From a virus, in IMG/VR virus record IMGVR_UViG_3300005663_000098, positions 1 to 42,271 of that record: 42,271 nucleotides of DNA; one strand, given 5' to 3'. Below are positions 1 to 42,271 of the stretch, piece after piece; the stretch's first letter is position 1; every line of letters starts with the position of its first letter. The position numbers and the translations under genes are program-made. Below the pieces are notes generated by a model that was not told the DNA's origin, did not search any database, and worked only from the letters and a program-made list of their open reading frames with translations.

Positions 1-13
1 AAAGCTGAATAAT

Positions 14-232
14 ATGGCAATAGGTCATAAAGGATGGGATTCTATACCTGTTTGTGAGCGGTGCAAGCGCCTCCAAGCCGAGATTGAAAAAGCAAACAAT
101 GTTATAGAAAAATACGCAAGGCATAAACACAATTGTTTTATGGGTGAATACAACACCATAAAAACAGGAGAGGGTTGTGATTGTGGATTAAGTGAAGCTC
201 TGAAAGGTAAGCAAGATGGCAAAGGTAATTGA
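14..232 (+). CDS. small cysteine-rich protein (paralogue of 36960-37223)
   Basis: A 72-residue protein of unknown function. It has a CERC knuckle near residue 14, a short helical or coiled stretch (residues 20-37), then HKHNC and a CDCGLSEAL ending. The same order (helix, KYxxH, Cys, CxCG, xxAL) occurs in the protein at 36960-37223, so the two are probably diverged copies. Paired cysteines suggest zinc binding (inference). If the window is circular it follows the gene at 42044 by one base and lies in the same early operon, upstream of the RusA gene. Confidence 0.7.
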   Translation: MAIGHKGWDSIPVCERCKRLQAEIEKANNVIEKYARHKHNCFMGEYNTIKTGEGCDCGLSEALKGKQDGKGN

Positions 233-261
233 ATTGAAAAACTTATTGAGGAATAAATGAT

Positions 262-723
262 ATGGTTATCGAGTTCTTTGTGCCTGGCTCACCGGCTTCG
301 GCGGGAAGTAAAACGGTTGTAACTACAAAAGACAACAGGCATTTTGTTCGACCTGCCAGCAAGTTCACTAAGCCCTGGATGAATACTGTTCGCTATTTCG
401 CTCGTGAGGCGTACCGCGACTTATTGCTCACTGGGCCAATTAAATTGACCCTCACATTTGTTTTGGTTCGGCCCAAAAGCCACTATGGTACAGGAAGGAA
501 TGCTAACAAACTAAAGCCTTCCGCCCTTGTATATCCGACAGTTATGCCGGACTTAACAAAGGTCATACGTGCGGTCGAAGATGCCTTGACTGGCATTATC
601 TGGCGTGATGACAAACAAGTTGTAGCCTTTGGGGATAGCACAGGAAAGAGATACGGCCAGCCTGGGGGCGTGAAAATAAGAATTGAGGATTTGACGATTA
701 TTGAGGTGAATGATGGTGAATGA
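262..723 (+). CDS. rusA: RusA-like Holliday junction resolvase
   Basis: A 153-residue endonuclease that should cut Holliday junctions or branched DNA during phage recombination and before packaging. The family signature is clear at residues 96-119: PDLTKVIRAVEDALTG followed by DDKQV, giving the acidic metal-binding residues D97, D107 and D116/D117 and the lysine K100. Length fits the RusA family (about 120-150). The start at 262 has a GAGG upstream. Its 3' end overlaps the next small gene by 11 bases. Its partners (exonuclease, ERF, SSB) lie at 38-40 kb, which is the same operon if the molecule is circular. Confidence 0.9.
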   Translation: MVIEFFVPGSPASAGSKTVVTTKDNRHFVRPASKFTKPWMNTVRYFAREAYRDLLLTGPIKLTLTFVLVRPKSHYGTGRNANKLKPSALVYPTVMPDLTKVIRAVEDALTGIIWRDDKQVVAFGDSTGKRYGQPGGVKIRIEDLTIIEVNDGE

Positions 724-877
724 TATAGACTGTCAAGAGTATTTATATCAAGAGTATCTATATTACGATTGTTACGAGTGCGAGTGGACCGGCAGTGAAT
801 TCGACTGTTTCGACTGTTTTAAGGAAGATGCTTACGAACGGTGTGGTCAAGGTGCAAATTTCCAAACGGACGGCTGA
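713..877 (+). CDS. 54-residue acidic cysteine-rich protein
   Basis: A small frame starting with ATG inside the end of the rusA gene. The product is acidic and rich in Tyr and Cys, with the pairs DCYEC (about residues 19-23) and DCFDC (about 31-35), a likely single zinc-binding unit. Function unknown. The overlapping start suggests translational coupling, and it fills the gap before the methyltransferase-like gene. Too short for confident coding statistics. Confidence 0.5.
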   Translation: MVNDIDCQEYLYQEYLYYDCYECEWTGSEFDCFDCFKEDAYERCGQGANFQTDG

Positions 878-898
878 ATTTAAGAGGATTGAGGTCAA

Positions 899-1480
899 AT
901 GACTTTGCCGATAGAGAAAAGGATTATTCTTGATTTGTACGCAGGGACTTGTGCTTGGAGCAAGCCTTACAAAGATGCGGGTTATGATGTGAAACCGATT
1001 ACGTTACCAGAAAACGATATAAGAGACGACGGCGTATTAGCTTACTGTATATCGTTACGGGCTTATGGGATTTTAGCGGCTTGTGATTGTTCAAAATTGT
1101 CGAACGCAGGAAGATGTCGAGACAAGGACCGGACTTTCAGGGACGCTATAGACGCGGTAGAGATGGTAACAAAGGCGTTGTATATCATTGCGATGACAAA
1201 CCCGATTTGGTGGGTCATAGAAAATCCTGTTGGCTTAATGAAACAGTTGATAGGCAAGCCGCAATACAGATTTCAACCCTGCGAATTTGGTCACAATTAC
1301 ACAAAGCATACCTGTCTTTGGGGCAGATTTACACCACTGTTCGTCACCCAAAACGTTAAGCCCCAACCAGCAAGCGAAAATCTGATTATGAAATTAGGTG
1401 GCAAATCAGAACGAACAAAAAGACTGCGAAGCATCACCCCTTCTGGTTTTGCCCAAGCTTTTTTTAAGGCCAACCAATGA
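899..1480 (+). CDS. C5-type DNA methyltransferase-like protein
   Basis: A 193-residue protein with the fold signature of the short phage cytosine-C5 methyltransferase-like family. A SAM-binding motif I, LDLYAGTCAWS, lies at residues 11-21; the catalytic-loop equivalent AACDCSKLSNAG is near 60-71; IENPVG follows at 108-113; and the FGHNYTKHTCLWG block sits near 130-142. In many relatives the loop reads PPCT; here Pro-Pro is replaced by Cys-Asp, leaving C64 as the possible nucleophile, so activity is uncertain. No target-recognition domain is evident. GGATTGAGG precedes the start, and the stop overlaps the next gene by 4 bases (ATGA). Confidence 0.75.
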   Translation: MTLPIEKRIILDLYAGTCAWSKPYKDAGYDVKPITLPENDIRDDGVLAYCISLRAYGILAACDCSKLSNAGRCRDKDRTFRDAIDAVEMVTKALYIIAMTNPIWWVIENPVGLMKQLIGKPQYRFQPCEFGHNYTKHTCLWGRFTPLFVTQNVKPQPASENLIMKLGGKSERTKRLRSITPSGFAQAFFKANQ

Positions 1481-1785
1481 CGCCAAATGAAATAAAATTC
1501 AAATGTAAACGATGTGGTAAATGCTGCATAGATATGGGAACTATCTGGACGGGCAGTTCGCATCCGTTAATTGCAGCAATTCGTAAAAGTTTGCCAGGGG
1601 AATATTACGCATACGGCGGGCGGTGTGTAATGCTCGTCACTTATGGAAACGGCGAGACAAGCTGCTTGCTTGAACAAGGGCTTGGCCGCAATGCAAAACC
1701 GAGAGTATGTCGAGAATATGAAGGCGAAGGACATTGCCGAGCAGTGACTGCGAAGTTGCAAATGACAAATCCTAAAACTTTTTAA
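1477..1785 (+). CDS. YkgJ-type cysteine-cluster protein
   Basis: A 102-residue protein with the YkgJ (CxxCxxCC) signature CKRCGKCC at residues 10-17 and further cysteines in GGRCVM, SCLL, RVCREY and GHC. The family is thought to bind zinc or an Fe-S cluster; its role in phages is not known. It is coupled to the upstream methyltransferase gene by an ATGA overlap. A second family member is encoded at 37793-38098. Confidence 0.75.
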   Translation: MTPNEIKFKCKRCGKCCIDMGTIWTGSSHPLIAAIRKSLPGEYYAYGGRCVMLVTYGNGETSCLLEQGLGRNAKPRVCREYEGEGHCRAVTAKLQMTNPKTF

Positions 1786-1797
1786 GGAGAAAAAATT

Positions 1798-2364
1798 ATG
1801 AAAATGTTAATGCTGGTGGTATGTATGATTTTGGCAGTTAGCGTGGCCGGCTGCGAAGGAGAGAACACTACAGACCAAATCAAGGAATTTGCTGTACAGG
1901 CGGAGAAGTGGGTTACCTCGATGGATGAGTATCAAGCCGCTGCGAGCAAAATGTTGGAGACTGCGAAAACGCACGAAATTGTCGGGGATACCATAGTCAA
2001 AAAAGTTGTAAAGGTAAGCGAAGAGATTGACCGTGTTCAGCCACAAGTAGCCGACGTTATCGCTGCAATGATAAGAGCAGATACAAGCGGTGATGATGAG
2101 GTTGACAACTGGGTTAAGCTCTTGCAGGCAGGGAATCAGGCCAGTACCCCCTGGAATCCCTATGCTTTACCCGCCACGGCGGCATTGTCTTTAATTTCAA
2201 TGATATGGGGCTTTATCAAGAAAAAAGAAGCCGAGAAAAACAGACTCAAATATAAGGCTCATAAACAGGGCGTAGAAAAAACGGTGATAAGTATGAATAC
2301 GGAAGCAGCAAACGAGATATATGACAACATCGGCGATGCCCGTGCGGATCTTGGCGTAAAATAA
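1798..2364 (+). CDS. predicted lipoprotein with internal membrane segment
   Basis: 188 residues. A type II signal peptide with lipobox VAGC places the lipidated cysteine near residue 19. The mature part is helical, then a proline-marked hydrophobic segment (about 122-140, around NPYALPATAALSLISMIWGF) is followed by a very basic KKKEAEKNR stretch, which would sit on the cytoplasmic side. Function unknown; roles at the host envelope such as lysis timing or exclusion are possible but unproven. AAGGAGA precedes the start, and a strong hairpin lies just downstream. Confidence 0.7.
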   Translation: MKMLMLVVCMILAVSVAGCEGENTTDQIKEFAVQAEKWVTSMDEYQAAASKMLETAKTHEIVGDTIVKKVVKVSEEIDRVQPQVADVIAAMIRADTSGDDEVDNWVKLLQAGNQASTPWNPYALPATAALSLISMIWGFIKKKEAEKNRLKYKAHKQGVEKTVISMNTEAANEIYDNIGDARADLGVK

Positions 2365-2378
2365 AATCTCTCAAGTAC

Positions 2379-2426
2379 GCCCCGCTCTTTGTATTCCTGT
2401 GCGACAGGGCAAAGGCGGGGCATTTT
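2379..2426 (+). terminator. strong hairpin, possible intrinsic terminator or attenuator
   Basis: GCCCCGCTCTTTG (2379-2391) pairs with CAAAGGCGGGGC (2410-2421): a 12-bp stem with one bulged T and an 18-base loop. Only a short ATTTT follows, so termination may be partial. It separates the lipoprotein gene from the next gene in the same direction. Confidence 0.5.
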
Positions 2427-2439
2427 GAAAGGGAACAAT

Positions 2440-2811
2440 ATGGGAATTTCAATCGGGATTAAAGAATTTGATTTTCCTCAGTGGGTTACTGACATATATA
2501 ATGCAATGACACCAAAAGACCGGGAGGTAAACACAAAGGCTAATATATACGGCATTTGCAACAAAACAGATAAGGGATATAAAATTTCCCCTTTAATTGC
2601 CGGGCTATCAAATCGAATTTCTGTTTTGCCGGAAACAAAAGACGTGGCAGTTGCTATTATTTTAGCTGACCTACACTACCCTTGGGCATATTTACCAGGA
2701 GGTCTCACAACAAACTATACCTGTAAGCATTGTGATTTCAAATTCGACAGCTCTCTAAAAGACCCGCAATGCTCTTCTTGTCACAAATTTTCTTGGGAAA
2801 CCAAGCCCTGA
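2440..2811 (+). CDS. conserved-type phage protein with C-terminal zinc ribbon
   Basis: 123 residues from the ATG at 2440, chosen because GAAAGGG lies about seven bases upstream; a longer frame from 2389 would run through the hairpin. No family is recognised for the N-terminal domain. The C-terminus carries a CKHC...CSSC pair (about residues 98-117), a classic small zinc ribbon. The stop region (CAAGCCCTGAAT...) is nearly repeated at the end of the next gene. Confidence 0.6.
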   Translation: MGISIGIKEFDFPQWVTDIYNAMTPKDREVNTKANIYGICNKTDKGYKISPLIAGLSNRISVLPETKDVAVAIILADLHYPWAYLPGGLTTNYTCKHCDFKFDSSLKDPQCSSCHKFSWETKP

Positions 2812-2838
2812 ATCAAGAGGCTTTGAAAGGAAAATGAT

Positions 2839-3099
2839 ATGACTCACAAAGAACAATTACAGTTGTGGGTTGATGGCAATTCAGTTCACGATAAAGATGA
2901 AAAAGGCGACCAGTGTTGCCCTGATTTCTCTTGTTGCAAACCTGAACTCAAAGCTCCAAAAGAGGAACGAGAACTTTTTCAGCAATTATATTTAGCAGAG
3001 AAGCACAATGAATACGAGCGGATGTTAATGATGTTCTTGGGCAGAGCCTTACCATTGATGACCGATAAAAAAGTATACATAGCAGGTGGCAAGCCCTGA
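2839..3099 (+). CDS. small phage protein with CCPDFSCC motif
   Basis: 86 residues. The N-terminal half contains QLWVDGNSVHD and then CCPDFSCCKP at about residues 26-35, a motif I associate with small uncharacterised phage proteins. The second half is helical. Function unknown; the clustered cysteines suggest metal binding. GAAAGGAAAA precedes the start. Confidence 0.65.
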   Translation: MTHKEQLQLWVDGNSVHDKDEKGDQCCPDFSCCKPELKAPKEERELFQQLYLAEKHNEYERMLMMFLGRALPLMTDKKVYIAGGKP

Positions 3100-3118
3100 A
3101 CCAAGCGGGAGATTGATA

Positions 3119-4099
3119 ATGGCAAAAATGAAAGACGGACAATGGTGGGAGAAAAGTATAACTTTAGTTGAAGGATGTACTCCTGTTTCGATTGGATGTA
3201 AAAATTGTTGGAGTGCGGCAATGGCATCGAGATTCAAGAGCCAACCTACAACCAATGGCCATTTCAACGGCAAAATAATCACACGAGAGGATAGATTGTA
3301 CGAAATACTCGAGCGCAAAAAACCTACTCGTTGGACAATCTGGAATGACTTATTCCACGAAAAAGTTGAATTTGAATTTATAAACAGAGTTTTTGCAATA
3401 ATGGAAGCTTGCCCACAACACACTTTCCTAATATTAACTAAAAGGCCGCAAGTTATGGCTGAGTATTTTAACGGGTTAGGGAGAAGGTTTGAATTGTCAA
3501 ATTGTCCAAATATCCATCTCAACATAACTATCTGCAATCAGCAAGAGGCTGATGAGAAAATCCCGATACTTTTACAAATCGATGCTGCCAAAAGAGGGGT
3601 TTCGATAGAACCGATGCTGGGGGAGATAGATTTAGAGTATATCAAAGATTTTGGGCATCCAAATAGATTTGTAAAATATGAGAGAATATATTCTTTGTCT
3701 GGAGAAATAAGTGCGTTTGGCCATAGGATGACAACTAACAAACTTGACTGGGTAGTCCTCGGCGGTGAATCCGGCCCAAAGGCCAGACCGATGCATCCTG
3801 ACTGGATCAGGTCTGTCAGAGACCAATGTAAAGCGGCGGGAGTGCCCTTCTGGTTCAAGCAATGGGGGGCGTGGGAAATAGCGAATAAAGAAAATGCAGC
3901 TCGAAATGGCTATGTTGTTACAAAGAGCCGACAAGGGTTTTTAGTTCCATATAATTCCAAAAAGTTTGTAAATTTAAATATAGACGGAAGTGATTATCAA
4001 GACAATCCACAGCCCAACAGTGTAGCAATGGCAAAGGTTGGCAAAAAGAAAGCAGGCCGTTTACTTGACGGCAAGATTTATGAGGAGAGGCCGAAATGA
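3119..4099 (+). CDS. DUF5131 / phage Gp37-Gp68 family protein
   Basis: 326 residues from the ATG at 3119, preferred over an in-frame start at 3086 that lacks a site. Recognisable family blocks are the cysteine motif C20-x6-C27-x2-C30 (EGCTPVSIGCKNCW), TIWNDLFHE, FLILTKRP, SIEPMLGEID and, near the end of the core, VLGGESGPKARPMHPDW followed by RDQCKAAGVPFWFKQWG. The cysteine trio suggests a metal or Fe-S site of radical-SAM type, but no reaction is established for this family. It overlaps the next gene by 4 bases. Confidence 0.85.
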   Translation: MAKMKDGQWWEKSITLVEGCTPVSIGCKNCWSAAMASRFKSQPTTNGHFNGKIITREDRLYEILERKKPTRWTIWNDLFHEKVEFEFINRVFAIMEACPQHTFLILTKRPQVMAEYFNGLGRRFELSNCPNIHLNITICNQQEADEKIPILLQIDAAKRGVSIEPMLGEIDLEYIKDFGHPNRFVKYERIYSLSGEISAFGHRMTTNKLDWVVLGGESGPKARPMHPDWIRSVRDQCKAAGVPFWFKQWGAWEIANKENAARNGYVVTKSRQGFLVPYNSKKFVNLNIDGSDYQDNPQPNSVAMAKVGKKKAGRLLDGKIYEERPK

Positions 4100-4365
4100 C
4101 TGCGCTATATGGGCAAATGGAATGTAAGTTGTATCCCAGTGCCTTTTCTGGTGAGGTGGTTTTTCAGGTCAACACAATAAATAAGCAAAGTTACGAAGGC
4201 GTAGCCCCAAAGCATTATGTTACGTATGATGCTCAACTAACAAGGAATGGCGTAAATGGCCAAGTCAAAGTGCGTGTGTTAGTTAATGGGGGAAAAGAAG
4301 CGAGGGTTTCTGTGCCCGATGGCCAAATCTTGACTGTTTCAGCAGATAAGGTTCACGAAATATAA
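4096..4365 (+). CDS. hypothetical beta-rich small protein
   Basis: 89 residues, no family recognised. The sequence alternates short beta-like strands (VVFQVNT, HYVTYDAQL, VKVRVLVNGG, ARVSVPDGQILTV), suggesting a small beta barrel or sandwich. It is coupled to the DUF5131 gene by ATGA overlap. Confidence 0.6.
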   Translation: MTALYGQMECKLYPSAFSGEVVFQVNTINKQSYEGVAPKHYVTYDAQLTRNGVNGQVKVRVLVNGGKEARVSVPDGQILTVSADKVHEI

Positions 4366-4391
4366 AAACTGAAAGGTAAATGGAGGCCAAA

Positions 4392-4787
4392 ATGAGTAAA
4401 GAAGCGATAGAGTTGCAAAAAGAAGTTGTAAAATTCTTAAATACAATTTCCGAACTTATGTTTTCTAATGATTTCGCAGTCGTAAGAGACTTAAAAGTTG
4501 CGAGAAGGCGAGCAAAAGCCGTTCTCGCCCTTCTTGAGAAAAAGCCAGAGGTGGCAGAGTTTACGAAAAGATTCCGTGATTTCATAAGGTTATCTAAAGA
4601 ACATTCATCTAAAAGCAAGATTGGACGCTTGCGAACATATGGCAAAGAAGCCTGCGATGTCATCGATCGGCAGGAAGAAAAGATAAAGCAATTAGACTGG
4701 GAAATAGAGGGATTGAAGGCCATTATCCAAAACACAGAAGGGGAAATAGTTTTACCTGACCAAGAAAGTGAGGCAAAAGATGACTGA
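4392..4787 (+). CDS. hypothetical coiled-coil protein
   Basis: 131 residues from the ATG at 4392, which has GGAGG nine bases upstream; an ATG at 4380 is too close to that site. Almost entirely helical and rich in Lys and Glu, with a heptad-like stretch at about residues 95-118. Last + strand gene before the small - strand cluster. Function unknown. Confidence 0.6.
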   Translation: MSKEAIELQKEVVKFLNTISELMFSNDFAVVRDLKVARRRAKAVLALLEKKPEVAEFTKRFRDFIRLSKEHSSKSKIGRLRTYGKEACDVIDRQEEKIKQLDWEIEGLKAIIQNTEGEIVLPDQESEAKDD

Positions 4788-4811
4788 CCAAAATCTATAA
4801 TCTATTATTCC

Positions 4812-4900
4812 AAACTGGCGGGCAGAAAGCCCCACCCATTCCTGCTTTAGCGTGCGCCCTTGTCTTTGACATCTTCACCTTGACACGCCGCCGCCAGTTT
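4812..4900. repeat. 10-bp perfect inverted repeat in convergent intergenic region
   Basis: AAACTGGCGG at 4812-4821 is repeated inverted as CCGCCAGTTT at 4891-4900, enclosing about 69 bases without a gene. It lies where + strand early transcription and - strand transcription meet, so it could form a structure in either transcript. No T-run follows on either side. Confidence 0.5.
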
Positions 4901-4937
4901 CAATTTTACATGCTCCCTTCAATAAATAGTTTCAGTT
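4901..4937 (-). promoter_or_regulatory. orphan copy of the RBS leader cassette
   Basis: On the - strand this stretch reads AACTGAAACTATTT, then GAAGGGAGCATGTAAAATTG. It matches the leader of the gene at 4940-5128 (AACTGAAACTATTT at 5144-5157) and the RBS cassettes at 5371-5389 and 5594-5612. Where the start codon should be, it has TTG; a TTG start would give only about 18 residues. It looks like the leader of a lost or very small gene. Confidence 0.45.
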
Positions 4938-4939
4938 TA

Positions 4940-5128
4940 TTATAAAGTTGCCTTTCTATACATAATCCTTAATCTTTTTATATCTTCTTCCATTTTGTGA
5001 ATGGCTTCAACGTCGTTTCGACAGTATGCATAGTCAAGGCCGCGCTCTTTTATGTTGATAAACTCTAATATCCATTCATTTTCTCTGCTTCGTGCTTTTG
5101 TAATACTTTTTTTTGTCAATATTTCCAT
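4940..5128 (-). CDS. small helical protein, - strand cluster gene 3
   Basis: 62 residues, highly charged and helical, with RENEWILEFINIKERGLDY in the middle. No family recognised. On the - strand, GAAGGAAG lies nine bases before the ATG, so the start is well supported. Third gene of a - strand set that shares leader sequences and is probably transcribed from the promoter at 5716-5744. Confidence 0.6.
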   Translation of the reverse strand: MEILTKKSITKARSRENEWILEFINIKERGLDYAYCRNDVEAIHKMEEDIKRLRIMYRKATL

Positions 5129-5178
5129 TTTGCTGCTTCCTTCAAATAGTTTCAGTTAAAGTCTATAAGTCCGGGCTT

Positions 5179-5373
5179 TTAAGGCATCAAGGTTGTCTCG
5201 ATACGGTGTAGTTCTTTTGGTGTTAGCTTGCCATTACCTAAAGCTTTGCTGATTTGATTGCATCGTGTTTCTAATGTTTTTATAGACGTTTTTGTTGCTC
5301 TGTCCTTAGTGCCAATCCACCACGCCTCACTGATTAACGAAGCTAATAGACGAATCATTTTATCACGTTCCAT
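5179..5373 (-). CDS. small hypothetical protein, - strand cluster gene 2
   Basis: 64 residues with a helical N-terminus (LLASLISEAWW) and a basic C-terminal half. No family recognised. The start follows the stop of the upstream gene by one base; the ribosome site GAAGGGAAGG lies within the last codons of that gene, implying translational coupling. Confidence 0.6.
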   Translation of the reverse strand: MERDKMIRLLASLISEAWWIGTKDRATKTSIKTLETRCNQISKALGNGKLTPKELHRIETTLMP

Positions 5374-5389
5374 TTTACACCTTCCCTTC
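5371..5389 (-). repeat. RBS cassette, copy at cluster gene 2
   Basis: The 19-mer that reads GAAGGGAAGGTGTAAAATG on the - strand is identical to the one at 5594-5612. It combines a ribosome binding site, the stop of the upstream frame (TAA) and the start of the next gene. Confidence 0.7.
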
Positions 5390-5596
5390 TAAATTGAATT
5401 TGCCATTTTGGGGGCAGGCCCAATTGCAAATAAGTACGTGGCATTGTAAAACTAACTTGTTGATTTTGCGGGCATCCTCTACGTTGCTGGAGATTGTATC
5501 AATTTCTGTAAGGATATTCGAGATTTCGTCAATATCTGCTTTGCCCATAATAAGGGTTTCAATGTTATAATCTGGTTCAAATTCGTTTGCACGCAT
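5375..5596 (-). CDS. small acidic protein, - strand cluster gene 1
   Basis: 73 residues from the ATG at 5596, chosen because the RBS cassette GAAGGGAAGG lies directly upstream; a longer frame from 5674 runs back through a hairpin leader. The protein is acidic and helical (EISNILTEIDTISSNVEDA), with cysteines near the end. No family recognised. It heads the - strand cluster. Confidence 0.6.
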   Translation of the reverse strand: MRANEFEPDYNIETLIMGKADIDEISNILTEIDTISSNVEDARKINKLVLQCHVLICNWACPQNGKFNLEGKV

Positions 5597-5612
5597 TTTA
5601 CACCTTCCCTTC
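5594..5612 (-). repeat. RBS cassette, copy at cluster gene 1
   Basis: Identical 19-mer to 5371-5389, again ending in the ATG of a small gene. A short open frame upstream also ends in EGKV and this TAA, as cluster gene 1 itself does, pointing to modular duplication of gene junctions. Confidence 0.65.
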
Positions 5613-5638
5613 AATAAACACAGGCCAGAGCGATGCGC

Positions 5639-5702
5639 ACACGGCGAAGAGGTTGCACCAACTCTGACCTGCATAGTTTAATTTTGGATTGTTTCGCCGT
5701 GT
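5639..5702 (-). promoter_or_regulatory. 5' leader hairpin of the - strand cluster
   Basis: Perfect 10-bp inverted repeat: ACACGGCGAA (5639-5648) and TTCGCCGTGT (5693-5702), 44 bases apart. It falls inside the transcribed leader downstream of the - strand promoter at 5716-5744, so it would form near the 5' end of the mRNA and could stabilise it or control translation (inference). Confidence 0.5.
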
Positions 5703-5715
5703 ACTTCATAATTAC

Positions 5716-5744
5716 AATATCGTCTATTGGCCTATAAAAGTCAA
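5716..5744 (-). promoter_or_regulatory. sigma70-like promoter driving the - strand cluster
   Basis: On the - strand: TTGACT (5744-5739), a 17-base spacer, then GATATT (5721-5716). The -35 matches five of six and the -10 four of six consensus bases. It points towards the three small - strand genes and is divergent from the promoter at 5846. Confidence 0.5.
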
Positions 5745-5845
5745 ATGGAAAATGGGTTTGGATATTTAGTTTTACGGGAAAATAATTATTTTAAGCTATA
5801 AGTCTTTGATAAGCAAGGACTTACAAATCGCCGCAAAATTAACTA

Positions 5846-5873
5846 TTGACACGGGAAATAGATTATCTATATT
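5846..5873 (+). promoter_or_regulatory. strong sigma70-like promoter
   Basis: Perfect -35 TTGACA (5846-5851), a 16-base spacer and TATATT (5868-5873). Transcription would begin around 5880. No protein gene with a ribosome site follows directly; an intrinsic terminator lies about 100 bases on. Confidence 0.65.
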
Positions 5874-5879
5874 GTAATA

Positions 5880-6018
5880 TATGAAACTCAACATCGGAAT
5901 TGACTGGTATACTTGTCGGAAGTGTGGTAGAATTACTAATCTTTTTCGATGTTTGTGTGGTCAAATAAGAAGTGAATTGCAGGCCTTTGGCGGGAAACTG
6001 TCGGGGCCTGCATTTTTT
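5880..6018 (+). ncRNA. candidate small RNA (promoter to terminator)
   Basis: About 140 bases bounded by the promoter at 5846-5873 and the terminator at 5978-6018. An open frame starts with ATG at 5881 at or beside the predicted transcript start and contains a zinc-ribbon-like CRKCG...CLCG segment, but it has no ribosome site and runs straight through the terminator and several inverted repeats to 6261. Either a noncoding RNA or a leaderless small-protein mRNA; I favour RNA. No known RNA family was recognised. Confidence 0.4.
5978..6018 (+). terminator. intrinsic terminator
   Basis: TGCAGGCC (5978-5985) pairs with GGCCTGCA (6005-6012) around a 19-base loop, followed by TTTTTT (6013-6018). Its left arm also overlaps a longer-range inverted repeat (AAGTGAATTGC at 5970-5980 with GCAATTCACTT at 6073-6083), so two exclusive structures are possible. 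Confidence 0.65.
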
Positions 6019-6416
6019 AATAGCCGAGGGACAAGCTGGCCTATAGGTCAGTCCGGTAGGCAAAGACAAACAGCAATTCACTTTATAGGTCAGGATAGGT
6101 CGGGGGCTCTGCTTGCCAACTTTGCATCCCCACAACCGTATCAGTCGTCAACTGGGCTAATGCGGGAGGGTCTTAACGAAAGCAGCAGTTGCTTGCAATA
6201 CACAAGACCTGCAAGCCATAACTGCTCAGTTGATTGCGAGTGCTCGACGGCTCAATCGTAAGCGCAGAATAAAAGACTTATATTAGCCTATAAATGAATT
6301 GTGTTCATAAGCTTTTAGTAGTCGTAGCATTTTTTCCTGCTTTCGGCCTAAAAGTTGCTTCATAGCAGTCTGGTCTTATCGAAGCGCAGATTTGTTAAAG
6401 AGATAGAATAAACTCT
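6019..6416. other. gene-poor region upstream of packaging genes
   Basis: About 400 bases without a convincing gene. It holds TATAGGTCAG twice (6042-6051 and 6084-6093) plus a related GATAGGTCGG (6094-6103), the right arm of an 11-bp inverted repeat (6073-6083), a strong hairpin at 6184-6226, and GCCTATAAA near 6286, a motif also seen near 5730. Its place just before the terminase genes makes a packaging (cos or pac) site plausible, but nothing in the sequence proves it. Confidence 0.35.
6184..6226. repeat. 14-bp hairpin
   Basis: AGCAGTTGCTTGCA (6184-6197) pairs with TGCAAGC (6210-6216) and, after a three-base bulge, AACTGCT (6220-6226). No T-run follows, so it is not a standard terminator. 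Confidence 0.6.
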
Positions 6417-6809
6417 ATGATAGTAACAGAATCTATATTAGAACAAGGATTAAGTGAAAATGGTGCTTGGAATAAGAAACAATTACTGGCATTGGGAGTA
6501 AAAACAGAAAAAAAGTTTAAGTTAGAAAAGGGCTGGAAACGTGAGTTAATAGGCTCTGAGGTAACTGAACAGCAGGTACAAAGGTTTCTAAGATTAAAGA
6601 ATGTGCATTTAAATATGGCAAAAGTAACTGGTGCAAATCTAAATATCATTCAAGTAACTATTGTCGAAGGGTTAATATCTCAAGCTGCAGGTCATTTAGA
6701 GGCTATCAATCCTCAAGTAGAGGTGCAGCAAGTTCTTAAAGCTGATGCACAAGAAGCAATTGCTGAATTCCAAGAAACTATTGGTGAATTACGAAGGGTG
6801 TTTGAGTAA
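6417..6809 (+). CDS. hypothetical protein preceding the terminase
   Basis: 130 residues. The N-terminus (ESILEQGLSENGAWNKKQLLALGV) looks like a small helical domain; the rest is helical with an acidic C-terminus. No family recognised. It overlaps the terminase small subunit gene by one base (TAATG), so it is probably translated with the packaging genes. A DNA-binding packaging accessory is possible but unproven. Confidence 0.65.
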   Translation: MIVTESILEQGLSENGAWNKKQLLALGVKTEKKFKLEKGWKRELIGSEVTEQQVQRFLRLKNVHLNMAKVTGANLNIIQVTIVEGLISQAAGHLEAINPQVEVQQVLKADAQEAIAEFQETIGELRRVFE

Positions 6810-7231
6810 TGGCAGGCGGTAGACCTACAAAGTATAAACGTACATATAATGAGCAAGCATATAAATTGTGCCTTTTGGGAGCAACGGATGCAGTATTAGC
6901 GGATTTCTTTGAAGTTAATGAGGACACAATAAACGAATGGAAAAAGGTGCATCCTAAGTTTTCCGAGTCCCTAAAAAAAGGGAAGATTCAAGCAGATGCA
7001 GAAGTAGCCGAAAGATTGTTTTTAAGAGCGAAAGGCTATGAGCACCCGGAAGATAAGATATTCTGCACAGACGGAGAAGTAACTATAGTTAAAACCACTA
7101 AGCATTACCCGCCCGACACAGCCGCAGCATTTATATGGCTCAAGAATAGGGCGGGGTGGATAGATAAGCAGGAATACAGACATAGTGGCGAAATTAGTTT
7201 GTTGCCGCCACAGATAAGCAAAAATGGTTAA
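6809..7231 (+). CDS. terS: terminase small subunit
   Basis: 140 residues. Typical small-terminase layout: basic N-terminal GRPTKY, then a helix-turn-helix-like block (KLCLLGATDAVLADFFEV, then TINEWKKVHPKFSESLKKGK), an AEVAERLFLRAKGYEHPEDK segment and PPDTAAAFIWLKNRAGW. It would recognise the packaging site and feed DNA to the large subunit, whose gene it overlaps by eight bases. Confidence 0.88.
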   Translation: MAGGRPTKYKRTYNEQAYKLCLLGATDAVLADFFEVNEDTINEWKKVHPKFSESLKKGKIQADAEVAERLFLRAKGYEHPEDKIFCTDGEVTIVKTTKHYPPDTAAAFIWLKNRAGWIDKQEYRHSGEISLLPPQISKNG

Positions 7232-8642
7232 GGTACAGTTACAGACGAACTTAACGAAGCGCCAGTCTATGGCATGGGACGCCTTAGATGACCCGAGGGT
7301 ACGCCGAATTTTGTTTGGCGGTGCCAAAGGCGGAGGTAAGTCGTATTTCCTGGTTGTATGGTTGTTTACGATGGTCTGGGCAATAATGGTCCAAGCTAAG
7401 CTCCAACCATCTAAAAATCCACCTCACATTGCTTGGTTCGGCCGCAAGCAGGCTACGGACCTTACAGGGACGACTTTGCAGACTTGGCGTGAAGTTATTC
7501 CCGAGCAATATTATAGTCTCCACGGTGCTACTGAGAAAGACCCTAAGCACATCTTGATAGCTGACCGTGTGGCTATTGATTATGGGGGTTTGGATAAGCA
7601 AGAGAATATCAATAAGTTTAACTCGGCTGAGTATATCATAATTGCTATTGACCAAGCGGAGGAAGTTACCAGAGATGAGGTTAGCACCGTACTTGCTTCG
7701 TTGCGAATGATACTCAAAGGCCCGGATGATAAACCGCTTAAAATCCCGTTCAAAGAACTTTACACCGCGAATCCGAGGCAATGCTGGTTGAGGGAGGAAT
7801 TCATACTCAATCCGAGGGAGAATAGTCGATTCATACCGGCGTTGCCTACAGATAATCCGCACCTGCCAACAGATTATATTCGGACACTCGAAGAGGCTTT
7901 TGGGCACCGCCCGGAACTGCTTAAGGCGTACAAAGATGGTGACTGGTCAGCTATCGAAGGGGCTGACCAGGTAATCAAGGAATCCTGGCTTAGAGCGGCA
8001 AAAGATAGAATGGCAACTGAGCGAGTACACAAGAGATATTTAGTTTGCGATACAGCCAGATATGGTGATGACGAGTGCCCAATATTCCAAATGGATAATG
8101 CTGAGATTGAGAAACAAGTTATTTTGCCCTATTGCAATCACGACCAGATAGCCAGCAGGTTGGCAATGATGAGTGCTCAAAATAACGATTGCCCGATTGT
8201 TGTGGAGTCTATAGGTTCTGATATCGGTGCGGCAGTCATTACGGACTTGATGGGTATGAAAAAGCATGTTATAGAATATACCCCGCAAGGCAAATCGCAA
8301 TATCCAGAAAAGTTTTATAATGTAAGGGCCGAAGCTTGGCACATTGCAAGCAAGGTTTTGAGTGATGGCATATTCGACAGGATAACCAACTGTCCTGTTA
8401 TCTGCAAGAATATGGACGATAAGACCAGAGGCCAGCTATGCACGCCAAGCTATGATTTTAGGGGTGGTAGGATACTTGTGGAGAGCAAGAAGAAAATCAA
8501 AGAACGTTTAGGTAATAGCCCAGACAGGGGAGATACTTATGTAATAGCATTATGGGCGTGGCACAAGATAAATGCCAAGCCCGTAAGCGATAGAGACCGC
8601 GAAAGGAATCGCCAGAGGGCGTTAGGCCCGATGTCCATGTGA
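7224..8642 (+). CDS. terL: terminase large subunit (ATPase and nuclease)
   Basis: 472 residues, normal length. Walker A GGAKGGGKS at residues 32-40, Walker B IIIAIDQAEE at about 138-147, coupling motif TANP at 181-184. The C-terminal RNase H-like nuclease shows D276 (VCDTARYGDDE), E329 (VVESIG) and a late acidic residue in SPDRGDTYVIALW. It packages DNA into procapsids and cuts it. The portal gene follows eight bases downstream. Confidence 0.95.
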   Translation: MVKVQLQTNLTKRQSMAWDALDDPRVRRILFGGAKGGGKSYFLVVWLFTMVWAIMVQAKLQPSKNPPHIAWFGRKQATDLTGTTLQTWREVIPEQYYSLHGATEKDPKHILIADRVAIDYGGLDKQENINKFNSAEYIIIAIDQAEEVTRDEVSTVLASLRMILKGPDDKPLKIPFKELYTANPRQCWLREEFILNPRENSRFIPALPTDNPHLPTDYIRTLEEAFGHRPELLKAYKDGDWSAIEGADQVIKESWLRAAKDRMATERVHKRYLVCDTARYGDDECPIFQMDNAEIEKQVILPYCNHDQIASRLAMMSAQNNDCPIVVESIGSDIGAAVITDLMGMKKHVIEYTPQGKSQYPEKFYNVRAEAWHIASKVLSDGIFDRITNCPVICKNMDDKTRGQLCTPSYDFRGGRILVESKKKIKERLGNSPDRGDTYVIALWAWHKINAKPVSDRDRERNRQRALGPMSM

Positions 8643-8650
8643 GATGATAA

Positions 8651-10693
8651 ATGGCAGATGAAGATTTAAGACATCCAAAAACAGATGACGAGATACTTCG
8701 TAAAGTCGTACAAATGCGAGCTGACGGTGTATCAGGTTCGGCCAACTTCTTCGACCGTATGAGAAAAGCCGAGGACTTCGTTATTGGTGGCGATTTGCAG
8801 TGGGACCCGGCTGTCAAAGAAGCGGCTCGGCGGAAACGCAAGTTCACTTTAACCATTCCGATTGTAAAATCACAGATAAAGCAGGTTGCAGGAGCGGAAA
8901 TAAAGAACCCACAGGATTTCATAGTTGAGAATACCCGGGATGGCACAGCTACGGTGGCGCGGATATTAACTGCTTTGACCAAACAAGCGGCTGATTCCGA
9001 GAGGATAAGATATGAAAAGTCACAAACATTCGAAAGCGGGCTATCGTCCGGGCAAGGTGCAATGGGGGTATTTATTGACAAAACAGATGACCCCAAGCAT
9101 GCCAATTTGCGGATTGAGCGGCTTGTCGAGCATAACACATTAATTGACCCGAATACCACTTCATACAATCCCAACAAGCTAACTACTGGTGCGAAGTATG
9201 TAATCTGGGAGGAGTGGGTAGACAAAGAATTTCTTGAAGAAGAGTACCCAGACCAAAAGGAAGAACTTGAGGCTCGTGGAGGACAGTCATTTCTTGAAGT
9301 TGCAGCTGGTAATATCAATGGCATTATCGACTGGATGACTGGCAGGAGGGCTACAAAGGAGACAGGCTCGTTTAGCAGTAGGGAGCGAACTGATATTGAG
9401 GTAATGACAAAGAGCCGCTATCTCAAATCTCATACTTGGTGGAGAGAGCCTAAAAAGTGTGTTCATTGGTACGATAAGCGGGAATCCGAGATAGATTCTC
9501 AATTTTTACATAAAGACGAAGATATTGCAGCAGCCAAAAAAGCAACCAAAGCAAACCCTGAAATCTTTGAAATCAAAGAAGTAACTGCGTATGTTATGCA
9601 TCATACTATCCGGGTCAAGGATACTTTTCTTGAAGACCGCGTGGATGAACTGAATGGTGTTCAGATGTTCCCTATCGTGTTCTTCTGGCCCTATTGGGTT
9701 AATGGGTACAAATCAGGTATAGCGGAAGACCTTATTGGCACTCAGGAAGAAATTAACTGGACACACTCAATGGCCTTGAATTTGATTAGGCAAATCGCAA
9801 GGTCGGGCTATAGAATAACGAAAGACTTGGGGGGTGATTTTGTTGATTGGTTGAGTGCGCATGGTGGTGAAGATGGGATTGTTATCGACGAATCAAGAGG
9901 TGGCGGCAAGGTAGAGGCTTTAGACCCTCCGAGCTTCGCCGGTGCTCAATATGAGAATTTTACTCAACAGGCGATGAATAACGCCAGAACTATAACAGGT
10001 ATTCGAACAGAGATACCGGAAAAGGATACGAAAGCACTTTCAGGCCGGGCGATATTTCTTAAAAAAGAGAGTGAAACGCAAGGTTCGTTATCGCTTCATC
10101 TTAACTGGCAATACACACTTGCAATTTTTGGCGATTTAATCGTTGATATTATTCGAAAAAACGACATTTTTAGCGAAGACGAGATAAGGGAAATAGTTGA
10201 TAAAGATGCCTTGCTTGGCGAGGAGATTATGGACAAGGCCAAAGGTATTATTATCAATCAATTACAGCAACAGGGTGGACGTATTCCACAACAACCAAAG
10301 CCTCCGAACCCGATAAGGACTCGCAATGCACCCGCTGAGCAACAAGCCCAAATACTGGAGACTTTTCAGGAAGAAATGGCTTTGTTCCAACAGTTTGTTG
10401 AACAGGTAGAGCAGGCAGCCATCCCGATAGCTGAAGAAATGCTTTTGGGCTTGATTCACCGTATGAAAGCAGGTAAATACAGTACGAAGGTAACTACTTC
10501 GCCGATGGCTGAAACTATGCGTGCTATTAATGCGACTGAGACATTTGAGTTGCAGAAGCTACTCTTAGAGGCCGGTGATGTGGGCCTTGACGGCGAGGAT
10601 TTGATAGAGGCTACTGACGTTCCCAACAAAGAGAAGTTGAAACTTGGCAGGCGACGCAAGATGGAAGCTTTGGCAGGGGCGAGGAGTGCGTAA
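8651..10693 (+). CDS. portal protein, P22-like type
   Basis: 680 residues, a length typical of P22-type portals. Supporting blocks are the N-terminal FFDRMRKAEDFVIGGDLQW, IVKSQIKQVAGAEIKNP, WEEWVDKEFLEEEYP, MFPIVFFWPYWVNGYKSGIAEDL followed by QEEINWTHSMALNLIRQIA, and TGIRTEIPEKDTKALSGRA. The C-terminal part is Gln-rich and helical, like the barrel of long portals. It forms the dodecameric DNA channel of the head and the platform for the short tail. Confidence 0.9.
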   Translation: MADEDLRHPKTDDEILRKVVQMRADGVSGSANFFDRMRKAEDFVIGGDLQWDPAVKEAARRKRKFTLTIPIVKSQIKQVAGAEIKNPQDFIVENTRDGTATVARILTALTKQAADSERIRYEKSQTFESGLSSGQGAMGVFIDKTDDPKHANLRIERLVEHNTLIDPNTTSYNPNKLTTGAKYVIWEEWVDKEFLEEEYPDQKEELEARGGQSFLEVAAGNINGIIDWMTGRRATKETGSFSSRERTDIEVMTKSRYLKSHTWWREPKKCVHWYDKRESEIDSQFLHKDEDIAAAKKATKANPEIFEIKEVTAYVMHHTIRVKDTFLEDRVDELNGVQMFPIVFFWPYWVNGYKSGIAEDLIGTQEEINWTHSMALNLIRQIARSGYRITKDLGGDFVDWLSAHGGEDGIVIDESRGGGKVEALDPPSFAGAQYENFTQQAMNNARTITGIRTEIPEKDTKALSGRAIFLKKESETQGSLSLHLNWQYTLAIFGDLIVDIIRKNDIFSEDEIREIVDKDALLGEEIMDKAKGIIINQLQQQGGRIPQQPKPPNPIRTRNAPAEQQAQILETFQEEMALFQQFVEQVEQAAIPIAEEMLLGLIHRMKAGKYSTKVTTSPMAETMRAINATETFELQKLLLEAGDVGLDGEDLIEATDVPNKEKLKLGRRRKMEALAGARSA

Positions 10694-10864
10694 ATGCTGA
10701 TAAAATCAAGAAATTTCAGTCCGAACAAAACAGAATTGACTTTCGAGCAATCAGGTTTTGGCTGGGCACCCGGACAGGAGAAGAAATTCGAGGGTAGAAG
10801 AACACCGGGAGCGGTAAAGAATTTTCGCAAAGGTTATGACAGGATTGATTGGAGTCGCAAGTGA
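10694..10864 (+). CDS. 56-residue basic protein
   Basis: Starts two bases after the portal stop. Short, basic, with GFGWAPGQEKKFEGRR and FRKGYDRIDWSRK; no family recognised. The next gene starts with GTG overlapping its last codons, indicating translational coupling. Its place between portal and scaffold suggests a head-associated role, which is inference only. Confidence 0.5.
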   Translation: MLIKSRNFSPNKTELTFEQSGFGWAPGQEKKFEGRRTPGAVKNFRKGYDRIDWSRK

Positions 10865-11214
10865 AGAAGCAATTGTTAATTATTGTAGTGTGTGGAGGAG
10901 GATTAGTATTACTTTTTGGTTTGTTGATGGGTTGGTGGAGAATAGGAGGAATATCCTCTAAGCCACCCTCGTTTCACAGTAAAGCAACAGATATTCTACT
11001 TTCCGTTGGCGTAACTGATACTGAGGAGTGTCTGCGTTGGGCATTTGGCGATGATGTTGCGACTAAAGAGGTTCACGACCTTGATGACTATTGGCGAGAA
11101 AAACATAGTGACTTATTTATGGTAGAAGGCTCGGATGACCTGTGGGAATCAGTACGTAAGATTGGTAAAGCATATTTACTTTATTTTAAGGAAAAAAGAG
11201 ATGAGAACAATTGA
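10861..11214 (+). CDS. small single-pass membrane protein
   Basis: 117 residues from the GTG at 10861 (GGAG six bases upstream); an in-frame TTG at 10849 is the alternative. One N-terminal transmembrane segment (about residues 4-26, IIVVCGGGLVLLFGLLMGWW) followed by an acidic soluble domain. No family recognised. It overlaps the next, lipoprotein gene. The pair could act at the inner membrane during lysis or exclusion, but there is no motif to prove it. Confidence 0.55.
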   Translation: MKKQLLIIVVCGGGLVLLFGLLMGWWRIGGISSKPPSFHSKATDILLSVGVTDTEECLRWAFGDDVATKEVHDLDDYWREKHSDLFMVEGSDDLWESVRKIGKAYLLYFKEKRDENN

Positions 11215-11584
11215 AATGTGTGTGATAGCGATAATGTTAGTTGCGCTATCTTTGGCAGTGTGTGGCTGCCAGGAAGCCCAAACGCTGCAAGAAAGATGGG
11301 GCCGAGGTGAGCCGTCTGCTGTGTTCCAGAGTTTCTTTGGTAATGATAACAATGCCAGGTTAAACTTTGTGCAGATGCAGCTAATAAATAAACAAATCCA
11401 GGATGTGAACGAATTGGCAGGAAGGGTTAGAGCATTAGAGTTTGAAAATCCGGCTGAGTTGGCAGAGAGAGTGAGGAAGCTGGAAGAAACTGCCGTTACG
11501 ATATATGACCCTAACGAATGGATTCTCGAAGCAAAAGGGGAAAGTCCTATTGACTACGACAAAATCAAATGGATGGCAAGGTGA
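11201..11584 (+). CDS. predicted lipoprotein with coiled coil
   Basis: 127 residues from the ATG at 11201 (AAGGAAAAAAGAG upstream); a longer frame from 11135 has no site. Signal peptide with a lipobox-like CGC near residue 23 (LAVCGC). The mature chain has a leucine-heptad stretch (about residues 65-95). A membrane protein followed by a small lipoprotein resembles an i-spanin/o-spanin pair in layout, but the position among head genes and lack of proline-rich sequence make this weak. Confidence 0.6.
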   Translation: MRTIEMCVIAIMLVALSLAVCGCQEAQTLQERWGRGEPSAVFQSFFGNDNNARLNFVQMQLINKQIQDVNELAGRVRALEFENPAELAERVRKLEETAVTIYDPNEWILEAKGESPIDYDKIKWMAR

Positions 11585-11632
11585 GGTGGATTATACCCCT
11601 TAAATCAGGCACGAAGATAAGGAGATATTGAA

Positions 11633-11692
11633 ATGTCAAAACACCCAGACTCACATAAAGGCAAACCAAAGCCGAGGAGGCCGAGAAAATGA
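11633..11692 (+). CDS. 19-residue basic leader peptide
   Basis: A tiny frame with a very good ribosome site (AAGGAGATATTGAA then ATG), encoding a Lys/Pro/Arg-rich peptide ending PRRPRK. Its stop overlaps the ATG of the next gene (ATGA), so its likely role is to deliver ribosomes to that gene. A function of the peptide itself is unknown. Confidence 0.45.
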   Translation: MSKHPDSHKGKPKPRRPRK

Positions 11693-11991
11693 TTAGGCCG
11701 ATTGAAGACAAAAAACCAAGAAAGAAACGGCACGATAACAAAAAGCTGCAACCGAAACCTCACTGGGCAGAGGCGTTTATGGTATTGCTTCTTGCTAAGA
11801 CAGGGGGCAAAGTCAGTCTGTCAATTGAACAATTAGATGCGTTCAGTAAAGTAAAGGGCGACGATGCCACAAATATATCTTATGACGAAGAGACGGAAAT
11901 GGTAACACTTAGTCTGCCTGAAAAAGTCAAGATAAAGTTAATGCCTATTATTGCAGTGCCGGGAAAAGAGATAATCACAGGAATCAATTAA
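11689..11991 (+). CDS. hypothetical protein with basic N-terminus
   Basis: 100 residues. The first 25 are strongly basic (KKPRKKRHDNKK) and could bind nucleic acid; the rest looks like a compact mixed fold (VSLSIEQLDAFSKV...MVTLSLPEKVKIKLMPIIAV). No family recognised. Coupled to the 19-residue peptide and followed by a terminator. Confidence 0.6.
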   Translation: MIRPIEDKKPRKKRHDNKKLQPKPHWAEAFMVLLLAKTGGKVSLSIEQLDAFSKVKGDDATNISYDEETEMVTLSLPEKVKIKLMPIIAVPGKEIITGIN

Positions 11992-12049
11992 AAACTAAAT
12001 ATTGGGTTAGCTGACAGTCGGCAGGCTTGAGGCTACGTAAGAACAAATT

Positions 12050-12091
12050 AAAGAGCAGGTAAGTGCTTACCCATTTACTTGCTCTTTTTTT
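12050..12091 (+). terminator. intrinsic terminator
   Basis: The arm beginning GAGCAGGTAAGT pairs with ATTTACTTGCTC (G-T pairs and one mismatch allowed), followed by a run of eight T (12084-12091). It would end transcripts from the portal block before the scaffold region. Confidence 0.65.
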
Positions 12092-12118
12092 GTTGCCCAC
12101 AGAGAAAGGAATGAAGCA

Positions 12119-12472
12119 ATGGCAAAGACAGAAGTAGTGGAAAAACCAAACGAAGGGGTAGAAGCACCTAAGGCCAACGAAGTAGCGGCAAAAGAAGTCA
12201 CGGCTGAGGCAAAGCCTGTAAAGTCGAAAAAGCAGATTGAGGAGGAGGCCGACCAGGCCCGGAGGGCTAAGGTCGATGCCACTAACAAGAAAAAGGCTGC
12301 GAAAGCAGCGGAAGGAGAAGCAGCGTTGGCCAAGGTGCCTTTGAATGCTGAAGAAAAGGCTTTTATTGCTCGCATAGCACCCAAGATGAATGAGGGCCGA
12401 GCGGTAATGCAACCAAGTTCTGCGGATGTATTGCGATATTCTCGGTTGATGAAGCGGAAGGATGTTAAGTAA
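12119..12472 (+). CDS. Ala/Lys/Glu-rich protein
   Basis: 117 residues. The first 70 are low-complexity, charged and alanine-rich (EVAAKEVTAEAKPVKSKKQ), probably disordered or a single long helix; the last 40 contain EEKAFIARIAPKMNEGR, an ordered helix pair. No family recognised. It overlaps the next gene by one base (TAATG). The position before the scaffold suggests a head-assembly accessory (inference). Confidence 0.55.
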   Translation: MAKTEVVEKPNEGVEAPKANEVAAKEVTAEAKPVKSKKQIEEEADQARRAKVDATNKKKAAKAAEGEAALAKVPLNAEEKAFIARIAPKMNEGRAVMQPSSADVLRYSRLMKRKDVK

Positions 12473-12702
12473 TGGCCGGAGTAGAAGAAATGCCTATTGC
12501 AATTAAGAAAAAGAGATTGTCGGCTATCAAAGGTTCGGAAGAAAAGCGTTTTATGATTGAGGATGCAGCGAGAACTATGAAACGGTTCGCTGAGATAAAA
12601 AGAGAGATACGAGAAATCAAGGCCGACAAAGAACTTTTGGAAGCAGCACGAACTGTTTTGCGACAGGAAATCACTGATACTAAGAAAGCAATGACATCTT
12701 AG
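12472..12702 (+). CDS. small coiled-coil protein
   Basis: 76 residues, almost entirely helical and charged, with FAEIKREIREIKADKELLEA as a likely coiled coil. No family recognised. Coupled to the upstream gene; followed by the structured leader of the scaffold gene. Confidence 0.55.
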   Translation: MAGVEEMPIAIKKKRLSAIKGSEEKRFMIEDAARTMKRFAEIKREIREIKADKELLEAARTVLRQEITDTKKAMTS

Positions 12703-12744
12703 CTATATGGGATAGCGGCGGGGCCAAGGGCCTCAACCAGTTCA

Positions 12745-12859
12745 CCTCATCGCAAGGGTTATTGCGAGACTCTGTATGTTACAGAGATGTTTTTGGCAAT
12801 TTCAGTAAAAAATTGCCCCCTACTGCGGGGTTCGCAGGACGCACGGCTCGCTCAGCCGG
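12745..12859 (+). promoter_or_regulatory. multi-hairpin leader upstream of scaffold and capsid
   Basis: Five consecutive inverted repeats: TCGCAA/TTGCGA (12750-12755, 12762-12767); CTCTGTA/TACAGAG with a three-base loop (12770-12776, 12780-12786); GGCAATTT/AAATTGCC (12795-12802, 12810-12817); CCCC/GGGG (12817-12820, 12827-12830, sharing one base with the previous stem); CGGCT/AGCCG (12844-12848, 12854-12858). The ribosome site AAAGGAG follows at once. It could be a stabilising 5' untranslated region, an RNA processing site or a protein-binding RNA for the highly expressed head genes. Confidence 0.6.
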
Positions 12860-12876
12860 AAAAAAGGAGTTCTGAA

Positions 12877-13638
12877 ATGACGGACGAAACTAAACAAGAG
12901 AGTAGTGAAAGTAGTGAAGAGCAGGATTTGGCTCAGGCGGCTTTGGATGCCACTGATTCAGATGCTTCAGCCAGGGAAGGAACTTCTCCGGCTGAGGAGC
13001 CGGAACAGCAGACGGTGCCCGTAGCCAAGCACGTAGCCTTGAGAGAGCGTGCTCAGGCGGCAGAGGTAGCCCAGGCAAGAGCAGAAGGTGAATTAGTTGC
13101 GATAAAGCAAGCACAGACACAAAATGCTCCAGCCTCAAAGTCGCCACTCCAGTTGGAGATTGAGAGGCAGGCAGCCGAAGGCATTGACAAAGAAGATATG
13201 ACAGTATCACCAACGATTATCGAGCAGAACGACATCTATAATCAGCAAGTGGCTAATAAAAGAGCTGCTGACTCAGTAGCCCAGCAACTTGGAGCTAAGC
13301 AATTAGCCTCAACTAATAAGGCAAGGGCTGAGCACAAGGACTGGTCGGATGTTGTAAAGGCCGCTGATGGGCTGCTGACACAAGGTGAACTCGTTGATAT
13401 AGCTGCTGCCGGTGATAATTTCGGTGAACTTGCTTATGCCAAATCCAAGGTTGCTTTAGAGCGGAATAAACCTGCATCTGAAACTGACACTGCTCCCGAA
13501 AAGAAGCCGAGCAAATCGGAAGCAGAAGCAAAAGAGAAGACCGAAGCGGAAGCAAAAACAGTGCCTTCGCAGCAGCAGATACTTAAAGAAGTTGCTGAGC
13601 AAGCTGATGCGCAGACAGTAGCTGCTGCACAACTGTAG
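12877..13638 (+). CDS. probable capsid scaffolding protein
   Basis: 253 residues from the ATG at 12877 (AAAGGAG seven bases upstream); an ATG at 12787 would read through the hairpin leader. Acidic, with a Ser/Glu/Ala-rich disordered N-terminus, a helical middle (HVALRERAQAAEVAQARAEGELVAI) and a charged low-complexity C-terminus rich in Lys, Glu and Ala. Composition and position immediately before the major capsid gene are typical of scaffolds, which guide procapsid assembly and then leave. The assignment rests on composition and context. Confidence 0.75.
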   Translation: MTDETKQESSESSEEQDLAQAALDATDSDASAREGTSPAEEPEQQTVPVAKHVALRERAQAAEVAQARAEGELVAIKQAQTQNAPASKSPLQLEIERQAAEGIDKEDMTVSPTIIEQNDIYNQQVANKRAADSVAQQLGAKQLASTNKARAEHKDWSDVVKAADGLLTQGELVDIAAAGDNFGELAYAKSKVALERNKPASETDTAPEKKPSKSEAEAKEKTEAEAKTVPSQQQILKEVAEQADAQTVAAAQL

Positions 13639-13671
13639 ACGATTTGCTCCTAATTGAAAAGGAGCATTACA

Positions 13672-14898
13672 ATGCCAAGTACGAGTTTTGCATTTGCCGA
13701 CCCGCGTGCTCAGACTATCTGGTCTCAGGCCGTATTCGTTTACGGTCTTCAGAATATGTTTTTTACCCAGATGATGGGTAAGGACAAGAATAGTCTTATC
13801 CACGTGAATACCGACCTTACCACAAAAAAGGGTGGGACAATCGTAGTTGAATCACGCGACCCGATGAGTGGTACAGGTGTAGGTAACGACGGCAATACAA
13901 CCGGCAACGAGGAACAGATTAAGAGACGGAATATGTCTCTTATTATGGCTGAAAGAGCACATTCCTATGTTTCAGCCGGTAAAATGAGTGAACAATTAAC
14001 AGCAACGAATATTCGTGAAGATGGAAAAGAAGATTTGGGTGAATGGGTTTCAGAGGCTCTTGAGACCGATATTGCAACATCCGCGGCGGGTCTTTACAAC
14101 GAAAACTCATCAGGGTCGGCAATCACGACTATCAACGAAACCTACCCGACTTCCGACCGTATTTATTACGGTGGTCAGGATGCGGCAGGAGCACTTGGGA
14201 ATAGCGGTGTTAGTTACGCGACCGATGCACTTCTAACAGCGGGTACACAGACAAGCAATCTTGCCGGCACAGTGATTATGGAGGCAATCAAACGCCGGGC
14301 AATAGCCGCAACCCCCAAGTTCCGTCCGGTGATTATCCACAATCTGTCTGGTGCGAACCCTGATGATATAAGGTCAGGTAAGTTTCGTGGCCCTGTCTTA
14401 GCCAAGATTATGATAGTTTTGATGGACCCACTTCAAATCAAAGCTATTAAGGCAGAAACAGGAAACAACGGCTATCGTGCAATGGTATCAGCAGCCCAGG
14501 TCAGGGGGAATTTGAACCCGATATTTACAGGTGCCGAGTTCTACTGGGACGGGATGCTGGTATTCGAATACGACCGAGTCGCTAAAAGGACTGGTGCAGG
14601 CGGCACAACGCTTGCAGAAGGTTTCCTGCTTAATGCAGGCAGAACGGCCACGACTGATGCTGTAGCAAGTGGCAGGACTGTAGCAAGGGCATTGTTTATG
14701 GGTGCTCAGGCTATGGTTTTTGGCTGGGCACAAAAGCCCGGTTGGTCTGAGGACTTCGTAGACAACAACAAACCCAAAGTCAAGGTTGATATGCTCTATG
14801 GAGTGAAACGCACAATATTTAATGCTCATGGAACAACCACTCCGGGGTCGGATGAGGCCATTTATTGCCTTGACACCGAAGTAATTGTCGATGCTTAA
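13672..14898 (+). CDS. major capsid protein, N4-gp56-like
   Basis: 408 residues from the ATG at 13672 (AAAAGGAG upstream); a TTG 18 bases earlier is unlikely. The N-terminal half matches what I know of the N4-gp56 family: WSQAVFVYGLQNMFFTQMMG, KKGGTIVVESRDPMSGTGV followed by GNDGNTTGNEEQI, then SYVSAGKMSEQ and LGEWVSEALETDIATSAAGLYN. It forms the icosahedral shell. The family assignment is from memory of these blocks. Confidence 0.85.
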   Translation: MPSTSFAFADPRAQTIWSQAVFVYGLQNMFFTQMMGKDKNSLIHVNTDLTTKKGGTIVVESRDPMSGTGVGNDGNTTGNEEQIKRRNMSLIMAERAHSYVSAGKMSEQLTATNIREDGKEDLGEWVSEALETDIATSAAGLYNENSSGSAITTINETYPTSDRIYYGGQDAAGALGNSGVSYATDALLTAGTQTSNLAGTVIMEAIKRRAIAATPKFRPVIIHNLSGANPDDIRSGKFRGPVLAKIMIVLMDPLQIKAIKAETGNNGYRAMVSAAQVRGNLNPIFTGAEFYWDGMLVFEYDRVAKRTGAGGTTLAEGFLLNAGRTATTDAVASGRTVARALFMGAQAMVFGWAQKPGWSEDFVDNNKPKVKVDMLYGVKRTIFNAHGTTTPGSDEAIYCLDTEVIVDA

Positions 14899-14918
14899 AA
14901 GCAGAAAGGAAGTATAAA

Positions 14919-17087
14919 ATGAAGCAATTAACACTAACACTGATTATGCTTGCCTTGCTGCCTTTTAGTACAGCATTGGCAAGAGATTACGGGGATGTAT
15001 ATCACGAAGTAGAGATAGTTGATGAACGTGGTGTGAGAGTAACTGATATTTCATCTGTCGAGATATACGCTCCTGATACCACAACGAATGCTGTGATATA
15101 CTCTGACAGGGGCCGGCAAAACACTATCACGATACCCATGACGACCGGCTCGACAAATACAACGCTGGTTAATGGGCTTATGAGTTGGTTTGGCCCGGAC
15201 GGTTATGACTTTAGCATCACTGACGGTACGAATATCGCTACTAATGCTAATCACAGGACTCGAACATCATCCGAAGGTACGCTTGTTTTCCCGAGTTATC
15301 TGACTTCGATTACAACGTCTCAGTATTTAGACGCCGAATCGATAACGATGGGTACGAGTTCGGACTGGGTGTTAAATGCCGGTGCGACGCCTGACCTTTT
15401 GACGTGGACTCCTGCTTCTGACGGTGCAATTTTCAGGATAGGCGCTAATGACGCTGCAACAAATGGTGATTTTCGGGTAATGGTAGGAACGGACATTGGG
15501 TTGCTTATCGACGAGGGTGTTCCTTCTTTCACTTGGACAGGCGGAGCGGCCAGTATCAATGCCAGCTCCAATTTCAACACCTCGATTAACACCGGGACCT
15601 CGACAGGAACGGTAACGCTTGGAAGTTCAACTGCGGGAGCATTGACCCTTGACACCACAAGTACATATACGCTGAGTAGTGATGCTGCTCATTCTACCAC
15701 TACGACCGATGCTGGGGCAGATATTACAATAGATGCAACGGCGGGTTCGGTGATTATCGATGGCGGCGAAGCAATAGCTACCGCGGTAATTGTTCGTGCT
15801 CCTGCTGGTGGTGTTGATATTGAAGCCGCTGCAACGTTTGATATTGATATTACTGCGACAGGTGGCAGAATTATTGGAACTGCAACAGAAAATATACAGA
15901 ACACAGTACATCTTGAAGAAAATGGCGGCACATCAGGGTCAGTAAATGTGTACTCTAATCAGGGCACAGGTGTCTCGGCAACTACTGAACACGACGCCTC
16001 AGTACAATTGCATTCCGATGATGGTGGCATAAGTCTTTACACCACAGCTAATCTTGCTAATGCGATTAGGGTAGAAACCAATGGCGGCACGAACGAAACC
16101 ATTGTAATCAACAATGTTCAGGGAACCGGAGCGGCCGCCGTTACTATTGCGACTAATGCAGCCGGTGGCGACTTGAACCTCGACTCTGTTCTCGGAAGAA
16201 TTGAGATTGAAGCCGAGGAAAATGTTGCGAATGCAGTGTATATTATAGTTGACGGTGATACGCTTTCGACTATGAAACTCCTTAACGACACCGGCACAAG
16301 TGCTACTGACGGAGCAGCTTCGATTCAAATAACAAGTGACCTCGGTGGAATAGAGCTTCTTTCGAGTTTGGCCGCAGCTAACCAGATTCGATTAAATGCC
16401 GCAGGGACGGTTGCAGGCTTTGCCGTTGTCCTTGAAACCTCAGACGGCGCCGTTCAAGTTAATGCGGACGGTGCTGAAAATGGTGATGTTACAATCGACG
16501 CCGCTGATGTTCTAAGTCTAATTGCCGGCGACGCCGCTGGTCTTTTGACAAGCGTAGGTGGCTTTGAACATAAAGGCATCTACTTCAATTTCGGTGCAGG
16601 TATAGTATCTGCTTCTGAAATGATTGTCTATCCAGGCCAGGGATTGCTTTGTGTAGGCTTAACAAGCGGAGCCGCTGAAATTGGTTCAACAGAAGGCTAT
16701 GTTGGAAGTGATACCGAAACTGATTTTATTCGGTTTATGATCACAATGCCTGATGATTGGGTTGATACCGGAACACAGGCCGATGTCATTCTCACCTTTG
16801 ATATCGATGAACAAGCCGCAGAGGAATGTAACATTGATGTCAGAATTTTTGAGTATGATGGGAATGCTAACACGACCCCGATCATAACCGACACGATTGT
16901 AGCTGCCGATGACGGTACAAGAGCATTTAAGAGTTTAGTAACTAATTCAGCGGGTATCGGCAATGAAGCTGATTTAGGCCCTGGTGATGTTCTAATTTTT
17001 GAACTTACCGGAACTGCTGCTGCCGACGATTACAACATCTATGGTATGAAAATGGTTTACAGAGTGGGTCTGCAACCAACAGAGTAA
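14919..17087 (+). CDS. exported beta-repeat protein, possible surface or decoration protein
   Basis: 722 residues. A clear Sec signal peptide (residues 1-21, ending STALA before RDYGD). The body is Thr/Ala/Gly-rich beta structure; at least four imperfect repeats spaced about 53 residues apart begin with N-x-(V/I/Y) strands near residues 327, 380, 432 and 485 (NTVHLEENGGT, NAIRVETNGGT, NAVYIIVDGDT, NQIRLNAAGTV). The last 170 residues look like a jelly-roll domain. It directly follows the capsid gene and precedes a terminator, so high expression is likely. Decoration protein, spike or host-surface protein are all possible. Confidence 0.65.
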   Translation: MKQLTLTLIMLALLPFSTALARDYGDVYHEVEIVDERGVRVTDISSVEIYAPDTTTNAVIYSDRGRQNTITIPMTTGSTNTTLVNGLMSWFGPDGYDFSITDGTNIATNANHRTRTSSEGTLVFPSYLTSITTSQYLDAESITMGTSSDWVLNAGATPDLLTWTPASDGAIFRIGANDAATNGDFRVMVGTDIGLLIDEGVPSFTWTGGAASINASSNFNTSINTGTSTGTVTLGSSTAGALTLDTTSTYTLSSDAAHSTTTTDAGADITIDATAGSVIIDGGEAIATAVIVRAPAGGVDIEAAATFDIDITATGGRIIGTATENIQNTVHLEENGGTSGSVNVYSNQGTGVSATTEHDASVQLHSDDGGISLYTTANLANAIRVETNGGTNETIVINNVQGTGAAAVTIATNAAGGDLNLDSVLGRIEIEAEENVANAVYIIVDGDTLSTMKLLNDTGTSATDGAASIQITSDLGGIELLSSLAAANQIRLNAAGTVAGFAVVLETSDGAVQVNADGAENGDVTIDAADVLSLIAGDAAGLLTSVGGFEHKGIYFNFGAGIVSASEMIVYPGQGLLCVGLTSGAAEIGSTEGYVGSDTETDFIRFMITMPDDWVDTGTQADVILTFDIDEQAAEECNIDVRIFEYDGNANTTPIITDTIVAADDGTRAFKSLVTNSAGIGNEADLGPGDVLIFELTGTAAADDYNIYGMKMVYRVGLQPTE

Positions 17088-17099
17088 CTTAGTTTTTCA

Positions 17100-17150
17100 G
17101 GGCGGAGGCGATTCTTATCTCCTCCTTAAAATCGCCTCCAGCCCTTTTTT
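17100..17150 (+). terminator. strong intrinsic terminator after head genes
   Basis: GGGC then GGAGGCGATT (17100-17113) pairs with AATCGCCTCC then GCCC (17130-17144, one unpaired A), followed by TTTTTT. The stem is about 14 bp. It probably sets the level of tail transcripts relative to capsid. Confidence 0.85.
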
Positions 17151-17160
17151 GAGGATGATT

Positions 17161-17772
17161 ATGGCAGTAATTGTAAAAGCAGACATTATAACAGATGTGA
17201 ACGAGAATCTTCAACTCGGATTAGCAGCAGGTAGCACTGACCTTGACCGTGCAATCATAAAGACCCTGACTGACATGTCTAACAGGGGTTTGCTCGTAGG
17301 TACAGATGCGACCCAGACCCTTGTGGATGGTAGTACGACTCTTGCTTACCCGACAGGATTTCGTAAAGGCGGGGTGATAAATATAACCTTGATAGATGGG
17401 TCAGGCGTAGAGAAAACACCTTTGATTAAACTTCGCGGGGGACATCAGGAATATAGGGAACTAAGGCATAATGATAATACCAGTGGAGTAACTGAGGAGT
17501 ATAGTGAATTCAATAAGCAATTTTTCTTATGGCGGCCTGCTAACCAGGCATATACCACACTTATCGAGTATCGCAAAAACCACGCCAAAGATGCTGACAG
17601 TATCGAGTTCGAGACCGAGTTCGAGAGCTTGATGTTTGCCGGCACAACTTTTTGGAAAGCAATTGCTACGAAACGTACCAGCAGTATTGCGATATGGAGT
17701 CCTATGTACGACAGAGAAATGAGTGCGGCAGTGGCCAATCGTAATATCCAGCCGGGTATTGTTGGAGGTTAA
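17161..17772 (+). CDS. probable head-tail connector (adaptor) protein
   Basis: 203 residues from the ATG at 17161 (TGAGG upstream, just after the terminator T-run). The layout resembles head completion and adaptor proteins: an N-terminal helix pair (ADIITDVNENLQLGLAAGSTD, then RAIIKTLTDMSNRG), a beta part with TTLAYPTGFRKGGVINITL, and a C-terminal helical segment (FAGTTFWKAIATKR). It would bind below the portal ring. Assignment is from architecture and position. Confidence 0.65.
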   Translation: MAVIVKADIITDVNENLQLGLAAGSTDLDRAIIKTLTDMSNRGLLVGTDATQTLVDGSTTLAYPTGFRKGGVINITLIDGSGVEKTPLIKLRGGHQEYRELRHNDNTSGVTEEYSEFNKQFFLWRPANQAYTTLIEYRKNHAKDADSIEFETEFESLMFAGTTFWKAIATKRTSSIAIWSPMYDREMSAAVANRNIQPGIVGG

Positions 17773-17774
17773 TT

Positions 17775-18047
17775 ATGAAATTCTTAGGAATCGGGAAAGT
17801 GAATAAAACAACGCCGAGCGAGACGGCATACATAGTCGAGATAACAGAGAGAGAGGCTGATGAGATTACGGGTGTGGCCGGCAAACCTCATATATCAGGT
17901 CGGTACAAGCCTGGTATGACGGTTAATATCTCGGTGATATACGATAAGGTCAAAGCGATAAACGAAAGCCACGCCGAGATTGTGGCGGCAGTGGCGGAAG
18001 TCAAAGCTGATGCCGATGACATAGCAAATGCAATTCCTTTAACGTAG
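17775..18047 (+). CDS. hypothetical protein
   Basis: 90 residues: a beta-like N-terminal half (KFLGIGKVNKTTPSETAYIVEI) with a G-rich turn, then a long alanine-rich helix (AEIVAAVAEVKADADDIANAI). No family recognised. It sits between the connector and a small membrane protein; a coiled-coil accessory of the connector or lysis region is possible. Confidence 0.55.
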   Translation: MKFLGIGKVNKTTPSETAYIVEITEREADEITGVAGKPHISGRYKPGMTVNISVIYDKVKAINESHAEIVAAVAEVKADADDIANAIPLT

Positions 18048-18056
18048 AGGATTAAA

Positions 18057-18233
18057 ATGGAAGAGCAAAAAACCAAAATCGAGGGTTGGCGGAAAATAGG
18101 TATAGGGATGGGGGCAATAACGGCCTTGTCCCTCAAAGACACAATGGATTTCAAAATAGCGGTCATCATCGGGTTCATCGCTATAGTCGGGATTGTTTGC
18201 CAGGGCATATTGGATTGGAGAAAAAAGAATTAA
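18057..18233 (+). CDS. holin-like small membrane protein
   Basis: 58 residues: charged N-terminus (MEEQKTKIEGWRK), a short hydrophobic segment (IGIGMGAITALSL), a strong transmembrane helix at about residues 32-53, and a basic tail (DWRKKN). Size, one or two membrane segments and basic end fit small holins, which form lethal membrane lesions at lysis time. There is no endolysin beside it, so the call is tentative. Confidence 0.45.
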   Translation: MEEQKTKIEGWRKIGIGMGAITALSLKDTMDFKIAVIIGFIAIVGIVCQGILDWRKKN

Positions 18234-18351
18234 CCAAGATGATATTTTTGCTGAATAAAATCTATTGTATCTTTTGCCACATTGTTCGCAATTAATCATA
18301 TTACTATTGTACAAGACGATAACCGAATGTCAATTAAGAAAGGGAAATAAA

Positions 18352-19272
18352 ATGGAAAAAATAAAAAAAGTGAATTGGGGTCTAATCGCTGTTGTATCTA
18401 TTTGTCTGTTGATTTGGGTGGGTGTAATCTATGCTACAACTTTTTCCTTTACCTACGATATTGTTACACCCGCAGGTTCGGATTCGCCGGCCGAAGCTGA
18501 TGACAGGATGCGAGAAATCAAGGCCGCCGTTCAGGAGCGAATGAATGTTTGTATGTACTGGCCGTTGACCGGAACGGAAGTTTCTGATGCAGATGCGGGT
18601 GAATTTAGATTTTGTTTGTTCCACGCTCCAATAGCCGCAACGCCTACAGTAGCAGCCGACCACGGGCATATTCGAGTAAAAGACGTAGGCAGTAAAGCTG
18701 AATTTACTTGGACAGATGAGGACGAAAACGAGCTTGTACTCACCAGCAAAGGAAATAATCTCGCCAACAACACCTATTTGACTGCAACGGATAATGCCGG
18801 AACGGGTTCGGTCAATTTGATTAAGGCTAATACCTCTGATTCAGCAACCTTGCCGGATGGTGCGGTTCTTGATGCAGCCACCCAAACCGCCGACGGTGAT
18901 AGAACTATAGTCGATTTGAATTATGCGAAAACAGGTGATACCGTCCAGCATGATTCTGAAGGTGGATTTAGTAATGTTGATGTAGATTCTGTAAAAACAA
19001 AAGTTTACACGAAATACTTAACTGGCACGCTTGATGCCGATTCTTCGACAAGTGTAGTTCACGGTATTACGGGAATAGACAATATTTTTTCAGTAACTGT
19101 CCTTGTTTTTGAGGATACGACTTTCACTTCATATCTTGTTAGCGAAGCATTCCAAGGAACTTCTTCTACATCAGTAACCGTGGTAGTTGATGCTACGAAT
19201 GTGGTTATAAGAAATGTAGGTTCTCTTATCCAAGGTAATAAATTCAGAGTTAAAATTGATTATATTTTATAA
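18352..19272 (+). CDS. membrane-anchored or exported tail-fibre-like protein
   Basis: 306 residues from the ATG at 18352 (AAAGGGA upstream). Residues 10-28 form a signal-anchor helix (GLIAVVSICLLIWVGVIYA). Then comes the block GSDSPAEADDRMREIKAAVQ with WPLTGTEVSDADAG, which I associate with environmental phage fibre-like proteins, followed by beta-rich repeats and a C-terminal beta sandwich. Probably a host-binding or fibre component; the hydrophobic N-terminus is unusual for such a role. Confidence 0.6.
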   Translation: MEKIKKVNWGLIAVVSICLLIWVGVIYATTFSFTYDIVTPAGSDSPAEADDRMREIKAAVQERMNVCMYWPLTGTEVSDADAGEFRFCLFHAPIAATPTVAADHGHIRVKDVGSKAEFTWTDEDENELVLTSKGNNLANNTYLTATDNAGTGSVNLIKANTSDSATLPDGAVLDAATQTADGDRTIVDLNYAKTGDTVQHDSEGGFSNVDVDSVKTKVYTKYLTGTLDADSSTSVVHGITGIDNIFSVTVLVFEDTTFTSYLVSEAFQGTSSTSVTVVVDATNVVIRNVGSLIQGNKFRVKIDYIL

Positions 19273-19290
19273 AATTTAACAGGATACCAA

Positions 19291-19371
19291 ATGTTTTTTT
19301 TAGGAATATTAACAGGCGTAATCGTAAGTATTTTCGTTTTGTCTCTATGTTGTATCGGGAAGAATAACTAA
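19291..19371 (+). CDS. 26-residue membrane peptide
   Basis: A short frame made of one hydrophobic segment (FFLGILTGVIVSIFVLSLCC) and a polar tail GKNN. It starts 18 bases after the previous stop and ends directly before the next gene's ATG. A weak AGGA lies upstream. Tiny one-helix proteins of this sort occur in many phage tail regions; function unknown. Confidence 0.45.
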   Translation: MFFLGILTGVIVSIFVLSLCCIGKNN

Positions 19372-19596
19372 ATGCAAAAATTACTTATAATATCGATGTT
19401 GTTCATAGCGGGGTGTAAGCCTGGTCTGCATCGAGGACATATTTACATACACGACTCAAATCATGTAGAGGTGGTTTTTGACAGAGAGATGACAATGATG
19501 ATAGAACAGGATGGAGTTAAGGTCGAAGCATCGAGTGTAAAGCCTGGGTTTATGGAAGATATACTGAAATTTATTCTCTTGAGGCCGAGAAATTAA
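19372..19596 (+). CDS. small predicted lipoprotein
   Basis: 74 residues with a short signal peptide and lipobox IAGC (lipidated Cys at about residue 15). The mature part is short and beta-like (HVEVVFDREMTMMIEQDGVKV). No family recognised. It abuts the tail gene that follows. A short hydrophobic peptide followed by a small lipoprotein could be a compact envelope-acting pair. Confidence 0.6.
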   Translation: MQKLLIISMLFIAGCKPGLHRGHIYIHDSNHVEVVFDREMTMMIEQDGVKVEASSVKPGFMEDILKFILLRPRN

Positions 19597-21441
19597 ATGC
19601 CTGACTTTGCGGTAATATCTCAAAAAGGCGGTATCGCTGAGAATATACCGACAGTCCTTTTGTCTGAGGTTTTTATGGCAAAAGGTTCGGAGAATGTGCA
19701 TCATCGTTACGGACGTTATGACAGGCTTCGTGGCAGGCTTCCAGACCTATTTGACAGTGAGACGGTAAAGATAAAAGCCCCGACCGATGTTTATGTGATA
19801 ACCGGTATAAATACAGGCACCAAGACAATTACTATTACAGGAGACCATTCGGCGGGGGCTACCGTCCTGGCGGTCGGTGCTACGATACGAATAAATGGCG
19901 GGACTACGGCGGGTAATAATATCACTTTCACAGTCGATACCCTGCCAACTACCAGCACGATAGTAACCGCTGAAACTTTAGAGGCTGCTGGTGCAACGCC
20001 GGGCAATGTCTTCGTAGGTGCGACACCTGTTATAGAATATCACAGGCATATAAGGCAGGGGACGGGGACGGAACATCTGCTGTTAGGGACGAAATACCAT
20101 ATTCTGCTATGGCTACAGTCAGACCGGTCTTTGACAGTCAAATGGACAACTACCGACCCGGCTAATGTTTTCCGCTGGGAGATTACAGACCATTTAAGAA
20201 ACGTGGTTGCAACAAATAATTCAGATTTTGTTTTATGGTGGAATGTCGATAGCAGCGTCTCCAATGCTTTCGCTGCCCTTGATAATGCAGATGGTATTGA
20301 CTATGAAGGCACAGCCAACAGGCTGACGAAGTGCAAACATATATTCTCTTACGAGAGATACCTGATTTTGGGCTATACCACGGAGGCGGGGACGGTATAT
20401 CCGCAACGGGAGAGATGGGCCGGACTTGCTACCGGTGGCTCGGCAATAGACTTCGATGAGAATGGCTCAAGCGATGCGGGTCGCAAAGAATTCACTACGA
20501 CCCCAGGCTTTCTTATGGGTTTTGCAAGGCATGGTGACGACCTTGTAATAGCAAAACAAGATAGTATGCACAGGAGTTGGCTGGTTACAGCTGACACCGT
20601 ATTCGAATGGGAGGAGTACACACTTAAAGTAGGGAATTTATCGGCTGATTCGCTGATAAACGATAAGGCAGGCAGACTGTATTGGATGGGGTCAGACCTT
20701 ACTATCCGCGAAATAAACACACCACAACCAATAAGTACGGCAGTGGATATAACTGTAAAGGGATTGAATACCGCACAATCTGAGTTCATACAGGGAACTT
20801 ACATTGAGGAGTTCGAGGAGATATGGTGGGCGATACCGAGTAGTGGCAGTGATACGAACGATACGATAATTGCATTTCACCCGGATAGTGGCAGGAGTTT
20901 TATTTACAAGATTCCAGTGCGGGCTTTCGGCGACTTCACGCAACAGGAAGCATTTACTTATGACACTCTGCCATTCGATACTTACGCCGACTGGGGTGCT
21001 GATTGGCTGCTCTACGATACCCAAAGAAACGTTGTAGGTTTTCCGCTGGACTTGGCCTCGGACTATTTAGGTAATACGTTTGATTTGCACAGGGCCGACA
21101 AAGATGATGGTAATGATTTTACCGGAAAATTGAAAATATCGACAACGCTAACAGTTCCGAAATCACTTAATCTGTTCAAAAGAATTAACAACGGCGTTGA
21201 TGTGATAATGAACAGAAAGTCATCGGGTTCAGTTACTCTCTACGTTAAGAGAGACACCGAAGCCAGCAGGCAATTGTTAGGTACGGCTTCTATGGTTGAC
21301 GCCAATTTGCCGGAGACAGTCATCGTCCACGTTCCCTTCGATAAACGGGCAAGGTCTTTTGAGTTCGAGATAGAAACTACAGACCAGATGGAATTTTTAG
21401 GAATGTTATTTAGAGAATTCGAGGTCGACGATTCAAGATGA
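19597..21441 (+). CDS. probable tail hub / stabilisation protein
   Basis: 614 residues, mostly beta. The stretch from about residue 200 to 480 has propeller-like repeats (HILLWLQSDRSLTVKW, DFVLWWNVDSSVSNAF, KHIFSYERYLILGY, LYWMGSDLTIREI, EEIWWAIPSSG). Size, composition and position after the connector fit short-tail hub or stabilisation proteins (P22 gp10-like role), but no specific family was recognised. It overlaps the next gene by four bases. Confidence 0.55.
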   Translation: MPDFAVISQKGGIAENIPTVLLSEVFMAKGSENVHHRYGRYDRLRGRLPDLFDSETVKIKAPTDVYVITGINTGTKTITITGDHSAGATVLAVGATIRINGGTTAGNNITFTVDTLPTTSTIVTAETLEAAGATPGNVFVGATPVIEYHRHIRQGTGTEHLLLGTKYHILLWLQSDRSLTVKWTTTDPANVFRWEITDHLRNVVATNNSDFVLWWNVDSSVSNAFAALDNADGIDYEGTANRLTKCKHIFSYERYLILGYTTEAGTVYPQRERWAGLATGGSAIDFDENGSSDAGRKEFTTTPGFLMGFARHGDDLVIAKQDSMHRSWLVTADTVFEWEEYTLKVGNLSADSLINDKAGRLYWMGSDLTIREINTPQPISTAVDITVKGLNTAQSEFIQGTYIEEFEEIWWAIPSSGSDTNDTIIAFHPDSGRSFIYKIPVRAFGDFTQQEAFTYDTLPFDTYADWGADWLLYDTQRNVVGFPLDLASDYLGNTFDLHRADKDDGNDFTGKLKISTTLTVPKSLNLFKRINNGVDVIMNRKSSGSVTLYVKRDTEASRQLLGTASMVDANLPETVIVHVPFDKRARSFEFEIETTDQMEFLGMLFREFEVDDSR

Positions 21442-21722
21442 GAGCGAGAAAAGCACTAAAATTGCCGAGACCGAAAGACCTTCAATCGAACAAACTGGAG
21501 GACATACAAAATCATCTCAGATTATTGTATGAGGAACTTGACAAGCAATGGAGACTTTTGTTTCAGGACGTTGCAGTAATACAGGTGGATACTGATGGAT
21601 GGATTTACTTTGGTGGCAAGGACGCGGTTGGAAGCGCGAGAATTGGATTAGTTGGTACTGATTGGGTATGCCAACATTTTATAGCAGGTGCTTATGTGTC
21701 GAGGCTGGGTTCGAGTCCGTAA
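21438..21722 (+). CDS. small tail-associated protein
   Basis: 94 residues. A helical N-terminal half (DLQSNKLEDIQNHLRLLYEELDKQW) and a beta C-terminal half (DTDGWIYFGGKDAVGSARIGLVG) that resembles a short fibre-attachment or trimer motif. Coupled by ATGA to the tail hub gene. The HNH gene lies immediately downstream on the other strand. Confidence 0.55.
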   Translation: MRARKALKLPRPKDLQSNKLEDIQNHLRLLYEELDKQWRLLFQDVAVIQVDTDGWIYFGGKDAVGSARIGLVGTDWVCQHFIAGAYVSRLGSSP

Positions 21723-21735
21723 CCATTTTGCAAAA

Positions 21736-22218
21736 TTAAGTTATTTTACGAGTTTTGCCATGACAGGAAAGACAAACAGGAATGACATCAAGTTGATGTT
21801 CGGGCGCATAACCGTGCCAATGATGGTATTCTTTAGCTTGATTGGTACAGTAGTAGCATTGCAAAGTATCAGGACGGGGCAAGTTGCCGATTCTGATGGC
21901 ATTCTCAACGGCTTTAATTGCCTTTCTCTGTCCTGGAAACCGTCTTCTACGCTCATTAGCAGAGCGGCGAGCGTTTGCCTTACCAATATCACTTTGTCGA
22001 TAGGTTTTTCTGATAGATTGTCCTCGTTTAGTGCTACTATATTTCGCACAACGCTTTCTATCGAGTTTTTTGTCTTTCTCGGTTTGCTGAGGTACTTTAC
22101 GACAAACTATACATTCGCTTTGATAGCCATCTTTAGTTGTTCGATTCTTATGAAATTCCGTAATAGATTTGGTCTGCTTGCAAACACGGCAGGTTTTGGT
22201 TACGATGGTCTCAGACAT
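21736..22218 (-). CDS. HNH endonuclease, likely homing
   Basis: 160 residues. Two N-terminal zinc knuckles (C10/C13 and C36/C39, TCRVCK and CIVCR), a basic middle, then an HNH-type beta-beta-alpha metal core: C121/C124, HHWH at 132-135, EHQLDVIPVCLSCH with C149/C152. AAGGAGA lies before the ATG. It is the only - strand gene within the late block, between two tail genes, which fits a free-standing homing endonuclease. Confidence 0.85.
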   Translation of the reverse strand: MSETIVTKTCRVCKQTKSITEFHKNRTTKDGYQSECIVCRKVPQQTEKDKKLDRKRCAKYSSTKRGQSIRKTYRQSDIGKANARRSANERRRRFPGQRKAIKAVENAIRIGNLPRPDTLQCYYCTNQAKEYHHWHGYAPEHQLDVIPVCLSCHGKTRKIT

Positions 22219-22249
22219 AGTCGTCTCCTTAATAGACGGTTGTGTTTAG

Positions 22250-22281
22250 AGCCGGTTGCTGGCACATACCAGCGGTCGGCT
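22250..22281. repeat. 13-bp hairpin beside the HNH gene
   Basis: AGCCGGTTGCTGG (22250-22262) pairs with the arm CCAGCGGTCGGCT (22269-22281), with three G-T pairs and a short loop. It lies between the HNH start and the next + strand gene, and may mark an insertion boundary or act as a leader structure. Confidence 0.5.
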
Positions 22282-22315
22282 TGTCTTATAATAACATAGA
22301 TATGGGAATAAACAA

Positions 22316-25300
22316 ATGAAAAAAGTTATATTTCTTCTAATGCTTTTGTTACCTATAACTTGCCAGGCAACTATTACAGTTTTTGGTGATGGCGAGAGTG
22401 TTCTGTGGCAAAATAATTCCCAAACATTTTCCATAGCTGCTTCTGGCTCAATGTCCGAGAGTGTAGATTATCTCTGGATGCCTGCCGATGGCCAGGCAGG
22501 TCAGGCGATAGTAACTGATGGTTCCGGTATTTTGTCGTGGTCCGATGCAAGTACAGCATTTTCGCACAATCTTTTATCAGCGACCCATACTGATACCTTA
22601 ACAGACTCGCCGACAAGGGGTTCTTTAATATATGGAAATTCAACGCCTAAGTGGGATGAATTTGTTATAGGGACAGGATTCTTAAAAGGGGATGGCACCG
22701 ATGTTACAGGATGGAGTACCGTAACACTCACTACAGATACAACTGGCAATTATGTTGCCTCGATAACAGACGGTCTTGCTATTGACGGCGGCGATGGTGG
22801 TTCGGAAGGTGCGGCCTTGACTATCGCTTTCGACCCTACGGAATTACTTGGAAATCGAACGTGGGGGGATGCCTCAACTGATACGATTGTGTGGACTTGG
22901 AACAGGGCTACGGGCACAGACCCTGCGATGACGTTTGGTAATGATTTTATATCACTCAACGGCGACCTTAAAATACTGGGCGATGACCTGTTTATGACAA
23001 CTAACACTAATCGCTTTGTTTTGATGGGCGATGGTACGAATTACAATCCAGAAGCAATAGATTTAGGAACCGATACGACAGGTAATTATGTTGCAACCGT
23101 GGCGGATGGAACAGGAATAGACGGTACGGCGACAGGGGAAGGTTCAACCTATACACCAAGCTTCGATGCTACTGAGTTGAATGGACTTTTATGGGGTACA
23201 GGTTCCGAAAATACTCTCCAATGGCAATGGGATTTAATACAAGGCGACCCAATAATGTCATTTGGAAATTTCGTGATAATTTTCAATAGTGATTTGTCAG
23301 TAGTTTCAGGCGGAGATTTTACACTTGGTAACACGCAGTGGAACTCCGGTGATGAGATAGACGGAACGAAAATAAAAGACGCTGATTACGGTGATGTAGA
23401 TGTCTCGGTGGGTGGGGCGTGGACTGTAAGCTCGGTTCAGAATAATTCAGTGGCTTTGACAACGGACACTACAGGCAATTACGCTGCGGGCGATGCCGAG
23501 GCCGGAAATGCCCTGACAGGCGATTCTGCGAGTTCGTTTTTCTCATCCGGTACTCTTGAGGTGGCTATAGGTGGAACGGGAGCGACATCACTGACTGACG
23601 GAGGGATTTTGTTAGGTTCTGGTGTAGGGGCTATCACAGCCCTTGGTGTGGCCTCTAACGGCCAGATACCGATAGGAGATGGCGCAACCGACCCTGTATT
23701 GGCAACAATCACGGGCAGTTCGGCAATAACCGTAACGAATGGAGCGGGTTCGATAACGCTTGATGTTAATGATACCGGCGTAGACCACGGTGGACTTACA
23801 GGTCTTGGTGATGATGACCATACTCAATATATCAAAGATTCGGAATTTACACAAAATTCCGGTATATTAGTAGGAACCGGCTCGGGTACGTTTCAAGAAG
23901 AAACAGGCGCTACTTTAAGAACTTCTATCGGGTTAGGGATACTTGATTCACCGCAATTTACAAATCTAACAATTTTAGGCGACGCAGAAGACAATGCTCG
24001 TGTTAAATTCCGAAATGAATCAACTGGCGAAGTTGATTTGTGGACAGATGAAGCCACTGGCCATTTTAATATATTTAATAATATTCAAGACGGCGATATT
24101 TCCTTTCGTTTTGACGATGGAGGCGCACCCAAAACAGTTTTCTTTGACGCCTCTGAAAATCTTTTCAATATGGGCGATACGGCCTTGACCACAACGGGTT
24201 TAGGAACATTTGGTAATTTAGATGTCGATACTCTCAACTTAAATGGCAATGTAATATCAGACAGCACAGGTACAATATCTTTTAATGATGACAATCTTAC
24301 CACGACTGGCACTTTAGGTGCTGGGGCAATTACAGGAACATCCCTAACGGATGGCACGGCCACTTTAGACGATGGCAGTCTCGCAAGTGCAGTCAATGGC
24401 ACGTTCTCCGGTACGGTTCAGGCTGAGCAATTGACCTCTACCGATGATATTACAATGGCAGGTAAACTGACTAATACCCCTTTAGCCGCTGACCATACCT
24501 GTATAAGAATTGACGGCGATACAAATCCAGCCACTGCTTTAGATGGTACTAATCAGTATGGTATGTATCTGGTAAGGAATTTTGAGCCGCCTGGAACTGC
24601 GGGCGCCACTATGACAAATGCTTTTGTCTTTATAGATGTTGACCATCCCATAACAGAATCGACTTTTGCCGTTACGGACACTATTTATGGAACAAATCAG
24701 ACTGTTCAAGTTGATTCCGCCCACACTGCCGCAGCGGGAATACAACCTACTATAACCGAAAACATTTATGGTACTTTCAACAGCACACTTAGAAGAACAC
24801 CAACAGACCCCATAACAGCAGATAAAGACCTTACCATAAATAACTATGGCTTATTTAACCAAGCTCTAACTACAGTTACTTTCAACAAGGCAGGACGGAC
24901 GTTAACTTCCAATGTTTATGGAATGTACGGCAAGCCCACTAATACTCCCAGCCTGACGGCAGGAGATATAATAGCCAATACTTATGGGGGATATTTTGAA
25001 GTTGTTGGTAATGCTGCGGGCACATCAAAGGCTTATGGACTCTATATCGCCTCTGTAAGCGGTGCCGATGAGAACTGGGGGATATATGATATATCAGGAG
25101 CAGATAGTCTTATAGCAGCCAAGTTATGTTTTACCCAGACAGATAAAAATGAATTTATTGACAGCTTAAATGACGGCTATCTGGATTACAGCGTTACAAC
25201 CGCCCATAGGTTTAATATGAGCGCAGCGGATACGGATGTAAGGGTCGAATTTATAGGTACTACGAACAGTGGATTATTTGAATGGATGGAAGATGAAGAT

Positions 25301-25912
25301 AGATTCGACTTTGCAGACTCAATAAGAGTAGGGGATGGCACAAATAACGTATCGGTGGCAACTGATGGTTTTATTACCCTTACCGGTACTGCAAGGGCGT
25401 CGGAAGATATGCAGTTCGTAGTTAAAAAACTTAAACCTGGAGCATCGGCCCCTACAGAAGCTATTGTGGGTATTACTCCGGTATTCCAGTTCGATACTAC
25501 GACTGATGACGAAGCGCATTTGGTTTTTGAAGTTTTACACAACTATGATAATGGTACGGATTTCAGGGCACATTTTCACTGGGCGCCAACGAACGGAAAT
25601 GCAGGGGATGTAACCTGGGGAATTGAGTATCATATTACAAGGGACGAAAATAACGAGGTATTAACTGAAGCGACTACGACGGCGATAATAGTAGATGCTA
25701 CTCAAAGTTTGCAGGATGAGGTATTGGAAACCGGAAACATTATAATCAGTGGGTCTGGAGTCCAGAGTGAAGACCATATGCATATCAGGATATTTCGTGA
25801 TGCAGATGCTTCGGAAGCAGGAGCTTCTGATACTTATGCATCTGATGCAAGTCTGATATCGTTCGATGTAGAATATATGATTGATGGTTTTGGAGAAGAT
25901 AGCCAATTCTAA
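22316..25912 (+). CDS. large tail fibre-like protein with signal peptide
   Basis: 1198 residues. A Sec signal peptide (1-18, LLLPITCQA). The shaft is Gly/Thr/Asp-rich beta, with a repeated block TTDTTGNY (about residues 140, 250, 380), a GLTGLGDDDHTQY motif near 495 as seen in many phage fibres, and a run of LTTTGTLGAGAITGTSLTDG type. From about 730 to 920 there are repeats with NxYG turns. The C-terminal 170 residues form a separate beta-sandwich-like domain (FQFDTTTDDEAHLVFEVLH). Likely the main receptor-binding fibre. Confidence 0.7.
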   Translation: MKKVIFLLMLLLPITCQATITVFGDGESVLWQNNSQTFSIAASGSMSESVDYLWMPADGQAGQAIVTDGSGILSWSDASTAFSHNLLSATHTDTLTDSPTRGSLIYGNSTPKWDEFVIGTGFLKGDGTDVTGWSTVTLTTDTTGNYVASITDGLAIDGGDGGSEGAALTIAFDPTELLGNRTWGDASTDTIVWTWNRATGTDPAMTFGNDFISLNGDLKILGDDLFMTTNTNRFVLMGDGTNYNPEAIDLGTDTTGNYVATVADGTGIDGTATGEGSTYTPSFDATELNGLLWGTGSENTLQWQWDLIQGDPIMSFGNFVIIFNSDLSVVSGGDFTLGNTQWNSGDEIDGTKIKDADYGDVDVSVGGAWTVSSVQNNSVALTTDTTGNYAAGDAEAGNALTGDSASSFFSSGTLEVAIGGTGATSLTDGGILLGSGVGAITALGVASNGQIPIGDGATDPVLATITGSSAITVTNGAGSITLDVNDTGVDHGGLTGLGDDDHTQYIKDSEFTQNSGILVGTGSGTFQEETGATLRTSIGLGILDSPQFTNLTILGDAEDNARVKFRNESTGEVDLWTDEATGHFNIFNNIQDGDISFRFDDGGAPKTVFFDASENLFNMGDTALTTTGLGTFGNLDVDTLNLNGNVISDSTGTISFNDDNLTTTGTLGAGAITGTSLTDGTATLDDGSLASAVNGTFSGTVQAEQLTSTDDITMAGKLTNTPLAADHTCIRIDGDTNPATALDGTNQYGMYLVRNFEPPGTAGATMTNAFVFIDVDHPITESTFAVTDTIYGTNQTVQVDSAHTAAAGIQPTITENIYGTFNSTLRRTPTDPITADKDLTINNYGLFNQALTTVTFNKAGRTLTSNVYGMYGKPTNTPSLTAGDIIANTYGGYFEVVGNAAGTSKAYGLYIASVSGADENWGIYDISGADSLIAAKLCFTQTDKNEFIDSLNDGYLDYSVTTAHRFNMSAADTDVRVEFIGTTNSGLFEWMEDEDRFDFADSIRVGDGTNNVSVATDGFITLTGTARASEDMQFVVKKLKPGASAPTEAIVGITPVFQFDTTTDDEAHLVFEVLHNYDNGTDFRAHFHWAPTNGNAGDVTWGIEYHITRDENNEVLTEATTTAIIVDATQSLQDEVLETGNIIISGSGVQSEDHMHIRIFRDADASEAGASDTYASDASLISFDVEYMIDGFGEDSQF

Positions 25913-26010
25913 TGAAACGAAAAATGAAAGATAATGTTACTGTTAGTATTGAATCGTCAAGCGGGAATGTGGACAGTGTTATAAGTATGAACTGGTTGGA
26001 ATTGTTTTGA
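25912..26010 (+). CDS. 32-residue peptide
   Basis: Starts at the ATG overlapping the fibre gene stop (TAATG) and encodes a basic start (MKRKMKDN) followed by polar sequence. It is coupled, but has no recognisable motif; it may be only a short non-functional frame. Confidence 0.3.
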   Translation: MKRKMKDNVTVSIESSSGNVDSVISMNWLELF

Positions 26011-26041
26011 ACAGTTAGAGGCCAGAGAATAGGAGTACATA

Positions 26042-26734
26042 ATGGGTTTTAGAGAAACTGTATTTGGCGGCAGAGAAACAATTAAGTTCAAACCAATACC
26101 GCAGTCAAAAGAGGCCGAAGAGGCAAGAAAGAAATTGTTTGGACTGGCCACCGGCGAACCACCTGCTGTGCCACGGCGCGAGATAGCTCCTTTGCCGCCT
26201 GTAACCGAAGAGAGACAACTTGCCAGAACAACGGCGAAAGAACTTATACAGCCACAGGATTTTCTCAGTTTGCCTGAAGTACAGGGAATCATATTAGAAG
26301 CACGCGAAACAGGTGATTTACTTGCAAATCGATTAGGTAGAATGTTACAGAGTGCCGGCGCTTTAACAACGACAGGGGGTCGTGATGTTTTAGGCAGGGT
26401 TACAACAGATGTCTCTAAAAGGCTCGCTTCATCATTAGCGCCGTTCGCAGCGGAGGAGAGGGCACGCAGGACAAGCTTAATTCCTATACTCGAATCACTT
26501 GGGTTGACGGAAGAATTACGGGCACAAGGATTTACACAAGCTGAACTCGATGCTCTGTTCCAGCAGGAGACCATAGAATCACAACAGTTGCAAACTTTCA
26601 CAATACCATTATTGCGGTCTATTATTAGCGACCAACCAGGGCAAGCTGCATTTATTCAACCTCCGTTCCCTGGTCTTATTGAGCAAATTGGTCAAATAGC
26701 AAGTTTGTTTCCGAAAAAAAAACCAACAACATAA
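26042..26734 (+). CDS. possible internal virion (ejection) protein
   Basis: 230 residues, helical, with a proline-rich N-terminal region (EPPAVPRREIAPLPPVTEE) and Gln/Leu-rich helices at the C-terminus. GGAG lies upstream. No family recognised. It is the first of three consecutive helical proteins of rising size (230, 326, 1235 residues) at the end of the late operon, the usual place for podovirus internal proteins ejected with DNA. Confidence 0.5.
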   Translation: MGFRETVFGGRETIKFKPIPQSKEAEEARKKLFGLATGEPPAVPRREIAPLPPVTEERQLARTTAKELIQPQDFLSLPEVQGIILEARETGDLLANRLGRMLQSAGALTTTGGRDVLGRVTTDVSKRLASSLAPFAAEERARRTSLIPILESLGLTEELRAQGFTQAELDALFQQETIESQQLQTFTIPLLRSIISDQPGQAAFIQPPFPGLIEQIGQIASLFPKKKPTT

Positions 26735-26752
26735 AATATAAGGTGAAATAAA

Positions 26753-27733
26753 ATGGCACAGCAAGTATTGTCATTAGGAAGGCTTAGGAGACCAACCGAA
26801 GGCACGGAACGAGGCGCTCAAGCGATAGCAAACCTACTACAAACTCTCGGAGTAGCAGAGAAGAAGCGTAGAGAGCGGCAGACGCTTGACAGGATAGCGA
26901 GGGCTATGGCCGGCGGTGCGACTGATGTAGAAGCTATTGCCGCAGTCGCAGGACAGCAGCAGGAACCTCAATTTAGCGGGGGTATTCCCGGTATATTGCA
27001 GAGAATCGGTGGAGCATTCCAACCGCAGGGTGGCGGGATAAGAGAAAGTATTCAACAGACTATTATCGGCCAGAGGTTGAAGCAGGCTTTGACGCCGAAA
27101 ACTCAAATTCCGACAGGGTTTGAGCCTACTGGGGTTACAGTGGGTCCGACAGGCGGAGTAACACGAAGATTCGGAAAGCCAACAACAAAACAACAAAAAG
27201 CATATACACCAAATGAACTTCTCAATGTAAGAAAAAGTGTTCAAGCTGGCCTTGGCAACTTAAAAGAAACTCGAATAGCAGGCAATAATGCAATATCACA
27301 GGATAATTTCATTGAGGAATACAAACAAAAGGCTGCTGAATTTGGTTATAGTGGCGCTTCTAATAGACAACAAAAGCAATTTGATGCTGTCTTTGATAAA
27401 AAAGCCAGGCGAAAAAGCAAGAGGTTTGATACTTCCACGGTTAATGCTACAGGAGATAAAATCAAATTAGGTTGGAACCCGAACAGCCCAGAGGTAAAAC
27501 AGGCCAGAAAGGAATTGAGAGCAGGAGTTCAAGCCAAAGATACAGCGACTCAAGAAATATCTGATACCAACGTTCGTTTGCAATCTGCCCCTGATATACG
27601 ACTTGATTCAGTCTGGGATAGATTATCAGATGAACAGAAAAAACAGATACTTACCCAGATAGACCAAAACCCCGAAAATCTGGATACGATAATAACCAAC
27701 ATTTTAGCGAGGATACAGGGTGCCGGCTCTTAA
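26753..27733 (+). CDS. possible internal virion (ejection) protein
   Basis: 326 residues. A basic helical N-terminus (KKRRERQTLDRIARAMAGG), then Gly/Gln-rich sequence (about 80-150) and a basic C-terminal half. No family recognised. Its end overlaps the start of the 1235-residue protein by 14 bases, so their expression is linked. Confidence 0.5.
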   Translation: MAQQVLSLGRLRRPTEGTERGAQAIANLLQTLGVAEKKRRERQTLDRIARAMAGGATDVEAIAAVAGQQQEPQFSGGIPGILQRIGGAFQPQGGGIRESIQQTIIGQRLKQALTPKTQIPTGFEPTGVTVGPTGGVTRRFGKPTTKQQKAYTPNELLNVRKSVQAGLGNLKETRIAGNNAISQDNFIEEYKQKAAEFGYSGASNRQQKQFDAVFDKKARRKSKRFDTSTVNATGDKIKLGWNPNSPEVKQARKELRAGVQAKDTATQEISDTNVRLQSAPDIRLDSVWDRLSDEQKKQILTQIDQNPENLDTIITNILARIQGAGS

Positions 27734-30700
27734 AGATATATCCTTCGAGAATCTAACTGAGACTCCGGAAATAGAGGGTGTCAACTTCGATAATTTAGCT
27801 ACACCTATTGTAACTCAACCACCTAAGATTGAGGATATATCCTTTACGGATATTGAACGACCGGCAGACCCCAGCGAACCACCTATTTTCCCGACAGAAG
27901 TATCTGTTCTTGATATAAGTCCGCAAATTCGCAGAGATTATATTAGCCGCATAAAAACGGCGGCACAGAAATTCGCACCAGAGGACACGATAGGCGATAG
28001 GGCTTCGAGAGTGATTTTGACTGCGTTAGACCCGGCGATTGATATAGCACACAAATTCGGTGGTGGTTTGCAATTTCTTAATCTGAAATTATTGCAGGGT
28101 TTGACGTTTAATGCGCCGGAAATAGTAGTAGCTGCGATAAACAGAATAAACCCGGAATTGACAAAAGGAAGAACTTTTGAGCAAGCTACATTAGAAGCGG
28201 CAGAATTCAACCCATCAGGTTTTACAAGAACTATCGGTGAGATTGTAGAGTTTGTCGGACGAATCAGAACTGGACAAGCTATTGGTTCACAATTAGGTTT
28301 ACTGGGGGGTACTCCGAAAAGCATAGGTATATTTGGGAAAATGATTGAGGGTGCCAAATTAGGAATATTAGCAGGTAGCGGAGAGCAGGTATCTTTGAAA
28401 ATCCTTGAGGCAATAGACCCTGAAACGGATTATGGCTATCAGGGTGCAATAGGCCCTATTACAGACGCTGCTGCACTTGCAGCATTCTCAATTGGCAATG
28501 ACCTTATACTTAGACCGGCTTTTGCTAAGGTTGCCTCAACCAAAATCGGCCAATCCGTAATAAAGGCCATAGACAAGTTTATAATCAAATTTTCCGCTGA
28601 GCATCCACGACTTGCTGATTTCCTTGCTACTAAGCCAGATGAATTTACAAAAAATTTCACTGCTCGCATAAAAGAGATTTTTGAACGTGATACCGGCAGA
28701 AAATTCACAGATTTATCAAAAACAGAACAGGCATTTTTTAGAAATGGTGTCAGGATTTTGGCCAGACAGCAAAAACGTGCTATTCGAGCCTACCTTGAAA
28801 AACCAATCCCTGATATCGTTGTGCGTACTCGCCCAGTCATAAAAGGATTGCTACCCGCCCCAGTACAGCCACCAGCAGTTGTGCCGTCCGTCCCTGCTGT
28901 ACCGTCTGTGGCCAAACGGCCTGCTGAGGCTGCCATAGTACCCCCCAAACCAACACAGGCGAAGCCAGAGGCTATTGTTAAGATAGGTAAACCTATCACC
29001 ATAGAGAAAATAGAACCGGCAAAAGAAGTTGTAATAACAAAGCCTTCTGAAGTAATAACCAAGATTCCTAAAGCCCCCAAAATTCCAGTTACGGAGACAC
29101 CTACTATTCCACTCAAAGGCAAAGAGGCTCAGATATTCAGGGAAGAAGTTAGAACTCAAGAAAAAATAACTGCTGCCGAAGCGGGTGAAGTAGGACTTGA
29201 GCCAGCGGGAACATCTTTTACTGAACACATAGATACGTTTCAGTCTTATCAATTACCAGAAACATCGCAGATACCAAGAATTACCAAACAGATGAAAAAA
29301 GTTAATGGTCTGCGATTATCCGGCAAGATTACATCAATCACTGCGAATAAGAGGATTCACAAATTAAGAGAATTGCTTATTCAACAAGCGATAAAAGAAA
29401 AGATTGCTTTGAGAACCAGCAAAAAAGGCAAAGTGAAAATCGCCTTGAGAAAATCGGGAGTATTCGTTCCTGAAGAAGTGGCAACTTATAAAAAGTACAA
29501 AGACATTGAACCTATACTCGGTGGTGGTCAGGATATTACAAGGGCTATTCAGCAAATGGATGGCGCTCTTCCTATTAAAGAAAAACTGAAGGTAAAAGGC
29601 CAAGCCGGGCCGATAGAACGATTTGTTTTGTGGCGCACCCGCAAAATGACTTTGCAAAAATTGAATTGGTTGAAGGAAAAAACTATTGAAATACGAAACA
29701 TTCTTTCCGCCAAAAAAGGCTCTACGAAAGACAAGGAAATCAATTTGATTCTTGAAAAAATAGGAACAACCGACAGGAACATACCAATTGAAAATATTTT
29801 GGACAAAAAGACTTTGGCTTCATTTAGCAAAGAATCTATTAAATCGGCACAGGAACTAAGACAATTTTATGATGATTTGATTGAAGAGCAAAACGCAGCA
29901 AGATTGATGAGAGGCCAGGATGAAATCCCTTATCGGCAGAATTACTCACCTAACATTCTCAGAGATACGACAGTATGGGAGCAGTTATTTTTGCGCGACA
30001 AAACAGCAAAAATATTAGAGAAGAAAGATTTACCCGATTATATAAAACCTAATATGCCCTTTAATCCGAGAGCGCAAGCAAGAGAAGCTGATATTCCTTA
30101 TGACAAAAGAATATTGAGCGCTCGGGAATTAGCTGAGAGCTACATAATGACCGCTTCGAAGGATATTTTTAATACTTCGATAATTCAAAACAACAAGGCA
30201 TTTATTGACCAATTAAGAGGGCAGGGTCTTGAGAAGTCTGCAGAATATCTGGCGGAATGGACGGCAACATCATACGCAGGAATAAAGCCAAAATTAGATA
30301 GAGCCATTAAGTTACCCAAATGGGCAGGAGGCGGTTTGAGATATTTCAACAGACTCAGAAACTTAGCGGTTTTTCCTCTAAATGTAGCGTGGTCGTTAAG
30401 TACACAGCCATTATCCTTATCTAATACAATAGGTCGTTACGGACTGCCAAACACAATCAGGGGATTTTTTCAATGGTTAAAACCATCTATCAGAAAACAA
30501 GCGGCCCAGGATTATTTTTCTTTTATTGTCAAATCTACCAAACGAGGCGGAGTAACAAGACAGGATGCCTCGAATCTTTTGGGTGAAAATATCAAAACCC
30601 AGAAAACAGTTGGTGAATTCATAGAAAACTACTCAACAATTCTTTTGACGGAAATAGAGAAACTGCTTACGGGAACTTCAATACGAGCTGCTCATATACA

Positions 30701-31427
30701 AGGATTCAAAAGAGGACTGAGAGGAGAAGCTCTAAAGAATTTCGCCTCTGATGGGGGCGGCAAAACCCAAAGTATGTATAACGATGAAGACAAGCCAATG
30801 ATATTAAGGTCATTGCTTGTAAAGTCAGCAGCTCCGTATCAAACCTATGCCTTTGAAGTTGCGAATACATTCCGGGAATGGGCGGGCAGAACAGGTACTC
30901 CACCCGATTCAAAATTATATGCTATGTGGTCTGTAACTCGGTGGCTGGCTTCGTTAATAGTATTAAAAACGATAGCGAATGCAGTAAGAGGGAAAAAATG
31001 GTCTTGGTGGGATTTGATTCCAATACCATTTAGAGAATTCTGGCTAACACCGATTGCCCGTAAATTAACAGGTGAATTTGTACCGGGCTCGGCAGGATTG
31101 CCAGCACCGATAGAGACGGGAACAAGAGTAGCCAAAGGCATAAATGATGTTTTGGAAACTGGTAATTGGCGGAAACTTAGAAATGAAATGCTAAGATACG
31201 GGCCGGGTGTATTTGGTATCCCAGGTGGGGTACAATGGGCAAGAATGGTAGATGCTATTATAGTTTATTCAAGTGGCGGCTTGACAGATAGGCAGGGTAA
31301 AGTGTTGTTTGAGATGAAGGACATAAAAGATTTAGCAAGGGCAATGTTTACGGGAGTATGGTCAACAAAAGCAGGTAGAGAACGATTGAAACCATCAAAG
31401 AAGCAAGAAGAAACTGCTTTCGATTGA
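27720..31427 (+). CDS. very large internal / ejection protein
   Basis: 1235 residues, GTG start with GAGGA upstream inside the previous gene. The N-terminus has three short repeats of the (D/N)(I/F)xFxN/DxxxP type (DISFENLTETP, GVNFDNLATP, DISFTDIERP). A hydrophobic helical region with amphipathic stretches lies at about 85-290, a Pro/Lys-rich linker at about 360-480, and helical sequence follows. The C-terminal 350 residues have a pattern seen in large ejected phage polyproteins (NRLRNLAVFPLNVAWSLSTQ; GGGKTQSMYNDEDKP followed by LLVKSAAPYQTYAFEV). It may form part of the channel carrying DNA into the host. Confidence 0.6.
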   Translation: MPALKDISFENLTETPEIEGVNFDNLATPIVTQPPKIEDISFTDIERPADPSEPPIFPTEVSVLDISPQIRRDYISRIKTAAQKFAPEDTIGDRASRVILTALDPAIDIAHKFGGGLQFLNLKLLQGLTFNAPEIVVAAINRINPELTKGRTFEQATLEAAEFNPSGFTRTIGEIVEFVGRIRTGQAIGSQLGLLGGTPKSIGIFGKMIEGAKLGILAGSGEQVSLKILEAIDPETDYGYQGAIGPITDAAALAAFSIGNDLILRPAFAKVASTKIGQSVIKAIDKFIIKFSAEHPRLADFLATKPDEFTKNFTARIKEIFERDTGRKFTDLSKTEQAFFRNGVRILARQQKRAIRAYLEKPIPDIVVRTRPVIKGLLPAPVQPPAVVPSVPAVPSVAKRPAEAAIVPPKPTQAKPEAIVKIGKPITIEKIEPAKEVVITKPSEVITKIPKAPKIPVTETPTIPLKGKEAQIFREEVRTQEKITAAEAGEVGLEPAGTSFTEHIDTFQSYQLPETSQIPRITKQMKKVNGLRLSGKITSITANKRIHKLRELLIQQAIKEKIALRTSKKGKVKIALRKSGVFVPEEVATYKKYKDIEPILGGGQDITRAIQQMDGALPIKEKLKVKGQAGPIERFVLWRTRKMTLQKLNWLKEKTIEIRNILSAKKGSTKDKEINLILEKIGTTDRNIPIENILDKKTLASFSKESIKSAQELRQFYDDLIEEQNAARLMRGQDEIPYRQNYSPNILRDTTVWEQLFLRDKTAKILEKKDLPDYIKPNMPFNPRAQAREADIPYDKRILSARELAESYIMTASKDIFNTSIIQNNKAFIDQLRGQGLEKSAEYLAEWTATSYAGIKPKLDRAIKLPKWAGGGLRYFNRLRNLAVFPLNVAWSLSTQPLSLSNTIGRYGLPNTIRGFFQWLKPSIRKQAAQDYFSFIVKSTKRGGVTRQDASNLLGENIKTQKTVGEFIENYSTILLTEIEKLLTGTSIRAAHIQGFKRGLRGEALKNFASDGGGKTQSMYNDEDKPMILRSLLVKSAAPYQTYAFEVANTFREWAGRTGTPPDSKLYAMWSVTRWLASLIVLKTIANAVRGKKWSWWDLIPIPFREFWLTPIARKLTGEFVPGSAGLPAPIETGTRVAKGINDVLETGNWRKLRNEMLRYGPGVFGIPGGVQWARMVDAIIVYSSGGLTDRQGKVLFEMKDIKDLARAMFTGVWSTKAGRERLKPSKKQEETAFD

Positions 31428-31445
31428 ACTGAAAGGAAAACAGCA

Positions 31446-31757
31446 ATGGCAAAAGATAGTTGTGGACTGAAATTCAGATTGATTCATTTGATATTGATTC
31501 TGTTAGGTCTGTTTGGCAGTGGTATAGCTGCGTGGGTCTGGCAACAGGCAGAAACAAAAGTGATAGCAAGAGATACTGAAACTATGAACGAGGAAGGATG
31601 TAAACCCGCCAAGAAGCACGAAGGCCAAATCGGCATAATTGAATATCGTCTAAATTCTATTGATAAAAAACAAGAAACTTTTTCTGTTGAGCAAAAAGAG
31701 ATGCGAAAAGAAAATGAAGCTGCTTTCAGAGAAATCCTCAAACGACTGCCAAAATAA
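31446..31757 (+). CDS. membrane-anchored coiled-coil protein, lysis candidate
   Basis: 103 residues. One N-terminal transmembrane helix (about 13-33, LIHLILILLGLFGSGIAAWVW), then a soluble helix (IEYRLNSIDKKQETFSVEQK). Last gene of the late operon, where lysis genes often lie. The form fits an inner-membrane spanin or a helper protein of XhlA type; neither is proven. Confidence 0.55.
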   Translation: MAKDSCGLKFRLIHLILILLGLFGSGIAAWVWQQAETKVIARDTETMNEEGCKPAKKHEGQIGIIEYRLNSIDKKQETFSVEQKEMRKENEAAFREILKRLPK

Positions 31758-31814
31758 GTCAAGGAGTTAATCCTTTCGTAGTGCTCACATACTGGACGGG
31801 ACCGGGCTTTTTAG

Positions 31815-31842
31815 CTCAATATCTATGTTAGGTTGAGTTTTT
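31815..31842 (+). terminator. weak terminator between converging genes
   Basis: CTCAA (31815-31819) and TTGAG (31833-31837) with TTTTT following. Short stem, 13-base loop. It lies at the end of the late operon, overlapping the 3' end of the - strand methyltransferase gene. Confidence 0.35.
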
Positions 31843-32529
31843 GGGCTGATAATGGGGGTGCTCATAGTTTAGCCTGGACCAAGTTTTTTGAAATAGAAAC
31901 ATACTATAAATATTCCCTGTTTCTTTGCATTTTAGTTTTTTCTCATTTATAAGTTTTAAGCCTAATCTTGTATAGAAGTCGACAAATGGAGCTTTCCATA
32001 GTAAATCAGTACGTTTTCTATAGATGAAAGGAGAATAACTTTTGGCGTAAGCCTCAAAGCCCCATATATACTTGCGAGTTCGTTTTATTATATGCTCAAG
32101 GGCCGTGTTAATCTTAAGGGGATTAATGTGCATTAGTACGCCCGATGTGAAAACCAAATCAAAAGTCGAATCATATTTAGAGGTCTTAAGAATATCACAT
32201 TGTAGAGTTTGCACACCTTTACGATTAGCGCAACGAACCGCATAGTTGTTTATCTCAAAACCCATTAGATGTTGAAATCCCATTTTTTGAAGCAACAAAA
32301 GTTGATTACCAATGTTTGAGCCGATTTCGAGTATCAAGCTATTCCTACTCAAATCCCCAATAAAATGCTGATTTAGATTGGTTCGAGTAATCCCATAAGT
32401 TTTTAGATGGAACTCGTCAAGCTCTTGCGGCGACATAATATTGCGTTTTGTATACTCTAAACCGTCAATACTTTTCCAATATGCAGAGCCACTTTTATCC
32501 AATAATGCCACAATTTTCTTAAGGAACAT
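31828..32529 (-). CDS. SAM-dependent methyltransferase, pseudaminic-acid-associated type
   Basis: 233 residues, class I methyltransferase. Motif I is ILEIGSNIGNQL (about residues 66-77), followed by GFEINNYAV and FDLVFTSGVLMHINP. These blocks match my memory of the family annotated as pseudaminic acid biosynthesis-associated methylases, which probably act on surface sugars. It is on the strand opposite the late genes, next to a lipoprotein gene, so it is likely an accessory gene expressed in the lysogen. Its substrate cannot be inferred from sequence. Confidence 0.75.
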   Translation of the reverse strand: MFLKKIVALLDKSGSAYWKSIDGLEYTKRNIMSPQELDEFHLKTYGITRTNLNQHFIGDLSRNSLILEIGSNIGNQLLLLQKMGFQHLMGFEINNYAVRCANRKGVQTLQCDILKTSKYDSTFDLVFTSGVLMHINPLKINTALEHIIKRTRKYIWGFEAYAKSYSPFIYRKRTDLLWKAPFVDFYTRLGLKLINEKKLKCKETGNIYSMFLFQKTWSRLNYEHPHYQPKNST

Positions 32530-32551
32530 GATTCTGCCTCCTCAAAAATTG

Positions 32552-32935
32552 TTATTTATCCATTTTTTTGGTTGTTTCCTTAGTAATTGGGGGAGGCAAC
32601 TTGCAATCCCTCTGATAGGTTATCATAAGTAGATAGTTATACCGCTGCCTGTATGCCTCAATCTCTTTTTTCTCGCCCTGCTTTAAATCCATAAAGAAAA
32701 AAGGTATAACAAAGAACATACCTGCCACACCCAGGGCAATATTACTTCCAGTTTTATCGGATTTAGGCAACAAGCGGGAAATCTCGTTGTCAATATAATG
32801 CATTTCTGACCACAATGCATCACAGGTTTTTTGCTCATCTCCAAGCTGGCGAATTTGAACCAGATTTGCCTCATGACCAGCACAACCAGCATAGAAAATC
32901 GTAAAAGTGAGAAAACAGCAAATTGTCTTTTTCAT
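32552..32935 (-). CDS. predicted lipoprotein with membrane segment
   Basis: 127 residues from the ATG at 32935 (GAAAGGAAAA upstream). Signal peptide with lipobox YAGC (Cys at about 18), a helical mature part, then a hydrophobic stretch IALGVAGMFFVIPFFFMDL followed by KQGEKKEIEAYRQRYNYL. This hydrophobic-plus-helix pattern resembles small lipoproteins in bacterial chromosomes, which suggests host origin. It shares a strand and probably a transcript with the methyltransferase gene. Confidence 0.65.
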   Translation of the reverse strand: MKKTICCFLTFTIFYAGCAGHEANLVQIRQLGDEQKTCDALWSEMHYIDNEISRLLPKSDKTGSNIALGVAGMFFVIPFFFMDLKQGEKKEIEAYRQRYNYLLMITYQRDCKLPPPITKETTKKMDK

Positions 32936-33015
32936 TATTTTTCCTTTCAAAAAATGGTTATTCTATGCCAATAAGTGGCATTCAACTAAAATTTCTATTT
33001 TTTTAGGATTTTCTA

Positions 33016-33044
33016 TTGACAAGCTTCTAAACCTGTTGTATAGC
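33016..33044 (+). promoter_or_regulatory. sigma70-like promoter
   Basis: Perfect TTGACA (33016-33021), 17-base spacer, TATAGC (33039-33044). It points at the small gene at 33074, which has AGGAGG upstream. It opposes the ribbon-helix-helix gene and could also produce antisense RNA to it. Confidence 0.6.
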
Positions 33045-33073
33045 AAATATGTTGTTTAGGAGGGACCGCGAAC

Positions 33074-33238
33074 ATGAAGGACTCAGAAAAAAATATCACC
33101 GAAATTGTCAAAGAACTTACTTTTTCCGAGAAATTATCTTTGCGCTTTCTTTTGCAAGAGCAACCAGTTTTGTGCGCTGACTCGGAGTCAAAGACTCAAG
33201 CCGGTCAATTAAATCCGCATCGAGTAATTTCGTCTTGA
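33074..33238 (+). CDS. 54-residue protein, antisense to the regulator gene
   Basis: Start supported by AGGAGG twelve bases upstream and by the promoter at 33016-33044. The first 30 residues form a helix (EIVKELTFSEKLSLRFLLQE); the remainder is polar and lies opposite the 3' end of the - strand gene (122 bases of overlap). No family recognised. It may be a small regulator, a truncated gene, or chiefly a vehicle for antisense transcription. Confidence 0.5.
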   Translation: MKDSEKNITEIVKELTFSEKLSLRFLLQEQPVLCADSESKTQAGQLNPHRVISS

Positions 33239-33431
33239 TTATTGTTAGTACATCGGAAATTTGATTGCCCATTAAATCGACCTGCAAACCCGCAGGCAAG
33301 GCTATAAACGCTCGCAAAGCACCCTCTATAGCCCGATATTTCGTATAACCCCTTTCATCAGCTTGCGCAGAAAAAGCATCAGAAAGCTGCTCATCAACAT
33401 CAACCGTGAATGGTTTTTTGTGCATTGCCAT
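33117..33431 (-). CDS. ribbon-helix-helix-type DNA-binding protein
   Basis: 104 residues. The N-terminal 45 (KKPFTVDVDEQLSDAFSAQA, then GYTKYRAIEGALRAFIAL) have the short-strand then two-helix pattern of Arc/CopG-like repressors. The C-terminal half is helical and basic. It is transcribed away from the early operon gene at 33587, with a perfect inverted repeat between them, so it is a good candidate for the regulator of the genetic switch. Confidence 0.65.
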   Translation of the reverse strand: MAMHKKPFTVDVDEQLSDAFSAQADERGYTKYRAIEGALRAFIALPAGLQVDLMGNQISDVLTIIKTKLLDADLIDRLESLTPSQRTKLVALAKESAKIISRKK

Positions 33432-33460
33432 AAAAAATTTTCACTCCATAAATTCAAAGC

Positions 33461-33495
33461 TTATCAAGATTTGTGCCAATAACAATACTTGATAA
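33461..33495. promoter_or_regulatory. candidate operator, 8-bp perfect inverted repeat
   Basis: TTATCAAG (33461-33468) and CTTGATAA (33488-33495) separated by 19 bases, inside the divergent 155-base gap between the ribbon-helix-helix gene and the gene at 33587. A - strand TATTGT (-10-like) lies between the two arms, so a bound repressor would control its own promoter. Confidence 0.5.
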
Positions 33496-33586
33496 TAATA
33501 AATTTCAAGAATTTTCAAAGATTTTACTTGACTTCTAATGACCGATAGTCGATTCTTTATTAAAAACAGTAAAGGAAAAATAATTT

Positions 33587-33778
33587 ATGGCAAACCAAAC
33601 AATCGAAAACTTAGTTTTTACTAAAACTACATATCCAGACGTCCTTGAGGTGGCCAACAAATTAGCTGAATTGGAGCAGAGGAAACCTCACGACTCAATT
33701 CGACTGCTCATCCTTGAGGCTGGTAATAAGAAGATTACCCAACTTGACTCGGAAAGTCAAGAAAAAACTTTAACTTAG
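33587..33778 (+). CDS. small early protein
   Basis: 63 residues, helical centre (VLEVANKLAELEQRKPHDSIRLL) resembling the second half of small ribbon-helix-helix proteins, but with no clear N-terminal strand. AAAGGAAAA upstream. TTGACT at 33528-33533 with a weak -10 may be its promoter. First gene of the rightward early block. Confidence 0.55.
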   Translation: MANQTIENLVFTKTTYPDVLEVANKLAELEQRKPHDSIRLLILEAGNKKITQLDSESQEKTLT

Positions 33779-33811
33779 GGGATTTAGGTAAAATGGACAA
33801 GGGATAGGAAA

Positions 33812-34093
33812 ATGAAACCAGTATATGTAACAAGAGATAATCATGATATCGATGTCGAAGTATGGCCTGCAACGGTAGGAATCCGCAAGTTTCACGGCTG
33901 CATTATGTGGGGGGCAGCGTGGAGGAAGGAGAGTGCGGATTACAGTTTATATTCAGAAAAGGTGGGTATGTCTGAAGACATCTCGAAGTCAGAATGCCGC
34001 AAGCGTTTTGGTTTCTACCCAGCCAAAGGTACAGCTTGGTACATAAACAGCCGAGGCAAAAGAAGTAAGGTTGATATTGACTTCAGCCCGTAG
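33812..34093 (+). CDS. hypothetical early protein
   Basis: 93 residues, no family recognised. Rich in aromatic residues, with beta-like parts (DIDVEVWPATVGIRKFHGCIMW) and a basic C-terminus. A poor GATAGGAAA site precedes it. It belongs to the early operon between the regulator region and the recombinase. Confidence 0.5.
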   Translation: MKPVYVTRDNHDIDVEVWPATVGIRKFHGCIMWGAAWRKESADYSLYSEKVGMSEDISKSECRKRFGFYPAKGTAWYINSRGKRSKVDIDFSP

Positions 34094-34133
34094 CTCTTGC
34101 TGGCCGACAGGCGGCAGACGTGAAAGAGGAAAA

Positions 34134-34568
34134 ATGAACGAAACAGTTGAAACAAGAGACATAACCCAAGAGGAAATAGCATCGCTTTCTCGGCACTTAA
34201 AAAAACATAAGGAAGGGTTGTGGGGTAAATCGTATCAAGTAATGCCTACGCTTGTTCACACGGTTTTTGGTGATGGAGGGCAGTTAATCAGCTTAGAGCC
34301 GACCAACTCAAGGCCGTGGTATTATCTCATATTGGCACCGTCAAACATCGAATCGTTAGCCGATGCTCTTGAGTTTGTTAGTGAAAATGAAGAGGCAATA
34401 TTTCAATCTATAGAGGAAATGTATGGCAATTTTGACGATGACGATGATGACGATAATGCGGATTTAGATGGAAGTATGCCTTTGAATATTGGTTCGGGCT
34501 ACACTTGCGGTTATTTTGATAATTATAAAAAAGAAAAATCGGCCACTCCTGTGAGTCAGAAAAGCTGA
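34134..34568 (+). CDS. acidic hypothetical protein with Asp run
   Basis: 144 residues from the ATG at 34134 (AAAGAGG upstream). Mixed alpha/beta body, then an uninterrupted run of acidic residues near 100-108 (FDDDDDDDN) and a polar tail. A DNA-mimic or inhibitor role is sometimes found for such acidic early phage proteins, but nothing specific supports it here. Confidence 0.55.
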   Translation: MNETVETRDITQEEIASLSRHLKKHKEGLWGKSYQVMPTLVHTVFGDGGQLISLEPTNSRPWYYLILAPSNIESLADALEFVSENEEAIFQSIEEMYGNFDDDDDDDNADLDGSMPLNIGSGYTCGYFDNYKKEKSATPVSQKS

Positions 34569-34623
34569 CGGCAGACTGGGGCTGATTAGATAGTTCTTTG
34601 ACAAGTTAATATGAGGATGAAAT

Positions 34624-34707
34624 ATGACGCACCTTGCGACCGGCGAATTTCCTGAGTATAATCCGGCCAGCTTACAACGGCCGGTCAAAAAAGGAGGTGA
34701 AATATGA
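34624..34707 (+). CDS. 27-residue leader peptide of the recombinase gene
   Basis: Short frame with GAGGATG upstream; its stop overlaps the recombinase ATG (ATGA). A hairpin CCGGCC/GGCCGG (34663-34668, 34679-34684) lies within it, just before the strong recombinase ribosome site AAAAGGAGG. Translation of the peptide would open that hairpin, a simple coupling device (inference). A perfect TTGACA lies at 34598-34603 but lacks a good -10. Confidence 0.45.
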   Translation: MTHLATGEFPEYNPASLQRPVKKGGEI

Positions 34708-34719
34708 AACAGCCGGTCT
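34638..34719. repeat. cluster of GCCGGTC motifs before the recombinase
   Basis: GACCGGC at 34638-34644, GCCGGTC at 34680-34686 and GCCGGTC at 34712-34718, with a fourth copy (GACCGGC) downstream of the gene at 35731-35737. The copy at 34671-34686 (CTTACAACGGCCGGTC) matches the inverse of 35731-35746 in 15 of 16 bases. Likely binding sites for the recombinase or a regulator. Confidence 0.45.
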
Positions 34720-35672
34720 CTCAATTGTTTGAGGTTCATTTATCCTGCGGTGGATACGCAGATTCTACTATTGACAGCAAGCAAAGGGCAGTGAGATTTT
34801 TTATAAAGACTTTCGGAGATATGCAATTGGATGATGTTACCTACAGCCACGCCGAAGATTTTCAGAGAGTTTTGCGGCAGGGCGGCAGGGGGGCCAAGAC
34901 AATAAATCTCTACGTCATTCACTTGAACCACTTCTTTGAGTGGGCAATTAAGCGGCAATATCTCAAAGCAAACCCGTTTTTTGGTCTGCAACAATTGAAA
35001 GTGGAATATAAAAAACAGCCTATGTTCAGTAACGACGAGCTTATTCGCCTGTTCAATGTCGCACGGCTGAGGTGGAAAGTTTTGATTTGTTTTGGCTTAC
35101 TTGGCTTGCGGGAAGGCGAGGCCTTGAATCTGGTACGCACAGACCTGCACTTCGAGGATGAGTATATTTTGGTTAGTCCGAAAAAAGATTCATCTCAAAC
35201 CTGGCCCTGGCAGATTAAGAACCAAAAACAGGCGTATGCTCCACTGCCGAAGATTATTACCTTACCCGATATGGTAATACCTTTTCATTTGCTGCTCAAT
35301 AAGCTCATCGAATCGTTACCGCCCGGGCAGCCGTATGTGTGTGTTGTGCCGGATTACTACGCTAAACAAATCCGGCAGAAAAAAGAAGGGTCGCTTCGCT
35401 TTAGAAAAAAACTCTGTCCCTGGGGCAATTTCGACCGAGACTTTAAATCACTACTCAAAAAGGCCTGGATAGCCCCTAAGAGTTTTCACGATTTGCGGCG
35501 GACATTTGTAGATAAGTTGCGGAAGGCAGGATATGACCTGAAAGAAGTACAGACTTTAATGCGTCATAGCTCGATTTCGACAACAGCGAAGTATTATATC
35601 AACATTGAAGAACAGGAATTGGTTGCAAGGGTAAACAAGATGTTTGAACATTATGTGACTAACGTCCCATAA
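34704..35672 (+). CDS. int: tyrosine recombinase (integrase)
   Basis: 322 residues. N-terminal SAM-like core-binding domain (about 1-100, TINLYVIHLNHFFEWAIKR), then the catalytic domain with R136 (GLLGLREGEAL), a lysine near 160, H262-x-x-R265 (FHDLRRTF), H288 (LMRHSS) and the nucleophile Y297 or Y298 (TTAKYY). All key residues are present. It should integrate or resolve the phage genome. It has no arm-binding AP2-type N-terminus, so it is closer to Xer-like short recombinases. Strong AAAAGGAGG site. Confidence 0.92.
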   Translation: MKQPVSQLFEVHLSCGGYADSTIDSKQRAVRFFIKTFGDMQLDDVTYSHAEDFQRVLRQGGRGAKTINLYVIHLNHFFEWAIKRQYLKANPFFGLQQLKVEYKKQPMFSNDELIRLFNVARLRWKVLICFGLLGLREGEALNLVRTDLHFEDEYILVSPKKDSSQTWPWQIKNQKQAYAPLPKIITLPDMVIPFHLLLNKLIESLPPGQPYVCVVPDYYAKQIRQKKEGSLRFRKKLCPWGNFDRDFKSLLKKAWIAPKSFHDLRRTFVDKLRKAGYDLKEVQTLMRHSSISTTAKYYINIEEQELVARVNKMFEHYVTNVP

Positions 35673-35836
35673 TATATGTTATGCCTTCAACTTATCCTAC
35701 CTGTTTTTGATATTATGTGACAGCTTATAAGACCGGCTGTTGTAAGTTTTTAGCCAAGTAGCAGTAATCATTCTCTCTAATTTTACCCCTAATTTTTAAT
35801 CACAATGGCGTTCTTATACATTTTCACCTCCGAAAC
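35673..35836. other. intergenic region after the recombinase, possible attachment site
   Basis: Contains the inverted 16-mer GACCGGCTGTTGTAAG (35731-35746) shared with the region upstream of the recombinase gene. CTTATAA and TTGTAAG arms around a nine-base centre (35724-35746) resemble a tyrosine-recombinase core site. ATTATGTGAC occurs twice (35650-35659 and 35712-35721). No gene found. An attP is plausible but needs a host junction to prove. Confidence 0.35.
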
Positions 35837-35864
35837 GGGGCGGCTTACTCGTCCAAGTCGCCCC
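35837..35864. repeat. 10-bp GC-rich hairpin
   Basis: GGGGCGGCTT (35837-35846) pairs with AAGTCGCCCC (35855-35864) with one G-T pair and an eight-base loop. No T-run on the + strand. It stands 13 bases before the first copy of the duplicated leader. Confidence 0.6.
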
Positions 35865-35877
35865 ATAGAAATGACTG

Positions 35878-35941
35878 TTACCCCTTCCTTAAGGTCGTCC
35901 CGTCTTAAAGACGCAGGGGCGGGACGGCCAGATTGAAAGGA
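35878..35941 (+). repeat. duplicated structured leader, copy 1
   Basis: A 64-base element ending in the ribosome site GAAAGGA. Copy 2 is at 36243-36306, differing in two bases. Internal pairing: GGTCGTCCCG with CGGGACGGCC, enclosing CGTC/GACG. Each copy precedes a gene. Confidence 0.8.
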
Positions 35942-35948
35942 CAAAATT

Positions 35949-36236
35949 ATGAGCAAAATGATTAAAGTTAAAGGACAGGAAATATCAGAAGATACGATTG
36001 TTGCGGCTTTGAGAAAGCACATCAGATTTGAAGAAAGAAAAGAGTTCAAGAAAATCGAATTCTGTCACCTCCGAGTAGATGTAACTCCAGAAATAATCGT
36101 ACCAAATAAGATTGTATTGTCGTGGAAAGAAGGCGGGGGAGTTAACTGTTGGGAAACTCCCGATGGCATTCGTAGGATAATCAAAGGCTTACAATCGGCA
36201 ATAGTTTACGCAGAAGAGGCAGAAGAGAATAAATAA
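35949..36236 (+). CDS. hypothetical protein behind leader copy 1
   Basis: 95 residues; N-terminal KVKGQEISEDTIVAALRKHI, then a basic and beta-like middle (KKIEFCHLRVDVTPEIIVPN) and an acidic end. No family recognised. Translated from the GAAAGGA of the duplicated leader. Confidence 0.6.
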   Translation: MSKMIKVKGQEISEDTIVAALRKHIRFEERKEFKKIEFCHLRVDVTPEIIVPNKIVLSWKEGGGVNCWETPDGIRRIIKGLQSAIVYAEEAEENK

Positions 36237-36242
36237 CTTTCA

Positions 36243-36306
36243 TTACCCCTTCCTTAAGGTCGTCCCGTCTTAAAGATGCAGGGGCGGGGCGGCCAGATTG
36301 AAAGGA
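36243..36306 (+). repeat. duplicated structured leader, copy 2
   Basis: Differs from copy 1 by one C-to-T and one A-to-G change. Both changes fall in stems and keep pairing as G-U, which supports selection on RNA structure. It drives the 3D-domain gene. Confidence 0.8.
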
Positions 36307-36311
36307 AAAGG

Positions 36312-36737
36312 ATGAAACGAACAATAAATAACATACTTTCGGTTTTGGTAATTACTGGTCTTAGTTTTGGTTTTGGCTTGTTGTGTGGGGTAGGCAAACC
36401 CCTCCTCCCAAACCAGAATCCAACAACGTCCGCCCCTTCTATTCTTTGGCGAGTTACCGCCTTTTGTCCTTGTGGTAAATGCTGTGGCAAATGGAGCGAT
36501 GGTATAACGGCCTCTGGACACCCTGCTGTGGGCGAATTTGTAGCTGCACCACCTGAGATACCTTTTGGCACACGTTTGGCCATAGACGGCTATGCTGGAG
36601 GACTTCCTGTGCCTGTTTTAGATAGGGGCGGTGCGATTAAAGGCAAGAGACTTGACGTTTACTTCGACACTCACCAAGAGGCTCTCGATTGGGGAGTTAA
36701 GTATTTGTCAGTAAAGATATTCAGGAGGGATAACTGA
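36312..36737 (+). CDS. 3D-domain cell-wall protein (candidate lysin)
   Basis: 141 residues from the ATG at 36312. N-terminal signal or membrane anchor (about 8-28), then the 3D domain: VTAFCPCGKCCGKWSDG, PFGTRLAIDGY, and the catalytic-type aspartates D104, D115 and D119 (LDRGGAIKGKRLDVYFDTH). The fold is shared with MltA-type lytic transglycosylases and YuiC, which cut peptidoglycan. It sits in the early region behind a structured leader, not in a late lysis cassette, so it may modify the wall rather than lyse the cell. Confidence 0.8.
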   Translation: MKRTINNILSVLVITGLSFGFGLLCGVGKPLLPNQNPTTSAPSILWRVTAFCPCGKCCGKWSDGITASGHPAVGEFVAAPPEIPFGTRLAIDGYAGGLPVPVLDRGGAIKGKRLDVYFDTHQEALDWGVKYLSVKIFRRDN

Positions 36738-36738
36738 T

Positions 36739-36954
36739 ATGGGTGACCATTTACCTTACGATGAACTGTTTAGAATGAGACTGGATTTAATGAGGGAAAG
36801 AAATCAACTCCAAGCTCGAATTAAAGAACTTGAGGAAGTATATTTTGGACAGATTCGTGTGATTGCAAGAAGTCGCATAACTTACAAGAAAAAAGTAGAG
36901 CGTATGGTGAGATTAGCAGAACATGCCCTAAACCCAACGGACAAGGAAGGATAA
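36739..36954 (+). CDS. small coiled-coil protein
   Basis: 71 residues, charged helix throughout (LFRMRLDLMRERNQLQARIK) with a basic second half. It starts one base after the previous stop. No family recognised. Confidence 0.55.
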   Translation: MGDHLPYDELFRMRLDLMRERNQLQARIKELEEVYFGQIRVIARSRITYKKKVERMVRLAEHALNPTDKEG

Positions 36955-36959
36955 CTGAT

Positions 36960-37223
36960 ATGGCTAAAGCCTGCAAACAAACCAAATGTCAATATTACCA
37001 CAATGGGCGAGGATGTCTTAATTGCCTACACAACCCTGATACACATGTCTATAAGTTGCAAAAGAAAATCGAGCAACTCCAAGCTGAGCTAAAGGACAAG
37101 ACTAAGATGTTGGAGAAGTATGGAAAGCACGTTCTTGGTTGCAAACTCCATACACCTGGAGTTTGTTTTTGTACTTGTGGCTTTGACCAAGCCCTTCAGG
37201 ACACAGACGGGAAGGATAAATGA
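36960..37223 (+). CDS. small cysteine-rich protein (paralogue of 14-232)
   Basis: 87 residues. CKQTKCQYYHNGRGCLNC at the N-terminus, a coiled coil (about 32-55), then KYGKHVLGCK...CFCTCGFDQAL, matching the order of elements in the protein at 14-232. At least nine cysteines suggest one or two zinc sites. Function unknown. Confidence 0.65.
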   Translation: MAKACKQTKCQYYHNGRGCLNCLHNPDTHVYKLQKKIEQLQAELKDKTKMLEKYGKHVLGCKLHTPGVCFCTCGFDQALQDTDGKDK

Positions 37224-37225
37224 CG

Positions 37226-37314
37226 CTCGGTAAACGCAAAGAGAGGGCTTAGGTCAAGCTGGGGCGTTTTACTGCCATGTCGAGGTTGACGGGCACAGGC
37301 GGTGGCAGGCCGAG
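37226..37314 (+). ncRNA. candidate three-way-junction RNA
   Basis: A closing stem CTCGG/CCGAG (37226-37230, 37310-37314) encloses two arms: AAACGC/GCGTTT (37232-37237, 37264-37269) and CTGCC/GGCAG (37272-37276, 37304-37308), each with a possible inner pairing. It lies in a gap without protein genes, 20 bases before the tRNA. No known family recognised; it could be a structured leader of the tRNA transcript. Confidence 0.35.
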
Positions 37315-37334
37315 AGAGTTTGAAAAGTGAATAA

Positions 37335-37454
37335 GGGGCAGTAGCGAAGTCTGGTTTATCGCCCCGGATTTATAATCCGGTGAAGAACCAAGGTTACTGG
37401 TTAGGACGCTCTCAAAGAACCTTGGAATCGCAGGTTCGAATCCTGCCTGCCCCT
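37335..37454 (+). tRNA. tRNA-Ile(UAU)-like gene with 49-base variable region
   Basis: Acceptor GGGGCAG/CTGCCCC (37335-37341, 37447-37453); TA at positions 8-9; D-stem GCGA/TCGC with GG in the loop; anticodon stem CCGGA/TCCGG with loop TTTATAA, anticodon TAT (37371-37373), reading AUA; T-arm GCAGG/CCTGC with loop TTCGAAT. The variable region is 37381-37429 (49 bases) with an 8-bp stem CCAAGGTT/AACCTTGG. Discriminator T, no encoded CCA. Variable arms in bacteria seldom exceed about 25 bases, so this is abnormal: a chimera, an insertion, or a new class. Confidence 0.75.
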
Positions 37455-37486
37455 TAGAATTATAACCTTTAATATGAGGTGTTAAA

Positions 37487-37747
37487 ATGAGCATAGGTTT
37501 GCGACATAAATTTTGTCAAGACGTCAATTGTAAACAATGTTTGACTGACCACGAAAATTTTGGCCGTGAATTAGAAAAAAAGACAGGAGGTTATACAAAG
37601 ACTGACCACTTGGGAAAATTTAGAATGTGGATAGAAAAGCAAGTTGATTATGAAGTTGAAACTGAGTGGGGGTGGGCACATCCAGATACTATAACAGAAG
37701 ATTATGCAAATGAGTATGCAGAAGCTTTCCTTGCAGGAGAATTATAA
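37487..37747 (+). CDS. small acidic protein
   Basis: 86 residues; CQDVNCKQC near the N-terminus and an acidic, aromatic C-terminal half (TEWGWAHPDTITEDYANEYA). GAGGTG lies upstream. No family recognised. First protein gene after the tRNA. Confidence 0.55.
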   Translation: MSIGLRHKFCQDVNCKQCLTDHENFGRELEKKTGGYTKTDHLGKFRMWIEKQVDYEVETEWGWAHPDTITEDYANEYAEAFLAGEL

Positions 37748-37792
37748 ATATTGTTTGGCGAAAATCAGAGATACTGTTGCTGAAAGCAAAGA

Positions 37793-38098
37793 ATGAGTAA
37801 ACATCAATTCATAGATTGGACTAAATTGTGTGATGGTTGTGGTGACTGCTGTGGGCCTGTGCCTTTTCCCGAAAATTTTCTTTTGCAACACGCACACAAA
37901 TATCAGGAGCAACCAATTAGGATAGAGGAAATGTTTATAGGATTATTTGTTCCCATAACAAAGACGCTTAACTGTGTTTTCCTTAACAGAATAACGAAAC
38001 GCTGCGAAATATACAACGAGAGACCCAAAGTCTGTAGGTTGCAAGGCACAATACCCAAATTGCCTTGTCCGAGACTTGCGGAAGCGGAGAAAGGATAA
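37793..38098 (+). CDS. YkgJ-type cysteine-cluster protein (second copy)
   Basis: 101 residues. CDGCGDCCGP (about 13-22), NCVFLN, RCEIYNERPKVCRL and PCPRL are the canonical YkgJ blocks, a better match than the copy at 1477-1785. Metal binding is expected; its biological role in phages is not known. It directly precedes the recombination module. Confidence 0.8.
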   Translation: MSKHQFIDWTKLCDGCGDCCGPVPFPENFLLQHAHKYQEQPIRIEEMFIGLFVPITKTLNCVFLNRITKRCEIYNERPKVCRLQGTIPKLPCPRLAEAEKG

Positions 38099-38725
38099 AT
38101 GATGAGTACAGATGAGCCGATGGAAATCTTTGAATTTGAGCAGGGTTCGGAGGACTGGTACGAAATAAAACTTGGGATAGTGAGTACAAGCAATTTTCAC
38201 AAAGTTCTTAACAAAGGCACTGGCCGAGGTCTTTATATGCGAAAACTGGCTGGCGAGAAATTAACAGGTACTCATCAAATAGATTATTCAAACAAAAATA
38301 TGGAGAATGGTCAAGAGTTAGAGGCATTCGCCAAAGAATACTATGAAGCCTACAACGGTTGTTCTGTTAAGCAGGTTGGTTTTATCAAGCGAAACGACTG
38401 GATTGGGACAAGTCCTGATGGCTTGGTTGGTGATGATGGATTGATAGAGGTTAAATGTCCATTACCTTCAACGCATATCGAGAACATTTTGAAGGCCAAA
38501 ATGCCTGCTTGTTATACCCCGCAGGTTCAAGGCCAATTATGGGTAACTGAACGCAAGTGGTGCGACTGGGTAAGCTATTGCCCTGCTGTAAAGGATAGGC
38601 CGTTTTTTAATATCCGAATATTCAGAGATGAGAAATATATCAAGGTGTTAGAAACGGCTGTTAGAGAGTTCGTAAAAGAATTGAAAGAGATAATCGAAAA
38701 AATAATAGACGAAGCTGAATTTTAG
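38099..38725 (+). CDS. YqaJ-type recombination exonuclease
   Basis: 208 residues. Catalytic core as in lambda exonuclease relatives: E73 (NGQELEAFAKEYYE), D107, E117 and K119 (TSPDGLVGDDGLIEVKCP), and a Gln motif (PQVQGQLWVT, about 141-150). It should digest one strand of double-stranded DNA ends and pass single strands to the ERF protein encoded next. Confidence 0.9.
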   Translation: MMSTDEPMEIFEFEQGSEDWYEIKLGIVSTSNFHKVLNKGTGRGLYMRKLAGEKLTGTHQIDYSNKNMENGQELEAFAKEYYEAYNGCSVKQVGFIKRNDWIGTSPDGLVGDDGLIEVKCPLPSTHIENILKAKMPACYTPQVQGQLWVTERKWCDWVSYCPAVKDRPFFNIRIFRDEKYIKVLETAVREFVKELKEIIEKIIDEAEF

Positions 38726-38739
38726 AAAGGAAGATTAAA

Positions 38740-39435
38740 ATGAATAAGTTAGCAGAAATACAACAGAAACTAATAGCCCCCAAAGGACAGTTTAATAGCT
38801 TTGGCAACTATAAGTATCGTAGTTGCGAGGATATTCTTGAAGCTGTCAAGCCGTTATTAGGCGACTCTATCCTGTTGATAACGGATGAGGTTGTTGCAAT
38901 TATGGGTGGTCAAGGCATTGTTACAAAGGAAACCACTGAAAAAAGTGGCGCAACAACAAAATACGAATTTCCTGATACTCGATATTATGTCAAAGCCACA
39001 GCACAATTTATAACTGGCGACATAACAAGGTCTGTTTCCGCTTATGCCAGAGAGTCATTTGACAAAAAAGGTATGGACGCTGCCCAGATAACCGGGGCGG
39101 CAAGTAGCTATGCTCGCAAGTATGCTCTTAATGGCTTGTTTTGCATTGACGATACTAAAGACCCCGACAGTTCTGCGCCGCCGAACGACAAAAAAGAGAC
39201 AAAAAAAGCACCGGATAAAGCTAAGACCAAAGAAGAGAAACAAACAGATTTGATAGCCCAGGCGTTTTTTGATTACACCACAGAACACAAAGAATCACTG
39301 GCCGTAGGATTCATGTGGGACGAGGCGGCTTTTACAAGAATAATCCAAGAAGGCAGACCTGAAACTATCAAAGATTTCAAAAATATCGTTAAGAATCTAC
39401 CAAGCAAATTGGTTATCAAGGAGATAAAGAAATGA
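38740..39435 (+). CDS. erf: ERF-type single-strand annealing protein
   Basis: 231 residues. The ERF core is clear: FNSFGNYKYRSCEDILEAVK (about 18-37), and AQITGAASSYARKYALNGLF (about 113-132) followed by IDDTKDPD. The middle has a charged Lys/Glu linker (about 148-172), then a C-terminal helical domain. Works with the adjacent exonuclease and SSB in homologous recombination. Confidence 0.9.
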   Translation: MNKLAEIQQKLIAPKGQFNSFGNYKYRSCEDILEAVKPLLGDSILLITDEVVAIMGGQGIVTKETTEKSGATTKYEFPDTRYYVKATAQFITGDITRSVSAYARESFDKKGMDAAQITGAASSYARKYALNGLFCIDDTKDPDSSAPPNDKKETKKAPDKAKTKEEKQTDLIAQAFFDYTTEHKESLAVGFMWDEAAFTRIIQEGRPETIKDFKNIVKNLPSKLVIKEIKK

Positions 39436-39803
39436 ATTATAATTTGATAGTGTTAGGCGGAAATATCACGAGGGACATAGAACTGAGTTATACCCCAAAT
39501 CAGGTTGCAGTAGCTAATTTTGGCATAGCGGTTAATAAAAAGTACAAAGGCAAAGAGAGTGTTGTTTTTATAGATTGTGTAGCTTTTTCTGGTCGAGCTG
39601 AAACATTGCACAAATATCTTAGTAAGGGTGACCCGCTTTTTATAACAGGGGAATTGACGCTTGACCAGTGGGAAAAAGACGGAGTAAAGCACAGCCGCCA
39701 TAAGGTGTTGGTTCAAAGCTTTCAGTTTATCGGCGACCAAAACAAGCAAGATGTTACTTCACAGCAAACTCAGGATAAAGATACTAACGACATTCCATTT
39801 TAA
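39432..39803 (+). CDS. ssb: single-stranded DNA-binding protein
   Basis: 123 residues. OB-fold blocks: LIVLGGNITRDIELSYTPNQ, VANFGIAVNKKYKG, VVFIDCVAFSGRAETLHKYL, GDPLFITGELTLDQWE; the acidic tip ends NDIPF, the usual partner-binding tail. ATGA overlap with the erf gene. Confidence 0.95.
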   Translation: MNYNLIVLGGNITRDIELSYTPNQVAVANFGIAVNKKYKGKESVVFIDCVAFSGRAETLHKYLSKGDPLFITGELTLDQWEKDGVKHSRHKVLVQSFQFIGDQNKQDVTSQQTQDKDTNDIPF

Positions 39804-39811
39804 GGTACATT

Positions 39812-40261
39812 ATGTCTGAATTTTTAACAGAAACAATAAATGGCGAAGCCTGTACAAATTGGCAAGAAATTCAGCGTGCTGCTGCCAAATATCGGCGGGC
39901 AAGGATTAAAGTTGATGAGTATTCCGAAGAGCTTATGGAATCAGAAAAGCAACGGAAATGGCTTAATGGTGTGGCTATTCCCTTTTTGATGGACAAGTGG
40001 GGCAGGAGCCGGATGTGGGTAAAAACACAACTTAAACTGTGTTGCGGTGCAGATTTCTTCACAGCCAAAGAAGTCAAAATCGAAGGCCATACCTTCTGGA
40101 TAATCTCATCTGAAAACGACTTGACATTAAAACGATGTCGGACTTGGATAGAGAATATCCTCGATTATGCTCCGTGCGACAAAGCCGGCCTCGAACCACC
40201 TGACCCGTCTTGGAAAAGCAAGAAACAGCCAACGCCACTGTTCGAGGAGACAAAACAATGA
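39812..40261 (+). CDS. hypothetical protein in recombination module
   Basis: 149 residues. The body (KQRKWLNGVAIPFLMDKWG, MWVKTQLKL, then LKRCRTWIENILDYA) is reminiscent in layout of the NinB/Orf-type recombination mediators, with a short proline-rich tail (LEPPDPSW). No diagnostic motif, so the function is a weak inference from context. It overlaps the YopX gene by 4 bases. Confidence 0.5.
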   Translation: MSEFLTETINGEACTNWQEIQRAAAKYRRARIKVDEYSEELMESEKQRKWLNGVAIPFLMDKWGRSRMWVKTQLKLCCGADFFTAKEVKIEGHTFWIISSENDLTLKRCRTWIENILDYAPCDKAGLEPPDPSWKSKKQPTPLFEETKQ

Positions 40262-40623
40262 ACAGAGAGATAAAGTTTAGAGCTTGGTTTGTTGAATCCA
40301 AGAAAATGTACTCTTGGGAAGAATTGATAAATGATATTGGTCTAAGCGAGTCTATCTTTATAGAAACAGATTTATGGAAACCTATGCAATACACCGGCCT
40401 CAAGGACAGGAAAGATAAGGAGATACACGAGGGTGATATAGTAAAAATACCCGGCAATAATCCATTAGATGTTATTGGTGAAGTTTATTGGAATGAATAT
40501 TCTCTGACTTTCACAGTATTAACGAGAGGTATTTGTAGGTATCCATCTCAATTTTGGGAATGGAAGGATTTAGAAGTCATCGGCACCATACATCAAGACA
40601 AAGCCTTATTGGAGACCCAATGA
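40258..40623 (+). CDS. YopX family protein
   Basis: 121 residues from the ATG at 40258. Family marks: REIKFRAWFVESKKM at the start and MQYTGLKDRKDKEIHEGDIVKI in the middle, then a beta C-terminus. The family is common in phages of many hosts; its function is unknown. Confidence 0.9.
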   Translation: MNREIKFRAWFVESKKMYSWEELINDIGLSESIFIETDLWKPMQYTGLKDRKDKEIHEGDIVKIPGNNPLDVIGEVYWNEYSLTFTVLTRGICRYPSQFWEWKDLEVIGTIHQDKALLETQ

Positions 40624-40754
40624 CCATTCGTGAAATCCAAATTGCTGTAGCCCTGAAATCCTGTCGGCACGAGCAATCTATCAAGCCATACTTAAAAGCG
40701 AGGCGGGACTGGCGGGCTTCGTTGCTGGCCAAAAGACTGAAAAAGGAAACATAA
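40620..40754 (+). CDS. 44-residue basic protein
   Basis: Starts with an ATG overlapping the YopX stop (ATGA). Strongly basic and helical (KPYLKARRDWRASLLAKRLKK). No family recognised; nucleic-acid binding is possible from charge alone. Confidence 0.5.
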   Translation: MTIREIQIAVALKSCRHEQSIKPYLKARRDWRASLLAKRLKKET

Positions 40755-40775
40755 TTTTAACGAAAGGAGTCTGAA

Positions 40776-41096
40776 ATGACAAAGAAACAAAAGGAAGAAA
40801 ACCAAAGTGGCGAACAACTTGATTTAATTGATGTCGCACCCGAAAACGCCAAAGCTATTATACGGGCGGCACGACTCTATAAAGAGTTGCAAGCTACTCG
40901 CATAACAGCGCTGAACAAGGAGATTACTCAAAAGGCGGAAGTTCTACAACTTGTAAAGGCAGCAAAGTTACAACCGCTTGAGGGAGGCAAAATCAAGTTC
41001 GAGTATGATAATGTGGTAGTTTCTATTACGCCACGAGACGAGTTAGTCAAGGTCTCGACAAGACAGACCCAGAGGAATAAGCAGCGGCCTAACTAA
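40776..41096 (+). CDS. hypothetical helical protein
   Basis: 106 residues; GAAAGGAG upstream. Helical centre with regular leucines and a beta end (GKIKFEYDNVVVSITPRDE) closed by a basic tail. No family recognised. Placed before the replication protein. Confidence 0.55.
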   Translation: MTKKQKEENQSGEQLDLIDVAPENAKAIIRAARLYKELQATRITALNKEITQKAEVLQLVKAAKLQPLEGGKIKFEYDNVVVSITPRDELVKVSTRQTQRNKQRPN

Positions 41097-41115
41097 AGTA
41101 GGGACGGAGTCTGAG

Positions 41116-41811
41116 ATGACAAGTCGATTTACACAAACGGAAAAGTGGGACGATGCCTGGTTCCGAGAGCTAAGTCCCAACGCAAAAGTTCTTTATTGGT
41201 ATATCTGGGATAAATGTAATATCGCAGGTTTTTGGGAGGTAGATTTGGAAGGAGCAGTGTTTCACACCAAAGTTTCTAAAAGGGGCATTGAAGGGGCTTA
41301 TGAGGAGCTTGCAAGGGGCTTTGAAATCAACGAAAGCTGTATTTGGGTACGGCGTTTTCTCTACCACCAGAAAAATTTGCCTCTTAATCCCAAAAATCTT
41401 GCTCACAAAGGAATTTTGCGACTCATCGATGAGTATAAATCTTTATTCCCTAACATCTTACCGTTATTAGAAACACAGTTGATAAAAGAGAATATAAAAG
41501 GGGCTACCAAGGGGCTACCAAGCCCCATAAGTAAAGGTAAAGGTAAAGGTAAAGGTAAAGGTAAAGGTAAAGGTAAAGGTAAAGAATACAGCGAGTCTTT
41601 TAAAGCTTTCTGGAAAAAATGGAAAGGCAGGTGGAATCCAGAGACTGATACATATACCAAAGTAGGCAAATACAAAGCTTTTGAAGAATGGGACGAATTC
41701 ACTATTGAAGACCAGCGCAAAGCGTGGGCTGCTGCTGACAAAGTTAAGGGCAAATACGTCCCTGATGCTTTCCGGTGGTTGAGAGATAGAGGGTATGATG
41801 ATTTTGGATGA
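41116..41811 (+). CDS. replication-type protein with Lys-Gly repeat linker
   Basis: 231 residues. The N-terminal domain (residues 1-110: TEKWDDAWFRELSPNAKVLY, IWDKCNIAGFWEVDLE) resembles the winged-helix domain of phage replisome organiser or initiator proteins. A linker of alternating Lys-Gly (about residues 139-156) comes from nine tandem GTAAAG units. The C-terminal domain (FKAFWKKWKGRWNP...AFRWLRDRGYDDF) is like DnaT-type helicase-loader ends. Probably recruits the host helicase to the phage origin. Confidence 0.65.
   Translation: MTSRFTQTEKWDDAWFRELSPNAKVLYWYIWDKCNIAGFWEVDLEGAVFHTKVSKRGIEGAYEELARGFEINESCIWVRRFLYHQKNLPLNPKNLAHKGILRLIDEYKSLFPNILPLLETQLIKENIKGATKGLPSPISKGKGKGKGKGKGKGKGKEYSESFKAFWKKWKGRWNPETDTYTKVGKYKAFEEWDEFTIEDQRKAWAAADKVKGKYVPDAFRWLRDRGYDDFG
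41500..41521 (+). repeat. tandem 11-mer duplication
   Basis: GGGGCTACCAA occurs twice in a row (41500-41510 and 41511-41521), ten bases before the hexamer array, inside the replication gene. The unit is not a multiple of three. The second copy can also fold with the following AGCCCC. Confidence 0.7.
41531..41584 (+). repeat. (GTAAAG)9 hexanucleotide repeat
   Basis: Nine perfect copies of GTAAAG encode the Lys-Gly linker. Slippage by whole units would keep the frame and change linker length. Confidence 0.95.
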
Positions 41812-41855
41812 TTGGCCAGCCGAGGTTAAGGCTGAATTTTATTGAGGTAAATGAT

Positions 41856-42047
41856 ATGAATGAAGGCGATAGAGCAATTTGGAATGAGGGTTATCAAGAA
41901 GGCAAGAAGGCAGAATTTAGAACGCTTCACGCTGTGAATGTAAAGCTGAAAAAAGGGTTAAAAGTAGCAAGGGACGAAATTGGTTATGAGGGATGTTGGG
42001 AAGGTATAGTGCAAGATAAAATTACCCGAGTCTTGAAAGGTGAATGA
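41856..42047 (+). CDS. small hypothetical protein
   Basis: 63 residues from the ATG at 41856 (GAGGTAAATGAT upstream; a frame from 41808 lacks a site). Mixed charged helix (EGYQEGKKAEF, VKLKKGLKVARDEIGYEG). No family recognised. Coupled by ATGA to the next gene. Confidence 0.55.
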   Translation: MNEGDRAIWNEGYQEGKKAEFRTLHAVNVKLKKGLKVARDEIGYEGCWEGIVQDKITRVLKGE

Positions 42048-42271
42048 GAATGTTAACCAAAACCATAAAAACGACAAAGCAAATTCCGATAAACGTAATA
42101 CAATTTGAGTGGCTTGAGCCAGTAAGTAAAAACTTCCGCAACCTACCTTGCACGGCGTGTCGTAAACCTATTGGCGACCAAAGATTCGGATTGGCTTGGG
42201 CCACAGACGAAAAAGGTAAATACTCAATGAGACTGTGTAATAACTGTGGAGAAAAAGCAGAGCAAGACCTG
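42044..42271 (+). CDS. zinc-binding small protein, runs off the window (3' end)
   Basis: At least 76 residues; starts at 42044 (ATGA overlap) or 42050. Two cysteine pairs, PCTACR and LCNNCG, suggest a treble-clef or zinc ribbon. The frame reaches the last base without a stop. If the molecule is circular it continues K-A-E and stops at positions 10-12, one base before the gene at 14. Confidence 0.6.
   Translation, partial: MRMLTKTIKTTKQIPINVIQFEWLEPVSKNFRNLPCTACRKPIGDQRFGLAWATDEKGKYSMRLCNNCGEKAEQDL

Follow-up and report, generated by a model that had tools for sequence, protein, structure and literature searches.

The allo-tRNAs possess a 12-bp acceptor branch that is divided 8/4 or 9/3 (Mukai et al. 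2017, as reviewed in PMC7609411). In nematodes, the nev-tRNA-Ile(UAU) carries a Leu-like variable (V) arm of 15-20 nt and is charged with leucine (PMC4300185). The V-loop has also been enlarged by engineering; in the V-Spinach tRNAs it received a large aptamer, and activity was only marginal (PMC7590224). Within the literature that we searched, which covers few subscription journals, we found no natural phage tRNA with a V-arm as long as the one described here.

The window, an IMG/VR virus record of 42,271 bases from environmental DNA, represents a phage that is probably temperate; its genes include those for a P22-type portal, a large terminase, a major head protein and a tyrosine integrase, together with YqaJ/ERF recombination genes and an SSB-like gene. 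No close cultured relatives of this phage were found, and host prediction through homology of the portal, integrase and ERF proteins pointed only to unrelated phages and plasmids, at 20-57% identity. Two proteins with a CxxCxxCC (zinc- or iron-chelating) domain are encoded in this one phage (1477-1785 and 37793-38098), the first of which matches slightly under the curated cut-off of the family. Additionally, a replication-initiation-like protein (41116-41811) contains a long Gly-Lys dipeptide repeat (GKGKGK...), which is a simple DNA repeat whose length could vary.

The Rfam tRNA model RF00005 matched positions 37335-37454 on the + strand with 56.9 bits over model positions 1-71, the gathering threshold being 29 bits (E = 8.2e-10 for the whole window and 1.6e-11 for 801 bases). 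An earlier note on this DNA had reported a 120-base tRNA with a UAU anticodon, and its coordinates proved right; the usual length of a tRNA is ~76 bases. The same note proposed a check with tRNA finders, and here the answer was divided, with a positive covariance match from Rfam and no tRNA reported by ARAGORN. Between them, ARAGORN and the Rfam search found no other tRNA in the window.

All parts of the cloverleaf lie on the + strand. The 5′ strand of the acceptor stem, GGGGCAG (37335-37341), pairs 7/7 with 37447-37453, and the 3′ strand CTGCCCC is followed by the discriminator U73 (37447-37454 in all). The D-arm GCGA-AGTCTGGTTTA-TCGC (37344-37362) is of the tRNA-Pro type, as seen from Rfam and from comparison with phage tRNA-Pro; the anticodon arm CCGGA-TTTATAA-TCCGG (37364-37380) presents UAU at 37371-37373; and the T-arm GCAGG-TTCGAAT-CCTGC (37430-37446) was placed by Rfam. 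Pairing in these stems is entirely Watson-Crick (acceptor 7/7, D 4/4, anticodon 5/5, T 5/5), in agreement with what had been claimed, and folding gives pair probabilities of at least 0.82 across the whole cloverleaf. Furthermore, the bases for the tertiary pairs U8-A14, G15-C48 (the Levitt pair), G18, G19-C56 and T54-A58 are in place, as is U33. The whole element folds with a z of -3.81, and 1 of 200 shuffles was equally good. A strict cloverleaf scan of the window and of 413 fetched loci (3.65 Mb, both strands), with the reversed sequence as control, returned 387 distinct matches. Because the reversed 3.65 Mb returned none, the cloverleaf is beyond chance; it is very probable that this is a genuine tRNA-type gene, and a chance fold is unlikely.

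The additional length resides in the variable region (37381-37429), which is 49 nt long, reads TGAAGAACCAAGGTTACTGGTTAGGACGCTCTCAAAGAACCTTGGAATC and contains the putative inserted segment of ~44 nt. An 8-bp stem formed by CCAAGGTT (37388-37395) and AACCTTGG (37418-37425), each with pair probabilities of 0.95-0.98, encloses a 22-nt loop, and the giant variable arm is thus as it was first described. Folded alone, the V region has a z of -2.16; since 1.3% of its dinucleotide shuffles hold an 8-bp Watson-Crick stem, the arm by itself is only moderately significant. Most V regions among the scan matches measured 4-5 or 11-23, and the greatest lengths were 32, 36 and the 49 of the window, which is the longest genuine V region among the phage tRNAs compared; a 142-nt match was rejected as a longer one, being two adjacent tRNAs read as a single one. 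The loci scanned are non-random, many having been fetched by patterns favoring UAU anticodons and long V regions, and the scan therefore yields no frequency; still, no V region above 49 surfaced. This is a single metagenomic record, and assemblers can join short repeats such as tRNA genes. Nevertheless, a chimera put together from two tRNA genes during assembly is highly improbable, as the 7/7 acceptor and the perfect V-stem would both have to be coincidental.

The body that bears this arm is class I with a 7/5 plan (7-bp acceptor, 5-bp T-stem). Its D-arm, GCGAAGTCTGGTTTATCGC, differs by one base from that of a phage tRNA-Pro (L291, L294), which has GCGAAGCCTGGTTTATCGC. On removal of the ~44 nt, a 76-nt RNA with the variable loop TGATC remains and folds into the same cloverleaf, supporting the insertion origin that had been among the earlier suggestions. 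The Pro-like D-arm, the retention of the bases for tertiary pairs and the normal folding of the insert-free RNA argue for a class I base plan with an insert, and it is likely that the arm is an insert of ~44 nt in the variable loop of a class I body. An unusual class II tRNA, also suggested earlier, is disfavored by the D-arm and the G15-C48 bases. Moreover, the V stem stands behind linkers of 7 nt and 4 nt, and U73 is neither the A73 of Leu nor the G73 of Ser; class II (Leu/Ser/Tyr) was consequently rejected. Other candidates were rejected in turn. An archaeal-type intron would need a bulge-helix-bulge, which is lacking at the insert ends, where the best candidate has a 2-bp outer and a 0-bp inner helix. 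Group I introns are far longer than the ~44-nt insert, which is much too short to be one. A tRNA-Sec is expected to have an 8-bp acceptor and G73, features that the window tRNA does not show. For an allo-tRNA, the 7-bp acceptor and 5-bp T-stem do not fit, and base 8 (T) is unable to pair with base 65 (C).

The insert itself retains a trace of a tRNA. The stretch GGTTAGGACGCT (37399-37410) has exactly the sequence that a phage tRNA-Glu shows at D-arm/26/27, bearing out the remark that part of the V region looks like a D-arm, and it stands in tRNA register with the T-arm, its distance to the T-stem being exactly 19 nt, equal to that in the phage tRNA-Glu. The proposed fusion of two tRNAs gains support from this in-register similarity (shuffle P 0.008, in a register test chosen post hoc, after the match had been seen) but not from similarity of the insert to tRNAs with position ignored (shuffle P 0.12, not significant); the D-arm likeness had been flagged from the sequence before the register test. 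The D-arm relic preserved in register makes recombination of two tRNA genes the most likely origin of the insert, and with moderate confidence we would derive it, on grounds of sequence, from such a fusion. Two near-identical 11-mers that had been thought to bound the arm are indeed present, but they are not independent of the stem and are a by-product of the near-palindrome AACCAAGGTT; AACC-AA-GGTT is almost self-complementary, and its inverted partner AACC-TT-GG therefore resembles a direct repeat too. A mobile or repeated insert was rejected, as the window holds no second copy and only chance matches of 9-13 bases.

A tRNA-Glu-like relic in register would also fit decay: neighboring phage tRNA genes may have recombined to leave a non-decoding fusion, a cloverleaf pseudogene surviving by chance. 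U73, the absent CCA, the poor Ile identity and the want of a conserved homologue of the insert fit such a history. However, all stems are Watson-Crick where a random fusion would break the 7/7 acceptor, and the new V-stem is perfect, whereas a neutral relic should carry mismatches; we regard this pseudogene as an unlikely account.

The discriminator is the final base, 37454 (T), and the DNA tail TTAG encodes no CCA. A(-1), A(-2) and T(-3) could pair with T73, T74 and A75, and an A(-1)-U73 pairing could disturb 5′ processing, which counts against a working tRNA. In E. coli, tRNA-Ile has a strong discriminator determinant, C4-G69, a U12 pair, C29-G41 and G16 (PMC9976931). The window tRNA has what bacterial Ile requires in the anticodon loop (U33, A37 and A38 in TTTATAA), and outside the loop it is unlike these E. 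coli determinants (U73, G4-C69, G12-C23, G29-C41, U16).

AUA is the phage's top Ile codon (355/830, or 30.5 per 1000), with a 43% share of Ile codons as against the 34-36% expected (third-position composition, fourfold sites); it is low in the major capsid gene (5/25 Ile) and the integrase (4/18), and a fibre-like gene makes heavy use of it (45/75 Ile codons). At 68 sites aligned with AUA in relatives, Val and Ile each account for 29% of residues and Leu for 7%, Ser falling outside the six commonest. Because relatives mostly carry Val or Ile at these positions, AUA most likely means Ile in this phage, to judge from the alignments, and this would favor an Ile tRNA, provided that the RNA decodes. 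The argument that a phage copy would help to read AUA holds insofar as AUA leads the Ile codons, but is weakened by a relative, G002, that is nearly as AUA-rich (26.8 per 1000, share 0.41) and in whose 45-kb record a tRNA search found none, although such records may be fragments. We put forward only tentatively, as a sequence-based reading slightly less probable than its negation, that an RNA with its arm retained translates AUA as Ile.

Alternatively, the V-arm might make the RNA behave as a class II-type tRNA that receives Ser or Leu and inserts that residue at AUA, in the manner of the nev-tRNA-Ile(UAU). The combination of anticodon and V-arm is that of the nev-tRNAs (PMC4300185), and another phage does possess a class II, Ser-like tRNA with a UAU anticodon, G73 and encoded CCA (L008:1240-1334, +). 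This is the only tRNA found in its 45-kb record, which makes little use of AUA (6.9 per 1000), and its 21-nt anticodon arm plus TGAA is identical to that of the window tRNA. Charging with Ser or Leu is nonetheless improbable here in view of U73, the Pro-like D-arm, the long linkers and the alignment of AUA sites with Ile/Val, Leu reaching just 7%.

Our preferred reading, modelled on these sequence features and with chances that we judge to be even, is of a candidate AUA-reading class I tRNA of the phage, bearing a V-loop insert of ~44 nt from tRNA recombination as a retained arm. Under this model, ~44 nt would have entered the V loop of a class I UAU tRNA by recombination of two tRNA genes. 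Host tRNA-processing enzymes would probably release the tRNA from a longer transcript, and the host would also add the CCA. The mature RNA most likely retains the insert as an 8-bp arm, since there is no known means of removal, and the arm would project from the elbow, the site where class II V-arms project. Its likeliest use would be as an extra AUA-reading tRNA in infection or lysogeny. The marginal activity of the V-Spinach tRNAs (PMC7590224) and the low use of AUA in the major capsid gene speak against this reading.

The surroundings of the gene suggest one further role. It is flanked by two same-strand genes, lying 111 bases past one and 32 ahead of the other, and a search of the + strand near it found no sigma-70-like promoter. 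Just 5′ of it, a seemingly non-coding stretch (37224-37317) has a fold of -33.8 kcal/mol, equalled by 3 of 200 shuffles, and is without a match in Rfam. The tyrosine integrase (34704-35672, +) is ~1.7 kb upstream; a phage tyrosine integrase and a phage tRNA thus occur together, as in tRNA-dependent lysogeny, which further involves disruption at attB, through a short common core, of the host tRNA of the same isotype. The tRNA, the only one found in the window, may replace a host tRNA broken by integration or substitute for nuclease-cut host tRNAs, the arm aiding escape. Temperate phages with a phage tRNA that replaces a host tRNA are documented (PMC10865867), and there are phage tRNAs that escape defences directed at tRNA cleavage (PMC10264068, PMC11555353). 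Conversely, a replacement tRNA should obey the identity rules of the host, and no nuclease gives a direct sign of itself. We consider this role in lysogeny or defence rather unlikely.

Relatives in other phages, which the earlier note had proposed seeking, did not emerge: no homologue carrying the same insert was found among the viral or GTDB contigs searched, and selection on the arm is therefore unproven. Cultured phages gave no whole-length match. The D-arm pattern recovered no second gene copy from viral and GTDB contigs, only tRNA-Pro, tRNA-Ser and non-tRNA matches, and the 26-mer 3′ end was absent from GTDB species genomes. No tRNA was found in the records holding the YqaJ neighbors L002 and L003, and no relative of the 86-aa downstream protein.

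Long V regions do occur in other phage tRNAs, namely L014 (UAU, 32 nt), L106 (UAU, 28), L180 (UAU, 23) and L100 (UCU, 36), with L082/L100/L117/L125 forming an additional UAU set; their common UAU is partly selection, because they were fetched with UAU patterns. L014, L180 and L100 combine a long V region with encoded CCA and favor our preferred reading of an arm-bearing AUA-reading tRNA. Separately, ARAGORN reports phage tRNAs of over 80 nt with long V regions and non-Leu/Ser/Tyr anticodons (Lys, Asn, Thr, Met, Asp, Phe) at L057, L073, L089, L092, L094, L116, L117, L125, L162, L173, L182, L186 and L223.

The 24-nt T-arm/acceptor end of the window tRNA recurs in three other viral contigs, each time in an RNA of 98-175 nt that resembles tRNA-Leu but is over-long and broken in the middle (L187:10187-10291, +; L188:733-908, -; L189:6816-6913, +). 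Similar 5′ ends occur in L208 (745-941, -), L264 (at 5242, -) and L236 (at 1601, -). All six have a Leu-type D-arm, and in most of them the acceptor and T-arm are paired and enclose a broken middle of 50-130 nt. With 41.3 and 34.3 bits, L187 and L189 exceed the tRNA threshold of Rfam and are the only tRNAs that a tRNA-family search found in their records; the records holding L188, L208, L264 and L236 yielded none in that search. The phage of L187 is distantly related to the window phage (ERF 39%, SSB 33%). Of the 63 ends recovered by a search for the T-arm plus CTGCCCC, strict rules assigned 15 to cloverleaf-ended genes of normal length and 5 to over-long ones, where shuffled acceptors would lead one to expect 0.24 of the latter; the remaining 43 failed the rules either way. 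Four phage tRNAs have anticodon loops of 41-57 nt closed by a 5-bp stem, with 0 in reversed controls (starting at L094:2481, L223:295 and 1165, and L359:3376, all +; Glu UUC, Arg UCU, Ile GAU and Tyr GUA by position), and these tRNAs look as though 34-50 nt had been inserted near position 37.

One could speculate that the arm is a working module and that phages carry enlarged tRNAs and tRNA-like RNAs as a set that has so far gone unrecorded, with a role beyond plain decoding, although we hold this to be unlikely. Such a set might comprise inserts of ~30-130 nt in the V-loop or anticodon loop that common finders skip, and might serve in protein binding, in baiting or escaping tRNA-cutting defences, or in splicing by an as yet unknown route. 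ARAGORN, and possibly other standard finders, miss over-long phage tRNAs, and phage tRNA counts are hence incomplete. Should the 120-base form be made and prove functional, it would extend the natural load on the elbow of a ribosome-active tRNA; if it is non-decoding, we have a natural tRNA fusion, and its intact stems call for a different explanation.

Compared with bacterial tRNA-Pro, the window tRNA shares the D-arm GCGAAGyCTGGTTTATCGC and ATC-GCAGGTTCGAATCCTGC, both as in L291, and differs in its UAU anticodon, G1-C72 and long V region. Like V-Spinach and other aptamer-tagged tRNAs it bears a V-region hairpin, but those are engineered (PMC7590224) and this one is natural. The other long-V tRNAs are likewise phage-borne, mostly UAU and equipped with V-region hairpins, yet their arms are shorter, their bodies different and, unlike here, most encode CCA. 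The nearest published kinds that we found are the allo-tRNA(UAU) and the nev-tRNA-Ile(UAU), and a defining feature of each fails here. A UAU anticodon with an added V-arm is common to the nev-tRNA (PMC4300185) and the window tRNA, but the former belongs to nematode genes and has an arm of 15-20 nt, against 49 nt and U73. With the allo-tRNA(UAU) the window tRNA has in common an origin in environmental DNA, the UAU anticodon, a long V-arm, an unusual cloverleaf and, in the UAU group, the lack of a known function; it differs in joining a V region of 49 nt to an ordinary 7/5 plan and a class I core.
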